Position numbers and translations under genes: made by a program | Notes under the pieces: model-generated | The model's database searches: none | What the model was told of the DNA's origin: nothing | What the model saw: only the letters and a program-made list of their open reading frames with translations | Part shown: positions 1-55,954 of the stretch, piece by piece | Position numbering within the stretch: position 1 is the stretch's first letter | How the letters are laid out: each line of letters opens with the position of its first letter | Source: an uncultured bacterium | Lineage (GTDB): Bacteria; Patescibacteriota; Gracilibacteria; Absconditabacterales; Absconditicoccaceae | Direction of reading: 5' to 3' | Length of the DNA stretch: 55,954 bases | Assembly (NCBI GenBank): GCA_903904875.1 | Contig: CAIVEC010000013.1 | Coordinates: 1-55,954, forward strand

Positions 1-17
1 CATAGTGAGCATATATA

Positions 18-46
18 AGTATACTCGGAAATGGTCTTTTTGTCAA
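18..46 (-). promoter_or_regulatory. Sigma70-type promoter of the gene leaving the window at its left edge
   Basis: On the minus strand TTGACA (46-41) and TATACT (23-18) are separated by 17 bases, a near-consensus promoter. An ATG lies at 3-1, so a minus-strand gene probably begins at the window edge. Only its start codon is visible and its identity cannot be stated. Confidence 0.65.
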
Positions 47-51
47 ATATT

Positions 52-165
52 CCTCACCCCCTCCCCCTTTCCTTCTGAGAGGGGTAATTATTACTGCTCC
101 TTCTCTGAAGGAGAAGGTTGGGATGAGGAAATTTACTGAAGGAGAGGGTTAGGGTGAGGAAATTA
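52..165. repeat. R1 inverted-repeat family, intergenic cluster
   Basis: Three imperfect units of a CCTCACCC / GAGAGG-type inverted repeat stand in a row between the lepA stop and the next promoter. The same family flanks the nuclease insertion inside lepA (near 1580 and 2037) and is found in frame inside rimO (46363-46461). No reading frame of note lies here. Confidence 0.75.
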
Positions 166-2607
166 CTAGTCTCCCCTCGCCACCATTTTAATAAACACGT
201 CACTCGGCACGTTGACTGAGCCTATGGCTTTCATTTTCTTTTTTCCTTCTTTCTGCTTGGCGAGAAGCTTCCTTTTCCTGGTCACATCTCAACCGTAACA
301 TTTCGCGATGACGTCTTTGCGCATCGCGGCGATATTCTCTCTGGCGATCATCTTATTGCCGATACCCGCTTGCAATGGAATGACGAACAGATGTTTCGGA
401 ATCAGTGTTTTGAGTTTTTCCACGACTTCCTTTCATAAATAATACGATTTATCTTTGTGGATGACCCGGCTTAACGGCTCGACTTTCTCGTTGTTGATAT
501 ACACGTCTAATTTCACTAAGTCTGCTGGCTGATATTTCTTGAATTCGTAATTCATCGTCGCGTAGCCTTTGGTCGCGGATTTCAACCTATCGTAGAAATC
601 TATGATGATCTCGCCCATCGGCAACTCGTAATGCCGTACGACTCTCGTTTCGTCGATATAATCCATATTGATCAATCTGCCTCTGTATTCCTGGCAGAGC
701 GCCATGATATTCCCTGCGTATTCCTGCGGTCAGACGACTTCCACGGCCGCTATCGGTTCCCGTATCTCGTCTATCAATCACTGGTCTATCATATCCGATC
801 AGGATTTCACCACTAGCCAAGGCTTTAATAAGTTTTGAGTGTTAAGTGTTAAGTTTTGAGTATCCAATCCTCATTCTGCATTCTGAATTTTGAATTCATC
901 ATTCGTCAGGATTTGTCTGTATAATCAGGTTTTGAGAAGAATCTGGATATTGGATCAGGATTTGATTTGGTCTAGAGAAAGATTCTTGGTCTTGATCAGA
1001 TATACAACTGTCGGTATCGTGAAAATCGTCTCCATATTATATTCCCTGGACAATCTTTCCTTGACGATATCCATATGCAGCATACCTAAAAATCCGCAGC
1101 GGAAACCGAATCCGAGCGCTTTGGAATCTTCCAGTTCGTATTCTATCGCGCTATCGTTGATGGATAATTTTTCCAAACTATCTTTCAATTTATCGTAATC
1201 GTTCGTATCTATAGGATACACTCCCGCATACACGAACGGCTTCACTTTCTTAAATCCCGGGATTACCAATGAAAGCAACTGAGGATTTTTTTCTGAAGAT
1301 CCTTGTAATCATCAGAGTATGGTATCTCAGATCTGGACGTCTCTAACTGATTTTTGACCGGTAACTATATATCCTATCTGCCCTTCTTTGACGACCTTAT
1401 CGGCCTTGTATTCCGGCGTGAAATGACCGACTTCCGGAGGATTGAATGTATTTTCCGAATGGATCAAATGAACCTCCTCCCCTGCCTTTATCTCGCCATC
1501 CACGACTTTGACGTATGCTAACACGCCTTTGTATTGATCGTACACGGAGTCGAAGATAAGCGCTCTGGAAAGATTTTTTCCTCACCCCTGACCCTCTCCT
1601 TCAGAGAGGGAGTTTCATATCTCTATTTTTTTTAGTACTTTTTCTAAATCATTGAAAATATCTTCGTTTTTAAATCTTAATACTTTATATCATAGATGTT
1701 CCAATGTTCTATTTTTTTCATTGTCAATTTTTTTCTGTTTTTCAGTGTTGTGAATTCCTCAGTCAATTTCTATAATAATCTTATGTTCATGACAATAAAA
1801 GTCAGCGATGTATTTATTGATGGGAAATTGTCTTCTTCGTTTCATTCATACAAAATTTCTATTTCTCAAAACTTCTCGCATTATTTCTTCTGCTGCTGTC
1901 TGATTCTTTCTCATATCTCTTGCAAATCCGGTCTGGAATCATCAGGCTTCTCAGTAAATATGATGCTTTTTATATACTTCATGCACTATATTCTGCAACT
2001 CTCCTTCTCTGAAGGAGAAGGAGTTGGAGGATGAGGAGGTCGGCCAATATTTCTTTGGATGGGATTTTTTGAATGCTAATGGATCCTGTATCCTCTCTAT
2101 GATAGCGTCCAGAATCGTATCGACGTTTTCTCAGGTCTTGGCTGATATCTGAATGATCTCTGATTTATCGATGCCGATGACATTCTCTATCTCGTGCGCC
2201 ACTCTTTCAGGATTAGCTGCCGGCAGATCGATTTTGTTCAATACCGGGATTATCGTTAAATGCTGGTCTATGGCTTGATATAACGTTGATAATGTCTGCG
2301 CTTGTATTCATTGGCTTGCGTCGACGAGCAAAATAGCTCACTCTACGGCTGCGAGCGAACGGGAGACTTCGTACTGGAAATCAACGTGTCCCGGAGTATC
2401 TATCAGATTGAATTCATAGCCTTTCCGCTGCATCCTTGCAGGCGTCAATTTGATGGTGATTCCTCTTTCCTGCTCGATATCCATGCGGTCGAGCATCTGC
2501 GCGTGATCGATTTTCCTGACGGTTCAGGTAAGCTCCAGCATCCTATCTGCCAGCGTCGATTTTCCGTGATCTATGTGTGCTATGATGCAAAAGTTTCTAA
2601 TCTGCAT
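166..2607 (-). CDS. lepA: Elongation factor 4 (LepA) with two in-frame insertions
   Basis: This is the ribosome back-translocating GTPase EF4, a soluble translation factor. With TGA as Gly the frame is open for 813 codons and contains about 23 TGA codons. The N-terminus has the G1 motif [10 protein letters not shown], then DTPGHVDF and NKIDLP. Domains II to V follow ([24 protein letters not shown]), and the C-terminus has the typical [21 protein letters not shown] tail region. The family is usually about 600 aa. The excess comes from about 160 residues inserted at roughly residues 190-345, between the GTPase domain and domain II, which contain a DUF559-like nuclease, and from about 25-45 residues near residue 570 made of an intergenic repeat. 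The start ATG at 2607 matches the family N-terminus. It ends in TAG. Whether the inserted protein still works is unknown. Confidence 0.95.
831..900. repeat. R5 AT-rich repeat inserted in frame in lepA
   Basis: The segment is built of TTAAGTTTTGAGTG and CATTCTGAATTTTGAATTC units like those found between genes at 22296-22341 and 52488-52520. It adds residues such as [19 protein letters not shown] to LepA at a place where relatives have only a short loop. The frame is preserved. Confidence 0.65.
1580..2037 (-). mobile_element. R1-flanked DUF559-type nuclease insertion within lepA
   Basis: R1 repeat units at 1580-1613 and 1996-2037 bracket a segment that stays in the lepA reading frame. It encodes a DUF559/Vsr-like endonuclease domain. 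Visible signatures are an [13 protein letters not shown] helix, [17 protein letters not shown], and the catalytic core KIIIEIDGGIH of the PD-(D/E)xK type, followed by [16 protein letters not shown]. No intein splice motifs (N-terminal Cys/Ser, C-terminal HN plus Cys/Ser) are seen at the edges, so the domain probably remains in the LepA polypeptide. The DUF559 assignment comes from recognised family motifs. Mobility is inferred from the repeat-bracketed structure. Confidence 0.75.
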
Positions 2608-2647
2608 AAATGACTATATAATGAAACAGTAAAATAGTTATTTTGCT

Positions 2648-2763
2648 CGTTACAGATTGCCACAAGTCCGCCTAGGCGGACGCCACATATTGCTACAGAT
2701 TGTAGTAATATCACGACAATCTGAGTCTATCTGAAGCGATCTGAAGCTATCTGTGACGATAGT
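2648..2763. repeat. R2 inverted-repeat element
   Basis: A hairpin-forming intergenic element between lepA and the next gene. CAGATTG-type words on the left are mirrored by CAATCTG words on the right, with the palindrome GTCCGCCTAGGCGGAC inside. Related copies lie at 7255-7320, 7690-7760, 8341-8456, 20747-20890 and 53083-53200. Confidence 0.75.
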
Positions 2764-2773
2764 TGTTTTTTCA

Positions 2774-2801
2774 TTGAAACTTGCAGGAATTACTGTATAA
2801 A
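2774..2801 (+). promoter_or_regulatory. Promoter of the small membrane protein gene
   Basis: TTGAAA (2774-2779) and TATAAA (2796-2801) are separated by 16 bases, about 58 bases upstream of the ATG at 2859. The placement favours this start over an earlier in-frame ATG at 2781, which would lie within the promoter. Confidence 0.5.
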
Positions 2802-2858
2802 ATAGTACGAAGAATGCAAGAGCGAATAAAAAACTATTTTATTTTTTCAATACACAGT

Positions 2859-3002
2859 ATGAATAAAGGAGTCTGGGCAATACTTATTTGCCTTATCATC
2901 GGTCTCATCATCGGCGCTATCGCTGGGTCAGCTCTCCGAGGCGCTATCATCGGACTGATCATCGGTATCTTGGTCATGTATGCAATGAAGAAAAAAAAGT
3001 AG
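2859..3002 (+). CDS. Small membrane protein
   Basis: Unrecognised 47-residue protein with two closely spaced hydrophobic stretches separated by a short polar turn (GSALRG) and a lysine-rich tail, predicting a small hairpin membrane protein with its C-terminus in the cytoplasm. Glycines recur in GLIIGAIAG and IGLIIGI patterns typical of helix packing. The start at 2859 is chosen because a promoter-like pair overlaps the earlier ATG. It ends in TAG. It stands alone between R2 and an unknown gene, and its function is unknown. Confidence 0.65.
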   Translation: MNKGVWAILICLIIGLIIGAIAGSALRGAIIGLIIGILVMYAMKKKK

Positions 3003-3132
3003 CCTTCAAAACATGGAGTATCCTATACATATGCATTACTCTACCCTAGCCGTATAATGTATTTGATTATATGTCTTTTTTGCTCTGTTTGATGTATCTG
3101 AAATTTAATGGATTAAAGTTTAGATATAATAG

Positions 3133-3229
3133 ATCAAAATCGAAATTTATTGAGATTTTGATATATTGTGAATTTATTGGATTAAATTTACAATATGAAT
3201 ATCAAAATCGAAATTTATTGAGATTTTGA
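3133..3229. repeat. Pair of direct palindromic repeats
   Basis: A 29-base unit containing the inverted arms TCAAAATC and GATTTTGA is present at 3133-3161 and again at 3201-3229. It lies within the non-coding stretch 3003-3284, which holds nothing else that I recognise. It could be an operator pair or a decayed repeat. Confidence 0.6.
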
Positions 3230-3284
3230 CAAAATCAGCTATTTCGGATATACTTAAAGTAGTTTATATGGTATACCTACTATC

Positions 3285-4103
3285 ATGAAACTTATTCCCA
3301 ACAAATATTTTATGCCGACTGACTTCTCTGAGAAGAACGAACTAGGAAAAGAATATTTTCCTATTTTTTCACCAGATAATATGAAAGAAACCCAGAAAGC
3401 ATTGGTTGAAAATTTCGAACCATGAGACAATACCGAGATGCCAACCTATAAAGAATTACTTACTCCTTTTCTACCTGTAAAAACAAGAAAATTCGTTCGT
3501 ATACGTCCAAATGATCCTGATGTCGATAGAAAACTGGAGGATCTGCAATATATCTGCTATATCAAAAAAGAGTATCCTGAAGCCATCACCCTCATTGATG
3601 ATATATTGAAGCATCATAGCAAATCGCTTATCCGTTCAGAATATATCCATATAATTTTAATCAAAGCTTTTGTGTATCATCAGCTCATAGATCCTATAGA
3701 GGTTCATAAACAGCTTTTGCTCATCGAACCATATCTCAAATATTTTAACAATGAACAACTTGTGGGTTTCTATGATTTCAAATGAAATATCTTCTTGTAT
3801 GCATGAGAAGAAAGCAGAAATCCGGCTTTTTTCCCGATCGCTTTGGATGCTTTCAATAAACTTCTGGATAATGCTGATATACATCCCTTAGATCCTGACG
3901 TCTATCAAAGGACTAAATTCAAAATAGGGAGAATATTCCTCTATATGCATAGAGATCAGGAAGCGAAGGAAATTTTCAAAGAGATAATCCGTATGTCTGA
4001 TGATATATTTGAAGGTGATGATCTCGCCTTCCGTACAAATAAAAAAATTAAGCACCAAAGCGGGTATTACCTCAGAATGTTATCTGAAAAAGAAGGTGAA
4101 TAA
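3285..4103 (+). CDS. Hypothetical protein, possibly helical-repeat
   Basis: A 272-residue soluble protein joined across TGA codons. The N-terminal part (MKLIPNKYFMPTDF) is followed from about residue 70 by alternating helices rich in Tyr, Ile and Leu. Segments such as EYPEAITLIDDILKHH and DQEAKEIFKEIIRMSDD have the look of TPR-like helical repeats. There is no signal peptide or catalytic motif. The start is the first in-frame ATG after a TATACCTAC stretch. It is transcribed alone and followed by a terminator. The helical-repeat idea is inference from helix pattern only and no family is recognised. Confidence 0.75.
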
Positions 4104-4141
4104 TCTGACTATTCTATTCCAAACACCGCATTCTTTTTTGC

Positions 4142-4176
4142 AACTCCTGTAATAATACATCGGGAGTTTTCTTTTT
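4142..4176 (+). terminator. Rho-independent terminator
   Basis: An AACTCC/GGGAGTT stem with a short AT loop is followed by a T-rich run, 39 bases after the stop of the preceding gene. Confidence 0.6.
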
Positions 4177-4227
4177 TGTAGGATGACTCAAATAGGCTCC
4201 ATAAGATTATAATACGATATAAAACAA

Positions 4228-4716
4228 GTTACAGGGAACAGGTTGAAGGGAGCAGGAAAATAACCTCTGACTAATTACATTATTTTATTTTTTTGATAAA
4301 CGCATAAATCATTTTGCTTATTGATATACATTGTGAATATGATTCACTATACTGCTGTTGTGACACGTATCATAATTTTAATCCAAAATACAGCATATTT
4401 CTTACTTCTCAACATGATCATTTTGTAATTCGTAAAAATCTTTGTTTTTCTTTTATGGTTTGTCTTTCATATCACTCGGAGATGTTATTAGCTATTGAAA
4501 TACTAGCTCTCTGTAATTGATCTTTGAATCCAAAATCTTTTATTTCTTTACAAATCTTATAAGCATCCAAGATTAGCTTTTCTGTCATTTTCCATATTTC
4601 TAAATCTTCAAATTGCATATAGCATATATTAAATATTTAAATGATATCAGGAGCAGGTTCTAGGGAGCAAGGAGCAGAAAAAAATCTGTAACCTGTAACT
4701 TGTAACCTGTGAACAA
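4228..4716. mobile_element. R3-bracketed four-helix-bundle cassette
   Basis: R3 units flank the S23-like gene on both sides in mirrored order. GTTACAGG...GGGAGCAGG stands at 4228-4262. GGAGCAGG...GGGAGCAAGGAGCAG followed by CTGTAACCTGTAACTTG stands at 4648-4716, so the outer ends are inverted. Empty R3 units occur at 18671-18731 and in frame within rimO at 45441-45501. Interpretation as a mobile cassette is inference. Confidence 0.55.
4280..4618 (-). CDS. S23-type four-helix bundle protein
   Basis: A 112-residue protein of the 23S rRNA intervening-sequence/S23 four-helix-bundle family. Seen motifs are an N-terminal FEDLEIWKM, QLQRASISIANNISEG (Gly from TGA), FLRITKGSCGEVRNML and LKLGYVS, in the order and spacing of the family. 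Family members are pentameric helical bundles of unclear role, often encoded in rRNA intervening sequences and related to Avd proteins of diversity-generating retroelements. It is bracketed by inverted R3 repeats, with no operon partners. The first ATG is the start and it ends in TAA. A second, diverged copy lies at 7324-7677. Confidence 0.85.
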
Positions 4717-4719
4717 TAG

Positions 4720-5097
4720 TTATAATTTAAGTTTCATTATTTTTTTCAGTACCTCACTTCGTTTCTGTTTGCCTGTATAACTGATAGGCAATGCTAATTC
4801 CTCGAATAATCTGAGCAGTTTCTTTGCTACTTTGAGTTTACCAAACATAATATCATGATAGAGCATATCGTAGAGCTGGATGCAAAACGTATTTATCATC
4901 CTGATATCCTGTGTCTCTTTTTTTACGTTTTTTATCATCTGCAGGAGAAACTTTGAAATATCCTGCTGCTGTTGTTTACGAAACAATGCAAAGATTTTCT
5001 TTTTCTGGGGCATATTTTTATGCAATACCTGGAAAATTTCCATGGTGCTGGTGATGATAAAAATATTATACCGACTGCTTTCGAAATTTGTAATCAT
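4720..5097 (-). CDS. Hypothetical protein
   Basis: An unrecognised 125-residue basic protein rich in Lys, Gln and Ile, with no TGA glycines and no signal peptide. The reading frame stays open upstream to 5207. It passes through one TGA and encodes a plausible segment (RPPKEFVFINYFGCETYTGD) with no ATG, so the true start may be a non-ATG codon further upstream. The stop lies four bases from the end of the R3 repeat. Function unknown. 5208-5391 contains no gene and only AT-rich sequence. Confidence 0.55.
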   Translation of the reverse strand: MITNFESSRYNIFIITSTMEIFQVLHKNMPQKKKIFALFRKQQQQDISKFLLQMIKNVKKETQDIRMINTFCIQLYDMLYHDIMFGKLKVAKKLLRLFEELALPISYTGKQKRSEVLKKIMKLKL

Positions 5098-5391
5098 TTC
5101 ACTTCATTCGTGCTTACATTTTCTCAAGTCGCCGGTATAAGTCTCACATCCAAAATAATTTATAAAAACAAATTCTTTTGGTGGTCGACTATACGCTCCT
5201 GTTTCTATTTATAGTAAAAAAGAAAAAAACTGACAAAAGTAGGACAAATTCTACACCAGTCCTGAAGCTGATTTTGGAAGTTGAACTTTATGTATTTAAA
5301 TTTATTTCTGTAACTTGTATATTCTCCTTCAAAAATATTTTTTATTTTTGATTGAAGAATATACAACTCAATCAATCAAAAAAACCTCGTT

Positions 5392-7203
5392 TTACTTGTT
5401 TTTTTGAAGATTGAGCTTGTCTATGACTGCTATATCTATATCCGAAGGGTTGAGTTTGAGGTAAAAGTCATAAATGCTTCATTTGCAGATGAGCGGTAAT
5501 TTTTTACCCGTCTCTTTTTCGATGAGTTCTATCAATGGCAGCACAATCTTGCCCAGCATATCATTCTTATTCTTGGAATAACTGGAGAGAGGAAAATTTT
5601 TGTTTGAAATATCCTTGCCGACATTTTCTATAAGAATCTTCAGGATATCCACGGTTCCTGTCTGAGAATGCAGGTCTTCCGAGGTAAGTTTACGTCCGTT
5701 GATATACATCTTATTGTTGAGCATATCCAGAAGGATTCATGTCTTATAATTTTTTATCGTGGTATCACAGTTACCTATCTGCACTTTACCGTCAGCCATC
5801 CTGAGGATACAGCTGCTGGAATCAAGGAATTCCGAATATTTTCCTTGTGCTAGATCCTGTTCGAATTTAAGTCATTCATGTTCTATTCCATCAATCCGGT
5901 TAGCATAAATCAGCTTGGAACCAATAAAATCCAGATTTATCTTATCCGCTGCATCCACGATCATCTTTCTGAATCCTTCAAGCGGCATAGCGAACGACAA
6001 CGATCATCACATGATGGTGCTGTCATTCGGTGAAAGCGAGATAGACGTTTGCGGACCATGAAAATTTTCCAAGAATGTTTTGATGAATTTCAAGAAATTC
6101 GTTGAACTGTTTCTGGTGACACAATCTGCTTGCCTGAGTTTCGTCAATGAATCAAGGAACTGGAGCATATGAGTTTCTTCATAAGCTTCCGAATAGATCT
6201 TGGACATATAATACAGGATTTTGAGGCTTATCGCACCCATGAGTTTCCCATACGTCAGATCGAATTCATCGGTTTCCGGAGCAATCAGGTATTTATAGAA
6301 TCTTGGAACCCTATTGGGATGAAGATTACTGAAATAATCACCCATCAGTTTCTTCATATCAGATTTTATCGTTTTGCTTATATTTTGATTAGTTTTGTAA
6401 TTATTTCCTGCTATCTGTTCCAAGAGCACCGGTTTACCGGAATAGATAATCCCATAATCGATAGGCAGATACGGGTTTTCCCTTAATCCTTTGAAGAGAT
6501 GATTCAACCTGAACGCATAGCATCTTTTGACGATCTCCTCTTCCGGCAGCAGCGATTTATCACCATCTTCGGAAAACGATACGATAGGATAATATCCATC
6601 AAAGAATGTCGCTAACTTAGTCGCCGTAGAAATCATCCCATAGACGGATTTATCGAAATGCAAGGCATCAATGAAAATCTTATAGAGCATATTATACGAA
6701 TCATCAAGCACTTCGTTGATATTTTTGGTTTTGAGTGCTTCTATAGCGTGAATATCAATATTTCAACATATTCTCTGAACGATAACTGCGAGCAGCAACG
6801 CTAAGATAGAACCGAATCATAATCCCACCCCTCTCGGCAATTCGGAAAGGATATTGATCTGGATGCCTTCATCCCCTGAAAGCAATTTCGCGTATTTTTT
6901 TTCCAGTTCCTTGTTGATATCGGTAAAATACGGTGCATATTCGACGGCATTGCTTTCGATGAACTGATATTCGCTGATATCCAGATGATAGATTTTATTC
7001 ACGGAAATTCATTTAGTCGCACTTCTTGTATATCCCATATACATACGCAATGGTATCTTTTGTTTGATCCCTACCCCGCTGTAATTATTGAGAACATCAC
7101 CTGATCGATTGAGGATGAACGGAGCTGAGACGACCATCTGGTTTTCGAGAAAAAATTTCTCGTAGGTCTGGACATACGTCTTTTTTAAGTTTTTAGAGTT
7201 CAT
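5392..7203 (-). CDS. GHMP-kinase-like protein
   Basis: A 603-residue soluble protein. The N-terminal third resembles GHMP small-molecule kinases. An opening strand VSAPFILNRSGDVLNNYSG occurs where the family has its substrate loop. SELPRGVGLGFGSILALLLA corresponds to the ATP-binding PxGxGLGSSAA motif, and a strand IDYGIIYSG follows. The match is loose: the second Ser of GSSA is absent, and the protein is much longer than the usual 300-400 residues, with an unrecognised C-terminal half. It is possibly a sugar or mevalonate-type kinase, or a non-catalytic relative. The start ATG at 7203 precedes MNSKNLKKTYVQ. Stop TAA. No operon partner is obvious. Confidence 0.6.
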
Positions 7204-7254
7204 ACAGTTTGGAGAACAAAATAAAATGACAATACTTCATTTGGCATACCATTT

Positions 7255-7760
7255 GTGTTTCGTTTCTTGCTTTCACGACGTCTCAGATTGCTTCAGGTCG
7301 TTTCAGGTAGCGTCAGATTGTTATTAATCTTTGAGCACTTTTATAAAATTACTTATTTTTGTTCATAGACTCAAACATTTATCTTTTAATTCTTCAAATT
7401 GCTTTGTTGTAATATATCAAAAAATATGTGCAGAATATAGCATACTTCTTACTTCTCATGTGGATCATTTTGAATAATAGAGAAATTTTATAAAATCTTT
7501 ATTTGATCATCTTTCGTTACCTTCAGCAATATTGTTTGCTATAGATATACACGCTCTCATAATTTGGTCCTGAAAACTCCAATTTCTAAAATCTTTATTA
7601 TAAAAAATTATTCACAAGTCGTTTATTAGTTCTTGTGCAAGTTCTCGAATTTTTAGTTCCTCAAATCTTTTTCCCATTTTCGCTTATAGAGCTAAATATA
7701 CAACAATCTGTATCTATCTGTAACGTGAGCGGAGCGAACTTGAGTCAATCTGTAGCAAAA
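7255..7760. mobile_element. R2-bracketed four-helix-bundle cassette
   Basis: R2 units at 7255-7320 (ending CAGATTGTT) and 7690-7760 (starting AACAATCTG) flank the S23-like gene in inverted orientation. Empty R2 elements of similar sequence occur elsewhere in the window. The right arm abuts the 3' end of ruvA. Mobility is inferred, not shown. Confidence 0.55.
7324..7677 (-). CDS. S23-type four-helix bundle protein
   Basis: A 117-residue member of the same family as the gene at 4280-4618. Conserved blocks are FEELKIRELAQELI, QIMRACISIANNIAEGNER, KFLYYSKGSTGEVRSML and FGYITTKQFEEL. Two glycines in the third block are TGA codons. The two copies share the fold signature but differ widely in sequence and in flanking repeats (R2 here, R3 there), so this is not a recent duplication. 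It starts at the first ATG and stops in TAA. No neighbour suggests a function. Confidence 0.85.
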
Positions 7761-7765
7761 AGTTT

Positions 7766-8317
7766 TTACATTTGTGAAATTATCCGTTTTATGACTTCTG
7801 GAATATTGTCTTTGGTGACCGTGCCTTCGTATCTCTGGAGCGTGCTTTTGATCTGATCTGCTCCATAGCCGAATCACTTGAGCGAAGCGACGATATTCTT
7901 GTAAAGTTTCTGATCTATATCCATCCTGTGGATGTCTTCTGCATCAAATGTCCCTCTGAGCTGAAGCACGATTTTCTTAGCGGATTTTGGGCCGATTCAC
8001 GGAATAGCTTGGAAAAATTTCACATCAACATTTTTGAGCGCTTGCTGGAGATTCTCTTTTGGCAACTGAGATATCTGAAATGCGGTTTTGGGTCATACGC
8101 CATTGATCTTGAGTAATGATTCAAACAATACTTTCTGGTCGATAGTATCGAAACAATAATAGAAAATCGTTTTTTTGTTATCATCGAGATAAGGATAGAG
8201 AAAAAATTCTCCCTGATGCTCTTTTCCGAGATAATGGACTTGGATACCAAACATATCATTGCTTAACAACGTTTCGCCTCCAAGATGACGTATTTTTCCT
8301 ACAAAATAATGAAACAT
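7766..8317 (-). CDS. ruvA: Holliday junction branch migration protein RuvA
   Basis: A 183-residue RuvA, which binds four-way junctions and loads the RuvB motor. Domain I (OB fold) spans about residues 1-65. Tandem helix-hairpin-helix motifs follow, KINGVGPKTAFQIS and AIPGIGPKSAKKIVLQL, with glycines partly encoded by TGA. The C-terminal RuvB-binding three-helix domain (LYKNIVASLKGFGY...VIKRIISQM) is present. Length is close to the usual 190-200. RuvB and RuvC are not adjacent. The start ATG at 8317 fits the family N-terminus (MFHYFVGKIRHL). Confidence 0.93.
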
Positions 8318-8775
8318 ACTTTATCACTACCATAATAAAAAGCTTCAGATTGCAACAGATCGTCTCATATTGCCTCAGGTTGCTGTAATATTACAACAAT
8401 CTGGAACAATCTGTGACGTCCGCTTAAGCGGACTTGAATCTATCTGTAGCGAATTGATGTTTATATAGTCATTTCCTATGTTTTTTCAATGAGTTTTTGG
8501 GTTGATATTGAATGATAAATTATTATTCTCTTCCTGTCATTGGACTATCAGTGATTATTTTTTATTTGTTATTGCTGAATAGTACAAATACCAAAAAAGA
8601 ACCATAGCTTTGGTAAACTATAGTCCTTTTCTGTCGCTTTTATTAAAGCGTACGGCTTCACTACACAAGTATATTATACATATTTTGTAATAAATGTCAA
8701 ATATCTTACAAAATACTATCATTTTACATTAAATACCGCTTATAAACTAGCTTTTACCCTATTTTTTGGCCTTCT
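8318..8775. other. Intergenic region with R2 element, upstream of rpoD
   Basis: Holds an R2 element at 8341-8456 with the palindrome GTCCGCTTAAGCGGAC, then AT-rich DNA with a small CGCTTT/AAAGCG hairpin near 8635-8650 that could be part of the rpoD leader. No RNA gene or ORF is recognised. Confidence 0.6.
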
Positions 8776-10044
8776 ATGCAAAAACTTCAAAAGCAATTAC
8801 GAGATAGCTTTCAGGACGATGTTACAGAACTCAGTAAACCACTCCAAGATCTCTTAAAAAACGGCTTTGATACTGGTATAATCAACGAAGAAGATGTGAT
8901 AGCCGATGTGGATGATATGGATCTCAGCATCAAAATGATTGAAAAATTCTACGAATTAGCGGAAAAACTTGGTATCAAGATCGTCACTATCGAAGAAGTC
9001 CTCGAAAAAGAGGCCGAGGAAGCCAAAAAAGAGAGCAAGTTAGGAAAATTAGAGCTCTATGATACCAAAAAAAATACCTCTGAATCACAACATAAGGATT
9101 TCATCAAACTCTATTTCAATGAAATATCCAAAATCCCGCTCCTCTCTTCAGAAGAAGAAAGAGATATTTCCAGACGTGTAAAAAAAGGTGATAATGAAGC
9201 AAAAAAAAGATTGATAGAATCCAATCTAAGATTAGTCATCAGTATTGCCAAAAGATTTTTCTGATCGAGATTGAGTTTCTCCGACCTTATCCAAGAAGGG
9301 AATATCGGATTGATCAAGGCGATAGAAAAATTCGATCCGGATAAAGAATTCAAATTCAGTACGTATGCTACGCGGTGGATCAAACAAAGCATCACGAAAG
9401 CGATAGCAGATATGACAAAACACGTAAGGATCCCCGTGCATCTGATCGATGAAATAAATTCATACAACAAGACCTATCAACTCCTCTTCCAGAAATTATG
9501 AAGAGAACCGACCTCCAAAGAAATCGGTCAAAAGCTCGGATTTCCTATCAAGAAAATCAAGAAGCTCGAAGAGGTGATCTTCGGAAACGTATCATTGGAT
9601 AGAGAAGTCGGTGATGAAGGAAGAGATACCTTAGCTGATCTTATCGAAGATGGAAATACGTTGAGACCTGATCAGTTTGCAGAAAAGAATGCATTAAGGA
9701 AAAACCTGGATATGATATTATGAATGCTCGATGATAGAGAAGCGAAAATCGTGAAAATGAGATACGGAATCGACGGACCGAGATATACGCTTGAACAAGT
9801 CTGAGAAGAATTCAACGTCACGAGAGAAAGGGTCAGACAGATCGAACAGAAAGTCATCCAGAAACTCAAAGAGCATGCCGGGTTGCAAAAAATACTTGGA
9901 ATCGAAGATGATATTGCTAAACTCGAGGCCGGCGAAGGCAAAAGGAAGAAGAAATGAAGAAAAGTGAAAGAAGAACTTGATGATGAAGATGAAAAAGATG
10001 ATTATATGAGCAGATTCGATGATGATGATTATATTGATGAATAA
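8776..10044 (+). CDS. rpoD: RNA polymerase primary sigma factor
   Basis: A 422-residue sigma70. A short region-1.1-like segment occupies about residues 1-70. Then come 1.2 ([22 protein letters not shown]), the core-binding/-10-recognition regions 2.1-2.4 ([36 protein letters not shown]), region 3 ([10 protein letters not shown]) and region 4 ([14 protein letters not shown] ... [18 protein letters not shown]). Several glycines are TGA. The C-terminal tail of about 40 residues is charged and acidic, extending beyond the usual end. It is followed 41 bases later by gyrB on the same strand. Near-consensus TTGACA/TATAAT promoters in this window fit such a factor. Stop TAA. Confidence 0.97.
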
Positions 10045-10085
10045 AAAACCAATACTACTCTTTATTAGTTTATTATTATAGAAAA

Positions 10086-11987
<1,902 letters not shown>

Positions 11988-11989
11988 AA

Positions 11990-12117
11990 AACTAATGAAA
12001 AATTAAGAATTAATAATGAATAATGTATGAATTGTACAATTATAGACTATTGTAATCTACAATAGTTCATACTATAGCAAAATCCGACATTATTCATTTT
12101 TCATTATTCGTTAAAAA
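11990..12117. repeat. R4 MITE-like inverted repeat
   Basis: About 130 bases with AATGAAAAATT...AATGAATAATG at one end and CATTATTCATTTTTCATTATTC at the other. The conserved core is ACTATTGTAAT...ACAATAGTTCAT. Copies with the same ends and core lie at 22752-22886 and 47503-47630, and a related one at 52488-52620. Confidence 0.75.
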
Positions 12118-12139
12118 ATGTCTGAAGACGGGTGTTTTT

Positions 12140-13546
12140 CTATTTTTTAGAAGATTTTTTTTTACCAAACATTCTTTCTATAACTTTATCAATCTTTTTT
12201 TCTCGATATTCTTTTTTTTCTTTGTTTTTATAAGGATTTTTTTTATCATTATCTCGATCTTTATACTTTGGATCATAAAAATCCGCTAATTCCACCATAG
12301 CATTTAGATTTCATTTTTTTGCTTCATATTCAAGTATCTGTAGAGCTTCATTATATTTTCCTGCAATTTCTAAGTCCCAAGCAACAGATATCAAAGCATC
12401 TTCCTTACTTGAACCTTGCCAGTACAATTGACGATATTTTACAGCGTTTTCAATATCTCATTTTGATGCATAGAGTCTTGAGAGACTCGCATATTCAAAA
12501 AAATCATTATCATATTTTACTGCTCATAAGAAACAAAATCTTGCTAATTGCCGATAGCGATCGTCTTTACTCTTTTTTCGTTTGTCTTCACATTGATATC
12601 ACCAACATATCCATGGAATATTTTTCAACATTGGTTCAGCTTTTTTCTCTCAACCTATCGCAAGTATTTTCTCATAATATTTTTTTGCTTCTTTGATATT
12701 ATCATAACTTTCAAAAAGTCAGGTATTTAAAGCTATGATTTTACTCAGATGTTCGACATTATTCGTATCACACAATGATATATAGGTATCAATAAATTCT
12801 TTTTTCAACATATATTCAATAGCATGATGGGCTTCATATTCTACGGTTCACGGGATATCATGTACATCTTTTTTCGCCGGCGCCAAAAGATAATCGTTAT
12901 CAAATTTTTCTCTGAATGCTTTTAAGCCGTCTCTTTGGGCTTGATATGCATGAGCCAATTCTGCTATCCAAGACTCTAGATAATATCATTGATTAAATTT
13001 ATTTCCGGCAACTTTTTGTAATCAAATGGTATTTGATTTTTTATCCATACAATATTTTTGGATGAATCCATTTCCCGTGTCTTTTTGCAATGAAATGATA
13101 TTCATACTATCATGATACATTGCCATTGCTACAGGTGTACTAAATTTTTCTACTAATTCTATCTTCGGATTTTTGTATTTAGTATTCATCATCCATATGG
13201 TTTTATACATCACAGAGTCCTGTTCTCACACTCCTTCTTTTGCTGTATCTGTTGTATCCGGGTAAAGTATCTTAGTATCAAACCCGCTTAAAGCGTTCAA
13301 TATCTGTGTCGTAGTAATATCTTGATGTTTATAGGTGATATTCCCATACGGATGTGTTTTCCCTATTTCTTTCGTATATGAATAATATCTATTCTTAACC
13401 ATTCAAAGATCCTTGTTACTCAAAACAGCAGAGATATCTTCTTGATGTGTTTTCCTATAATCAGAAAGCTTATCTAAAGCAATTTCTGCTCAGAGATAGA
13501 GTCATCAAGCAAGTAAGAGATATTGACCGGCTTTTTTAAGATTCAT
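12140..13546 (-). CDS. TPR/Sel1-like protein with N-terminal membrane anchor
   Basis: A 468-residue protein interrupted by TGA glycines. It has a hydrophobic N-terminus (GQYLLLAGGLYLGAEIAL) suggesting a membrane anchor. The middle is unrecognised (VAMAMYHDSMNIISLQ). The C-terminal half has helical repeats of the TPR/Sel1 type (ESYDNIKEAKKYYEKILAIG, GDIENAVKYRQLYWQGS, GKYNEALQILEYEAKKGN), followed by a long lysine-rich tail. It has a good promoter 29 bases upstream and is divergent from the paralog array. The partner it scaffolds is unknown. Stop TAG. Confidence 0.75.
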
Positions 13547-13574
13547 AGAAAAAATAGCATATAAATTAATTTAT

Positions 13575-13602
13575 ACTATAATTATTTGCTATAAAATGTC
13601 AA
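13575..13602 (-). promoter_or_regulatory. Promoter of the TPR-like gene
   Basis: TTGACA at 13602-13597 and TATAGT at 13580-13575 with 16 bases between, 29 bases upstream of the ATG at 13546. Confidence 0.65.
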
Positions 13603-13612
13603 TTCTTTCTAT

Positions 13613-13641
13613 TGACTTCTATTATAATATAATTATATGTA
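13613..13641 (+). promoter_or_regulatory. Promoter of the four-paralog array
   Basis: TTGACT (13613-13618) and TATGTA (13636-13641) with a 17-base spacer, divergent from the TPR gene promoter. Between it and the ATG lies the leader AATTTTTACCTTATAAGC that recurs before the next two paralogs. Confidence 0.5.
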
Positions 13642-13677
13642 TGCTATTGTAATTTTTACCTTATAAGCATTATCACC

Positions 13678-14112
13678 ATGGGAGGAAGTAAGGACTGATC
13701 AGAAAATTTACAGAATAACCAAACAAATACTATTTCAAAGACCGAAAGCGTGGAAGAATTATCAGCTATGGCGATCAAAAATAACTTTTTGATGTTACAA
13801 AAAGAATTTCTTCAAAAAAATTGGGACTCTATCTGTAAATACTCTCCTGTAATCAAATCGTTATTGGAAATACCCGAATTACAGGACATCAAATTAGATA
13901 ATATAAGCATGATTAGTGACAAAAAACATATGATTGAAAATTATTTATTTATAGAAACCTCTATAGATTATGATGGAAATCTCTATCAATTTTTATTAGG
14001 CAAAGGGTTCTCCACTGAAATCATACAACCGACTATTAGATCAAATCTTGATGCGGGAATATTATTTTGCTATAAGGATTTCCAGTTATTTCTCAAACAA
14101 GAAAATATATAA
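13678..14112 (+). CDS. Array paralog A (MGGSKD family)
   Basis: A 144-residue protein of an unrecognised family that occurs four times in tandem here. The N-terminus MGGSKDGSENL is almost invariant among the copies. It is followed by a low-complexity Asn/Thr/Lys linker, then a domain with LLMLQKE-like helices, an LLEIPELQDIKLDNI motif and a C-terminal FLKQENI. Copies B, C and D carry Cys in place of Ser at position 4. There is no signal peptide. The start is fixed by the shared leader CACCATGGGAGGA. One TGA glycine is present near the N-terminus. Confidence 0.8.
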
Positions 14113-14143
14113 TTATAATTTTTACCTTATAAACATTATCACC

Positions 14144-14590
14144 ATGGGAGGATGTAAGGATCTTTTATGATGAAATCAATTAAGAAATGAAAAGAATACT
14201 ACTGATTCACAGACACATAAATCAGCTGATGAAATCATAGCTAATCTTTTGATGTTACAAAAAGAACTTGATCAAGAAACTTGGAAGAGTATTTGCGAAA
14301 ATACTGATGCTAAATTATTATTGGAAATACCGGAATTTCAAAAAAATCTTACTATAGATAGAATAGAACACATAAAAAGTGTTTTCCATTGAGAAATTGG
14401 TCATTTACATGTATACGCTTCTGCGTTTAAGAAAGGAAAAGACGATCTTTTTGATCTAGTATTAAGTAAATTTCCTGCAGAGACAATACAACCCATATTT
14501 TCCAAACATGGTGGTTTCAATCCTCCATATGACGGAGTAGAAATTTCTTTCAAAAATGAAAAAATCTTTGTTCGTATCAAACAAAAATAA
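14144..14590 (+). CDS. Array paralog B (MGGCKD family)
   Basis: A 148-residue paralog starting MGGCKDLLGG, with a Thr/Ser linker, LLMLQKELDQETWKSICE, LLLEIPEFQKN and a C-terminal FVRIKQK. It is the most diverged in the central part (HGEIGHLHVYASAFKK). It lies 31 bases after copy A and is preceded by the same TTTTTACCTTATAAACATTATCACC leader type. Three glycines are TGA. The conserved Cys4 is not preceded by a hydrophobic signal, so a lipoprotein is unlikely. Function unknown. Confidence 0.78.
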
Positions 14591-14627
14591 CTATCATCAT
14601 AATTTTTACCTTATAAATATTATTACC

Positions 14628-15098
14628 ATGGGAGGATGTAAAGACTGATCAGAAAATCTAAAAGATGAAACATCAGAAAATCAAGAAACAGGTATAAATA
14701 AGATACAAAGAAAATCTACAAAAGAAGTCAGAGAGAATTTCCAATCTTTAAATAAGGAACTCTTGCAGAAAAATCTAGAACTTCTTGTAAAGGTGGATCC
14801 TAACATCAAAAAAATCTCAGAGATACCCGAATTACAGGATCTCAGATTGGAAAGGATTGATGTGTATGGGAACCATAGATTACGGATAGACTGATCAACA
14901 AGTTTTGATGGAAATCTCCGCCAGCTCTTATTGAAGCATGGATTCAATAAAAATCAATTAGTATCAGATACATGAGCGACAGCAAAAGCTGAAGAAAAAT
15001 TAACAGGAAATAAACAGATACCAAAAATTTGAGTAAGAATATGCTTATATTGATCATCTCTCCAAATTTCCATAAAACAAGAAACCCTATCCAAGTAA
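14628..15098 (+). CDS. Array paralog C (MGGCKD family)
   Basis: A 156-residue paralog starting MGGCKDGSENLKDETSE. Shared blocks are a KSTKEVRENFQSLNKELLQKNL helix, ISEIPELQDLRLERIDV, a strand RIDGSTSFDGNLRQLLLKHGF and a C-terminal ISIKQE. It is closest to copy D, with which it shares the ST(K)E...DGNLRQLL blocks almost residue for residue. Glycines are encoded by several TGAs. It is followed by a copied piece of the elp3 3' end and a terminator. Confidence 0.78.
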
Positions 15099-15130
15099 TT
15101 TTTTGATCATATAGCTTCACTCGAGCTTGT
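15097..15130. repeat. Copied 3' end of elp3 behind paralog C
   Basis: The run CATATAGCTTCACTCGAGCTT directly after paralog C is identical to the last codons of the real elp3 at 15659-15691, read in the same orientation relative to the paralog. It marks the array unit as paralog plus convergent elp3 tail. Confidence 0.8.
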
Positions 15131-15156
15131 AAAAACACCTGAAGACCGGTGTTTTT
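15131..15156 (+). terminator. Rho-independent terminator after paralog C
   Basis: AAAAACACC / GGTGTTTTT stem with a GAAGA-type loop followed by T-rich sequence. Confidence 0.8.
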
Positions 15157-15223
15157 CTTTTATTGACTTTTTATTTCAAATATATAAATATGAGATTAAA
15201 TTTACTTATTAACATCTATCACC

Positions 15224-15658
15224 ATGGGAGGATGTAAGGACTGACTAGAAAATCTAAAGAACGATACAACCAAAAAACATGAAACAGGCACCGATAAGAT
15301 AAAGAAAAAATCTACAAAAGAAATTCATGAGAATCTCGAATTATTGAAAAAATGATTATTAGAGCATAATCTAAAATATCTCGTACAAAAAGACCCTAAT
15401 ATAAGAAAAATTATTGAGCTGCCTGAATTGCAGGATTTTAAAATGAAAGACATCGATACAGATTTCGACTTCATAACCATACACTGATCAACGGACTTTA
15501 ATTGAAATCTTCGCCAACTCCTAATAAAAAACTGATTTAACAAAAACAATGTGTCCATCCTACGTGATAGTCGTTGAGCGCTTGAAAAATGAATACATAT
15601 AACTTTTTATTGATCGTGTCTTAGAGTAAATATCAAACAAGAAAAATTATCATCATAA
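15224..15658 (+). CDS. Array paralog D (MGGCKD family)
   Basis: A 144-residue paralog starting MGGCKDGLENLKNDTTK, very similar in layout to copy C (KSTKEIHENLELLKKG, IIELPELQDFKMKDID, ITIHGSTDFNGNLRQLLIKNGF, VNIKQEKLSS). Nine or so glycines are TGA. It lies 125 bases after copy C, with its own leader. Its 3' end overlaps the convergent elp3 stop by 12 bases, an arrangement that explains why copy C is trailed by an elp3 fragment. Confidence 0.78.
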
Positions 15659-17500
15659 TTTCTTGACCATATAGCTTCACTCGAGCTTATACCCTAGCTT
15701 TCTGTAATACGCTCTGACTCAGATGCCGGAGATAACGGAAAGCTTTTTGTATTTGTGTCATTGAGAAATCTGCTCAGCTATTTCCATAAGCTGTTTACCG
15801 AATCACTTGTGCTGAACCTTATCACTATTTTTTTTCTTCTTTTCTAATCACTCCATTTGTCCGTAGACATGTAATTCTCTAATTATCGCTGTTTGTTTTC
15901 CTAATCACGGAATCTGTATCGTATCTTTTTCATTAGGCAATAAGAGTCTTGTGAACCCGTATAAATATCCTAACTGATCTTCACAACTAATAAAATATTC
16001 CACTCCTCCACTACTCATATATTTTCTTATTATCAAATTCGTTCATTCATTTTTCATTTTTCATTTTTCATTTTTCATTCTGTTCCTGATTTCGCGGCTT
16101 CTCGTATCCAAAGAAACAAAATTTCTGAACGATTTCACGTCCGGTTGTTTTCCGACAATGATTGTCTGGATTTCATCATTTTTTCTAACGATTTTTCCCA
16201 GTTCTTCTTTGAGCGCTTTTTGCAGAGACGTGTATAACGAATATTTTCAGTATAATCTTTGGTAAAACTTTTTTCGTTCCGTTGGTTTACTTTTTTGTTC
16301 CTGCAGCAACTGATTGTGCATGAGTTGTGAAAGATTTGTTATCGTGCTTCATGCAACGATCTCATTTGCAGGAATATCGCGGATCAAACGCTTGATTCTT
16401 GTATATGGAGGAATGACGGTCAAAAAAGTTACTCTGATAAGTTTTTTGATATCGCTGGTTTCTAGCGGTGTATATTTTCCTTGGTTGTAGAGTCTGCAAA
16501 GTTGAGTATTGGGAATGACGGACGTAGGATAGAATTTGATTTCATCCGGTTTGAAAAATGGGTCTGTATATAAATTTTTAAATGTTAATACATCTTTAGC
16601 GTAATCAGAGCCGTAAAGTCCTGGCATTACATGCAAACAAAATTTGAAGCCGTATTGCCTAAGCTTATGACAGGCTTCACGCGCTTGCTGGACGGTATGC
16701 CCTCTTTTATTCAGCTTTAAAACATTCTCGTCCAATGACTGCACTCACATCTCGATCCTCGTCACTCCGAGTTCGCGTCGGAATTGGCAGTTCTCATCAG
16801 TCACGTATTCCGGTCTTGTTTCTATCGTCAGTCAGATGATTCTATGCGCTGCGCTTTCATTTGTTTTCAATGCTTCAGTAATATTGTTTGAATATTTTAT
16901 TTTTTTATTCTTATCTACTATCGCGTGAGAATATTTTTTGGTCGTAGAAATTTTGATGTTCTTGAAATATTCGTCGAAGGTATTGCAGGCATCGTAGAGC
17001 TCCTTGATGAATTTCGTCTTATACGCTTTCGTGTAGACGTCGAAGGTTCATCAGAGAACGATCATCTCTATCTTGTCGGTTTCATGACCGGTTAATGTGA
17101 GTGAAAGCAATCTATTGTAGACTTGTTTGATCGGATCGAATTTATTGAGCAATGCTCTCATGGCGCCCGGCTCGGATTTGATATAGCTCTTTGGCATGGT
17201 CGGATCGTTGGGACAGAAAATGCATTGGCCGGGACACGGAAATGGTTTGGTCAGCACTTGAATTGCTACAATTCATGAACCAGATCTGATTGCTTTTTTT
17301 TTGAGCAACTGCTCTATCTGTGGATCTTTGGTGATTTTCTTGGTTTTCAACAGTTCGTAATAGGCTTGAAGCAATTGGATATTCGATGGTATATCGGCTA
17401 ATTTATTTGTTTTAGCAAAATCCCTCTTGAGACTGGTAAGAAGGTCAAGATTACGGTCCTGGGGTTTGGTTTTGACTAATTGTACGATGATTTTTTTCAT
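15647..17500 (-). CDS. elp3: Elp3-like tRNA uridine C5 carboxymethyl synthase
   Basis: A 617-residue radical SAM plus acetyltransferase protein of the Elp3 family. It modifies the wobble U34 of tRNA using acetyl-CoA and SAM. The iron-sulfur motif is PCPGQCIFCPNDP. It is followed by MPKSY and EPGAMRALLNKFDP, then IETRPEYV and RIEMGVQSLDENVL. The C-terminal GNAT domain has GYLYGFTRLLLP, HKGFGKQLM and the end block YYRKLGYKLEGSYMVKKL. It contains a short in-frame insertion (MKNEKGKMKNE) at about residues 473-488 made of R4-type repeat DNA. Start ATG at 17500. Bacterial members are uncommon outside some lineages. Confidence 0.93.
16036..16080. repeat. R4-end type insertion within elp3
   Basis: Tandem CATTTTTCATTTTTCATT units identical to the terminal sequence of R4 elements interrupt elp3 in frame just before the conserved acetyltransferase strand. 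Confidence 0.65.
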
Positions 17501-17611
17501 AGCAGAGCTACTATATATAATCCTCTTGTTTTTTCTATGTTAAAATACTACCATTGACTTTTTTAAGTAAATATTTATAGTCATTATAATAAATATTATT
17601 TATCTCCTTAT

Positions 17612-18304
17612 ATGGATATAATGAATATATGATCATTACTTTATGCCTCAAAGGATTTATACTATAACAAAGAATATAGTGAAACATTGAAATTCGATCT
17701 TTTGCCTGGTGTAAAACAATTGAGACAAAAAAAATTTGGCAAAGAATATATTGTGGATCGTAAAAAAAGTTTGACTGACGTGCAAAAGAGAATCACTGAA
17801 GAAGAAACGTATCTAACTCAAGCCAGGAAGGAGTTATTTGACAATATTGTAGCGGAAACTATTCCTACCGAAAAAATACCTTTGATTAACGCATTTTTCT
17901 CAAAGTATAGAAAAGCCAAAAAAAATGATACTACGGAAATCACCGTAGCACAGCTTTTGGATACTATTGATGTGGATCAGATTCCTCTAAATAAGACTCC
18001 TGCCCTCGTATGATTTTTGGCTGATTATATAGAATCGTCATATAAAAAAACCATGTTTGAAAATGTAAAACCTTATACTGACGAGATGGACTTCGTAAAA
18101 TCAACCAATATGAATACTTCTATTTATGAAATTGACTTCTCTGTAAGAGTTTATAATGCTTTGAAATCAACCGATCTGCAAACCGTATGAGATTTGATTA
18201 CATTCTACAAGGCTAATCCTAAAGGATTGTTAGCATATCCCAATTTCTGAAAAAAATCCAATAATGAATTGGAGGGATTTTTAAAGGAACACCAACTTAT
18301 ATAA
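17612..18304 (+). CDS. Stand-alone RNA polymerase alpha-CTD-like protein
   Basis: A 230-residue protein of two parts. The N-terminal 150 residues are helical and lysine-rich, with a coiled-coil-like stretch (KSLTDVQKRITEEETYLTQA), and are not recognised. The C-terminal 60 residues, EIDFSVRVYNALKS...TVGDLITF...YPNFGKKSNNELEGFL, match the helix-hairpin-helix fold of the RNA polymerase alpha C-terminal domain (normally LSVRAYNCLK...NFGKKSLEEI). The alpha N-terminal assembly domain is absent. It may bind DNA or contact polymerase; this is inference. Divergent from elp3. The start at 17612 could be 17621 instead. Confidence 0.75.
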
Positions 18305-18408
18305 TATATAATCTAATTGAAAGACGCCGAACACAACCTGTGTTTTTTTGCTATTGAAAAAGCTTTTGTTTTTCCTATAAGCACATCTCACAAGAAAAAT
18401 TTGAAGAT

Positions 18409-18588
18409 ATGCCCCACGATGAACAGCAAGGAAACACAGTAATCCACAGACCGAATGAATTGGTTGTTAGGACTCCAGAAGGAGAATATAAGCCCATGGA
18501 CTATCAACTGGCTTATGATGTACTTAAGTCTCTCAATCTTGATCATCACATCAATGAAGAAGAACGAAGACTTTTCCAAGTACAGTAA
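18409..18588 (+). CDS. Small hypothetical protein
   Basis: An unrecognised 59-residue acidic protein (ELVVRTPEGEYKPMDYQLAY, then LNLDHHINEEERRLF) without TGA codons, signal peptide or membrane segment. It ends 12 bases before a clear terminator, which supports it as a real short gene. Start codon chosen as the first ATG. Confidence 0.55.
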   Translation: MPHDEQQGNTVIHRPNELVVRTPEGEYKPMDYQLAYDVLKSLNLDHHINEEERRLFQVQ

Positions 18589-18599
18589 AACTCACTAAT

Positions 18600-18628
18600 T
18601 GACGCATGTATTCATCGCGTCATTTTTT
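18600..18628 (+). terminator. Rho-independent terminator
   Basis: TGACGC / GCGTCA stem followed by a seven-T run, directly after the 59-aa gene. Confidence 0.8.
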
Positions 18629-18670
18629 TCTATTGAAAATATTCCACCAACCTGTAAAATTCACTTTATA

Positions 18671-18731
18671 ACAAGTTACAGGTTTCAGGTTACAAGTTTC
18701 TTTCATCTTGCTCCTTGCTCCCTGCTCCTTG
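18671..18731. repeat. R3 element without cargo
   Basis: GTTACAGGTTTCAGGTTACA followed by GCTCCTTGCTCCCTGCTCC. This has the two arms of R3 seen around the four-helix gene at 4280-4618, here with no gene between them. Confidence 0.7.
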
Positions 18732-18754
18732 AATCTTTATTTGTTATTTAGCCA

Positions 18755-19072
18755 ATGAAAAAACTCCATCTAGGGATTCTCTTATGAATCGGTGCGGGCA
18801 TCCTTGATATTATTCCTATGATTATCCTGAATCTTCCCTGGGTTGCGATAATATCTTCGTTTCTCTTCTGGATTATTACCGGATTCATTATTTGAACTTC
18901 TGCACTTAAGATGAAAGGTATATGGAAGGGCGTCATCATTGCAGGGCTCCTGATACTCCCCTTGCTCGTCATCATCTGACGGAACGACCAGGACGAATTG
19001 ATCCCTATTTTCATCATGACTATCATTTTATGAGGATTGATCGGATTTTTGATCAGTAAATACGGAAAGTAA
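18755..19072 (+). CDS. Small multi-pass membrane protein
   Basis: A 105-residue hydrophobic protein with four predicted transmembrane helices (LGILLGIGAGILDIIPMIIL, WVAIISSFLFWIITGFIIG, GVIIAGLLILPLLVII, IPIFIMTIILGGLIGFLI) and very short loops. Several glycines are TGA. No family is recognised; the layout resembles small DUF-type membrane proteins. It begins a plus-strand run with the YraN nuclease and the protease (gaps of 24 and 23 bases), so the three are probably co-transcribed. Confidence 0.75.
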
Positions 19073-19096
19073 AATGTTTATTTGATAGAAAGACGC

Positions 19097-19444
19097 ATGA
19101 ACAACCAGTATAAAAAAGACAAAGGCGATGAAGGAGAAGCGCTTGTAGCACAAGAATATCAAGACCGCTGATATACCCTTATAGAAAGAAAATATACCAT
19201 CAAGTGATGAGAACTTGACCTGATTTTCCAAAAAAATAATATTCTGACCTTTGTGGAAGTAAAGGTTGTGGATAAAATATATGACCTCCAAGACTACGTT
19301 ACATTAAAGAAACTCTGACATGTCAAACATACGATTGAATACTATCTCTATACCCATCCTACGGACAAGGAGTACGTACTTGATATTGTATTTGTGAGAA
19401 ATAATTCTATACTCGAAGTCTATAAAAATGTAACGAATACATAG
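19097..19444 (+). CDS. YraN/UPF0102 family endonuclease-like protein
   Basis: A 115-residue protein with the restriction-endonuclease-like UPF0102 fold. The order is GDEGEALVAQEYQDRGYTLIERKY, then the catalytic-type strand GGELDLIF, then FVEVKVV, corresponding to the E..D..ExK core. Length is the usual 115-125. It often neighbours rnhB or replication genes elsewhere; here it precedes a C-terminal processing protease. Its biological role is not established in the family. Start ATG chosen by homology to the compact N-terminus. Stop TAG. Confidence 0.85.
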
Positions 19445-19467
19445 ATTTATTTGTTGTTTTGTACATT

Positions 19468-20745
19468 ATGAAAAAAAGTAAATTAATCATCTTATTTATC
19501 TTGTGAGTAGTATGCGGTGGCTTCATGTGGCAGATCGGCCATGAATGGAATGCTTTGCATCAACCGCTTATCCAACAAGGCAAACTCAATTTGGACGGTT
19601 TGATTTCATCGATAAAAAACGTCGTAAATGTAAAAGATCTTGGCCTTGGCGGAAAAACCTACGAACGTTTCGATACGGTCTACAATATTCTCCAGAGCGA
19701 ATATTATGATGTAGAAAAGCTCAATACCTGAAAGATGCTTGATAATGCACTCAAGGCCTATGTAGATGCCATCGATGATCCGTATACCGTCTATATGGAT
19801 AGCACGGAAAATTCAGGATTCCAAGAAGAGCTCAAGGGCTCATCGGATTTTGAATGAATAGGAGCAGTCATCAGCAAGAAGGATTATTACATACAGATAG
19901 ATGAGATTATCAAGGGTTCACCAGCATTCAATGCAGGACTGAGAATACTTGATAGAATCGTAATGATCGGCAGCTGATCAACAAAAAGTTTAGACGTCAA
20001 TCAAGCAGTCACTGAAATCAGAGGTCCGAAGTGAACAAAAGTGAAAATCACGATAGAGAGAATCCATAAAGATGGAACCAAAGAAGTCATCGAAAAAGAG
20101 ATTACCAGAGATAAGCTTACCGTTCCTTCCGTCAACGGAAAGATCATCACCTGAGCTAATGGGCAAAAAATAGGATATATCAATATCTCCATCATCGGAG
20201 AAGAAACAGAGAATCTTCTGAAAAAAACGCTGAGCGAATTCAAAGCACAAAATATCCAAGGTATCATTCTCGATCTCAGAGGAAATGGATGAGGGCTTTT
20301 GCCTGTTTCTGTACAGGTTGCTTCGCATTTCATCCCTAAAGGGAAATTGGTAGTAAGCACCAAATATACCACTTTTGAAGATGAAAAAATGCTCTCGGAA
20401 GGGTATGCAGATTATCAGAACATGCCTATGGTAGTATTAGTCGATGGATTAACCGCATCTGCAGGAGAAATCATCGCGTTAGCGCTTCAGGAACAGATAG
20501 GCGCACAGCTTGTAGGGACACAGACCTTCGGAAAATGATCTATCCAGACTATGGATGAATTCGATGATGGCGCTTCACTGAAATATACGGTGGGCAAACG
20601 ATATACGCCAAACGGAGAAAATATAGATATTACCTGAGCCACTCCTGATGTTATCGTAGAATTCGACGAAGATAAATATCTGAATAATGCTCTTGATAAC
20701 CAGCTTGAAAAAGCGAAACAAGTCCTTGGCACGATGATAAAATAA
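19468..20745 (+). CDS. ctpA: C-terminal processing peptidase (S41 family)
   Basis: A 425-residue S41A protease with an N-terminal membrane anchor or signal sequence (KLIILFILGVVCGGFMW), thus facing the cell envelope. An N-terminal helical region ends in DPYTVYMD. It is followed by a PDZ domain (FEGIGAVISKKD...SPAFNAGLRILDRIV) and the protease core: GYINISIIGEET, IILDLRGNGGGLL, the catalytic serine block VDGLTASAGEIIALAL and the lysine-bearing TQTFGKGSIQ. This gives a Ser/Lys dyad. It cleaves C-terminal tails of envelope proteins. Start ATG at 19468; TGA glycines throughout. Confidence 0.94.
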
Positions 20746-20746
20746 A

Positions 20747-20890
20747 CCGTTTCATATCGCTCCAGGTTGCTCCAGATCGTTTCAGATTGTTGCAATATAG
20801 TGCAATATGTGGCGTTCGCCTAGGCGAACATGAGTCAATATGTGGCGCGAAGCCGCCATAGGCGGAAGAGTGTGTAGCAATATAGTATAT
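20747..20890. repeat. R2 element
   Basis: CAGATTG-type words, the palindrome GTTCGCCTAGGCGAAC and repeated ATATTG/CAATAT words fill the gap between ctpA and the sigma factor gene. Confidence 0.7.
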
Positions 20891-20921
20891 ATAGTAGTTT
20901 TTTATTTCATTATGTAGCACG

Positions 20922-21482
20922 GTGGTCAGCTTTGATGCAGAGCATGTAAAAAAGATGAAAGAGCAAGAACCAAATGCCTTCAACCAATTCTACTTACAAA
21001 CGGTTGATATGTTTTTCCGCTACATCAATGCAAACTATTTTATTGTCAAACAAGATGCCGAAGATATCATCTCAGATTTTTATGTAAAATTTTGGGAAGC
21101 CGTCAAATCATATAAGGAAGATCAATCCTTTACCGCCTATTTCCGAACCATATTCAAAAACACCATCAAAGATTTCTTCAAAAAAAATTCTGACACGCCA
21201 TTCACGGAACTGCAGACGAACGATGAATGAGAGCAATTTGAGGATACGCTGGTGGATGAAATGGATCTAACTAAGCTTCTCGAGGACGATTTCAGATTTG
21301 ATCAAATAGAGAAAGCTATGAAAAGATTGGACGATGTCAGCAAGGATATTATCTATTTCAGGTTTATAGAAGAGAAAACAAATGAAGAAATCGCGCTTAT
21401 TACCTGATTTTCCAATGAAATAATCAGACAAAGACTTTCCAGGGCTATCAAACAACTCAAGAAACTTTTGGAACAACAATAG
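20922..21482 (+). CDS. Sigma-70 family (ECF-like) RNA polymerase sigma factor
   Basis: A 186-residue two-domain sigma factor. Region 2 is QFYLQTVDMFFRYINANYFIV...AEDIISDFYVKFWEAVKSY, with FTAYFRTIFKNTIKDFFKK at the -10-recognition helix. Region 4 is KAMKRLDDVSKDIIYFRFIE...NEEIALITGFSNEIIRQRLSRAIKQLKKLL. Regions 1 and 3 are missing, as in ECF factors. No anti-sigma gene is adjacent. A GTG at 20922 gives the longest frame and an ATG at 20956 is an alternative start. Its targets are unknown. Confidence 0.88.
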
Positions 21483-21754
21483 AGAGTAAAAAAATATTTG
21501 ATATGAGTTTCCAGCTCCGCATCCTGTGTGGCTTTTCTAAAATATAGCGATTTTTAAACGTATATATTTATAAAAATGTCAACCCTAAATAACCAATGAT
21601 GACCACGGAAATATGAGAAAACCCAGTTCTTACCTAATAAATCAATTTATATTATGCTATGATATTTTTTCTGAAAAATCTCTTGAAATACAGTTCCTCT
21701 ATACTAATATGAGTGCTGTACACAGTACTTTTTATTTAGTAATTATTTGTACAA

Positions 21755-22036
21755 ATGACAAAGACAGCTCTTATTGCTAGCCTAGCAGAACAATTAGGTG
21801 TTTCTAAGAAATTAGCTTCTGAATTAGTTAACGCTTTCATCGAAACAGTAATCGGTGGTGTTAAAAAAACTGGAGAAGTTAGAGTACAAGGTTTCGGAAC
21901 TTTCAAAGCTTCAAAAAGAAAAGCTAGAAAAGGTGTAAACCCACAAAATCCTTCACAAACAATCAACATTCCTGCAATGAAAGTAGTAACTTTCAAGGCT
22001 GGTTCTGAATTCAAAGGTGCAGTTAAGAAATCTTAG
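21755..22036 (+). CDS. hup: HU-type nucleoid protein
   Basis: A 93-residue HU/IHF-family DNA-bending protein. MTKTALIASLAEQLGVSKK forms the dimerisation helices. The body GEVRVQGFGTFKASKRKARKG and the DNA-binding beta arm NPQNPSQTINIPAMKVVTF are followed by FKAGSEFKGAV. It has no TGA glycine codons; all glycines are GGT, GGA or GGC, and GCT/TCT codons are preferred, which suggests high expression. It is followed by a strong terminator. It is monocistronic, with a possible TTGAAA/TAATAT promoter near 21683-21710. Confidence 0.97.
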   Translation: MTKTALIASLAEQLGVSKKLASELVNAFIETVIGGVKKTGEVRVQGFGTFKASKRKARKGVNPQNPSQTINIPAMKVVTFKAGSEFKGAVKKS

Positions 22037-22053
22037 TTACTTAATTCACTATC

Positions 22054-22084
22054 ATAAAAAAACCCGCCTAGGCGGGTTTTTTTT
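22054..22084 (+). terminator. Strong terminator of hup
   Basis: AAACCCGCCTAGGCGGGTTT perfect palindrome followed by eight T. The same CCGCCTAGGCGG core recurs in the rplI terminator and R2 elements. Confidence 0.92.
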
Positions 22085-22142
22085 AATTGAGACCCAATGA
22101 AAGGCTGAAATGAAATGAAGTTTTTCATGAGGTCGAAATTAT
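22085..22142. repeat. R6 repeat downstream of hup terminator
   Basis: AATTGAGACCCAAT ... TTTTTCATGAGGTCGAAATTAT begins right at the terminator T-run. The same order of words occurs on the minus strand behind another terminator at 30366-30428. Confidence 0.65.
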
Positions 22143-22342
22143 AGTTGCTATCCAAATAAGTCCGAAATGTAATGAGGAATTGTTGTGATAGCAACTATGC
22201 ATCCTTCAATCAAAATCCAAAACCTTTTGAAGGAGGATGTATATATTTTCTTTTAAGAAAATATATATTTGATTTTTCGTAGTAAACTACTATATATACT
22301 ATTAATTCTGAATTATGAATTTTAAATTCTAAATTTTAAAAA

Positions 22343-22747
22343 ATGACCTGATATATCGTTATAGCTGCGCTTGCTGGTGGACTGATAGGATACTTTATCT
22401 TCTATCTCAGATATCAGCATAAGGATACCGTCAACCAGCTCAGATCCAATCTCAAGGATGCAGCCAAAGAGATACAATATCTCAGCGGTGAACTCGATGA
22501 ATACGTCCAGCAGAATGCACTCTTGAAACAGAAGACAACGGAATTGCTGGAAAAAAACGATGACCTTTCTGATGTGGTTGCTGAATTAAGCAAATATTAT
22601 GTGCACTTGAAGAAAGCTGCTGAAAAGACGACCGAGCTCAGTAAATATCTTCATACGCCGAATCCGGATATAGAAGAAAAAATGCAACCATTTCTGGAGA
22701 AAGCCAAAGAGAAAGTGAATGAAGAGACCAATAAGACGTTCTTCTAA
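22343..22747 (+). CDS. Membrane-anchored coiled-coil protein
   Basis: A 134-residue protein. One N-terminal transmembrane helix (YIVIAALAGGLIGYFIFYL) is followed by a long heptad-rich coiled coil (QLRSNLKDAAKEIQYLSGEL...ALLKQKTTELLEKNDDL). The pattern resembles small inner-membrane structural or division-associated proteins, but no family is recognised. The ATG at 22343 follows an R5 repeat (22296-22341). Gly codons include TGA in MTGYIV. Confidence 0.72.
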
Positions 22748-22751
22748 AAAT

Positions 22752-22886
22752 CAATGAAAAACTAATAATGAAAAACTAAAAACGTAGGAATTGTGCTATT
22801 ACAAACTACTGTAATATACGATAATCCATAATAAAACAAGTCATTCATTTTTCACTATTCACTTTTCATTATTCATTAGTATTTCA
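22752..22886. repeat. R4 MITE-like inverted repeat
   Basis: AATGAAAAACTAATAATGAAAAAC at the left and CATTTTTCACTATTCACTTTTC at the right, with the core ACTGTAATATACG between. It ends immediately before the methyltransferase ATG. Confidence 0.7.
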
Positions 22887-22887
22887 A

Positions 22888-23526
22888 ATGTCCTACAATC
22901 AAAAGCATATCCTGATCCATGACCCGAAGACAGGATACAACACTATAGCCGACCAATACGGCGCTTATCACAAACACCTTGATAGTTTCGAAAAAGGTGT
23001 TTTTGTTAAATTCTTACCAAGAGGAAAGGAAAACTTGCATATCATAGATCTCGGTGCCGGCGACGGCAGGCTGCATAAATTCCTTGCACCGTTGAAACCG
23101 TCAAGATACGTCGCCTGCGATATTGCTGAGAAATTATTGAAAAGGCATCCCCTCCACGGCGGACAGGCTGGCACGAATGTAGAGAAGGTGGTCTGCGATT
23201 TGGAAGACACGCTCCCCTTCGATGATGAGTCTTTTGATGTTGCAACTAGTTTTTTCGTGTTAGAACATATCGAAGACATAGATAGCTTATTCGGTGAAGT
23301 CTATAGGATATTGAAATCGTGATGAATATGGATTATCGGACATTTCATCCAGAGACGTGAATTCATCCGGAAAAAAAATAAGGATCAGTTCAGAATAAAA
23401 TTCTTCAATCACAGGATACAGGACTTGGAAAAACTCCTTACCAAGAATTTTTTTTATCTCCATGTTTTACCTATCCGCGAGGAAGGGAACATCATAGGAC
23501 ATATCCTTGTTTGTAAGAAAGTATAG
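22888..23526 (+). CDS. SAM-dependent methyltransferase
   Basis: A 212-residue class I (Rossmann-type) methyltransferase. Motif I is IIDLGAGDGRLHKF, followed by YVACDIAEKLL, then VVCDLEDTLPFDDESFDVATSFFVLEHI and LFGEVYRILKSGG, which are the usual motif II-III and post-III blocks of the Methyltransf_11 type. The substrate cannot be told. The start abuts an R4 repeat. The C-terminal part (RIQDLEKLLTKNFF, EGNIIGHILVCKK) is a typical strand 6/7. It lies upstream of metG. Confidence 0.88.
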
Positions 23527-23554
23527 CACTTGAAAAAAAAATCGCTTTGTATAA

Positions 23555-23580
23555 AGTATCGGTAATCGATGCTTTTTTTA
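23555..23580 (+). terminator. Probable terminator after the methyltransferase gene
   Basis: AGTATCG / CGATGCT stem (one G-U pair) with a GTAAT loop followed by seven T. Confidence 0.6.
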
Positions 23581-23597
23581 CTTTACTACAAAAAGTG

Positions 23598-25175
23598 ATG
23601 AAAAAATTCTATATAACTACTGCTATCGCGTATCCAAATGCAAGACCGCATATGTGACATGCTTTGGAAATCATACAAGCGGATGCATGTGTCAGGATTT
23701 ATAGAATACTGGGGAAAGATGTTGTTTTCCAGACATGAACTGATGAACATGGTATCAAAAATCGACGTACTGCCCAGCAAGAAGGAAAGGATATTTTGAC
23801 GTTTTTGGATGAGAATGTAGAAGTATTCAAAGAATTGTATGCAAAACTCCTCGTATCTTATGATACCTTTCTCAGGACTTCTGACAAGAAAATACACTAT
23901 CCGTGAGCGCAAAAGCTTCGGACAAAACTTGTGGAAGCTGGTGATATCTATAAGAAAAAATATATCGGACTCTATTGTACTGGTTGCGAATCCTTCAAGA
24001 CGGAAAAAGAACTTGTGGATGGTAAATGTCCGGATCACATGAATATACCAATAGAAAAAATAGAGGAAGAAAATTATTTTTTCGCATTATACAAATACAA
24101 GGGACAAGTTATCGATCTCATCAAAAAAGATATCTATCAAGTCATTCCTACTACGAGAAAAAACGAGATATTGTCATTTCTGGAAAATGCAAATGATGTA
24201 AGTTTTTCACGTCCCAAAACGAGTCTGCCGCGAGGGATACCCGTACCTGGAGATGAAGAACATGTCATGTATGTCTGGTGCGATGCGTTATCCAACTATC
24301 TTACCGGACAAGGATACGGATATGATGAAAAAAGATTCAATGAAGTTTGGCCGGCTGACATCCATTTGATAGGAAAAGATATTCTGAGATTCCATGCAGC
24401 GTTTTGGCCAGCTATGCTGCTTTCCGCCAAGATAGCATTGCCAAAAAAACTTATCGTCCATGGGCATGTCACCCTCAACGGGAAAAAAATGAGCAAATCC
24501 ACAGGTAATGTAGTGGATCCTCTGGATATTCTGGATATATATGATAGAGATGCTTTTGTATTCCATCTTCTTTATGATATCAGTATAGCCAATGACGGTG
24601 ATTTCTCTGTAGAAAGACTATCACATATGTACGATAGCATGCTGATCGGCTGACGAGGGAACCTGATCAATAGGGTTGCCACCTTATGTAAGAAATACAA
24701 CGTCACGAGCGGAAAATTCAATAAGCAGAAATGGGAAGTATTTAAAGAAAATAATGATAGCAAACTTGTCAAATATATCGAAGAAGGATGGGATAGTGCA
24801 AAAATCGAAGAGCAATATCTGAAAAAAGCCGATATTAAATGATATCTCGATGACCGATATCAATTAGTTCAGAAAGCGAATGAATACATGACCAAAGCTG
24901 CGCCATGGAACAAATATAAGAACGAAGCAACCAAAGATGAAGCGCTTGCTGATCTGCAATTTCTGCTCTATATCGTAAAAGACATAGCGCTCTTCTCAGC
25001 GCCTATATTAGTTAATGGATTCAAAAAAATCCAAGCGATATTCGGTAACGAGGAATTCAGCACCATAGATTCTACGGTAAATAATGTTGATAATAATTTC
25101 AAAATTGTCTTCGATATGGAAGAATTTCCCGTAAATCTGAATCCACAGATCATCTATCAGAAAAAAGAAATCTAG
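23598..25175 (+). CDS. metG: Methionyl-tRNA synthetase
   Basis: A 525-residue class Ia synthetase charging tRNA-Met. The HIGH-like motif is ARPHMGHALEIIQAD (Gly by TGA). TGTDEHG and a zinc-type CTGCESF...GKCPDH follow, then YVWCDALSNYLTG, HLIGKDILRFHAAFWPAML and the KMSKSTGNVVDP loop. The anticodon-binding helical domain (INRVATLCKKYN, ANEYMTKAAPW) closes the protein. There is no C-terminal EMAP-like tRNA-binding domain, consistent with the shorter bacterial forms. Start ATG at 23598, stop TAG four bases from the convergent permease stop. Confidence 0.97.
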
Positions 25176-25178
25176 ATT

Positions 25179-26147
25179 TTACAATACTATATTAAAGATA
25201 TATCCCGCAATGATTATAAACAATGCTACTATTCCAAAATAAGTAAGCAACAATTTCATTTTCATCACTTTTCTTAGAATAAGAAATTCTGGCAAAGAAA
25301 GTCCTATTACTGCCATCATAAATGCAAGGGCTGTGCCTATAGGGACTCCTTTTGCAATCAATGATTGTACAACAGGAATCACTCCTGCTGAATTTGTATA
25401 CATAGGAACTCAAATAATAACCGCTAAAGGAACAGCAAAGAGGTTGTTTTTTGTGATATAGTGTTCAAAAAATCATGTAGGAATAAATCAATGAATAACT
25501 CCTCCGACAGCAACTCACAATAAGACATACGGCATAATTTTCCGTATCAAAGCAAAAGAATTATCGCTGATCTGTTTCAAAAATTTATGAAATTTGACGG
25601 TTTCTTGGCATATTGCTGTTGTTGCGGTTTTTCTAGCATTCATAATAAAATCTGCTACCTGATTTTCCATCTTCAGTTTTCCGATAACAAATCATCCTAC
25701 TATTCAAAGTAAAATCCCTGTAATGACATAGATAGCGGTTATTTTGAAACCGAATAATCCACCAAGCAATGCTATCGCAACTTCATTGACCATCGGTGAG
25801 GTAATGAGAAAGGTGAATGTCACACCCAATGGAATTCACGCCTTGAGAAATCACACAAATAACGGAATTGCAGAACAACTGCAAAAAGGAGTGATCACCC
25901 CGAAGAAAGAAGCAAACACATATTCTAGTCAGTATAGTTTTTTTCTTGCCAAAAAATCTCTTATTTTTTCGATAGGAAGATAGTGATTAATGAGCGTCAT
26001 GATATGCACAATCACTATCAATAAGATGAAAATTTTGATAGAATCAAATATGAAAAAATTTAACACTTGTGCAATATGAACAGTAGATTCTAGATTCAAT
26101 ACAGAATATGTAAACCAGTTGGTTAAACTCTCTAGTCGTGTAAACAT
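25179..26147 (-). CDS. Permease of the UPF0718 (YraQ/ArsP-like) family
   Basis: A 322-residue multi-pass membrane protein. The hallmark of the family is [24 protein letters not shown], with the conserved Cys-Ser-Cys, repeated at the second half as PMYTNSAGVIPVVQSLIAKG. There are about eight hydrophobic segments. Members are proposed exporters, including organoarsenical efflux for ArsP, or are linked to thiol chemistry. It is translated 4 bases after a small CxxC thioredoxin-like gene on the same strand, a pairing known for this family. Start ATG at 26147; several glycines are TGA. The substrate is unknown. Confidence 0.88.
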
Positions 26148-26151
26148 TATA

Positions 26152-26391
26152 TTATTTTCTATTTGTTAAAATATTATTCATTTCATCTTTGTCAGGAATC
26201 CTGCCTGTAATTACAACCTTCTCGTCTATTACTAATCCTGGCATTGCAATAATATCATACTGCATGATCTTTTCCATATTATCAACCTTGATAATTTTGC
26301 ATTTAAGTTCTAATTCTTTTACTGCCTCTTCAACGGTTCTTTGCAATAGTTTGCATTTTGGACATCAGGTCCCGAGTATTTTTATGATCAT
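26152..26391 (-). CDS. Small thioredoxin-like redox protein
   Basis: A 79-residue thioredoxin-fold protein with the active site GTGCPKCKLL, whose second glycine is TGA. The cis-proline strand AMPGLVIDEKVVITGRIP follows. It matches the redox-active disulfide protein 2 family, which is commonly encoded beside UPF0718 permeases, as here (4-base gap to the permease). It probably acts with the permease in a thiol or metalloid process. Start ATG at 26391 gives the full strand before the CxxC. Confidence 0.9.
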
Positions 26392-26408
26392 AGTAGAAAA
26401 TTAAAAAA

Positions 26409-27632
26409 TTAAACAATAGCTTTTGTCTTTTTTGTATTTACAAAAGTGAATAAGAACATGATGATGATGCCGATAGCGAATGCGAAGAGAAAGGTTGCTT
26501 CCGGAGAGATTTTATCCCAGAGCATTCAGAGAATATATCAACCAGGAAGTGAAACGATTCCTATAGCGGTATGGAAAACTCATAAAGCAGTTCATTTCCA
26601 TTCTTTTCCTGCAAGATCAACGACTAAAGCTCTTTCAGTACCATCTACGATAGCGAATAATAGCCCGAAAAGTATGAAGAAGAAAATAACTCGTCAGATC
26701 TGAGTGACTAATGCTAATCATAACGTTACGCATAAAAACAAGCTATATGCTATCCAGAGCATAGTCTTTCTTCAGAAACGATCAGAGAGGATTCCCATAG
26801 GCGTGGAAACCAGTGTATATACACCATAAAATAGTACATAATATAAGATAGCTCTTTCATCGGTCGCTCCTACGCTTTTGGCTTTAAGCAACAAGAACGC
26901 ATAGCCGAAATTCACTAAGCCGAAAAGTGCTGAAACGAGGATGAAGAGTTTCAAATTCCTTGGCAAAAGCTTCAATCAGGTTATCAATGACGTAGCTTCC
27001 ACTTTGGTATGTTTATGAACATGTTCGTAATTCCGATGATTTTCGTGCTTCATTTTCTTCGCTTCTTTGACAAAGAGGATTGCAAAAACTGCCAAAAGTC
27101 ATGGCAAGAACGCGAAAAGAAACATTTTCTGGAATCCCAACAAAGGGAATAGAACTAATGCCAAAACCGCACCAAAGACTGATCAGGTTCCATCCATCGC
27201 CCTCTGGATACCGTAGGCTTTCCCCATATATTGCGGTTCTGTATAATCGGCGACCAAAGCGTCTCTCGGTGCGTCTCTCAGCCCTTTTCCTATCCTTTCA
27301 ATCACTCTGAAGACCAATACTGCCGGCCAAGTTTTTGCTAATGCGAATAACGGTTTAGTGATAGTGGAAAAACCATAGCCGATGAGGACAAATATTTTTC
27401 TCTTTTTGAATTTATCTGACAGATATCACGAAAACACTTTCAACAACGATGCGGTTGTATCCGCCGCTCCTTCTACGATTCCTATGATGGTTGCTCCTGA
27501 TCATAAGCTCGTAAGGAACAACGGTATCAACGGGAATATCATCTGAGAACTCAGATCAGTAAGCAAGCTTACTAACCCAAGGATAAGGACATTTCTGGAA
27601 ATTCATTTGATGAAATATTTCCGGTTTTTCAT
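26409..27632 (-). CDS. Major facilitator superfamily transporter
   Basis: A 407-residue MFS permease with about 12 transmembrane helices. The loop 2-3 signature is GYLSDKFKKRK, repeated in the second half as GILSDRFGRK. An RIGKGLRDAPRDALVADY segment and ERALVVDLAGKE are typical of the YfcJ/MDR-like group with the G-x-R-D-A-x-x-D-A motif. A His-rich cytoplasmic loop (HENHRNYEHVHKHTK) is notable and could bind metal. The substrate is not predictable. It follows the PHP gene by 8 bases, so it is probably an operon member. Confidence 0.88.
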
Positions 27633-27640
27633 GGCATCAT

Positions 27641-28309
27641 TTATGATAAATATCCTTGTTCTTTGAGGAAATCAAAACCTGCTTGTCTCTTACTAAAGTC
27701 GTAGAATGTGTGAGCATCACTATTTACATAAACACCTGCTTCTATCAAGGGAAGAATTTTTTTAAATTTTTCTATATCGTCTCTGCCTGTATCTAAATTA
27801 GAGCAGTTTAGTTCTATAGGAATCTGATATTGATTAAGTACCTTGGCGACAGCCTCTACATCTAGATATTCTGAAGTGTCCTTTTTATAGATATGTCAGA
27901 TGAATTTTATTTTATCATGATATTTGTGGATAGCGTTGATATATGCTTGCGTTATGTTTTTCCAATCTCATTGATAAATATCTTTATGACAGACAAGAAT
28001 ACAAAATTCCGATTCTTTTCACTGGATATCAAAGCAGCAATTTCCTTCCTCGTCCAATAGATCTCATTCTACACCAAAAATCACCTCTACCTCATTATGG
28101 ACGTTTTTTCGTCTTCTGAGACTTGATCTCCAGCTTTTGAAGCAAAATTTTTCTTTATCTATAGTAGCCTGACTATGATCAGTGATGGCGATTTTTTTCA
28201 TGCCGATCTTTCCGGCATACTGGACTATCTCATCGATGGTATTCATTCCATCAGAATAATTCAGACTATGAATATGATAATCTTCATGAATAGTGTTCAA
28301 TACTTTCAT
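27641..28309 (-). CDS. PHP-domain phosphoesterase
   Basis: A 222-residue PHP protein. The N-terminal metal motif is EDYHIHSLNYSDG, followed by IAITDHS, then GVEGDLLDEEG, and the late metal ligands are in ELNCSNLDTGR and VNSDAHTFYDF. This is the histidinol-phosphatase/YcdX-like layout of a trinuclear-metal phosphoesterase. A basic stretch (SWRSSLRRRKN) between motifs is unusual. It sits between a lipoprotein gene and the MFS transporter, with a short gap to the latter. The substrate could be a phosphorylated sugar or nucleotide; this is not shown by sequence. Confidence 0.85.
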
Positions 28310-28337
28310 TGATTAAGATATTTAAGAATAAATGTTC

Positions 28338-28709
28338 CTATTTTAATTCCTTTACACGTTTTTGGACGTCATTATAGAAACTCGTATCAGCCGTATTTGC
28401 AAGATATTTGTTGCATGCCTGTTCATATTCCAAATTTTTAGCCTTTAATTGTAATTCAATATCATTTGCCTTTTGCGCCCATGTCGCCATATCAGCAGTA
28501 TTTCACTGTGCTTGAAGTTGAGCAACCTTGAATGCATATGCCATCAATTCTATACATTGATCCTTGGTAGCATTAGTTGTAGTTGCGGTAGTTGTAGGTG
28601 TTGTGCTGGTTGTCGCATCTGAAGTGGTGGTTGTCTTAGTCCCGCATCCAGCTACAAGCAACAAAGAAAACATAGCAGCAGAAAGAAATAATAATTTTTT
28701 TGTGTTCAT
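28338..28709 (-). CDS. Small lipoprotein
   Basis: A 123-residue lipoprotein. The signal peptide is KKLLFLSAAMFSLLLVAGC, with the lipobox VAGC at about residues 19-22. It is followed by a low-complexity Thr/Ala linker (TTTTSDATTSTTPTTTATTT) and a helical domain with two cysteines (DQCIELMAYAFKVAQLQAQ, EYEQACNKYLANTAD). The Thr-rich linker is a typical spacer from membrane to folded domain. No family is recognised. The start at 28709 is selected over an earlier in-frame ATG because it gives the signal peptide. Stop TAG. Confidence 0.85.
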
Positions 28710-28743
28710 GATATGATAATTAATGAATAAAAACTTTAGAAAA

Positions 28744-30258
28744 TTAGATTTTAGTGATTTCATAACCATTTTTAGTATCGTTAATTTCTCGTCCAAGTGA
28801 AATAATTTTATTTCTGAGTTCGTCAGATAAAGTGAAGTCCTTGTCTTTTTTGGCTTGAAGTCTTTTGTCTGCGAGTTGAATGATTTTAGATGGAATTTTT
28901 ATTTCCTTAATTTCCTGACCTATCCAATCAAAGAGTCAGACTTTGAGCAAGTTCTTTTCCAGCCGATACAATACAACAAACAATTCTTTTTTATCCACTT
29001 CTTCCATCTTATCTACCGAATTGAGTGACTGATTGAGAATCGCCATAAGCTGTGGTGTATTGAGATCATCCATCAATGCTGCCATCATATCTTCCAGAGC
29101 ATCTCAGACATATTTGGAGGTTATCCCTTCTTTGAATTTTTCGTACGGTAGTATGATATCACGATCCATGATCACTTTGACATGCGGATCAAAGATTTTC
29201 TGCATTTTTTTGATAAGATTTTCTCTTGCATGTTTTGCTGCGTTCATACTGCTTCGGGTGAAATCAAAAAAGCTGCGGTAATGCGTTGTAAAGAAGAAAT
29301 ATCTGATATCCAGGTAATCATATCATTTTTCCAATACCTCGTATGGAGAGACGATATTTCCCTCAGATTTGGACATCTTTTTGCCGTTCATATTCACGAA
29401 TTGATGATGCATCCGGTATTTGACCCGTGGATGGACATCAAAAGCGCATTCAGACTGAGCTATTTCATTGGTATGATGAATAGGGATCAAATCATATCCT
29501 CCATGATGGATATCAAATTGATTTCAAAGATATTTGCTGGACATTGCACTACATTCAGCGTGCCGACCTGGAAATCATACACCTCGTGGACTTTCCCGTT
29601 CCATATCCCTTTTGCCTTCACCTACATGGAATTTCCACAATGCGAAATCGGTGATATTTTTCTTTCATCATAAATCGATTCTCTCTCCTGCTTGTATCCC
29701 TTCCAGATGTTTTTTGTAATTGGGTCAGAGAAGCTTGCCATAGTCATCGATTTTGGAGGTATCCATATATACCCCGTCGCCAGGGATGATATAGGTGTAT
29801 CATTTTGCTTCTAATTTTTTCACGAGATCAATCTGTTCGGCAATATGTTCAGTAGCTCTCGGCATGATATCAAAATCATCTATCTGCAATCACTTAAAGA
29901 AATCCCTGAATATCTTTTCGTATTTTTTTGCTAAGTCCCGAGCAGTCATTCATTCTTTCTTCGCTGCTTTCTCCATTTTTTCTTCTCCATCATCACTATC
30001 CCCTCTCAGATGTCAGACGTCAGTAAAATTAGTCATGGATATCGTCTTGTATCCCATGATATTCTTTAGCACATTCCTGATCAGATCAGCTGTAAACGAT
30101 GCTCTTACATTCCCGAAATGCGGCATACTATATACCGTAGGTCAACATGAATAGAATCCTACGAAATCTTTCTTAGGACCTGTATACTTAGGATCGTCCA
30201 TCAATGGAACGAAGAGTTCTTTCTGACGAGTAAGCGTATTATAGATATGCAATTGCAT
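28744..30258 (-). CDS. cysS: Cysteinyl-tRNA synthetase
   Basis: A 504-residue class Ia synthetase. The zinc and HIGH region is [38 protein letters not shown] is the characteristic T(N)D(V)DDK-like region. [20 protein letters not shown] and [23 protein letters not shown] supply the remaining zinc ligands. The KMSKS loop is [13 protein letters not shown], and the C-terminus is a DALR-type helical domain. It is complete and ends in TAA, 34 bases upstream of the lipoprotein gene. ATG at 30258 is used, giving [14 protein letters not shown], as in relatives. Confidence 0.97.
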
Positions 30259-30365
30259 CAACGCTAAACAAAAAAATAAAGTCATATCATAAGTACGGTT
30301 TCAGAGAAAAATTGCAATTGAAAGTACATGGTTTATCAAATTACTATTTATTAATAATATATGTA

Positions 30366-30428
30366 ATCAACCATAATTTCGACCTCATAAAAAACCTTAA
30401 TACTTAGGCTTTTTATTGGGTCTCAATT
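30366..30428. repeat. R6 repeat (minus-strand orientation)
   Basis: ATAATTTCGACCTCAT...AGGCTTTTTATTGGGTCTCAATT is the reverse complement of the element after the hup terminator at 22085-22142. Both start right at a terminator T-run. Confidence 0.65.
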
Positions 30429-30457
30429 AAAAAAAGAGGCGAGTAATAACTCGCCTC
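30429..30457 (-). terminator. Terminator of the 216-aa lipoprotein gene
   Basis: On the minus strand GAGGCGAG / CTCGCCTC with a TTATTA-type loop and a T-run. It starts 23 bases after the stop codon. Confidence 0.9.
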
Positions 30458-30479
30458 CGTAATGTTTTGTAATTGCTGA

Positions 30480-31130
30480 TTAATTACCCCAACCAAAGTT
30501 CAGGAAGCCATCTTTTTTATATTTGGCTTTATTGTTGGGATTAATTGCAAAATTTTTGAAATAATAATTTAGTTCATCTTTATACTGCCATACAACAGTT
30601 TCGTCGGGGTCAAAGATGAAGAGATGTTGTATCTCTAATTCCATCCAATCAACTCTTTCTCCCATAGTCCAATCTGGAGGACCATTAACAATTCCTGAAC
30701 AGTAGTTTTTTAAGCGAAGAAGAAGTTTGTCAGAATACCGTTTGCATACCCTGTAGACGTCAATCTGTACGCCTACACCAATGCCGTCCCATACTTTTGA
30801 TTGATGTTTCGGGTGTTTTCCACGCCAGTATTCATCATATTTTGATATGACTAGCGGTATGTCACCACGATCGGAGCGGAAGGTGTCTGCTTTCAATTCA
30901 TGCAGCAGCACTACCATTACTTCATTGGTGCAATAGTTTGCGAGGCTATCATACGTTGAAGGATTTGAAGTTGATCTATTACGATCAATAAGGTCTTCCA
31001 TCTGTTTGATTTTCTCCCCGGTTTGTTTCAGTATTTCTACTTTGATGTATCGGGGCTGGCCGTCTTTTTTGCAACTAGGGGTAGCTACAATCAAGGCAAT
31101 TCCCAAAACGAGAAAAATTAATTTTTTCAT
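30480..31130 (-). CDS. Putative lipoprotein, possibly acquired
   Basis: A 216-residue protein with signal peptide KKLIFLVLGIALIVATPSC and a lipobox-like cysteine. The mature part, with VEILKQTGEKIKQMEDLID, SLANYCTNEVMVVLL and VWQYKDELNYYFKNFAI, is not recognised. All its glycines (about a dozen) use GGN and none uses TGA, unlike most neighbours of this size, and it carries seven Trp codons. It forms a compact unit with its own promoter (31177-31204) and terminator (30429-30457). It ends in TAA, so by itself it does not prove a foreign code. Homologs may be found in standard-code bacteria. Confidence 0.8.
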   Translation of the reverse strand: MKKLIFLVLGIALIVATPSCKKDGQPRYIKVEILKQTGEKIKQMEDLIDRNRSTSNPSTYDSLANYCTNEVMVVLLHELKADTFRSDRGDIPLVISKYDEYWRGKHPKHQSKVWDGIGVGVQIDVYRVCKRYSDKLLLRLKNYCSGIVNGPPDWTMGERVDWMELEIQHLFIFDPDETVVWQYKDELNYYFKNFAINPNNKAKYKKDGFLNFGWGN

Positions 31131-31176
31131 ATGCGTTTATATTTTCGTTAGTGAATACTTTTGTTTCTTATTACGG

Positions 31177-31204
31177 ACTTTACTGATATTCTATAAAAAG
31201 TCAA
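31177..31204 (-). promoter_or_regulatory. Promoter of the 216-aa lipoprotein gene
   Basis: TTGACT (31204-31199) and TAAAGT (31182-31177) with a 16-base spacer, the same spacing as the promoters of the two TGA-terminated cassettes at 43508-43535 and 48976-49003. Confidence 0.55.
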
Positions 31205-31228
31205 GTTGAATATTAAAAAACTACTCTT

Positions 31229-31326
31229 TATAGTTACTACCATAATACCCCCTTATTTCATAACTATTTGGTAGTAAACTATAACTCTCGCATCCACCCC
31301 GTAGTACTACGAGGTTGGTGGTCGAG
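31229..31326 (+). promoter_or_regulatory. Structured leader before the metallopeptidase cluster
   Basis: Two strong hairpins lie in the 270-base gap upstream of the cluster. TATAGTTACTACC pairs with GGTAGTAAACTATA (31229-31283). In the second, CTCG and CCACC pair with GGTGG and CGAG around an inner palindrome CGTAGTACTACG (31287-31326). No T-run follows, so it is not a plain terminator. It could be a regulatory RNA leader or an ncRNA. No known riboswitch class is recognised. Confidence 0.4.
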
Positions 31327-31401
31327 TTGAGTTAGAGATTGATTTTAGCTGGTTTTTTGCTATATAATTATTGTTATTTTACCTAGAGAAACATAAAGAG
31401 T

Positions 31402-32556
31402 ATGAATATTCAGGAAGAAAAAGAACAACTGCATAGCGTGGATGACTCTCTCATAGATATTGCAAAAAAAACATATCTACAAAAAATTCTTACCCCTACA
31501 AACTTACTGGAAGAATGTGCTATATTTATTCAAAAAAACGGGCAATATAATCCGCAATTCACCTATAATTTCCCTAAGGAAGAAGAGCTTTTGGCTATCA
31601 TCCAAGCATTGCATGATATGAACAACAAGTTTTTCGAAGGGAAGACATATACCCTGCCTATCCATCATCTCTTTAAGGAACAGATCGATGAAAACATCTA
31701 CAAAGCACAGCTTTTGGTGGCATATATACACCAGGATTTTCCCACTATAGAAAAATATAATGCCTTATTATTCTGAACTTTTTCTGACGAGATCCTTGCC
31801 AAATCCGAACATATCCAACAAACCTATAAAGAACCTGATCCGACGATACGATGAAAGAAACTCACTAATGAAGAAATCATCAGCTCTATAGAAAACTATC
31901 TCAAGCAGGAAAACATATCAGCTATTCAGCTAAAACTTATTCCTTTCAGCATGAATAAGTTTTTAATAACATTTGGAGAAAAACATTGTCATCTAATTTT
32001 TTCAAAAAATCTGCAAACCAGAGAACAAAACCTGCATTCCAATCTCATCCACGAGATCCAAGTCCATTACAAGAGATATGTAAACGGCAAAAAAAACGAA
32101 TGGAAGATATTAGCCTATGGGACTCCACATTATTTTTCCGATGAAGAAGGATTGGCCCTCTATGACATGTACGAATACAAAAAGAAACAGTATCCTGATT
32201 TTGAGAAAAAAAGCATATATGATAAATATGTCATCCTTTATTATAGCCAATGAAAATCTTTCGTGGATATAGCGAATCATATACAAACACTATGAATAAC
32301 CAACAACCTCAAAAAAATATTTACGATGGTAGCTACTATGAAAAGATGAATTCAGGATACCTGAAAACAGGCAGTTGGAAACATCTTTATCAAAGATAAA
32401 ATATACGCAGAAGGTCTGGATAACGTGACAAAATGGATAGCTGAATGAAACAACAAAGAGCTTTTATATCAATGAAAGATAAAAATAGAAGATTTGCCCT
32501 ATATATAGGTAAATAATAGGTATAAACAAAAATGCATTTTAACTTGATTTACCTAA
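31402..32556 (+). CDS. DUF1704-type (MATCAP-like) HExxxH metallopeptidase
   Basis: A 384-residue protein of the DUF1704/QEGLA family of zinc carboxypeptidase-like enzymes. The zinc motif is LIHEIQVHYKRYVNG (HExxxH). It is followed by the signature GTPHYFSDEEGLALYDMYE, corresponding to the T-x-E-E-G-L-A element that gives the family its old name. The N-terminal 140 residues are helical. TGA encodes several glycines, e.g. ALLFGTFSDE. It is the first gene of a plus-strand cluster with an ATP-grasp enzyme and a GNAT; DUF1704 proteins are known to neighbour ATP-grasp ligases. Eukaryotic relatives remove C-terminal tyrosine from tubulin. Substrate here unknown. Confidence 0.85.
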
Positions 32557-32621
32557 AAAAATAAATATAAGCCCACCACAGTTTTATATAACTGTAAACT
32601 TTATATTGTTACTTATGTACA

Positions 32622-32822
32622 ATGCTTATAAATGATTTATTAGATCTAGAAGATCTTATTACTATGAACGCTGACGATGATGCTGGCGATGATGATGCTG
32701 GTGATGACGCTGGTGATACTGACGATGATGCTGGCGATGATGATGCCGGTGATGACGCTGGTGATACTGACGATGATGCTGGTGATGATGACGCTGGTGA
32801 TGACGCTGGTGACGCTGTATAA
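32622..32822 (+). CDS. Acidic repeat peptide, candidate modification substrate
   Basis: A 66-residue ORF with a short non-repetitive N-terminus (MLINDLLDLEDLITMNAD), then four or so imperfect copies of DDAGDDDAGDDAGDT built on a 48-base DNA repeat, ending DAGDAV. It has no Lys, Arg or aromatic residues in the repeat. It sits between the DUF1704 peptidase and the ATP-grasp ligase and is followed at once by its own terminator. Leader plus Asp/Thr-rich repetitive core is reminiscent of graspetide precursors, but a calcium-binding or purely repetitive peptide is equally possible. No homolog is recognised. Glycines are GGT/GGC. Confidence 0.5.
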   Translation: MLINDLLDLEDLITMNADDDAGDDDAGDDAGDTDDDAGDDDAGDDAGDTDDDAGDDDAGDDAGDAV

Positions 32823-32843
32823 TAGACAAACCTATTACTATAT

Positions 32844-32871
32844 TAAAAACCACCGAAAGGTGGTTTTTTTT
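32844..32871 (+). terminator. Terminator behind the acidic repeat ORF
   Basis: AAAAACCACC / GGTGGTTTTT stem with GAAA tetraloop and a T-run. Its position directly after the 66-aa ORF supports that ORF as expressed. Confidence 0.9.
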
Positions 32872-33011
32872 CGTTAGCAGCAAATAGAGGTAATTATGAC
32901 TGAATTTGATTTCCCTTGATATCTCTCTATAATTATATAGAGCTTTTTAATGATTTCCTTATAAAGGATGCTCGATATGAAAACAAAAGAATTTTAATAT
33001 TTTATATCTCA

Positions 33012-34373
33012 ATGAAAGCTAGCAGAAATGAACAAAAACTATGACTAATTTTAAAGAAAGATATTCTTTCAGATAGAAATATTAAACGATACAAGACATT
33101 ATTGTATGATAAAATATACATTTTATCCGATCAATGCAAAAAAAACTATACAGATTGAAAGATAACCGTTGTAGGATGCAAAGATATTATTACATGAATA
33201 CAATCGATTTACAAACTTGATAGGGGGAAAACATTACTTATTCCATTCTTCTTTTGAGATATTTTAGCTAAATATAGTATCGATATTTACAATCACACAT
33301 TTTCTACCAAAGTTAAATATCCATATTTTAAAGACAAAAACGCTATCAATCATATAATTCAATCTGCATGCAAAAAACAATTCATGCATTATACTTTTGA
33401 TCAGCTGCAACAGATAAGATACCAAGATATTGCCAAAATATGATTAGAGAAATTCATCATAAAACCGCAATCAGGATCTTCATCATTTATGACATTTTTT
33501 GTCGAAAACTCTAAAGATTTTGCCACAATCAAAAAAAAACTTTCACCTAAACATACATATATTCTGGAAGAATATTTCGATGGTGAATTGAATTCAGTGG
33601 ATTTCTATAATGACGGGAAAAATCTCTATATTCTCGCATATATAAAGGAGAAGGCACTGAAGGATCTCTCTACTGACAATCAATTATCAGAAGATTTCTT
33701 GCATACATACAAAAAAGACCTTAAGCTTTTTAATTTTCTGATCCCTGTAAGATACAACGAAAGCTTTGAAAAAATCACTCACGAAGAGTTCAGATTCCTT
33801 TCCAAAATACAAGATATCTTGACCAAGCTGCACTATAGGTGATTCATCCATTTGGAATATAAGTTTAATGTATCAACCCATACCATCGGTTTTGTAGAGC
33901 GATGAGCAAGACTTGGATTCAAAAGGAAAACATTTATAGAAAAGGCATATACCGCCGGTATAAAAGCATTGAATCTTCCTTATCTCATCCTCCATGATAA
34001 GCTCCAATGATTTACTACGGTAGCACCATGACTCTATATTCTGAAGGAATCAAACACCAATACCAATATTTTGTGAATGAGAACAAGTTTTTATAAGAAA
34101 ACCAGCAAAAAATTCACAACAATAGAATCATTCAAGGATGCATTATCTAGATTTTTACGTACATATTTTTCTAAAACATTCGATATACAAGTCATGGATA
34201 TTCAATACGTAATAAAATATAAAGAATGAAACGTTTTCTATCCATTCTATCAATGCAACGACACCAGATTGGATTATCTTTTGTTTTTTACTGACAAGGA
34301 TTTTCTGATAGTCAAAAAAAATATAGGAAAAATAGTTGAACGTCTTGTTTTTAATGATTTTACCGTGAAATAA
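33012..34373 (+). CDS. ATP-grasp ligase
   Basis: A 453-residue ATP-grasp enzyme forming amide or ester bonds by acyl-phosphate chemistry. The nucleotide-binding strand and loop are FIIKPQSGSSSFMTFFV. The adenine-linker region is YILEEYFDGELNSVDFY. The metal-binding end has RGFIHLEYKFN and IGFVERGARLGFKR. The N-terminal 140 residues form a pre-ATP-grasp region, and the C-terminal 120 residues are extra. It overlaps the downstream GNAT gene by one base (TAATG), so the two are translationally coupled. Start ATG at 33012 is the first in frame after two short stops. Substrate unknown; the pairing with DUF1704 is known, the peptide link is inference. Confidence 0.85.
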
Positions 34374-34852
34374 TGTTTACCTATATGACAGAGAGACATC
34401 TAAATCTTCAGCAATTAGACCGTGTCTTTATCTTTCTCCTATCAAGAAAGGATATCAACAAAAAAACGCTATTCAAAAGATTAGCCACAGCAAGATTGTT
34501 CTGTATATGTAGAAAATGAAACCAGTTAGTATGATTCTGATGTTTGAGACAGCCATCAAAAACCGTATTAAGTTATTTGCCTATATCTTCCAAAAGGATA
34601 GATAGCGACTGTTTGGAAAGCTGATTTTTTTATACCCATCCATCATATAGATGACATGGGATAGCTTCAACAATCCAAAAAAAACTTTTAAAAAACACTC
34701 TAGCAAACACTATTATATCAGTTACCAGGATAGACAATATTCCCATGCAAAAAATACTGCAAAAATGCGGATTTACCTATACAGGCAAATCATATTTTAA
34801 TGCCTTTTTACAGAAACAAGTGCATATATACATGTATACAAACAACTCATAA
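34373..34852 (+). CDS. GNAT-family N-acetyltransferase
   Basis: A 159-residue GNAT. The acetyl-CoA loop is FYTHPSYRGHGIASTIQKKLL (R-x-x-G-x-G/A form). It is followed by ISVTRIDNIPMQKILQKCGFTYTGKSYFN, the usual beta5-alpha4 block in which N-x-x-x-x-x-x-x-x-G-F is typical. A cysteine-rich N-terminal strand region (RLFCICRKGNQLVGFGC) is notable. It is coupled to the ATP-grasp gene by a one-base stop-start overlap, so the two products probably act on the same molecule. The acetyl acceptor is not known. Confidence 0.85.
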
Positions 34853-34921
34853 AGAAATTTGCTTTTTCTTTATTATCTGCATATACTTATAGGGAGATTA
34901 TTTTACCTATCCTTTGTTGAT

Positions 34922-36826
34922 ATGCCTAAAATACAATCTCATCTACAACATGCAAAAAATCTTGAAGAGACAACAAAATCCCTCGGAAGCATCCAAGGTG
35001 CTGTTTTGAAGTATAAGCAAAAAATAGACGAAACAGGGAATATCATAAACACTATCTCAAATAGTTTCTTTAATATCCATAATGATTGAACGGAAAGAAC
35101 AGAAAATGAGATCAAAGAAATGCAAAACCTCAGCAAAGAGGATATTATTGCCAAGATAGAAAACACCAAGAAGATCAAAAATCAGATAGTTCAGATCAAA
35201 TCAGATATAGAGAACGATACCACAATAATTCCTGCCATAAAGAGCCTTCTTTTGAGAAAAATAGAGAAATTAATAAAGAACATTGAAATCATAGAGCTTT
35301 CTACACCTCTGGAAGCAGAAAAATATTGTTATACTCTCCGTCTCACAAAAAAATGAATAAGCATAAAGTCAAACAAAGCCAAAGCAAAACAATTATGATT
35401 ACCTGCCATATTTGGTGATTATGATGATAATATCAAAAGGATTGAAGCATTGCAAAGCACCATCTACTGACCAAGAATTTCCGATACTCTTGAAGAAAAA
35501 AATGCGATAGTCTCCATCCTGGATGGGATGTTTAAAAAAAACAAAGAAAAGCTTTCTTCTCATGAGATTATCATATTCCAAAACTTTTTAGACGCATTCA
35601 AGGATGCTATAGTATCCATGAGTTTCAATACAAGCAAAAAGATAGAGATGAAGGGGAATCTACCAATTACGAGCATCAAAAACATATCTGATTATACCAT
35701 TCAGAAATTCTTCGACCTTCCCGATCGATGATCCAAAGTAAAAGCAGGACAAACTAATCTCTGAGTAGGCTTTCAAAATCAGGAATTGAAGCTTCCTGAC
35801 AATAAAAAGTCTTTATGAGAAAGCAGTCTTGCAACCATCAGCGAACATGAAATAGGATGACATATCGTTAGAGGGGCAAAATCCAAACAAAGACTATGAT
35901 TTCCTAGCGACAACTATGAGAATATCGAGGAATGAATGACTACATTAAACGAGTATTTCCTTCATTATGACACCATAGAAGATATACTTATCAAACCTGA
36001 GATATCGCATATTTCAACCTTTATATGAGAAAACTACGATTTCAAGGATACTTTTGAATTATTGAAAATATATTATAAGCTTTCGGGGAAAGAAGATAAA
36101 GAAGCATGAAAAATGGCATTAGTAAGGACAAAAAGAGTAAAATGATACTATGATCGGGATAAGCCTGGAGCAAACAGAAAAGATGTCATCTATTATAGAG
36201 GCGTCAAAAAGCTTATTGACTACCTCAAGACATTGTCTCCACAACAAAGAGCGGAATTCTACAATGACGCTTATTTTTCCAAATTGTCCTTTGAGGATAT
36301 CGCTTTGGTCACTGATTTGAGGGAACAACTCAATATTTCTCCTGCAACAACCGATATTCCTTATCCTTTATATAAATTGATAGCAAGAAAAGAAAAATAC
36401 AAGAATCCGAAAACAGAAAGTAAAACAGGAGCATTTCTCAAAGAACAAGATAAAAAAGGAAATCTTACAGGAGAAGATTTTAGGTTTTTGAAATTAGAGC
36501 CGCTGAACAGAGAAAAAAGAAAGCAAGTAATCAATATCATGCAGTATAAAGAAGAAAGCAAAGAATATGACAATTTGAAGAAAGACCTAGAGCAGATAAA
36601 TAGTCTATTAAGGAAATGAGGTGAAGTTACAGATCCGGAAAATTTATTCACTTCTGAAATCACCAAGAAGCTTTTCATCAAAAGAAGGAATATGGAACGG
36701 AAAGAAATCACTGACCAAGATACTTTGAAATTAGAGGAAAAATCAAGATGAGTTTTCACTATGCATGAGATACTCCAAAAGGTAGGAGACGAGATAGAAT
36801 CAATATTAACCAGAAAACTCCAATAG
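34922..36826 (+). CDS. Second HExxxH metallopeptidase (DUF1704-like)
   Basis: A 634-residue protein with about 200 residues of coiled-coil-like helices at the N-terminus (NLEETTKSLGSIQGAVLKYK) and a catalytic region near residues 285-340. There, ISEHEIGGHIVRGAKSKQ gives an HExxxH zinc site, followed by NYENIEEGMTTLNEYFLHY, equivalent to the EEGLA element of the first gene. A long lysine-rich helical C-terminus follows. TGA glycines are frequent and occur inside the zinc motif (one Gly of HEIGGH). It starts 69 bases after the GNAT gene, on the same strand, so it probably belongs to the cluster. Its N-terminal region is unrecognised. Confidence 0.75.
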
Positions 36827-36867
36827 AAATTCCTCATGAACCGAGGAGGAAGAGGAATAACATATAA

Positions 36868-37796
36868 TTATGCTATTTCTTGTACCTTATAATTTTTGAA
36901 ATAAATAGTCATTAATTTTCCATTCTTTTCATCTTGTATTGCCTTTTCAAGCGCTTCTATTTTTTTCTGATTTTCTGCTGTATGTTCTTCGTTTTTAAGT
37001 TCTAATACCCTCTTTTCATAGGTATCCTTATATAATCAGAATTTAAAGAAAAAATTATCTTTATAATATTTTCAAATCGGATATTTTTCATCACTTGAGC
37101 TTACTTTTCCATGATATTCCCATAAAAGAACTCAATTATGATATATCTTTATATATCCATCATGTGCTTCAGAAAATTTTATTTCATATTTCGCTATAAT
37201 CCATTTTCATAGAACTTCTTTTGCATCTAAAGCACAAACAGTCATATCAGCTCATTTAATTTTAGGATCTCAATGCGCATTAAATGAAATTGTATATTTT
37301 CAATTTCTAAACCTTTGTGCAATAAGAGGTCTATTTTTAACTCATTCTTCAAATTGTTGTTTCCACTGTCAGATAACCAGCCTATTATCTACAATCGGGG
37401 AATCCTCAGGAATAAAAAATTCAAAAGTAAATGTATATGCTTTTCCTAAGTAATAATGTTCTTTATCTTCTATTTCAGCTCTTTCAAGTGAAGTATCTGA
37501 CAATATTATGTTTGCCAATTTTTCTTCCCTTTGTTTATCGTCCCAAATTTTTTCATAATTGAATTGTAAATAATCTCCTCTTCATATCTTGACTGCAATA
37601 GTATTTTCTTCATCATCAAAAAAAACAATCTATCTGGTTCCATTTTATGGACAAGTCGATTATGTCACCATAGTATAGTTTCTGGTCTTGGTCATTTTTT
37701 TCATTCTATTTCTCATTGTTTTGATTCGGCTATTTTTTGAGAAACTGCTGCTGTTTTTTCAAAATCTATTTTCAAAGTAATTGGATTATTTTCCAT
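36868..37796 (-). pseudogene. Polysaccharide-lyase-like protein, single-base frameshift
   Basis: The two reading frames join if one base is added in an A8 tract (T8 on the coding strand) near 37618-37625. The N-terminal part starts MENNPITLKIDFEK. The C-terminal part reads RPLIAQRFRNGKYTISFNA, KWIIAKYEIKFSEAHDGYIK and IYHNGVLLWEYHG, then a FFKFGLY block. These are the jelly-roll signatures of the PF14099 polysaccharide lyase family, which bind or cleave acidic glycans. The protein would be about 309 residues. Without correction only the N-terminal quarter is made. No signal peptide is seen. The shift may be a sequencing error in the homopolymer, polymerase slippage, or real decay. Confidence 0.7.
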
Positions 37797-37824
37797 ATTT
37801 TCAACCAGAAAAATAAAACTAATT

Positions 37825-39204
37825 TTACCCAAAATACTTTTTTTTCTTACTCAACCGTCGATTAGACTGCCTAGTGAGCTCTTGCTGATCCTCGGGATTT
37901 AAAAGGAAATGCTTTACCGCTTCTTCGAGGAAGATGGTATTCTGGCTTCATTTGCAGACGACTATATAATCGTTCTTGTCCTCTTTCAGTATCTTCTGGA
38001 TATGTTTGCCGGCTATATTCGCGTCGTAGAATTTCTCTACGTTCTTTTTGTCGTATCCGACTTTTTCCAACTCATCAGCTAGATAGTCTGTCATATATGT
38101 TCCTACTAAAATGACCTTATCAGCGACCTGAGAAACATATCCTGCTATCATTCTATGCTCTCTTTCCGTCAAATCACCGAGTTCTCTCATGTCTCATAAT
38201 ACGAGAACGATTTTCCTTTGCGGGAACAATTGCATCTTGATATTATGCGCGGTGTTGATGATCTTCCTTATACTGAGTGGTGAAGCGTTGTAGGTGGAAT
38301 CGATGATGACGCTATTCTCTATTCCGTGGAAGATAGAGAGTCTTCATGGCTGCAATTGGTATTGAAGTTCAATCAATTCATGAGAACCGTTTCTCAAGAT
38401 AGGGTCTTCGGCTCTTGATTCCATTCTTGCATATTTGTAATCCAGGATTCATGCGATAGCTAATGCCACTCCTATATATCCGTAGTTCGCCTTACTGAGA
38501 ATATTCGTGCTGACGCTATATTTTTTTTCTTTGATCCATGTATGGAATTGCACACCTATTCATCATCTAAAATCCGATACGAAGAATTTTTCGTCTTTGA
38601 AGAATATATCCGCTTTAATGTCGTTGCCTTCCGTCTGATAGGTCAGATAGTCTATGTATAATTGATCCTTGAGCTGCATAGCATACACGTCATTAGCATT
38701 GAGAAAACCTATTTCCAGAGTGCTCTTCAACATCTTCACTTCCTCTCTCGCTATCTCAACAGGATTGCCGAACTGTTCGGAATGTACGGCATCTATAGCT
38801 GTGAATACGCCGATATGCGGCCTCGCTATAGTCAGAAGAAAGTCCATCTCCCCGGGACGATCGATGCCATATTCCAAGAGAAGGATATCGTAGGGTTTAT
38901 GTCAGAAAAATCTTTTTCGAGTGAGTTTAATTACTGTTGTAATGAAGCTCAATAAATTCGGTTCCCATTTTTCCATCTGAAAAATAGAGAGCGACATCCC
39001 GAGTTCGCCGTTGAAGTTTTTGGATGAAGTGTAAATTCTTTTATTCGGAAGAAACTTTTGCAGTGTCTGATATATGATCATGCGGCAGGATGTTTTTCCT
39101 ACGCTTCAGTTGATTCCTATGATCTGCGGATTATGTTTTTCGATATATCAATGAGCTAACTTTCCAAGCAGCTTGTAGTACCGTCGTAAGATTTTTTTTT
39201 TCAT
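37825..39204 (-). CDS. murF: MurF-like Mur ligase
   Basis: A 459-residue Mur ligase family protein, closest in layout to UDP-MurNAc-tripeptide D-Ala-D-Ala ligase. The P-loop is IIGINGSVGKTSCRMI (Gly codons TGA), then LLLEYGIDRPGEMDFL, ARPHIGVFTAIDAVHSEQFG and FRGGIGVQFHTW. The central IIDSTYNASPLSIRK and VLVLGDMRELG blocks are MurF-type. The C-terminal domain ends SKKKKYFG. It catalyses ATP-dependent addition of a dipeptide to the peptidoglycan stem. It lies next to an AI-2E transporter with a 33-base gap. No other mur genes are in the window. Confidence 0.85.
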
Positions 39205-39237
39205 GAAATTTGGAATTTTATATTTTAAATCTGAAAT

Positions 39238-40497
39238 TTATTCTTCAAGAGTTTTTTCCAGGACAAGGGTGATGATCACCGCGATAGGCACGGCAAGAAG
39301 CACCCCGACTACTCCCATAATTATTCCTCATATGATCATGCTAATGAAGATAAGCACTGGATTCACACCTAATGTCTTGTGCATCAAAACAGGTATAAGC
39401 ACATTATTTTCGAACCATTGGATAAAGATAGTTATACCTACGACCAGCAGCGCTGCATAGACGCCGACATTGATACATGCTACTAAAGCAGCGACAAATC
39501 ATCCAATGAATGGCCCTATATATGGGATCAATTCAGTCAATCCGGCAATGATAGCAAGCGCTCATTTTTGAGGAACATCGACACCAAACCATGATAATAT
39601 CCACAATCACAAATACATCATTCCTCAGATAAACAGACAAAGGAACAACTGGCTTTTTAGCCAGATTCATAATTTCTTATATATCCTTTCGAGTTTCATA
39701 TAGATGAATTTATATTGTTTTTCTCCTCACAATCCTGAAATGAATTTCATCACGGAATCTTTCTGGATAGAAAAGAGAATAGCTAAGGTCAACACTATCG
39801 ATGATTGCGCAATAAACGAAAAGAAATTTCCGACGAAACCTATCGCTATATTTCCTATGTCTCTCGCATACGTCTTTCCTAGATCGATGAGTTGGGTGAT
39901 ATTCTGTTGTAATTTGGACTGTATTCCAGACACAATTGTAGGATCAGAAACTGACTGTAAAAACGCTTTTTTGATAGCTCATGGTATCCAATTGGCATTA
40001 GTAATGATATCCGTCAAAGATTGCGTCTTCAATAATTCTTGGATATGAGAGATGTTTGCGACCAAAATATCCATGATTTTCGCTATCTGATCAAACACAA
40101 ACGGTATAATGAATACGAATCATCATAATAATAATATAATCAGGAAGAAATATGCAATAACAATCGCTATCCCTCTATGGGAAAGCTTTCTTTGGAAAAA
40201 ATCGATGATAGCTTCCAATGCAAGAGATATTATATATGCGGTAAATATAAGATAGATGATGTTCAAGGATTGGAACGTGATATACGCAAGAAAAATCACA
40301 ATCATACCGATGATCCGGAATTTCAAAAACGTCCTATTAGTGAAAGTGAACTGATATCTTTGTTTTTTCTCCTCAGTTTTAAATTGAGTGATCTCTTTTT
40401 CCAATTTTTCAAGTTCAGTCAATTGTTTCTTGTTGTCAGATTTAATAGATTTGAAAAAATCAGAGCCGCCTTTGATAATCTTATGAATGAATGCCAT
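39238..40497 (-). CDS. AI-2E/PerM family transporter
   Basis: A 419-residue membrane protein. It has a charged cytoplasmic N-terminus (DNKKQLTELEKLEKEITQFK). Transmembrane segments then pair as FRIIGMIVIFLAYITF and IIYLIFTAYIISLALEAI. A long extracytoplasmic stretch is followed by GALAIIAGLTELIPYIGPFIGG, the family hallmark, and then VALVACINVGVYAALLVVG and MIIGGIIMGVVGVLLAVPI. The family includes AI-2 exporters and Na+/H+ antiporters. The substrate is not predictable. It precedes murF on the same strand and the two are probably co-transcribed. Confidence 0.92.
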
Positions 40498-40520
40498 CGT
40501 GGTGAACTAAGGAATAAATG

Positions 40521-40922
40521 TTAATGTTTATACAGTTTGTCGTTGAGCCGTTTCCATGCCTTTTCGAATTCTTCCTGGATATACTTAATTGTATCTTTTT
40601 TTGAAAAATTTGCAATTTTTTTCTCTATTTCCGGGACGCGGTCCTTGGAAAGTACAATGAAAAACTTATAAAAAGCGTCGTTTATCGGATATTTCACGAG
40701 ATTATGCTGTTGGACACGCTCTATGATTGCCCTTTTGATGATATGTCTGAGGACGGATTTTTTTGACAATTTGATGGTGACATGGCAAGAAATCTGGTTG
40801 TATTTGACTCCAGGATATTGTTTGATATAAAAAAATCCGAACAATCCTTGGCTGAGGTACTGTCTTTTCCTAGTGATAAAGATTACATCCTTTCCCGTCA
40901 ATCTCTGTCTCTTTGGTAACAA
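40521..40922 (-). CDS. rnpA: Ribonuclease P protein component
   Basis: A 133-residue RnpA, the basic protein that helps the RNase P RNA process tRNA 5' ends. The N-terminus is LPKRQRLTGKDVIFITRKRQ. The RNR-type motif appears as SKKSVLRHIIKRAIIERVQ, matching the family SKKVGNAVxRNRIKRxLRE with weaker conservation of the asparagine. A usual beta-strand block (YKFFIVLSKDRVPEIE) follows. It has no TGA. rpmH is not adjacent, unlike in most bacteria. It runs 23 bases before the AI-2E transporter start. Stop TAA. Confidence 0.85.
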   Translation of the reverse strand: MLPKRQRLTGKDVIFITRKRQYLSQGLFGFFYIKQYPGVKYNQISCHVTIKLSKKSVLRHIIKRAIIERVQQHNLVKYPINDAFYKFFIVLSKDRVPEIEKKIANFSKKDTIKYIQEEFEKAWKRLNDKLYKH

Positions 40923-40946
40923 AGCAGATTATGTTATAAAATAAAT

Positions 40947-41438
40947 TTAATAGATATTAATAAATTTCATCTTCGTTCATTCCTGTATTCCATGTTTTGC
41001 AGCCATTCCCGCATTGATCTCCAGCACGTAGTTCGCAAATATTTCCGGCTTATAGACGGGGCAGGGATCCGCCGTACATGGCTGAGCAGTAATTATTTTC
41101 ACTACATTCAGCTGATCATCAATTCGAAGCATATCCAATGGAATCAATGTATTTTTCATCCGGAAATCATAGAAGTCGGATTTTGGGAAGATAAACAACA
41201 TCCCACTTTGTTCCTCCATAGAAGAACGGTACATCAGCCCTTTCTCCTGTTCAGCTTGTGTGCGAGCCAGCTCTACCATAAAACATCGATCACCACCGCA
41301 TACCCTAGGCTTATAATCTACATCATCATGATTCCGATTGATATTCTTACCAATGAATATCATTAAGATCGCTAAAAGGAGTCAAATCGTGACCCAAATC
41401 CAGGATATATGCTTCAAAAAGTTTCGTTTGTTTTTCAT
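40947..41438 (-). CDS. DUF192 (UPF0127) membrane-anchored protein
   Basis: A 163-residue protein with one N-terminal transmembrane helix (WIWVTIGLLLAILMIFIG) and an extracytoplasmic DUF192 domain. Its signatures are VELARTQAEQEKGLMYRSSM, GMLFIFPKSDFYDFRMKNTLIPLDMLRID and YVLEINAGMAAKHG, all in the family order. DUF192 proteins are small beta-barrel-like domains of unknown role, often exported. TGA glycines occur in the helix and near the C-terminus. It lies 24 bases before rnpA on the same strand. Confidence 0.92.
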
Positions 41439-41489
41439 AAATTTTTTCGTAAAGTAAAAGACCCTATTTATTTTATTATTTTTATTCTC

Positions 41490-42116
41490 ATGAAACGTCC
41501 ATTAAAATATCTCGTAATGTTTCTTGTTATATTGGTTTGTGTATACGGTTTTTGGTTATGGTTGCAATATAAATGAGCTACCGTCATCAAACAAACCACC
41601 GCTTCCATCATGACCGAGCTCCAAACCGTAGGAAAATTAGAAACCGTCAAAAAGACCTTCACCAAGACCATCGAGGGAGAACAGCAATTAGCATCACTCA
41701 TTCCGGGTATCGGTGTGGATGAAATCATCAGCAGTGCATTATTCAAGGATAAAATGGTGCTGGATGTAGATGGAGAAGTAAGCGCCGGATATATGATCAA
41801 AGATGTAGCAAGTGGAGATGTTGCAGTTTCTCGTGACGGAACCGTTACCATCGTCCTCGGAGAACCTCAGGTATTTTGAGTGACGCTTACGGGTACGACC
41901 AAAAGCACCAAGCTCGGCATCGTTACCCAAAAAGACATAGATATGGAAAATCAGCTCAGAGAAAAAGCAGGTGAAATGATCCTCCAGGATGCACTCAGCG
42001 GAAATATCCTCCAAGATGCAAAAAACAACGCGCAAATTGCCTTACAAAACCTCTTCCTCCAAACTAACATACAGATAAAAAACGTTATCATCAAAGGAAC
42101 CGGGGATATAAAGTAA
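41490..42116 (+). CDS. DUF4230 membrane-anchored protein
   Basis: A 208-residue protein with one N-terminal helix (PLKYLVMFLVILVCVYGFWLW), then an extracytoplasmic domain of DUF4230 type. Its family-like blocks are MTELQTVGKLETVKKTFTKT, a repeated strand KMVLDVDGEVSAGYMIKD and VFGVTLTGTTKSTKLG, with a helical end QIALQNLFLQTN. The family has no defined function. It starts 52 bases from the divergent DUF192 gene, leaving little room for regulation. Gly codons include TGA in KYKGATV-like and VFGV positions. Confidence 0.78.
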
Positions 42117-42201
42117 AAATATCGATTTTCATTTGAAATTGGTATGGGAATTCATATATGTTGTCATTGGTCATTTTTTTAGTTTACTAAGTTTTTTTAT
42201 A

Positions 42202-42852
42202 ATGCCAAAAAGAAAACCAGAAAACAAGCGGATAGAAGTTATCCTCTTGCAAAGCGATAAGCACCTCGGGGAAAAATTCGAAATCATCAAAGTAAAGCCT
42301 ATTTTTGCCAGAAATGTCTTGTTACCGAAAAATATCGCGGTCCTCGGAGACGCAAACAACAAGAACAAATTCGCTCAGAAGATGGCAGCTGCAGAAGTCG
42401 ATAGAAAAAAGAAAGCTGCGGGCTTGGACGATCTTTTCGTAAAACTTCACAATGATGGAGGTATTACGCTGGTCAGAAAAGCTAACGCTGAAGGAACCTT
42501 GTATGCAAAAGTCGATGAGAACGATATAGCGACCGCTATCAACGAAGTGTATGGGACAGCCATCGAACCACATTATTTAAAGCTTAAAAAGAAAATCACT
42601 GCGCTTGGAAACTTCACCGTTCCATTCTTGTATAAAGAACTCAAAAAGGATGTAGCCGTCAAAGTCGAACAGGATCCAGAAGAAGCAGAAAAATTAGCGA
42701 AACATAAAAGTTCTAAAACCGCTAAAGCGGAACCAGATGAAGAAGTGAAAGTGAAGAAAACAAGAGACGAGATAGCCAAAGAGAAAGAAGCAGCTAAACA
42801 AGTTAAAAGAGCTGAAACCATCAAGAGATTGAAAGAGAAGTTCAAGGACTAA
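42202..42852 (+). CDS. rplI: Ribosomal protein bL9, C-terminally extended
   Basis: A 216-residue bL9. The N-terminal domain has RIEVILLQSDKHLGEKFEII and VKPIFARNVLLPKNIAVLGD, matching the L9 signature. The long connecting helix is NKFAQKMAAAEVDRKKKAAG and the C-terminal domain has KLHNDGGITLVRKANAEGTLY. After the usual 150 residues comes a 65-residue highly charged Lys/Glu-rich tail (EEAEKLAKHKSSKTAKAE, KTRDEIAKEKEAAKQ). There is no TGA glycine, as in hup, consistent with high expression. ATG at 42202 fits MPKRKPENKRIEV; an earlier in-frame ATG would add a hydrophobic stretch and is rejected. Confidence 0.9.
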   Translation: MPKRKPENKRIEVILLQSDKHLGEKFEIIKVKPIFARNVLLPKNIAVLGDANNKNKFAQKMAAAEVDRKKKAAGLDDLFVKLHNDGGITLVRKANAEGTLYAKVDENDIATAINEVYGTAIEPHYLKLKKKITALGNFTVPFLYKELKKDVAVKVEQDPEEAEKLAKHKSSKTAKAEPDEEVKVKKTRDEIAKEKEAAKQVKRAETIKRLKEKFKD

Positions 42853-43034
42853 AAATAGACGAAAAGTTGCCGAACGGTTGCTAAAAGATAGCTAACTTTA
42901 GGCAATATTTTAGCGCGAAGCGTTTGTCGTGAGTCCGACAGGACGAATATTAGTCTAAAGAAAGTTGAAGCATAACCATGCTTATCATATTCCCGCTTCG
43001 CGGGAGTGAAAATCCGCCTAGGCGGATTTTTTTT
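42853..43034 (+). terminator. 3' region of rplI with terminator at 43009-43034
   Basis: After rplI come 150 bases with several small inverted repeats (AGTTGCCGAACGGTTGCT, TTCCCGCTTCGCGGGA). Then a perfect AATCCGCCTAGGCGGATT palindrome with an eight-T run is the likely terminator. Parts resemble the nusA-mutL gap at 50579-50685. Confidence 0.8.
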
Positions 43035-43037
43035 ATT

Positions 43038-43064
43038 AAAAAAACCGTGTGAACACACACGGTA
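43038..43064 (-). terminator. Terminator of the 137-aa membrane gene
   Basis: On the minus strand ACCGTGTG / CACACGGT followed by seven T, starting 4 bases after the TGA at 43071-43069. If TGA were Gly the hairpin would be translated. Confidence 0.88.
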
Positions 43065-43068
43065 GATG

Positions 43069-43482
43069 TCAAGAACTTTCAAGGGATTTTCTCTTATCAT
43101 AATGATATCTAAAGATACCTAATGTTATGATAAATCCGATAGGGAATACATAGACATTTACTATTACCCAGGATGAGGTGGTAATACCTACTCCTATTGT
43201 CGCCATTATGATCAGTATAAACATAACAGCCAGTACGATACCCATGATACCTACACATTTGTAATAATGCTTTCTTGTTCTACGCAGAACGCATAATTTA
43301 AGCAATAACCAGAACATATAGTAGAATGCTACATCAGCAACGAAGACTATCCAGGGCCGGTTACCTATCAATCCTCCTATCATCAGAGAGCATACCAAGA
43401 ACACGCCTATAACCAGGATAATGGGAATCCATCGCAACAACCAGCTGCCAAGATCCGAAATGTTTTTTATAATTTTTTTCAT
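43069..43482 (-). CDS. Multi-pass membrane protein that appears to stop at TGA
   Basis: A 137-residue protein with four hydrophobic helices (IPIILVIGVFLVCSLMIGG, FVADVAFYYMFWLLLKL, MGIVLAVMFILIIMATIGVG, FPIGFIITLGIF) and basic loops. None of its 11 glycines is TGA, and the frame ends in TGA just before a hairpin terminator. If TGA is read as Gly the product gains 11 residues, ending at TAA 43038-43036 after running through the hairpin. The compact promoter-gene-terminator form and codon pattern suggest acquisition from a standard-code bacterium. No family is recognised. Coordinates are given for the TGA-stop reading. Confidence 0.75.
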   Translation of the reverse strand: MKKIIKNISDLGSWLLRWIPIILVIGVFLVCSLMIGGLIGNRPWIVFVADVAFYYMFWLLLKLCVLRRTRKHYYKCVGIMGIVLAVMFILIIMATIGVGITTSSWVIVNVYVFPIGFIITLGIFRYHYDKRKSLESS

Positions 43483-43507
43483 AATTTTTTATTTTTTTGT
43501 TACTTAT

Positions 43508-43535
43508 CTTATATTTATTTACTGATAAATGTCAA
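43508..43535 (-). promoter_or_regulatory. Promoter of the 137-aa membrane gene
   Basis: TTGACA (43535-43530) and TATAAG (43513-43508) with a 16-base spacer. The -10 and spacing equal those of the cassette at 48976-49003. Confidence 0.7.
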
Positions 43536-43602
43536 CCTCACTTACCAGTGGATTTTGGGAGCGAATTTTCTATAAAGCTACTATTTATTCTTCGATATCT
43601 CT

Positions 43603-45156
43603 ATGTTTCAATTACAATCATCATATAAACCAGCCGGAGATCAGATCAAAGCCATCGAGCAGATCAAGAAGCTTTTTGAAAGCGGAAAAAATAAGGCTAC
43701 CCTACTCTGAGCGACAGGAACCGGAAAGACGTTTACCATGGCGAATATGATCCAGCATTTACAGAAACCGACATTAATCATTTCACACAATAAAACACTT
43801 GCTGCGCAGCTTGCAACGGAGTTCAAGTATTTTTTCCCGAACAACGCCGTGCATTATTTTGTTTCCTATTTTGATTATTACCAGCCGGAAAGCTATCTGC
43901 CGGACCAATGATTATATATAGAGAAAGAAGCTACCATCAATCAGGAAATCGAGATGTACAGACTAGCAACCATGGCTTCATTGCTTACGAGGAAAGATGT
44001 GATAGTAGTAGCGTCAGCGTCTTCGCTCTACGGTCTCGGACAGAAGAGATTCTTCGAAGAAAACTGTCTGCAATTCGAAGTAGGCAAGCAATACAAGTTC
44101 CGTGAACTTAAAAAGCAGCTTCTCCATATGCAATATAAACCTATTGTTTCCAAGATAGAACACGGAATGTTTGAATTCAAATGAGATATTCTGGATATCT
44201 TTTCCAGTACGGAGAAATTCGTGTACAGATTGCATTTCAACGAAGAAGTGCTTGAATTGATCGAACTGAAAGATTCATTAACCTTTGAACATAAAGAAAA
44301 TAAGAATAAAGTGACGCTTCGGCCAGCGACGCAATTCTTGCAGGACGTCTCAGATCTGGATACCATCTTGGAACAGATGAACGCTGAAAAAGAGCTCAGA
44401 GTGAAGGAATTTGAGAAACAATGAATGCTTGTGGAAGCTGAAAGGATAAAGAAAAGGGTGGAATACGATATCAGGATGATCAAGGAAACAGGATTCGTGA
44501 ATGGAATTGAAAATTACTCATTATATTTTGACAACAGACTTCCTGGTGAACCGCCAAACACGATTTTCGATTATTTCCCGGACGATTTTCTATTGATCAT
44601 CGATGAATCGCATATGACATTACCACAGTTGAGAGCCATGCCAGGAGGTGATAGATCAAGAAAAGCGAATCTTATAAAATACGGTTTCAGACTTCCTTCA
44701 GCGGTCGATCATAGACCACTCAGATTCGAAGAGCTTGAAGGAATTTTGGGCTGGAAAGATCTGAAAGATATCGTCCTAGATCAAGCATTTGATATTAATT
44801 CGAATGTATCGAATACGCACGTAGAAATCTTCAATAAATATAAGAAGATGAAAGAAGCGCGTGGAGAAAATCAGTTGATCACGTTGGTCAAAAAGCATAA
44901 AAAAGACGCGAAATCCATTTTCTTGTCTGCTACACCTGCCGAATACGAGCTGAAATTATCCGACAAAATCGTGGAACAGATCATCAGACCGACATGATTG
45001 TTGGATCCGATTACCTACGTCTATCCAAAATCAGGAAACTACGATTCACTCATCCTCAGTCTGGAAACATTGATGAAGAAAAAGCCTCATCTCAAGGAAT
45101 TCATGAAATGATATTCACTGAAAGATGGTATAGAGGAAGTGTTTAGCAATGACTAA
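43603..45156 (+). CDS. uvrB: UvrB, truncated before the C-terminal helicase domain
   Basis: A 517-residue excision-repair UvrB lacking its usual C-terminal third. Present are the Q-motif and Walker A ([16 protein letters not shown]), [19 protein letters not shown], the beta-hairpin region [23 protein letters not shown] box [33 protein letters not shown] and motif [14 protein letters not shown]. After [14 protein letters not shown] the frame runs about 40 more residues and stops in TAA. Helicase motifs IV-VI and the UVR UvrC-binding domain (normally to about 670 residues) are missing. rimO begins 4 bases later. It may be inactive or need a split partner. Confidence 0.9.
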
Positions 45157-45160
45157 ATAT

Positions 45161-46594
45161 ATGCAAAATATACTAAACTTTTCACTGATAAACTTGTGAT
45201 GTACCAAAAACCTGGTAGACAGCCAGTATTTTCTTGGTCGTCTTTTTGATATGAGTTTGAAGACACCCGAATATCAGTTGAACTATTTTACGGATCCGTT
45301 CGATAAGAAAACTGAAATAGTTTTCGTGAATACCTGTGCGTTCATTTCTTCAGGAAGAGACGAAGCTGAAGAAACCGTGAAGAAACTTTTGAAAGTGAAG
45401 AAAACTGTTTACCTTATGGGCTGTGCAGTACAGTATTACAAGAAGTTACAGGGAGCAAGGAGCAAGGAGCAGGAACCTGCAACCTGGAACCTGCAACCTA
45501 GTTCTCTTCACTATCTTTCACGAGGTGATATGAACAAGGTGAATCTGAAAAATATTATGCAATGATATGACAGCAAAATCTTTGGAAATTTTGAATTCGG
45601 CAAAGGACCAAGAGTATATACCAACATCGAACAAAAGTTTGAATATCTCAAAATCGCTGAATGATGTGACAATCATTGCACCTTCTGTATCATTCCGAAA
45701 CTCAGAGGAAGACAAAAATCATTGCCGATAAAGAAAATCGTTGCTGAAGCGAAGCAGATGATCGTGAATGGAATCCAGGAGATAATTTTGATAGCGCAGG
45801 ATACGACAAGATATTGAACTGACATATATTGAAAACCAAAGTTACTGGAATTGCTGAAAAAGTTGGATGCAATAAAGTGAAATTTTACCTATAGACTTCT
45901 CTACCTGTATCCGGACATTGTCACGCTAAATCAAGTCAAGGAGATGAAAAAATTGAAAAAGTTCATACCGTATTTCGATATCCCATTGCAACATATAAGT
46001 TCGAATGTCCTGAAAAAAATGGGAAGATTCTATGATGAAGAATATATAAAAGAATTTTTGGATCAGATCAAAAGATCCTTTCCCAGCAGATTCATCAGGA
46101 CGAATCTCATCATCGGATTCCCCGGCGAGACGAAGAATGATTTTGAAAAATTACTGAAGTTCGTAGACGAAACGAAGTTTGATAATATAGCGCTTTTTGA
46201 ATATCATGACGAGCCTTTGGCTGCTTCCAGCAAATTAGCGAATAAAGTCGATGGCCATGAAATCAGAACGAGATTCACCAAGATCAGACAGCTTGTGAAT
46301 AAACAATTATTGGAAAGCGGAAATGCAAGAAAGTGAAAACAGGAAATCGGTTATATCATGGAAATTAGTTCCCCCACCCTTAATCCCTCCCCATTACATG
46401 GAGAGGGAAATAAGAAATCACCCCTCTCTAAGAATTGGAGAGGGGCCGGGGGTGAGGAAACTCTCGTCGTAAGGCCACGATTACATTGTCCGGAAATCGA
46501 TAGCTACGATGAAATTCCTATCAAAAATGTCATAGGGAGCTTCGAGAGCAAAAATGAGTTGGAAATAGGCGATAAAATCATATATTCAGTGTAA
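45161..46594 (+). CDS. rimO: RimO-like ribosomal S12 methylthiotransferase with two in-frame insertions
   Basis: A 477-residue radical SAM methylthiotransferase that modifies Asp of ribosomal protein uS12. The MTTase domain has [19 protein letters not shown] (Gly by TGA), [12 protein letters not shown] and LMGCAVQYY, supplying three cysteines. The radical SAM site is [17 protein letters not shown], followed by AQDTTRYGTDIYG and RLLYLYPD, which are RimO rather than MiaB signatures. Two repeat-derived segments are inserted in frame: R3 DNA at residues about 94-114 and R1 DNA at about 401-434 in the TRAM domain. The start ATG at 45161 comes 4 bases after uvrB. Confidence 0.93.
45441..45501. repeat. 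R3 element inserted in frame in rimO
   Basis: GTTACAGGGAGCAAGGAGCA followed by GGAACCTGCAACCTGGAACC encodes [15 protein letters not shown] inside the methylthiotransferase domain, directly after the third cluster cysteine region. Confidence 0.75.
46363..46461. repeat. R1 element inserted in frame in rimO
   Basis: Two R1 hairpin units (CCCTCCCC...GGAGAGGG and CCCCTCTCT...AGAGAGGGG-like, ending GGGGGTGAGGA) encode [15 protein letters not shown] and GAGGEE inside the TRAM domain. The frame is preserved. Confidence 0.8.
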
Positions 46595-46621
46595 TGTGCT
46601 TTAGCATCTAATAATTTTCTC

Positions 46622-47497
46622 ATGCCACTTACACCCGAGCTTCAAAGCATCGTGGATGCATTTCAGAACGAGAAAATCGTAGCGTTGCTCGCACCGAGTT
46701 TTCCGGTGGATTTCTCCTATCCGGAGATCATCATCAACCTCAAGATGCTCGGCATCCAGAAAGTAGTCGAACTCACCTATGCAGCCAAATTGATCGATGA
46801 GGAATATGAGAAGATACTCAAAGCGAATCCCGACAAGCAATATATCTGTCCGAACTGCCCTACTATCGTCATGATGATAAACGCGAAATATCCGGAACTC
46901 AAGGAATATATCATCAATGTTGCTTCGCCCATGGTCGTCATGAACAGGTTCGTAAAGAAGGAATACGGACCAGACTACAAGACCATATTCATAGGACCGT
47001 GTCTGGCGAAGAAAATGGAAGCGAAACACTACGATATAGATTATGCGATAACGTTCAAAGAGTTACAAGACATCTTCGATTATAACAAAGAGAATAATAT
47101 CGCTCCGAAAGAATTCACCTATTCCGTGACCGAAGACGGTACGCCGGATTTCGATAAGTTCTACAACGATTATACAAAAGTCTATCCGCTTGCAGGAGGC
47201 GTTGCTACAACCATACATATCAAAGGCGTAGTTCAGAAAGAACAAGTCATCATAGCTGACGGACCTGCAAATCTCGATGCAGCATTCCAGGAATTCAAGA
47301 ACAACAAGAATATCAGGTTCCTCGATATCCTCGCCTGCGAGTGATGATGCATCGGCGGTCCCGGCATGATGTCCAAAGCGCCGTTGGAAGAGAAGAAACA
47401 GAGAGTCTTAGCCTACAAGCAATACTGCAGAAAAGATAAGATATGATCCAAATTCGGCAAGTTCGAATACGCCGAAGGCTTAGACATAACTAGATAA
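46622..47497 (+). CDS. [FeFe]-hydrogenase large-subunit C-terminal-like protein
   Basis: A 291-residue protein matching the iron-only hydrogenase large-subunit catalytic domain. P1-like YICPNCPTIVMMINAKYPEL is followed by VASPMVVMNR, P2 TIFIGPCLAKKMEAKHYDIDY and P3-like FLDILACEGGCIGGPGMMSK. The N-terminal ferredoxin clusters are absent. P1 has CPNCP instead of TSCCP, so it is either a divergent hydrogenase, an NARF/Nar1-like cluster carrier or a sensor. TGA codons fall in EGGC and near the C-terminus. Start ATG 27 bases after rimO, same strand. Real H2 chemistry is not established from sequence. Confidence 0.8.
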
Positions 47498-47502
47498 ATT
47501 TA

Positions 47503-47630
47503 ATGAAAAATTAAAAAATTAATAATGAATAATGTTGGTATTGTATACTTATTAGCTATTGTAAAATTACAATAGTCCATTAGTTTAAACAAATCCTACA
47601 TTTTTCATTTTTCACTATTCATTATTCATT
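47503..47630. repeat. R4 MITE-like inverted repeat
   Basis: TTAATGAAAAATTAAAAAAT at the left end, core GCTATTGTAAAATTACAATAGTCCAT, and CATTTTTCATTTTTCACTATT at the right, ending at the next ATG. Confidence 0.75.
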
Positions 47631-48791
47631 ATGTTGAGTTTATATATCCACATCCCCTTCTGTGCAAGCAAATGCGCCTATTGCTCCTTCAATAGCATGC
47701 CGATAGATTTTTCCGATACGCTGATTGATGAATATATCGAAGCATTAAAAAAAGAGATCGATCATTATGCTGATACCATAGAAGATAAACAATTGAAAAC
47801 CTTATATATCTGATGATGAACTCCGAGCAGGATCTGATCATCAAGGATCATCGACATCATCGAACATATCAGGACCAATTTCGATTTCGAAGAACTGGCG
47901 GAAATGAGCATCGAATTGAATCCGTATCCTGAAGAAGAGGTTTTGAACTTCGTACAGGATCTGAATAAAAAATATAATAAGATCTCCAGACTGAGATACA
48001 GTTTCGGTATCCAGAGTTTCGACGACGAAGTCTTGAAGATAACAGGAAGAGCGTATAATTTTTCCAGCATTGTTGAGTTTCTAAGAGCATTGAGCAAGTA
48101 CAAGCAGGAAAATAATGTATTTAATTTCGATTTCATCGCCTTCGGAAAATTCCAGGTCAGCAAGAATGGATTCAAACAGCTCCGGCATGAATTCAAACGC
48201 GACTTCTTCCAGAACTTCCTCGCTAGCTGATTCGCTGACAGTATCTCTTTATATACCCTAGAAAACATCAAAGACAAGCTATGTCCGAAAATCTATTTCG
48301 GGACTGACGAAGAGATCATGGAAGAATTTCTGATCCTGAAAGAGATGGTCGAGAATGAATGATTCGCAAGATATGAAATATCGAATTTTGCTCATGCCGG
48401 CAAAGCATCAATCCACAATATGGTCTACCGGAATATGGAACCGTATATCTGATTATGACTCTCAGCCTCATCGTTCTTCGGTAACAAAAGATGGACGAAT
48501 ACGTGAGATATCAAGCAGTATATTCAAGGAGAACGGATCGATAAAAAAGCAGTCCAAGTATTGAATGAATCAGATCTATTGATTGAAGAATTTTTTCTCA
48601 GACTGAGAACCAGAGAAGGAATCGCCGACATCAACAAATTTATTTCTGTCCTTGTTCCGAACCACGAATCATTGTTAAAAAATTACAAAAATGAATGACT
48701 AATCCTTTTTGACTGAACTAAATTACAGCTTACCGATGAAGGGATGAACGTATATAATTCCATAATCACGGATTTATTGATAAAAATATAA
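47631..48791 (+). CDS. HemW-like radical SAM protein
   Basis: A 386-residue coproporphyrinogen-III-oxidase-family radical SAM protein. The cluster motif is SLYIHIPFCASKCAYCSF (CxxxCxYC). GGGTPSRIG follows, then SIELNPYPEEE and the RYSFGIQSFDDEVLKITGRA block, close to the HemW/HemN family (Q-S-F-x-x-x-x-L-x-x-x-x-R). YEISNFAHAGKASIHNMVYR is the typical E-N-F-x-x-H/N region. HemW relatives are haem chaperones; a haem pathway is not visible in this window. Start ATG abuts an R4 element. It ends in TAA and converges on a minus-strand terminator. Confidence 0.9.
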
Positions 48792-48793
48792 AG

Positions 48794-48960
48794 AAAAAAA
48801 CCTCTTGCGATAAACACAAGAGGACCTCATTAGTTCAGCTTCCTAGCAAACTTTTCTTTGTCGCTCCACCGAACAAAATAAGTAATCATTAAGATTACGT
48901 CTCCAACCTTTCTGACTGATATAATCCATATATAAATGTATACTAATTGCAATGTTTTTA
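48794..48960 (-). other. Short minus-strand transcription unit with terminator
   Basis: On the minus strand CCTCTTGTG / CGCAAGAGG followed by a T-run (48823-48794) is a good terminator. Upstream lie only tiny frames: ATG at 48929 gives 28 residues (MDYISQKGWRRNLND...) and stops in TAG at 48845-48843. An overlapping frame ends NKLN-like at TAA. It could be an sRNA or a peptide gene, or just the bidirectional terminator of the HemW gene. Not resolvable by eye. Confidence 0.35.
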
Positions 48961-48975
48961 GCAGAAATCTAATAG

Positions 48976-49003
48976 TTGACTTTTATTATAAAATAAGTAT
49001 AAG
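48976..49003 (+). promoter_or_regulatory. Promoter of the 125-aa lipoprotein gene
   Basis: TTGACT (48976-48981) and TATAAG (48998-49003) with a 16-base spacer, 28 bases from the ATG at 49032. Confidence 0.7.
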
Positions 49004-49031
49004 ATATAAAAATAAAAACACCCTAAAGTAT

Positions 49032-49409
49032 ATGAAAAATTTATTCTTATTATTAGCCATTCTTTTTATCATGGCTGGATGCCATAGAGAAAAGACACAG
49101 GAAGAAAAAAAAGACAGTGAGATGACCGCGATGATACATAAAATGAAATATAATGAATATCGCGACATCGAAAACCTTCAATTCGGTTATCTTATCGACC
49201 GCATCAGAGCGAGTGAAAGAATGGGGAAGGTTGTACAATTAGGCGAAGAGGAATTCGATGTTTTTCACTACAACGACTCTACCGATGCTTATCCTTACTG
49301 TTTGGAGGGTAAAAGATATACTCTCTGCATCAATCCTAAATCCATATTTCCCGATCACTTCACGATCATGAAGACATGGAACGAAAATCAGGACCAGTAT
49401 AATGAATGA
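49032..49409 (+). CDS. Small lipoprotein that appears to stop at TGA
   Basis: A 125-residue lipoprotein. The signal peptide NLFLLLAILFIMAGC has a perfect lipobox, then a charged linker (HREKTQEEKKDSEM) and a compact domain (YNEYRDIENLQFGYLIDRIR, GEEEFDVFHYNDSTD). All five glycines are GGN. The frame meets TGA at 49407, seven bases before a hairpin terminator. Under code 25 it would run on 29 more residues to TAA at 49494. As in the cassette at 43069-43482, this looks like a gene built for TGA as stop. No family is recognised. Coordinates are for the TGA-stop reading. Confidence 0.72.
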   Translation: MKNLFLLLAILFIMAGCHREKTQEEKKDSEMTAMIHKMKYNEYRDIENLQFGYLIDRIRASERMGKVVQLGEEEFDVFHYNDSTDAYPYCLEGKRYTLCINPKSIFPDHFTIMKTWNENQDQYNE

Positions 49410-49416
49410 TATTTAT

Positions 49417-49439
49417 GGAGCGTGTTCGCTCCTTTTTTT
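49417..49439 (+). terminator. Terminator of the 125-aa lipoprotein gene
   Basis: GGAGCG / CGCTCC with a TGTT loop followed by seven T, immediately after the TGA codon. Confidence 0.88.
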
Positions 49440-49532
49440 GTTAACAGAAATACACTTGCAAACTTGCTCAGAAAGTATATCTTAAGTACAGGATAATATG
49501 ATTATCCTATTTTTTATTTACTGCCAAAACCC

Positions 49533-50561
49533 ATGAGATTAGATGGAAAAAGTATCCAGGCCGCTATCATGCAGCTTGTTGATGATTATAAATTCGATCC
49601 GTACCAAGTCCTTGAGATCGTCAAAGCAGGGATCAAATCAGGATTCAAAAAAGATTATCCTCAGTACAAGAAATCCGATATCATCGTAAACATCGAGAAT
49701 GATGGAACCGTAACTATTTATAGAGAGCTTGAAGTAGCGAAAGAAGTTGAGGATCCTGAAATACAGATCACGCTCGCTGATGCAAAAAAAATCAGAAAGG
49801 ATGTAAAAATGTGAGAAAAATTATTGATCAACGTCACTCCTGATACGCTTGAACTTTCCAGGATTGCTGCTCAATCTGCAGCTCAGACTATCAAACAAAG
49901 TCTGAAAGCCATCGAGAGAGAAAGATTCTACGAGAAGTTCCAGAATAAGCAGTGAGAATTATTGAAAGCGAGAGTCATCAGAGTGCATGCTGATAGTGTG
50001 ATTTTGGATATCGAAGGAACAGCGGTCGTATTACAGCCGGATGGTCAGATTCCGAATAGGATGTATGAACCAGGTGAAGAAATATTCGTCTTATTGAAAC
50101 AAATCTCCAAAGGACAAGGCGGTATCGTCCTTGAAATCACTCAGTCCACTACAGAATATATTGAAGCTATCTTGAGAAAAATCGTACCGGAACTTGAAGA
50201 AGGTGTCGTGGCTATCGAAAAAATCGTAAGAATTCCTGGAAGAAGAACAAAAATCATCGTCTACTCCAATGAAGAGAAAGTCGACCCGGTCGGAGTGATG
50301 GTAGGAAGCAAGGGAGATAGGATAAACACCGTGCTTTCATTGCTCGATGGAGAAAAGATAGACTTTATCGAAGATGTGGAAGATCCGATACAATTGATCA
50401 AAAACTGTCTCAAACCGGCACAGATAAATAACGTAGAGCTCATCGATAACAAAGCTATCGTGACCATGGATGAAAGCCAGAAAGCGCTCGCTATAGGAAA
50501 ATGAGCTTCTAACGTGAAGTTAGCTACACAGATTACAGGATATCAGATAGAAATCAGATAA
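49533..50561 (+). CDS. nusA: Transcription termination/antitermination factor NusA
   Basis: A 342-residue NusA. The N-terminal RNA-polymerase-binding domain covers about residues 1-125 (SIQAAIMQLVDDYKFDP, SRIAAQSAAQTIKQSLK). The S1 domain follows at 135-200 (LLKARVIRVHADSVILDI). KH1 has VGVMVGSKGDRINTVLSLLDGEKID, and KH2 ends MDESQKALAIGKGASNVKLATQITGYQIEI. Length equals the minimal NusA without C-terminal acidic repeats. TGA glycines are seen in the S1 and KH2 parts. It normally lies in the rimP-nusA-infB operon; here it stands alone after an apparent acquired cassette. Confidence 0.96.
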
Positions 50562-50602
50562 TTCTTACTATCAGATAAACATCCGCATAATGTGGATGAC
50601 AA

Positions 50603-50630
50603 ACAGTTGCCGAAAGGTGGCTGTTTTTTT
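50603..50630 (+). terminator. Terminator of nusA
   Basis: ACAGTTGCC / GGTGGCTGT stem (with G-U pairs), GAAA tetraloop and an eight-T run, 41 bases after the nusA stop. Confidence 0.85.
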
Positions 50631-50685
50631 TATGAGCGATTGTTCGGCAATCTTTAGTCTACCTTTCGTCGCAATCTTTGATTGC

Positions 50686-52392
50686 TTACCTATCGAAAAA
50701 TTTATCGATATCTTTTTTTTCCGTTTTGATGAAAAAAGGTCTTCCATGCTGGCAAACAAAGAGTCCTGGAACACCGGCAAATCCATCTTTCACTAAATTC
50801 GTCATCTCAGGCAGAGAAAGCCTATCTCCTGCTTTGATGGAAACCTTGCAGGCATGCGTAGCGAAAATTTTGTCTAAGATATGATCAAAGGTGATGGTGT
50901 CCAAATATAATATGGTATTGAATAATTTTTCCATATCTATTTTGTAGACGGAAAATACTTGCGGTACGGAATAGATAGCAACCTTATTTTCTCCTATCAT
51001 GGAAACATCGAATCATAAGGCATTGATTTCATCAAGTTTTTCGTCGAGATTCGGGATGTTGGTGACTTCAATGGTAATAGGTTGAAGCAGGATTTCCGAA
51101 GAAGGTCAGTCAGGAGTTTTTATTCATGCTTTGATATTTTCAAAGAGTATCCTTTCCGCTAATGCATGCTGATCAATATAATACAATGCGTCAGCAGATT
51201 CCATAATAATGTAAGAATTCCGTAATTGCCCGATGACTTTGTAATCCCCTATTTCTTTGTCTCGCAACTGCTCTTGTTCGCTCGGTGAAAACATATTCGC
51301 TTGCGTCACGCTTGCAAAATCCTGGACGCCGAACATGGATGCTGATTCAGGAGCAGGACTAGAGACCTCCATCCTGGAAAATTGCTGGGATATCGTAGAT
51401 ATCCTTTGTTCTCATAAAGCTTTCTGGACATTGGAATATACTGCGTCATATACTTTTCTGGAGTCGGCGAATTTTACTTCAAGCTTTCTCGGATGCACGT
51501 TCACATCAACGAAACTCGGTTTCGCGTCTATCATAAGTAAAGCTAGCGGATATTCACCCGGCGCTATCTGTCTGTAATACGCGTCCATGAGCGCTTTTCT
51601 GATAACCTTGTCCTGGACTGGTCTTTTATTGACATAGATCTTGATATTTTCCGCTGATCAGAACAAGAGCTGTGCATTTCCTACGATACCGTAGAGCGAT
51701 AATTCTTCCCCGGTGTGCTGTAATTCTTTGATATGTTTTGATCGGTCTTTTTTGTAAATATCCGTAATCCTCTCCATCAAAGAATCCCTCGGCTTAAGGT
51801 CAAAAATCACCTTCTCGTTCTTTTTGAACACGAAAGTTTTGTCTGGATGCATGAGTGCGATATCTACGACATAATTGTAGCAATAGAAGAATTCCGTCTG
51901 TGAAGATTTGAGAAATTTCAGCCTTGCAGGTACGTTGTAAAATAAGTCTTGAATGGTCACTAAAGTACCATGAGCGAATCCGACAGGCTGATGCTTGATG
52001 ATGGGATCCATTCATACTTTGGTCATTTTGGTCCCTATCTCGCTATATTCGGTTTTGGAAATGATGGTCGTCTTGCTGACTTCCGCTATACTAGCTAAAG
52101 CTTCACCACGGAAACCGTAGCTACTCAAGTTGAACAGATCCTGCTCGCTATAGATTTTGGAGGTCGCATATCTTTCAAACAAAAAATCCATATCTGACAA
52201 TTCGATTCACGATCCGTCATCTTCGACACTGATAAGTGATTTTCATCAATCATGAATATCTATCTTGATCGTTGTTGCTCCCGCGTCCAAGCTATTTTCC
52301 ACTAATTCCTTGAGGATGGATGCCGGCCTTTCTACGATTTCCCCTGCTTTGAGCCTATTGATGAGATATTCTGGAAGTTTGCGTATAGCCAT
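50686..52392 (-). CDS. mutL: DNA mismatch repair protein MutL
   Basis: A 568-residue MutL. The GHKL ATPase has [58 protein letters not shown] and [20 protein letters not shown]; then [14 protein letters not shown] closes the N-terminal half. The C-terminal dimerisation domain carries the endonuclease motif [17 protein letters not shown] (DQHA(x)2E(x)4E), [13 protein letters not shown] and [11 protein letters not shown], so this is a nicking-type MutL. ATG at 52392 gives the canonical [18 protein letters not shown]; a longer frame from 52464 is possible. MutS is not in the window. Confidence 0.95.
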
Positions 52393-52487
52393 ATCGATAA
52401 AATAATCTAAATTTGTAAATGAGTTTTTACTAAAATACCTTGATTTTTCAACCAGGAATAACAATACTACATCACAACCAAATAATC

Positions 52488-52620
52488 AATTTTGAATTTT
52501 AAATTTTAAATTTTGAATGTAGGATTTGTAAAGTTATGGACTATCATTATACTGCTAAGTAACTATAGGTCATAATAGAACTTATACCATCATTCAACAT
52601 TTAGCATTCAACATTTAGAA
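52488..52620. repeat. R4/R5-related repeat
   Basis: AATTTTGAATTTTAAATTTT on the left, core ACTATCATTATACTGC and GTCATAATAGAACTTATACC, and ATTCAACATTTAGCATTCAACATT on the right. It has the arrangement of R4 with R5-like ends and fills the divergent mutL gap. Confidence 0.55.
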
Positions 52621-52631
52621 TTATAGTTGTT

Positions 52632-53042
52632 ATGGAGTATATAAGAGCATTATTGAAAAAATATCCAAATCGCATCAAATACGGAATTTTGATTCTGGAT
52701 ATTTTTGCGATGATTATCGCTATTAGGACCTACGTCAATTATGTCTCCATCGAAACCGCTATCGAAGACGCGACTCTGCAACAACAGCAAAAAACTGATG
52801 AACTTGCATTTACGCAGAACTTTCTGGTCAATTACGAGAAATCCGACTATGCTAAATATTTCCTTGAACATGAGAACAACATGCTTTTGTGAGACGAATA
52901 TATCATCAAATTCGAGGAAATGTACCAGAAACAGCAAGCGAACACATGAACCACGGCTACCGCTCTTAATTACGACGATACTGAAATCAAAACTCCTCAG
53001 CAATCACGGCAAAAGTTTATCCTCGACAAGATCAATAAATAA
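52632..53042 (+). CDS. Small membrane-anchored coiled-coil protein
   Basis: A 136-residue protein. One helix (YGILILDIFAMIIAIRTYV) near the N-terminus is followed by a heptad region (EDATLQQQQKTDELAFTQNFL) and a Gln/Thr-rich tail. The layout resembles short FtsL/FtsB-type division proteins, but the motif NYEKSDYAKYFLEHENNMLL is not assigned to a family by me. One TGA follows NNMLL. It starts after an R4-type repeat and ends before an R2 element. Confidence 0.7.
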
Positions 53043-53082
53043 TAGTTGAATTAGAAGCTTAGATGCTTAGAATAATACCGTT

Positions 53083-53200
53083 GCAGATTGCCACATGTCC
53101 CGATAAATCGGGACGCCTCATATTGTTACAGATTGTAGTAATATTACGACAACCTGTAGCTATCTGAAGCAACCTGAAACAATCTGAGACGAATATCTAC
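53083..53200. repeat. R2 element
   Basis: CAGATTGCCACATG...TATTGTTACAGATTGTAGTAATATTACGACAACCTG and CAATCTGAGACG, with the small palindrome CCCGATAAATCGGG. It fills most of the gap 53043-53242, with no gene. Confidence 0.75.
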
Positions 53201-53242
53201 TAAATCTACTACAAAATCTTTTATACTTTAATGCTTTTTAGT

Positions 53243-53749
53243 ATGAAAAAAATCATCTCTCTCCTCACCATTACATCGCTTTCTCTTTTTGTGATAGCAT
53301 GATGTGCCAGCAAAAATAGCGTAAAAGTGTGAAATATGATCTCTATCACCTATACTGCTACCTTTTCCGACGGACAAATCTTCGATCAGAATACCGCGCA
53401 GAAACCGCTCATGTTTACGGTAGGATCAGGACAAGTAATCCAAGGATTGGATGAAGGTGTTGTAGGGATGAAAGTAGGAAACACCAAAACCGTCACTATC
53501 AAACCTGAACAATGATATGGAAAACTCTATGATGCAAATCAGATACAGAAAGTCTCTCAGCTTATCTTCGACAAGCTTAGCATCACGCCAAAAAACTGAA
53601 CAACGCAAAAATTAGGCGATATCGAAGGAGTCGTGAAATGAACCGAAAAAGATGAAAGCGGAAATATCTTAGTCCTTTTTGATATCAATCCTAGACAGAC
53701 ACGAGATACCTTGAAATACAAAGTCACTGTCCTCGCAAAACAACAATAA
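53243..53749 (+). CDS. FKBP-type peptidyl-prolyl isomerase lipoprotein
   Basis: A 168-residue exported isomerase. The signal peptide KKIISLLTITSLSLFVIAGGC has its cysteine in a lipobox, with both glycines around it partly TGA-coded. The FKBP fold follows: ISITYTATFSDGQIFDQNTAQKPLMFTVG, GQVIQGLDEGVVGMKVGNTKTVTI and a C-terminal strand VLFDINPRQTRDT. A flap insert (QKVSQLIFDKLSITPKN) is of SlyD type, suggesting chaperone activity. It acts outside the membrane on folding of exported proteins. An in-frame ATG at 53231 gives four more residues. Confidence 0.92.
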
Positions 53750-53774
53750 CATTTTAGCGTTTTAAGAGCCTGGT

Positions 53775-55954
53775 ATGCAGCTCTTCAAAAGAGTCTTATT
53801 GTCCCTTTTTCCTGACGAAATAGTTGCACAAACCATCAACCCTGCAAGTATGTTTATTTCGTTTATTTCGACGAAAGAATTTTTTTCCGTCATCAACAGG
53901 AAGATCGTAGAAAACTATAAACTGAATCTTTTTGACGTTACGCTCGATCCGTTCGAGTTCAAGATAGGATTCGGCGAAAACCAGAATATCAAACCAAAAG
54001 ATATAGATGCCTATTATAGCTATTGTTCCACAGCGAATCTGAATGGCTATAGATTTTTCTCGCCAGCGAATATTGCGAACAATTTATCATTGGTCGTGGC
54101 CTTGTATGTCAAAGACATCTTCAGAAAATATCCGCCTGAATATTATCTCAATTTTCTCTATACCATTTTTCTGCTCAGCTTCGTTTTCTTGGCAAGGATC
54201 AAGATATTCCCGTACAAGGACAGGGAAAAAAACTATAACCGGTTCGTAGAGACGATGTTTTCCTTCTATGAGTTCGTCTTCCAGCAAACAGGAAAGAAAG
54301 CTGATCCTGTCATCGTCAAAGCATTAAAAAAAGAATTATTGAATCAGATAGAATTGTTCTTCCTGCTCTTTGCCGTGTATAAGAATTTCAACGGCATCTT
54401 CGTTCATCCGAACGTCACGGACAAAGACGTCTATTCCTGGCTGTTTTACGATGAGCTCAAAGGCGATGCCAAGACGATTTACGCAGAATTCGTAGCGAAC
54501 CACAAGGAGTACACGAGTAAAAAGAATTTTTCCGCTGTGGAAACCAAAATCATGCAATCAATCCTTCCTGCTGATATATTACTCAGATACCTCTTTATCG
54601 ATTCCGATATGTTCCTGATCACGGATACCGTGATTTCCAAGCTTTTCGACAGGAAAATCCTCGATACGTTCATCAAAAGTTTCCGCAAGGATGATAGCCA
54701 GCTTGAAAATTTTTTGCTCTATATCACCGATTACAGGAACTTCAAAAAGAATTTTTTCTGAGGTGTCCAGAAATACATGATTACGACATTCAGGGATCAA
54801 GATACGAAATGACCTATCAAAGAAGACCTTGACGATCTCATGTCTTCTATCTGAGAAGATATAGAAAATATCGAGAGTTTCAAAATTCCGGAAAGGATAA
54901 AAAAAGAATCCAAGATGATGGAAAAACTTCTGAATTTTTATATCACCCTGATCGGATGATCATGGGTTTCCAGGGGTGACAACTTTTTTTTGAGATTATT
55001 CAGGAAACCCATCATCCAGCAGATGAGCAAGGTCGATGACCAACTCGATGAAAAAAATTACACGCTGTTGTATTATGGATGACTCCTCTATCAGTATGGG
55101 AAAAATGTCTTCTTTTATAAACATACGGCTGAAAATGTCAGAGCAGGAAAACAGAAATTCATTTTGCCGCACATTACGAACATCAAGAATATTTATTCCA
55201 ATATCAGCTTACTCAAGTCCTTTGATGAGACCTTCCTCGCAACGATTCTGCAGGACATCAATCCCAAGGACATCAGATTGTATATCAAGAACAAGAAGAT
55301 TATCGAACTCTTCAAATGACTCATAGGACAAGAGATTTCGTGAATGGTGAAAACATCGGATAGCAAATTCATCGAAGCTGTCTATCAGGATATCGCGAAA
55401 AACCTGGAGCATAAAGAATTCATCAAAACACTCAAAAAGGAGCTGACCGAGCAGGATATCTATCGCATCAAAGAAAATATCTATAACCTGGATTTTTGGA
55501 TCAGCAAGAAATTTTGTAGAGCGCTATCGGAACATAAAATCCTTCTCAAAAACGATTATTCTGATCTGGTGATCGTATGAATCTTTTCCACTATCAGGGA
55601 AACGCTCTTCGGATTCCTGATTTATCTCACGTATCTGAGGGATGAAGCGAGCAAAAAGAATATCAACATTGATACCGAACTTCTTATCAGACTCTACATC
55701 CAGGATATCTTGAATATCGATGAATATTATCAGCACAAAATCGCTGGTATCATCAATGATCTCCAAGCTGATTTCAACGAGATTATCAGACACCGGATAG
55801 AAATCGACGATAATAAGGACTATCTCAAAATCGGCTACGACAACCGGATATTTTTCAGCAACAAAAGCCTTGAAGATACCAAGAAGAAAATTATCAGTGA
55901 GGACATCATCCGGTTCAAATGATTTCTTAAGAATATCACGTACTACAACAAAAG
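53775..55954 (+). CDS. Large hypothetical protein, truncated by window end
   Basis: At least 726 residues in one frame with TGA glycines, still open at the window edge. Mostly helical and charged, with one hydrophobic stretch (YLNFLYTIFLLSFVFLARI) near residue 130 that could be a membrane segment, and repeated Phe/Tyr-rich helices (FVETMFSFYEFVFQQTGKK, GLLYQYGKNVFFYKHTAENV). No catalytic motif or known domain is recognised. It starts 25 bases after the FKBP gene, so the two are probably co-transcribed. Confidence 0.75.

Follow-up and report, generated by a model that had tools for sequence, protein, structure and literature searches.

What is a gene for an S23 (23S_rRNA_IVP) protein doing between two inverted arrays of heptamers, in an intergenic position outside any rRNA gene? 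The locus that raises this question lies in the window, the 55,954-nucleotide stretch of DNA analysed here, which is contig C13 of a 966-kb draft genome in 49 contigs and whose genes are open only if TGA is read as glycine (code 25), a code that suggests an organism of the Gracilibacteria type. From the evidence set out below, we consider that the locus is probably a copy of a widespread mobile element of about 400-500 bp, composed of an S23 gene and inverted arrays of 7-10-nt units, and similar in its organization to the REP-RAYT systems.

The S23 genes and repeats of the genome

The gene in question, S23#1, occupies positions 4280-4618 on the minus strand and specifies a protein of 112 amino acids; its reading frame exists only under code 25, with four TGA codons read as Gly. 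The product scores well above the cut-offs for TIGR02436 and for PF05635 (107.4 bits), the only Pfam family that it matches, and it has relatives with solved structures (2GSC, 2RLD). The earlier note had described the gene as enclosed by arms of a repeat, R3, in opposite order, and this was confirmed: GTTACAGG is found at 4228 and CTGTAAC at 4686 and 4693, and the segments 4224-4244 and 4683-4703 form an inverted pair of 21 nt with 86% complementarity. The arms had also been placed correctly, while their symmetry is not quite as described, the right one (4650-4712, plus strand) being a complete R3 unit of GGAGCAG-type heptamers, a spacer and CTGTAAC-type heptamers, and the left one (4228-4258, plus strand) a half unit with the heptamers GTTACAG, GGAACAG, GTTGAAG and GGAGCAG. 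Judged by the empty site in a congener (G002), the element extends over 4226-4720, give or take a few nt. Considered without the other loci, its inverted pair is no more than moderately improbable; the score was equalled in 44 of 5000 shuffles, and a similar score is reached at two other genes of the window. What makes the bracketing convincing is that all the S23 genes of the genome, and those of several phyla, agree with it.

A PF05635 search of the genome recovered six S23 genes, one of them carrying a TAA stop. As had been predicted, all six are flanked by inverted repeats; these are closely placed arrays of short units, with a different motif for each gene (GTTACAG/GGAGCAG, the 10-mer R2, an AAACG type, AATGAAA/AACGAAT, GTGCTAA, and a AATTTAGA type). 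Thus S23#2, which also lies in the window (7324-7677, minus strand; 117 amino acids under code 25; PF05635, 89 bits), stands between arms of R2 10-mers on the plus strand, CGTCTCAGATTG... at 7278-7321 and ACAACAATCTGTATCTATCTGTAACG... at 7697-7758. The accompanying prediction, that the flanking repeat family also occurs empty, held for five of the six genes, whose arm types (R3, R2, the AAACG type, the D4/AATGAAA type and the AATTTAGA type) were all found in gene-less copies. For R3 there are about 17 copies elsewhere in the genome (E<0.01). They include both of the empty units reported earlier, at 18671-18731 and in rimO (45149-46594), where the unit forms an in-frame insert at 45443-45499 on the plus strand; the same cut-off adds some 15 more genome-wide. 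Gene-less R2 units are located at 2652-2759, 8361-8419 (palindromic) and 53111-53192.

The D4 element (22757-22878, plus strand) is about 125 bp long and possesses AATGAAA-type arms and a conserved gene-less core. About 25 distinct copies exist in the genome, those in the window falling at 11987-12113, 22740-22890 and 47496-47631. D4 is nearly palindromic, its heptamer arms enclosing a conserved hairpin (AACTATTGT..ACAATAGTCCAT), and a copy on contig C19 combines the same core with different arms (GTGCTAA).

Several other features of the window were recorded. A second in-frame insert in rimO (46380-46470) is an R1-type hairpin with a 31-residue translation. Dispersed repeats at 5064-5194 (about 130 bp) and 5315-5363 (about 48 bp), the latter a hairpin (CTTCAAAAATATTTTTTATTTTTGATTGAAG), have tens of matches in the genus. 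Positions 32659-32823 hold a degenerate tandem array of 48 bp (CTGACGATGATG...) with no evident gene, and 13627-15690 four small paralogous genes in tandem, which start with MGGSKDG or MGGCKDG and have conserved upstream sequence.

S23 flanks in other phyla and the flanks of other small genes

Eighty S23 loci from Patescibacteria, Bacteroidota, Ignavibacteria, Spirochaetes and other groups were surveyed, 78 of them usable for scoring. They share a layout of 5' (GTTTATAAA)-like units, the gene, and 3' (TTTATAAAC)-like units, and the arrays often begin at the stop codon of the upstream gene and end at the next start. Scored as inverted flanks, the 78 S23 loci had a median of 43.5; 164 neighbouring genes gave 21, and pairing the left flank of one S23 locus with the right flank of another gave 27. 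Arms were also compared within genomes, using 64 S23 loci from the genome of the window and its relatives: the left arm had a median score of 37 against its own right arm and of 20.5 against those belonging to the other copies of that genome (p~1e-22), and at 47 of the 64 loci its own right arm was the best match within the genome. The arms are, in other words, self-complementary and specific to the copy. On cyanobacterial plasmids they consist of classical G-rich heptamers, for example AGGGAGT, GGGAACA and GTCAGAA. Poor or direct-repeat arms were seen at a few S23 genes (L079, L086, L198). In Brumimicrobium (L079 and L086), ACTTGATA arrays lie on both sides of S23 in direct, not inverted, orientation; the two S23 proteins are 96% identical despite a dS >1.

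In the class-mates of the organism, all gene families were treated identically and inverted flanks were counted at a score of at least 30. Such flanks were present at 23 of 25 S23 genes, 16 of 25 DUF559 genes and 5 of 26 GIY-YIG genes, and at none of 25 ParE control genes, so that the association of S23 and DUF559 genes with repeats, as suggested in the earlier note, goes beyond chance. The neighbouring-gene, mismatched-pair, same-genome and ParE controls likewise show that the S23 arms are not fully explained by chance or base composition. The type of repeat differs between the three cargo families, the arms of DUF559 being of the R1 type (CCTCACCCC...CCCTCTCC...GAGAGGG) and those of GIY-YIG of the type GTCATTCC...GGAATCC or GTCATCCTGA. 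These results support the general idea of a hairpin repeat with a family-specific cargo gene, with one amendment: the arms are copy- or clade-specific, which rules out a single fixed repeat family for each cargo family.

The two DUF559 matches in the genome represent one lepA insertion, present in two near-identical contigs. In the window, the frame of lepA (166-2607, minus strand, code 25) stays open across the DUF559/R1 insert at about 1581-2025. The DUF559 domain (1621-1932, minus strand; PF04480, 100.3 bits) is in frame within lepA between R1 repeats, with one arm (CCTCACCCCTGACCCTCTCCTTCAGAGAGGGAG) at 1581-1613 on the plus strand (about 1461-1493 of L008). The lepA of contig C16 (L007) is near-identical and has this insert too, plus one extra R1 copy, indicating that the draft genome mixes two strains.

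Filled and empty sites, rRNA and the alternatives

Among congeners, G002 and G006 lack the element at the S23#1 site, the junction in G002 being clean, and G008 retains a relic there. At a second site in the genus (genus site 2), G006 and G008 have an S23 element and G001 and G002 are clean, with no arms, a distribution that can also be read as ancestral presence followed by precise losses. At genus site 1, one and the same gap contains, depending on the species, an S23 element, gene-less heptamer hairpins, or D4 or R1-type repeats. Finished plasmids resolve such pairs more sharply. In those of Nostoc, the empty allele of site X reads GGTTCTAG-GTT-ATG, and the site is filled in three plasmids by a whole S23 unit with the target of about 5-6 bp (TTCTA) at both ends; this duplication lies in register with the heptamer. 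At site Y the S23 unit splits the overlapping stop-start TAATG. Further filled/empty pairs were found at Nostoc site Z, at nrdB/nrdA, and at cas10/cmr3 in Picosynechococcus PCC 7003 versus 7002. No arms are present at the empty Nostoc sites X and Y; arms and gene are therefore gained or lost as one. Across the compared sites no target-site duplication was constant, the picture beyond site X not being clear, and no transposition event was observed. On the Nostoc plasmid pNsp_c (L421, 1165-1424), a gene-less GGGAACA hairpin stands where related plasmids have an S23 element or nothing. In the cyanobacterial plasmids L402, L400 and L404, S23 elements are located inside CRISPR operons (cas10/cmr3, cas6/cas4), with no sign of belonging to the defence system.

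The different hairpins found in the one gap of genus site 1 would be expected if S23 genes inserted into pre-existing, independent heptamer hairpins of the STRR or REP kind, the arms being a target site and no part of an element. The abundance of R3, R2 and D4 hairpins without S23, and the resemblance of the arms at one locus (L003) to the D4 family, also fit such a history. We nevertheless regard it as unlikely, both from the lack of arms at empty Nostoc X and Y and genus site 2 and because the arm motif tracks the S23 protein clade across phyla. Over 103 elements, the similarity of the S23 proteins predicts that of the arm 5-mers (rho 0.55; maximum of 500 permutations 0.19), and the value is again 0.55 when CPR hosts are compared only with non-CPR hosts (permutation maximum 0.25). 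No such relation was seen within single genomes (rho -0.06, 43 pairs), and joint inheritance of arms and gene could therefore account for part of the covariation.

Only two of the roughly 170 S23 loci examined were found with rRNA. In a class-mate (L172), S23 has 16S-like sequence on both sides (SSU match), and in Azospirillum (L410) it lies inside the 23S rRNA gene (Rfam RF02541) and shows the anatomy seen elsewhere, with heptamer arms GACGGATGACAGAGGACGGAGGACAGA and their mirror. In the intervening sequence (IVS) of Coxiella, tandem GACAGAT heptamers precede S23p and a 28-bp terminal stem is cut by RNase III (PMC4990558); among CPR bacteria, 23S_rRNA_IVP ORFs are scattered across several rRNA insertion sites (PMC11270868). 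The S23-encoding IVS of Coxiella and Leptospira thus resemble our loci in having a PF05635 protein within inverted termini, with heptamers upstream in Coxiella. They differ in location, since the window copy and nearly all the examined loci lie in protein operons or between genes, and the latter add copy-specific arms and gene-less hairpin relatives, features that the papers found do not report for IVS. From the Azospirillum and class-mate loci, the heptamers and stem of Coxiella, and the scattered ORFs of CPR, the sequence comparison suggests that S23 rRNA IVS are best regarded as one particular form of an S23 mobile element that is widespread and has mostly escaped notice.

The Coxiella stem also lends itself to another explanation, at the level of RNA, in which the arms form an RNase III stem that excises the S23 RNA from a polycistronic transcript, mobility being secondary. 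The similar arms around S23 in 23S rRNA and the S23 unit adjoining 16S sequence would agree with this, as would orientation: between co-directional genes, S23 lies in sense in 64 of 66 and 33 of 38 cases (97 of 104 together). Of 95 elements, 79 have the G-rich strand in the 5' (left) arm and 16 do not. However, arm mismatches on the sense strand show no excess of G.U over A.C (343 versus 389), nor is the sense-strand duplex stronger. The lack of a G.U excess means that the complementarity is not specially RNA-like and looks DNA-like, and it rules out selection on sense-strand RNA structure of the arms. Since some S23 elements moreover possess a complete hairpin at one end or at both, and not one closing stem, we think it improbable that the arms serve chiefly for excision.

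Orthologous S23 pairs have dN/dS values of 0.02-0.12, which indicates purifying selection, and orthologous elements retain the same arms for long times. Ongoing concerted evolution of the arms after insertion was ruled out, cross-species arm scores being about equal to within-species scores. The long retention of arms, together with the conservation of S23, is also compatible with a gene useful to the host. S23 might then be an ordinary host gene with a conserved cellular role, decorated with regulatory or terminator-like hairpins; its low dN/dS, its place in operons, its sense orientation and its vertical persistence over long times at some sites would all be in keeping with this. Such a gene would not be expected to be as patchy as S23, which is present in 51 of 99 relatives with up to 13 copies per genome, to leave pseudogenes, relics and filled/empty sites, to occur in rRNA, or to have copy-specific arms that are absent from control genes, and we consider this explanation distinctly unlikely. 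Hairpin density showed no clear difference between S23-rich and S23-free genomes in a small sampling (twenty 20-kb samples). Least credible by far is control of S23, in the manner of a type III toxin-antitoxin system or another regulatory pair, by an RNA made from the tandem repeats directly upstream of this small conserved gene, given that the mirror-image downstream array, the 7-10-nt unit, the dispersed gene-less hairpins and the rRNA insertion are all unexpected for it and that S23 has no match in the PADLOC defence library; the PHROGs phage families gave no match either.

S23 as a proposed partner of hairpin repeats

Understood as a mobile element, the S23 gene with its arms is most similar to REP/REPIN-RAYT (TnpA-REP), with which it shares inverted hairpin flanks, a cognate repeat for each gene clade, gene-less copies and vertical persistence; the cognate relation between RAYT gene clades and REP classes has been described (PMC3686654). 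The differences are that S23 is a four-helix bundle lacking the HUH/Y1 nuclease, and that its arms, by inspection, are arrays of 7-10-mers without the GTAG/GTGG tag at the foot of the palindrome. A second likeness is to the STRR/heptanucleotide repeats of cyanobacteria, the S23 arms of Nostoc and Calothrix being such arrays (AGGGAGT, GGGAACA, GTCAGAA, GGGTGTA). Xanthomonas, which has 70-75 inverted pairs of the heptamer GGGAATC (PMC4692102), also has an S23 protein (2GSC, XCC0516); neither a linked gene nor a link to mobile elements has been reported for the heptamer repeats of Xanthomonas and Nostoc (PMC4692102). Unlike MITEs and DNA transposons, S23 elements have arms that vary by copy, without fixed shared terminal inverted repeats, and no constant target-site duplication. 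Avd of the diversity-generating retroelements (DGR) is a related four-helix-bundle pentamer and binds RNA.

We propose that each S23 protein works together with the hairpin repeats cognate to it, perhaps by binding to the arms. The gene-less hairpins, such as R3 and R2, would be non-autonomous copies or remnants of the element. The element would enter transcription units in sense, as a rule where one gene stops and the next starts, and now and then within rRNA; expression of S23 would probably be by read-through from the host operon, which fits the sense orientation at gene junctions. Since we know of no catalytic domain in S23, the element probably depends for its movement on host enzymes of replication or repair, which may copy or insert it in a folded, single-stranded form as DNA or RNA. 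More tentatively, these elements may represent a new class of minimal mobile element, in which a structural four-helix bundle that binds RNA or DNA, without nuclease, transposase or reverse transcriptase (RT), spreads its cognate low-complexity hairpin arrays, the heptamer repeats known for long; the class would form part of a larger group in which small proteins unrelated to one another (S23, DUF559 and GIY-YIG) each have a repeat class of their own. We would put this at somewhat less than an even chance. A literature search that took in few subscription journals and no preprints returned no account of S23 genes that lie outside rRNA between inverted arrays differing by copy, and no paper linking S23 to heptamer repeats.

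For the S23 family, which has been known since the first rRNA IVS but lacks an assigned function, such an element would provide a setting for tests, and the mobility itself is directly testable in the filled/empty pairs of culturable Nostoc and Picosynechococcus. The heptamer repeats of cyanobacteria and Xanthomonas would gain a candidate partner gene, and the rRNA IVS would become one landing site of a general element.

Follow-up and report, generated by a model that had tools for sequence, protein, structure and literature searches.

An S23 gene bracketed by the inverted arms of a dispersed intergenic repeat, and a possible partnership between repeat and protein

In the genome of an uncultured Absconditicoccaceae bacterium (G000), a small S23 gene lies between two inverted arms of a repeat, R2, that is built of 10-nt units. 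This raises the question of whether the repeat and the protein belong together. The window analysed here is the whole stretch of 55,954 nt, contig CAIVEC010000013.1. The gene, S23-B (7324-7677, minus strand), lies in the loop of the R2 element and encodes 117 amino acids under code 25, in which TGA is read as glycine. A profile search assigned the product to the S23 (23S_rRNA_IVP) four-helix family PF05635 with E=2.8e-25 and 89 bits, against a curated cut-off of 33.8. The AlphaFold model of the monomer consists of four helices with a mean pLDDT of 95.6; in fold it is closest to 2gsc (the best match, TM 0.89) and 2rld, both of the S23 family, and next to Avd, a DGR protein. We know of no nuclease motif or recognised catalytic site in S23. 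The element is not inside a 23S rRNA gene but between ruvA, its upstream neighbour (7766-8317, minus strand), and a GHMP-kinase-like gene downstream (5392-7203, minus strand), and these two genes served as markers of the orthologous site. Pairs of S23 genes gave dN/dS values of about 0.08-0.15, most pairs having dN of about 0.05-0.1 and dS of about 0.5-1.3; for S23-B and its relative in the genome G003, dN is 0.30 and dS 2.07. Judged by these ratios, S23 genes are under purifying selection, and therefore the S23 protein has a function.

The initial annotation had placed R2, and not a second repeat called R3, on either side of S23-B. Both R2 sequences were found where it put them, CAGATTGTT at 7314-7322 and AACAATCTG at 7702-7710, and AACAATCTG has six exact copies in the window versus 0.84 expected, a number that no shuffle reached. 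Both arms extend beyond what had been recognised. The downstream arm (7279-7322) consists of four 10-nt units (CAGATTG, CAGGTCG, CAGGTAG, CAGATTG), and the upstream arm (7700-7756) of three units and a side hairpin, GTGAGCGGAGCGAAC, at 7725-7739. Inverted ends bracket the ORF. Direct alignment of the upstream with the downstream arm scores only 24, within the range of mismatched pairs, because R2 units are degenerate; unit-based counts were used for S23-B in place of this alignment. A second S23 gene, S23-A (4280-4618, minus strand), is flanked by R3, a 7-nt repeat of the GTTACAGGGAACAGG type that is unlike R2, at about 4220-4258 and 4650-4713. The two genes fall on different branches of the S23 tree and carry different arm types, which bears out the earlier view that unlike S23 genes have unlike repeats here. 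All six S23 genes of G000 have their own flanking arrays. One S23 copy of this genome (L055, 8496-8798 of G000:C26) has an in-frame TAA and is likely a pseudogene.

R2 is not confined to S23-B. It is a dispersed palindrome of about 110-125 nt, usually with a side hairpin, found at 14 gene-free places in addition to S23-B. Its units span 10 nt, of which C at position 1, A at 3, T at 6 and G at 7 are fixed; the unit scan itself selected on these letters, and the same columns are nearly or fully invariant in the alignment. In a gene-free copy, two inverted arrays enclose a short centre that often reads TAATATTA; most copies also have the side hairpin. Joined together, the flanks of S23-B align end to end with the 14 gene-free copies, the ORF taking the place of the centre or loop. 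The gene-free copies therefore share their ends with the coding element and have its interior removed, as is typical of MITEs. No clear target-site duplication was seen by eye at R2, and there is no transposase within the S23-B/R2 element. A model trained on the 14 gene-free copies and run on the whole genome recovers these places and the flanks of S23-B, the match over the upstream flank covering 7657-7758 (minus strand, 33.6 bits). Gene-free copies in the window include one between ruvA and an rpoD-like gene (8340-8453, minus strand; 115 bits, in the training set of the model), one that starts 2 nt after a stop codon (20747-20850, minus strand), and two others (2647-2761 and 53078-53192, both plus strand).

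Outside G000, R2 is rare. Among relatives of the genus, the model finds about seven places in G003, a single place each in G004 and G007, and nothing in five others; under stricter filters it finds none in the remaining genomes of a 192-genome class sample. G000 contains the two-unit pattern CWAYCTGNNNCWAYCTG 31 times and its reversed form not once; each of 58 relatives has between 0 and 2 occurrences. R2 is nearly private to its own genome. The palindromes at G003:C93 and G007:C43 are real and R2-like. Pattern hits at G003:C41 and in G032 look like chance matches inside coding sequence, and there is no array at the hit in G031; these three were rejected as R2. The palindromes of G003 (L183-L188 and others, about seven) have the unit CNAYCTGAGGC and, in some, a CCTGCCTACCGCAGGCAGG side hairpin. 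Despite these copies, no R2-armed S23 was found in G003 (91% complete).

The orthologous site was compared in same-genus relatives. G002, G004, G006 and G007 lack both S23 and R2 between ruvA and the GHMP-kinase-like gene. G001 and G008 also lack both and have an unrelated ORF there; G003 and G005 have another neighbour at this site. Orthologous sites without R2, for which the initial annotation asked, were thus seen in six relatives. The simplest reading of this comparison would be that the S23-B/R2 element was gained in this lineage. The exact insertion junction cannot be named because RuvA in the six compared genomes is only 83-87% identical to that of G000. With the nearest genome at about 87% in RuvA, no insertion event between close strains was caught.

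These observations are consistent with S23-B and its two R2 arms being one element, gene-free R2 copies being versions that lack the ORF, and the S23 protein acting on its cognate arrays, a reading to which we give about an even chance. An RNA-based explanation starts from known S23 ORFs, which lie in intervening sequences of 23S rRNA whose paired ends are cut by RNase III; in Coxiella burnetii, heptameric GACAGAT repeats directly precede the S23 start (PMC4990558). By this account the R2 arms form a duplex in RNA that RNase III cleaves, and S23 binds the RNA so released. It also draws on the resemblance of the S23 fold to Avd, a part of the DGR ribonucleoprotein (8ub7), and on the G-rich sense strand of upstream S23 arms (45 versus 8). 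Pairing in R2 argues against it: in the 14 copies, 79.4% of cells of the drawn hairpin pair versus 81.5% after shuffling, with 499 of 500 shuffles reaching the observed value or more, and two-sided changes are also rarer than in shuffled data. A base-paired RNA stem under selection was thus rejected for R2 for want of covariation. Every R2 unit strictly keeps the motif C.A..TG, and there is no covariation between opposing units, which suggests that it is the unit motif that is conserved and not pairing, and that units are recognised singly, like binding sites. The S23 elements of this analysis are also intergenic and not in rRNA, and no reverse transcriptase matches in the own genome (87% complete). 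We consider the RNA-based explanation very unlikely. The Coxiella intervening sequence resembles S23-B in that an S23 ORF lies in the loop between inverted ends, but it is within 23S rRNA, excised by RNase III and has a decaying ORF, whereas the elements here lie between genes, their ORFs are conserved, and they have long matched arrays together with many gene-free relatives. Coxiella reportedly does not, in all probability, make its S23 protein (PMC4990558), which we count against the one-element reading, as we do the finding that G003 has R2-like copies and no R2-armed S23.

At 25 of the 160 adjacent gene pairs that are orthologous between G000 and G008, both genomes have tandem arrays (odds ratio 4.5, p=6e-5). 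The excess persists when gaps of at least 35-60 nt are taken (odds ratio 4.5-5.5, p of about 2e-4 to 4e-4; for gaps of at least 60 nt alone, 5.5 and 2e-4). By inspection, the array families at these shared sites often differ: opposite three R2 sites G008 has repeat-like sequence or arrays of another kind, and other relatives have different arrays in the gap upstream of ruvA. The centres of shared sites of the AATGAATAATG type are species-specific. Since sites persist while their sequence is replaced, overwriting or targeted re-insertion would fit better than random hopping. Shared sites with differing families are not predicted by plain random transposition, and this counts against the one-element reading.

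The main rival explanation is that arrays are functional intergenic elements, such as terminators or RNA-processing or regulatory sites, that S23 regulates in trans; recombination would homogenise them and S23 would move none. Arrays in orthologous gaps beyond chance, often of different families, agree with this, and so do the purifying selection on S23 and the position of R2, nearly all copies of which are intergenic (one overlaps an ORF whose annotation is uncertain), 8 of 15 being no more than about 11 nt away from a stop codon. Regulation alone leaves unexplained why S23 ORFs are inside arrays, and why R2 occupies 15 places here and is nearly absent in relatives. We regard it as rather unlikely.

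Other repeats were noted in the window. Gene-free arrays of the AATGAATAATG type with the palindromic centre GGACTATTGTA are at 11998-12113, 22757-22878, 47507-47631 and 52492-52600, the last being partly different; at one orthologous site in G008 this family has a different, shorter centre. Four tandem paralogous small genes with the common start context ATCACCATGGGAGGATGTAAGGA occupy 13627-15691 (repeat families D2, D3 and D6). An imperfect tandem repeat of the CTGGTGATGATGA type with 9-15-nt steps, at 32659-32823, is probably coding. A two-copy inverted unit (22056-22147 and 30368-30435), the 28-nt arms of which are 93% complementary, adjoins CCGCCTAGGCGG hairpins.

Whether arms and proteins belong together was assessed with S23 genes in general. 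We sampled 92 S23 loci from the class of G000, Bacteroidota and Verrucomicrobia. Inverted matches between upstream and downstream arms (score at least 27) were found at 65 loci, and inverted or direct matches at 71, versus 9.75% of random positions; at the inverted threshold, short non-S23 ORFs gave 18 of 288 (6%). None of eight weak PF05635 members, mostly adjacent to reverse transcriptase genes and Avd-like, had inverted arms. Weak members beside reverse transcriptase genes (L118 of G008:C7, L200, L201, L202, L203 and L205) are probably DGR Avd. The commonest arm period is 7 nt, and the 10 nt of R2 is unusual. Inverted matching arrays are also found at S23 genes on plasmids of cyanobacteria (Nostoc, Geminocystis, Calothrix and Picosynechococcus) and of Bacteroidota (Riemerella); those of the Pseudanabaena plasmid are direct, and those of the Calothrix PCC 7716 and Aulosira plasmids did not score. 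On two cyanobacterial plasmids (L196, L197), S23 and its arrays are inside CRISPR-Cas operons (cas6/cas4 and cmr2/cmr3).

Arm families follow the S23 tree. With 35 proteins and 10 arm families, 12 arm changes are needed versus 25.1 after shuffling (minimum 21), on a tree of 105 columns with many unsure forks; without syntenic copies, seven families need 9 changes versus 15.2, and none of 500 shuffles was as low. The mapping of repeat families on the S23 phylogeny, which the initial annotation proposed, thus came out in its favour. Among non-syntenic pairs of at least 65% identity, over half have arms in common, and below 45% identity about 1% or less do; a correlation of identity with arm similarity over all pairs was discarded (rho 0.02), the signal lying only above about 55-65% identity. 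Arms of resident S23 genes recur at other sites a median of 20 times in G000 and 40 times in G008, versus 1 for foreign arms (p = 0.0001-0.0005, computed as if all loci were independent, although they are not fully so). For A/T-rich families, arm counts have lower specificity. With R2 arms, 380 kb of G000 gave 13 matches beyond the locus itself and 400 kb of G008 gave no match.

For S23-B itself the picture is mixed. Its nearest relatives, at 59-64% identity, carry other arms, and its well-supported clade of five members has three arm types; therefore, arms do switch. The idea of co-evolving pairs of repeat and protein accordingly holds in that arms track the S23 tree, but S23-B and these relatives speak against a strict pairing. 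It had also been said that R2 near unrelated genes would speak against such pairs. R2 is indeed found at 14 S23-free sites, but these copies are the same element minus the ORF, and this changes what their presence means. Because arms follow the tree and gene-free arrays match the resident S23, a partnership of repeat and protein is supported across S23 generally; S23-B gives weaker support because of the other arms of its nearest relatives.

These data also bear on the possibility that slippage or template switching at hairpins makes the arrays and selfish S23 ORFs insert into them with no interaction between protein and repeat. Bacteria have an excess of heptameric repeats, for which slippage has been put forward as the origin (PMC4692102). 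The degenerate arms and species-specific centres resemble ongoing rewriting, and the difference of arms among close relatives of S23-B also fits such insertion. Yet arms stay with S23 lineages in the absence of synteny, gene-free arrays match resident and not foreign S23 arms, and complementarity of opposing R2 units is not kept. We think that mere insertion of this kind is unlikely.

Returning to the reading in which S23-B and R2 form one element, we propose that the general S23 design is a short ORF between inverted arrays of 7-11-nt units peculiar to an S23 lineage, with many gene-free copies. The S23 protein, for which a homopentameric ring is reported in Xanthomonas (PMC4990558), would bind the units of its own array and might act in trans at intergenic sites so that cognate arrays are copied or overwritten. 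Such movement would rely on host replication or recombination enzymes, which we invoke because S23 has no recognised nuclease and the assembly lacks both a RAYT-type transposase and a reverse transcriptase. Neither Y1_Tnp (PF01797) nor reverse transcriptase (PF00078) has a match in the own genome (87% complete), and spread of R2 by a RAYT or a reverse transcriptase was rejected on this basis. By analogy, the scheme would parallel RAYT and REP, the HUH transposase being replaced by a protein that binds or anneals. More broadly and more tentatively, S23 proteins may be trans-acting partners of short intergenic heptamer-type arrays in many phyla. Each would recognise its own unit and rewrite or spread arrays of this type at fixed sites between genes, the resident S23 genes thereby setting array identity in a genome and allowing propagation free of a transposase.

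Of known systems, REP/RAYT (TnpAREP, REPtron, REPIN) is the closest working analogy. As there, one small gene is flanked by palindromic repeats, and dispersed intergenic gene-free copies match the resident gene; for S23-B these are the 14 gene-free copies, with enrichment of cognate arms. Unlike RAYT, a HUH (Y1) transposase, the protein between the R2 arms is a four-helix S23 with no known nuclease, and array units are degenerate and 7-11 nt long, R2 units by inspection not being like REP hairpins. Avd (PDB 4dwl, 8ub7) has the same fold (TM 0.70-0.82 by query), but its genes adjoin a reverse transcriptase, for which the genome of S23-B has no PF00078 match. Heptameric intergenic repeats of Xanthomonas and Nostoc (GGGAATC, GGGGATT) and cyanobacterial STRRs are known (PMC4692102). 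They resemble the arrays here as 7-nt intergenic tandem repeats with fixed positions, a sequence that varies between species and a frequent place near one gene end; the arrays here differ in being linked to S23 genes, and PMC4692102 makes no mention of S23. In the partial library consulted, we found no literature linking S23 genes to flanking or cognate dispersed arrays beyond the Coxiella heptamers.

Structures of S23 proteins have been available since 2006, and to our knowledge no function has been assigned to them. Heptameric intergenic repeats have likewise been noted for decades, and we know of no agent for them. If each S23 protein partners one repeat type, both the function of S23 and the agent of the heptamers could be tested by one binding experiment in which repeats are swapped. 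The partnership, if true, would explain why different array families are found at the same intergenic site in related species, and it would add a REP/RAYT-like system whose protein is no recognisable nuclease. That related S23 genes across several phyla each have their own matched pair of short repeats points to an apparently undescribed partnership between repeat and protein.

Follow-up and report, generated by a model that had tools for sequence, protein, structure and literature searches.

Code 25, in which UGA is assigned to glycine, was described for the Gracilibacteria (Hanke et al. 2014 and Ivanova et al. 2014, as cited in PMC6851277 and PMC11452946). Code-11-compatible phages targeted by Gracilibacteria/Absconditabacteria carry genes without in-frame TGA, some of which end in TGA, and these genes are still usable since a second stop lies close by (PMC10746230). 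Bacteroidota are among the frequent donors in gene gain by Patescibacteria (PMC12455944). Published precedent exists both for code-11-compatible phages and for Bacteroidota-to-Patescibacteria transfer.

The DNA analyzed here, a stretch of 55,954 nucleotides from an uncultured member of the Absconditicoccaceae (the window), belongs to a genome which, like those of the code-25 Gracilibacteria, has TGA glycines and no recognisable RF2; the difference is that the terminal TGA of the gene at 43072-43482 occupies the stop site of its relatives and not a glycine position. With the code-11-compatible phages (PMC10746230) this gene shares the lack of internal TGA and the presence of TGA at its natural C-terminus in a TGA-glycine host. 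Unlike them, it is a single chromosomal gene with bL9 and uvrB as neighbours and with no phage homolog, and its next stop is located at or beyond the expected end of the transcript.

TGA supplies 360 of 1027 glycine codons in the window (0.33 in genes of at least 150 aa) and approximately 29-35% of those in the genome. The release factor found in the genome was RF1, which scored 457 bits against the RF1 model, over the cut-off, and 264 bits against the RF2 model, under the cut-off of 370. A search for RF2 (prfB) in the 49 genomes of the family-level clade gave no score above the curated cut-off, against 10 positives among 14 control genomes. With no detectable RF2 in the lineage, TGA should be read through and not act as a stop. 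An ArfB-like rescue hydrolase was identified at 86 bits against the ArfB model, below the cut-off of 100, with the GGQ motif present.

The gene starts with ATG at 43482 on the minus strand, and the open reading frame including the TGA covers 43069-43482 (Table 1). The product has 137 aa if ended at TGA and 148 aa in the code-25 frame, which runs to the TAA at 43036-43038 and adds, counting the TGA glycine, the 11 residues GHLPCVFTRFF. The terminator hairpin has a folding energy of -12.5 kcal/mol (z -2.4). In the first-pass annotation the TGA was placed four bases before this hairpin; the order is right, and the gap was measured as 5 nt. A promoter scanner returned the same -35 box with an alternative 18-nt spacing to TAAGAT, and sigma-70-like boxes were also seen upstream of the homologs. 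The term cassette is used here only in the sense of promoter, ORF and terminator. Four long helices were predicted by AlphaFold from the single sequence (pLDDT 78), for which a membrane role appears probable; a PDB fold search of the model gave no match at E <= 0.001, and in a Pfam search nothing exceeded the curated cut-off, the best model being 7TMR-DISM_7TM (15.7 bits vs 29). Translation, codon count and direct reading thus agreed with the initial description of a 137-aa membrane protein gene that has its own promoter, 11 of 11 glycines encoded by GGN, its only TGA at the end of the frame and a code-25 extension of 11 residues into the terminator.

Table 1. Features of the variable interval and of similar genes in the window
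Feature	Position	Strand	Basis or remark
rplI (bL9), left border of variable interval	42202..42852	+	TIGR00158; interval comparison
Code-25 stop TAA, built from last T of U-tract and two A	43036..43038	-	Sequence
Code-25 read-through tail, 10 further codons, overlaps terminator	43039..43068	-	Translation
Intrinsic terminator stem-loop ACCGTGTG-TGTT-CACACGGT, then T6 at 43043-43038	43044..43063	-	Terminator search
TGA at natural stop position, glycine by code 25	43069..43071	-	Sequence and homolog ends
Coding sequence, 137 codons, 11 GGN glycines, no TGA	43072..43482	-	Translation, codon count, predicted four-helix membrane protein
Promoter-like TTGACA (43535-43530), 16 nt, TATAAG (43513-43508)	43508..43535	-	Direct sequence reading
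uvrB, right border of variable interval	43603..45156	+	Named from sequence and synteny
Promoter of 125-aa lipoprotein, TTGACT (48976-48981), 16 nt, TATAAG (48998-49003)		+	Layout matches 43072-43482 gene
125-aa lipoprotein, no internal TGA, TGA 49407-49409, stem 49417-49432	49032..49409	+	TGA-terminator arrangement as in 43072-43482 gene
216-aa lipoprotein-like gene, 14 GGN, 0 TGA, own terminator, ordinary TAA stop	30480..31130	-	

Members of the protein family were found in six of the 49 genomes of the family-level clade, namely this genome (G000), G039, G041, G022, G031 and G007, the closest relative being the protein of G039 (approximately 38% identity, E 1e-23). With a profile of the six members no further members were detected in 353 genomes of the class, nothing in about 380 genomes drawn evenly from the phylum, and no homolog in 424 Bacteroidota genomes (29 + 395); one Bacteroidota match (E 8e-4, 58 profile positions, inside a 447-codon frame) was marginal and partial and was taken as chance. 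A search for a donor in GTDB contigs and IMG/VR with the single protein gave no match, nor did tblastn with it against phages (50,697 phage records) and plasmids. Standard-code homologs ending at this TGA, to which the first-pass annotation had looked for support of an import, were therefore absent from all of these collections. A match in G002, a transporter-like ORF with TGA glycines, was dropped from the family, and a pattern-based locus search with the six-member alignment was abandoned as the sequences are too diverged. Over all six members TGA accounts for none of 44 glycines; given local TGA fractions of 0.32-0.64 the chance of this is about 1e-12, as a product in which independence is assumed and shared descent ignored.

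The members of G041, G022, G031 and G007 have TAA at the corresponding end and are without the tail. The G039 gene ends in ...KNKSVSR-TGA-TATTTATCATCA, then ATCCTGG-TAAT-CCAGGAT-TTTTTTT, with the terminator within approximately 12 nt of the TGA. The next TAA is reached after 11 codons in G000, at the end of the U-tract, and after 24 codons in G039, past the U-tract and terminator. A G039 transcript ended at the terminator therefore has no stop codon, and no native gene should place its stop beyond the U-tract. The TAA ends of the four relatives and the TGA-terminator arrangement of G039 together indicate that the TGA sits at the natural stop, as had been proposed. No code-25 homolog aligned convincingly through the tail. 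Its first residues are similar in G000 (G-H-L-P) and G039 (G-Y-L-S), a stretch too short to judge homology, and this likeness may be a weak hint of an old tail.

The relatives in G007, G022 and G031 likewise occupy the bL9-uvrB interval and are oriented as in G000. Their presence there in separate assemblies speaks against a chimeric assembly, or a contaminant stretch from a standard-code genome, as the source of the gene; the assembly is a fragmented bin of 49 contigs with a contamination of 3.38, but no standard-code genome with the gene was found either, and this explanation is considered very improbable. The shared position suggests, from gene order, a long residence of the family in the clade. 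As a clade-resident family, found mostly at the same locus, it does not represent an isolated recent acquisition. In the gene tree, the TGA-ended members of G000 (genus g1) and G039 (g15) group across genera with a support of 92/93, and G007 (g1) is closest to G022 (g15), at 35%. The family proteins of G000 and G007, which belong to the same genus, are approximately 27% identical; the values for uvrB and bL9 are 93% and approximately 80%. Based on this low identity and the conflict between tree and genus, the gene has been swapped, has moved horizontally, or is evolving extremely fast.

The bL9-uvrB interval measures approximately 220 bp in G002 and 360 bp in G005, and in G001, G004, G006, G007 and G008 it is occupied by small genes, from one to several per genome, in many of which TGA glycines are few or absent. 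Together with its counterparts (G001-G009, G022, G031 and G039), the interval 42852-43603 is a hot spot in which small genes vary between genomes, among them NDK, lipoproteins, membrane proteins and a HAD-like protein. The G039 locus shows a run of TGA-free genes (HIT, the family member, an 81-aa ORF and a 351-aa lipoprotein) with TGA at 0 of 26 glycines. The adjoining uvrB has only 516-517 codons in G000, G007 and G022, which seems short for UvrB; across the whole clade, the C-terminal region may be absent or changed.

The glycine codons, which had been taken as the mark of import, proved to be a weak one. Genes for translation (bL9, bL19, uS7, uS12, bL25, HU and EF-Tu) have TGA in only 6 of approximately 98 glycine codons, so expression can also remove TGA, and the absence of TGA was not accepted on its own as proof of a foreign gene. 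The probability of finding 0 of 11 TGA glycines by chance is about 0.009-0.012 at a TGA fraction of 33-35%, which is only moderately unusual. The stronger fact is the location of the TGA at the stop of the homologs and directly before a terminator. The non-glycine codon score of the gene was -2.9, compared with -4.5 (sd 3.5) for native and 2.5 (sd 3.5) for import genes; among 137-codon pieces of native genes, 31% reach this score or a more import-like one, and among import pieces a score this low is seen in only 4%. In its non-glycine codons the gene thus fits native genes better than imports, falling inside the native range and at the lower limit of the imports.

The TGA-poor translation genes, the near-consensus promoter and a code-25 frame that reaches TAA after 11 residues would also agree with a native, highly expressed gene in which GGN is kept by translational selection, the terminal TGA is a glycine and 148 aa are intended. 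This is thought improbable: in its non-glycine codons the gene does not resemble those for translation (-10.2 per 100 codons against native), the terminator hairpin itself codes for the tail, which four relatives do not have, and the TAA of G039 lies beyond the U-tract, hence most of its transcripts would be stop-less.

Clear imports were identified elsewhere in the genome. Two proteins with T9SS sorting domains, of 694 aa (0 TGA, 88 GGN) and 515 aa (0 TGA, 28 GGN), and a 1216-aa protein with eleven SprB repeats and a CHU_C domain (0 TGA, 130 GGN) are TGA-free; T9SS/SprB genes were located on other contigs of the genome (L118 1840-7817, L106 16872-19980 and L122 5435-6982). The guaB gene (IMP dehydrogenase; 0 TGA, 47 GGN) is 63-67% identical to its best 80 GTDB matches, which are Bacteroidota by title or known lineage, bar one titled 'uncultured bacterium'. 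It is adjacent to purA at L112 7688-10557, the two having 0 TGA and 91 GGN glycines, and purN (L106 4539-5147) is likewise TGA-free. The guaB, T9SS and SprB genes share contigs with TGA-rich genes, and Bacteroidota-type TGA-free genes among TGA-rich ones mean that the genome holds uncorrected standard-code imports. They are direct support for the import idea in general and indirect support for the 43072-43482 gene, which resembles them in having zero TGA glycines and its own terminator. Compared with the transfer reported in PMC12455944, the likeness lies in the TGA-free Bacteroidota-type guaB and the T9SS-sorted proteins of this genome, the difference in the 424 Bacteroidota genomes being without a homolog of the 43072-43482 gene. 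The import from a standard-code donor proposed in the first-pass annotation is therefore supported in part: uncorrected Bacteroidota imports exist in the genome, but for this gene no donor homolog was found in the collections searched.

Genome statistics were obtained from approximately 516 kb of 966 kb, sampled as stretches. In this sample, zero TGA was counted in 42 of the 432 genes that have six or more glycine codons. A terminator accompanies 18 of these 42; for genes above 10% TGA the figure is 18 of 370 (odds ratio 14.7, P 9e-11). By-eye counting of TGA-free ORFs located before a terminator gave approximately 29 TAA, 5 TAG and 3 TGA stops. The TGA cases were the 43072-43482 gene, the lipoprotein gene at 49032-49409, whose TGA-terminator unit spans 49032-49496 on the plus strand, and a 140-aa ORF on C18 (L112), a relative of which in the bL9-uvrB interval of G004 also shows TGA and then a terminator. 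The gene at 30480-31130 is probably of the same TGA-free class. This TGA-free, terminator-bearing accessory set, with the Bacteroidota imports, is better supported than the origin of the 43072-43482 gene itself.

Several further arrangements were seen. A lipoprotein paralog in L225 (G005:C9, approximately 34490-34831, minus strand) has a coding part which seemingly ends TGA-TGA (...TVTKR), with TAG approximately 12 codons later beside a terminator, a possible relic stop. The ORF at 15647-17500 (minus strand) of the window has TGA-TAA as final codons, where the TGA could be a C-terminal glycine or a relic stop backed up at once by the TAA, and adjacent ORFs at 13678-15658 (plus strand) with an MGGCKDG(S/L)ENL-like start are apparent tandem paralogs. 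NDK in G007 was weakened as a clean TGA-stop case, its ortholog ending approximately 20 codons earlier, and several apparent cases of a terminator inside an ORF were spurious ORFs.

The syntenic G004 ortholog of the lipoprotein at 49032-49409 (60% identical) has TAA at the exact same codon and an identical terminator, GGAGCG...CGCTCC-T7. One TAA/TGA exchange would give this difference, as expected under a serious rival, in which a native TAA became TGA in place by one transition, the short tail to the TAA at the U-tract being tolerated and no import being involved. The TAA ends of most members of the 43072-43482 family, the native-like codon usage outside glycine and a locus common to relatives would all fit such a stop loss. 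Among 367 reciprocal-best pairs of orthologs near the locus in the genus, both partners stop together in 278 and an overhang is seen in only 11; TGA at the stop of the partner was found for one gene, the TGA-free lipoprotein, and for no TGA-rich native gene, which argues against stop loss in place. The cases of TGA before a terminator are, moreover, TGA-free accessory genes, and the lipoprotein exchange can also be read as a TGA corrected to TAA in G004. Stop loss in place is ranked second, as a tentative alternative.

The likeliest reading of the TGA of the 43072-43482 gene is that of a relic stop of standard-code ancestry, to which a probability of roughly 0.5 is given. The gene is one of several TGA-ended genes in the lineage and is probably left from passage through bacteria with the standard code. 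It is a self-contained accessory gene, consisting of promoter, one ORF and terminator, for a fast-evolving, predicted four-helix membrane protein, and would derive from a pool of TGA-free genes that enter the genomes of the code-25 clade, partly from standard-code bacteria. As a relic stop, the TGA would have terminated the protein in cells with RF2; in an RF2-less cell it would be read as glycine and the ribosome would traverse the terminator hairpin. A transcript reaching the TAA would then give the 148-aa product with the tail, and on a transcript ending in the U-tract the ribosome, meeting no stop codon, would stall and depend on rescue, for which the ArfB-like gene may serve.

A wider proposal, regarded as unlikely, is that promoter-ORF-terminator genes are taken up by the clade from a mobile pool and, through regular passage in standard-code cells, stay free of TGA and in some cases keep TGA as their stop, in a traffic of genes readable in both codes. 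If this were true, the TGA-stopped members would be copies newly arrived in code-25 cells, where their products are made from stop-less mRNA.

A reassigned stop codon is a directly readable mark, since imports are without the new sense codon and may carry a dead stop. In this genome the Bacteroidota-derived guaB and T9SS proteins, the orphan lipoproteins and the 43072-43482 membrane protein form a graded set, which lets gene flow across the code barrier, and the rates of TGA-glycine gain and TGA-stop loss, be measured. A TGA directly before a terminator is also a natural test of how an RF2-less cell faces mRNAs that end before a usable stop.

Follow-up and report, generated by a model that had tools for sequence, protein, structure and literature searches.

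A predicted lipoprotein gene ending in TGA directly before a terminator, at the stop position of its homologues, in a bacterium that reads TGA as glycine

The window analyzed here, a stretch of 55,954 nucleotides, is contig 13 of the 966-kb, 87% complete, 49-contig assembly of a freshwater bacterium (G000), for which a NusA scan yielded 12 named relatives, including Lac Pavin SR1 bacteria and the complete genome RAAC1_SR1_1. No tRNA was found in the window by ARAGORN and no RNA by Rfam. A compact unit (48976-49439) lies in the gap between hemW and nusA, and in its neighbouring genes TGA is read as glycine (Table 1). The original prediction had described this unit as a promoter, a 125-aa ORF with only GGN glycines, a TGA end and a hairpin within 10 bases, and all of these features were confirmed. 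The five glycine codons are GGN and none is TGA, the hairpin stands 7 nt from the TGA, and the terminator stretch folds with z = -2.8 relative to shuffled sequences. In long ORFs from sampled stretches of the same genome, TGA accounts for 1097 of 4022 glycine codons (27%), so that five GGN codons in a row have a chance of about 0.2 and the absence of TGA is weak evidence by itself.

Table 1. Coordinates of the lipoprotein unit, its flanking genes and the companion unit in the window
Feature	Position	Strand	Remarks
Companion-unit terminator hairpin, then T run	43044..43063	-	
Companion-unit TGA	43069..43071	-	G424 homologue likewise TGA; four other homologues TAA
Companion unit (unit 1), ORF of 137-aa membrane protein	43072..43482	-	rplI-uvrB gap
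Companion-unit promoter	43506..43535	-	Genome pattern scan
Radical SAM protein with HemN_C domain (HemW-like)	47631..48791	+	Upstream flank of the gap; code 25
Promoter TTGAC-N17-TATAAGAT	48976..49005	+	Sequence TTGACTTTTATTATAAAATAAGTATAAGAT; 29/30 positions equal to the promoter of the same gap in G386
ORF of 125-aa predicted lipoprotein	49032..49406	+	Signal peptide with ..FIMAGC lipobox, then compact alpha/beta domain
TGA at the stop position of homologues	49407..49409	+	TAA in G388, TAG in G384
Code-25 read-through extension	49407..49496	+	29 codons to TAA 49494-49496; crosses the terminator; absent from homologues
Intrinsic terminator	49417..49439	+	Hairpin GGAGCG-TGTT-CGCTCC 49417-49432, T7 49433-49439
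nusA	49533..50561	+	Downstream flank of the gap; code 25; 93-96% identical in G388, G386, G385

The claim that a second unit at 43 kb shares the promoter spacing and the TATAAGAT element with the unit at 49 kb was correct, and this companion unit held up as well, with 137 aa, 11 GGN glycines and a TGA at -8 from its hairpin; coding-score filters failed to pick it up. A scan of the 966-kb genome for the pattern TTGACN{15,19}TATAAGAT returned 8 matches versus 1 for the reversed control, and one of the 8 exact matches (C11) is the promoter of a stretch of 342 codons or more that contains 17 TGA glycines. The promoter of the lipoprotein unit is native to this genome. Other elements were observed nearby. 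The hemW-nusA gap contains on its minus strand (48801-48960) a terminator after a possible short hydrophobic ORF ending in TAATGA. Directly before the nusA start codon lies another, conserved inverted repeat with a T run, AGGATAATATGATTATCCT (49490-49515), which reads AAGATAACAAGATTATCTT in relatives, a paired change; it is possibly a leader element of nusA. Elsewhere in the window (32614-32890), a low-complexity ORF has 22-23 TGA codons without GGN in one frame and overlaps a frame of D/A/G repeats.

Bacterial lipoproteins are marked by a hydrophobic N-terminal signal with a lipobox cysteine at its end, and the N-terminus of the 125-aa protein, MKNLFLLLAILFIMAGC, was read in this way. A cysteine occurs at about the lipobox place in six of seven aligned members, and no lipoprotein model scored above cut-off. 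The structure was predicted with a mean pLDDT of 81, with a last strand at residues 109-115 and a last helix at 118-123, and in this model the domain is complete at residue 123. Fold searches with the model gave nothing significant (best Foldseek E 0.17), and the best VIA match, to profilins (Z 5.0), may reflect a common arrangement only. A resemblance of residues 93-121 to DUF4922 (PF16269; 29 residues, E 6.7e-4) had suggested a truncated Bacteroidota gene. It reached 20.1 bits versus a gathering score of 23.6, and this reading was dropped since the resemblance is lost in the G388 and G384 homologues. The genome contains two other DUF4922 hits, an unrelated stretch and a protein that appears HIT-like from reading its sequence.

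Homologues of the lipoprotein at E ≤0.001 were found only in its own family when 353 genomes of the class were searched. The closest one, in G388, is 60% identical, stands directly before nusA, ends in ...NKYNE-TAA and is followed by the same hairpin. G384 carries two homologues before nusA, of which one (36% identity) ends in ...DKYNQ-TAG, and the other (L208:3289-3324) has four TGA codons, all within its last 12 codons, and a TAG stop; the first two of these TGA codons (TGATGA) lie near the stop position of the relatives. Two further relatives before nusA in G385 both end in TAA. The alignment of the closest homologues has its common end at the TGA codon of the window. It had been stated beforehand that a conserved C-terminal extension past the TGA in code-25 homologues would refute the reading of the unit as a cassette with a TGA stop; no such extension was found, and the homologues in G388 and G384 stop with TAA and TAG, respectively. 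As homologues stop exactly at this position, the gene indeed has the TGA at its end. Codon comparison with G388 gave a dN of 0.26 and a dS of 1.42 (dN/dS ~0.19), indicating that the lipoprotein is kept under selection.

The terminator is conserved at the same place in four species (the window genome, G388, G386 and G385) and, together with the nusA leader, stands behind differing hemW-nusA units. Sister species fill this gap differently: G386 has a gene for a 119-aa protein, G385 has four units, nzgw385 has two small proteins plus a SemiSWEET-like protein, and G389 has a 93-aa protein related to the SemiSWEET-like one. The rplI-uvrB gap is occupied by unit 1 in the window genome, by a TAA-ended relative of it plus a nucleoside diphosphate kinase gene (NDK) in G389, and by NDK plus a gene designated 'EYC' in G388; these extra NDK genes lie at L087:10352-10828 (G389) and L078:3107-3547 (G388). 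Both gaps hold different small promoter-gene-terminator units in each species, which bears out the suggestion of a class of compact units. Since the units showed no common ends, ordinary recombination could explain the turnover of the gaps just as well as mobile cassettes could.

To place the TGA end in context, 2,245,525 bases of the window genome and its relatives, with 487 terminators, were surveyed. There were 261 genes ending in TAA or TAG before a hairpin and 20 frames running through it, ten of which have a TGA within the last 24 nt. Eight of these ten are gene-like, being free of TGA inside and having their last TGA 7-17 nt before the terminator: both window units, the 'EYC' gene of the window genome (L074) and its homologue in G388 (L078), the unit 1 homologue (L079) and a 149-aa gene (L137) in G424, a 129-aa gene in G421 (L082), and NDK of G389 (L087). 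L106 (TGA at -1) and the plus-strand case of L143 (TGA at -21 and, if the longest start is taken, two internal TGA) were left out. The eight genes have 55 or 56 glycine codons, according to which start is taken, and none of these is TGA. Six of the genes come from the window or from loci fetched for homologues of the window units, a selection bias; in the other stretches, four of 12 frames running through have a TGA near the hairpin, of which two are plausible genes (L074, L137). A ninth resident case was found in the hemW-nusA gap of nzgw385, where the SemiSWEET-like unit ends in TGA versus TAG in G385 and TAA in G389. In three families, the aligned position holds TGA in one species and TAA or TAG in a different one.

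All eight TGA-ended genes, versus 62 of the 114 TAA/TAG-ended ones comparable to them, are free of internal TGA (Fisher p 0.02); this lack is only mildly special, being common among comparable small TAA/TAG-ended genes. The distance to the hairpin is shorter for TGA, with a median of -10 versus -23 for TAA/TAG (p 9e-4). Among the matches listed, ORFs with both promoter and terminator end in TAA (64), TAG (11) or TGA (8, including two imported genes of G381, described below, and L178), and in no other codon more than twice. When overlapping ORFs were removed, as a safeguard against shadow ORFs, TGA was not overrepresented genome-wide at the stop positions of homologues, with two cases among 107 longer homologues, about the same as at neighbouring offsets. 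Extensions cross a terminator in three of 160 cases (window, L087 and L106), and in all three the hairpin is preceded by a TGA; L198, whose hairpin was missed by the terminator-crossing scan, is a further case. Taken together, predicted UGA-ended, terminator-proximal genes appear to form a small recurring class in this RF2-less lineage.

The prfB (RF2) model scored above cut-off in none of 25 genomes of the family versus 14 of 16 others of the class. Since RF2 is not detectable, UGA is probably read as glycine. ARAGORN did not report a tRNA-Gly(UCA) in 30 stretches amounting to less than half of the genome, which is no evidence of its absence. RF1 of the window genome carries the PAT and GGQ motifs. 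tmRNA scored above cut-off in 35 of 49 family genomes, the window genome's own hit being below it (24 bits). A second, GGQ-only protein with an RF-1 domain, which may be ArfB-like, is encoded in nine of nine genomes of the genus (G000:C1:24532-24882 and homologues) and in seven of seven genomes of genera g333-g335, 16 of 16 for g1 and g333-g335 together; it scored above cut-off in three of the 33 other family genomes.

On balance, we regard it as somewhat probable that the lipoprotein gene is a resident, fast-evolving gene of an SR1/Absconditabacteria lineage, located in the hemW-nusA turnover gap, whose stop codon changed to TGA, with read-through of UGA followed by rescue. The UGA at the gene end would be decoded as glycine, or the ribosome would stall there. 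The mRNA would end at the terminator about 30 nt past the TGA, so that a ribosome reading on would need about ten codons at most to reach the 3' end, where it could be freed by tmRNA or by the ArfB-like GGQ hydrolase, leaving a product with at most a short, unconserved tail. With the mRNA end so close behind the TGA, a change of stop to UGA would cost little and could be tolerated in a terminator-proximal gene. The tails past the TGA are not conserved among homologues of the TGA-ended genes. We infer read-through, termination and rescue alike from sequence. Two pairs of distantly related homologues have retained TGA ends (unit 1 in the window genome and G424, the 'EYC' gene in the window genome and G388), which is more than expected of a merely tolerated defect.

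This persistence bears on an alternative in which UGA is a true context-dependent stop, meaning glycine inside genes and termination where UGA is followed within about 10-20 nt by a hairpin and the end of the transcript, without RF2, the agents imagined being misreading by RF1 or a GGQ-only hydrolase acting on a hairpin-paused ribosome. The exchange of TGA, TAA and TAG at one aligned position in three families, the recurrence of TGA ends in homologues from different species and the short distance from TGA to hairpin all fit it. So does NDK of G389, which has lost the old TAA, gained 13 codons and then ends in TGA just before the homologous terminator. The GGQ-only protein was found in all 16 genomes of genera with resident TGA ends or their close kin, a correlation that is weak because no more than 400 kb were sampled outside g1 and g333-g335. 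Against it stand the canonical RF1 motif and the low share of TGA, about 3% of terminator-proximal genes (8 versus 261), and we know of no factor for such UGA termination. We therefore consider this alternative rather unlikely; its more specific form, in which the meaning of UGA in RF2-less bacteria would depend on its position, being glycine within genes and stop at terminator-proximal ends through a hairpin plus a GGQ-only (ArfB-like) hydrolase or rescue factor, seems slightly less likely again. A protein of 154 aa, with TGA as glycine, a functional tail and a hairpin that is no terminator, would agree with the code-25 frame, which is open to 49496. This is quite improbable, given that homologues stop at the TGA position, the predicted domain is finished by residue 123, and the hairpin with its T7 is conserved where the stop of homologues precedes it. 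An error of base calling or assembly turning TAA into TGA is the least probable reading. A single base separates the TGA of the window from the TAA of its nearest relative, and the source is a metagenome assembly in 49 contigs, but the pattern is repeated in three genes of the window genome and in five other assemblies (G388, G389, G421, G424 and nzgw385), one of which is the single-contig RAAC1_SR1_1.

The original prediction had proposed that both units came from one donor or belong to a class of compact mobile cassettes entering a recoded genome, so that an imported standard-code gene would have retained its TGA stop. The all-GGN glycines, seen likewise in the other units, would fit, and import would also predict TGA-ended genes without internal TGA. 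Import does occur in the relative G381, where dapD and the gene for a 153-aa neighbour both end in TGA before convergent terminators, within an island of 11-13 kb at 43-47% G+C in surroundings of 19-35% G+C. This dapD (464 bits to TIGR00965, 59% G+C) is 76% identical in DNA to Klebsiella dapD over 644 bases, and appears to be a genuine recent import, with contamination of the single-contig assembly possible; the import scenario is therefore real for other genes. The dapD locus (L143:11050-12467; G381:C1, ~111.0-112.5 kb) is of gammaproteobacterial type, with 31 GGN and no TGA. The foreign signs of the dapD island are absent from the window units. Homologues of both units occupy the same gaps in code-25 sister species, with TAA or TAG stops, and the G384 paralogue carries TGA codons in its own frame. 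G+C, GC3 and the promoter are native: the lipoprotein gene has a G+C of 0.373 versus 0.362 for the window and a GC3 of 0.44 versus 0.42-0.47 for nusA, uvrB and hemW. Comparison of the unit ends, suggested as a check for attachment-like sequences, revealed none in common; the units are alike in promoter and leader alone (76% identity across 66 columns, E 8e-7), and the two flanks of the lipoprotein unit have no 10-mer in common. The search for a donor found nothing homologous in plasmids, phages or viral contigs, and exact peptides gave no match in GTDB genomes. Import of the lipoprotein unit is not supported by these sequence comparisons and is improbable, somewhat less so than the 154-aa reading. 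Phages with standard-code-compatible genes are a possible ultimate source of some units; the phage search showed no homologue.

In bacteria that read UGA as glycine, a minority of intact, conserved genes are UGA-ended, exchanging with UAA or UAG between sister species, which raises the testable question of the fate of a ribosome at an end-of-gene UGA without RF2. Gene callers are warned that code-25 annotation of such genes produces spurious tails crossing terminators. An all-GGN gene with a TGA end is no evidence of import by itself. A literature search that covered mostly papers outside subscription turned up no description of UGA-ended genes for this group of bacteria.

The window resembles other code-25 bacteria (SR1/Absconditabacteria, Gracilibacteria) in its TGA glycines in neighbouring genes and the lack of a detectable RF2, and differs in having TGA at the stop position of homologues. 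Proteomics of a BD1-5 bacterium supports UGA as glycine, according to the portion of that work available (PMC4032931), and the Codetta screen is by its own statement, in the part of the paper accessible, unable to detect context-dependent stops (PMC8629427). Phages of SR1 and Gracilibacteria are described, in the sections available, as compatible with code 11, with TGA stops closely trailed by other stops (PMC10746230); the likeness lies in genes that lack in-frame TGA and can end in TGA, whereas the present genes are chromosomal, have same-gap homologues and, for the lipoprotein gene, have the next stop 29 codons away. The genes for ArfA and BrfA are viable with a terminator before the stop codon, as presented in the accessible part of the source (PMC8012679). 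Similarly, an intrinsic terminator (49417-49439) lies here inside the code-25 frame ending at 49496, and a non-stop mRNA is predicted; by contrast, no sign of a rescue factor was seen in this gene, and the normal stop of homologues precedes the hairpin. The lipoprotein-like N-terminus makes it unlikely that the product is itself a ribosome rescue factor. In Condylostoma and Parduczia, stop codons near transcript ends are context-dependent, going by the available excerpt (PMC4967479). As in those ciliates, TGA is a sense codon inside neighbouring genes and stands, near the mRNA 3' end, where homologues have their stop; the present case differs in being bacterial, in concerning a few percent of genes, in having no release factor known for UGA and in being drawn from genome data alone. 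If true, position-dependent UGA would parallel, in bacteria, the stops of ciliates that depend on the transcript end.
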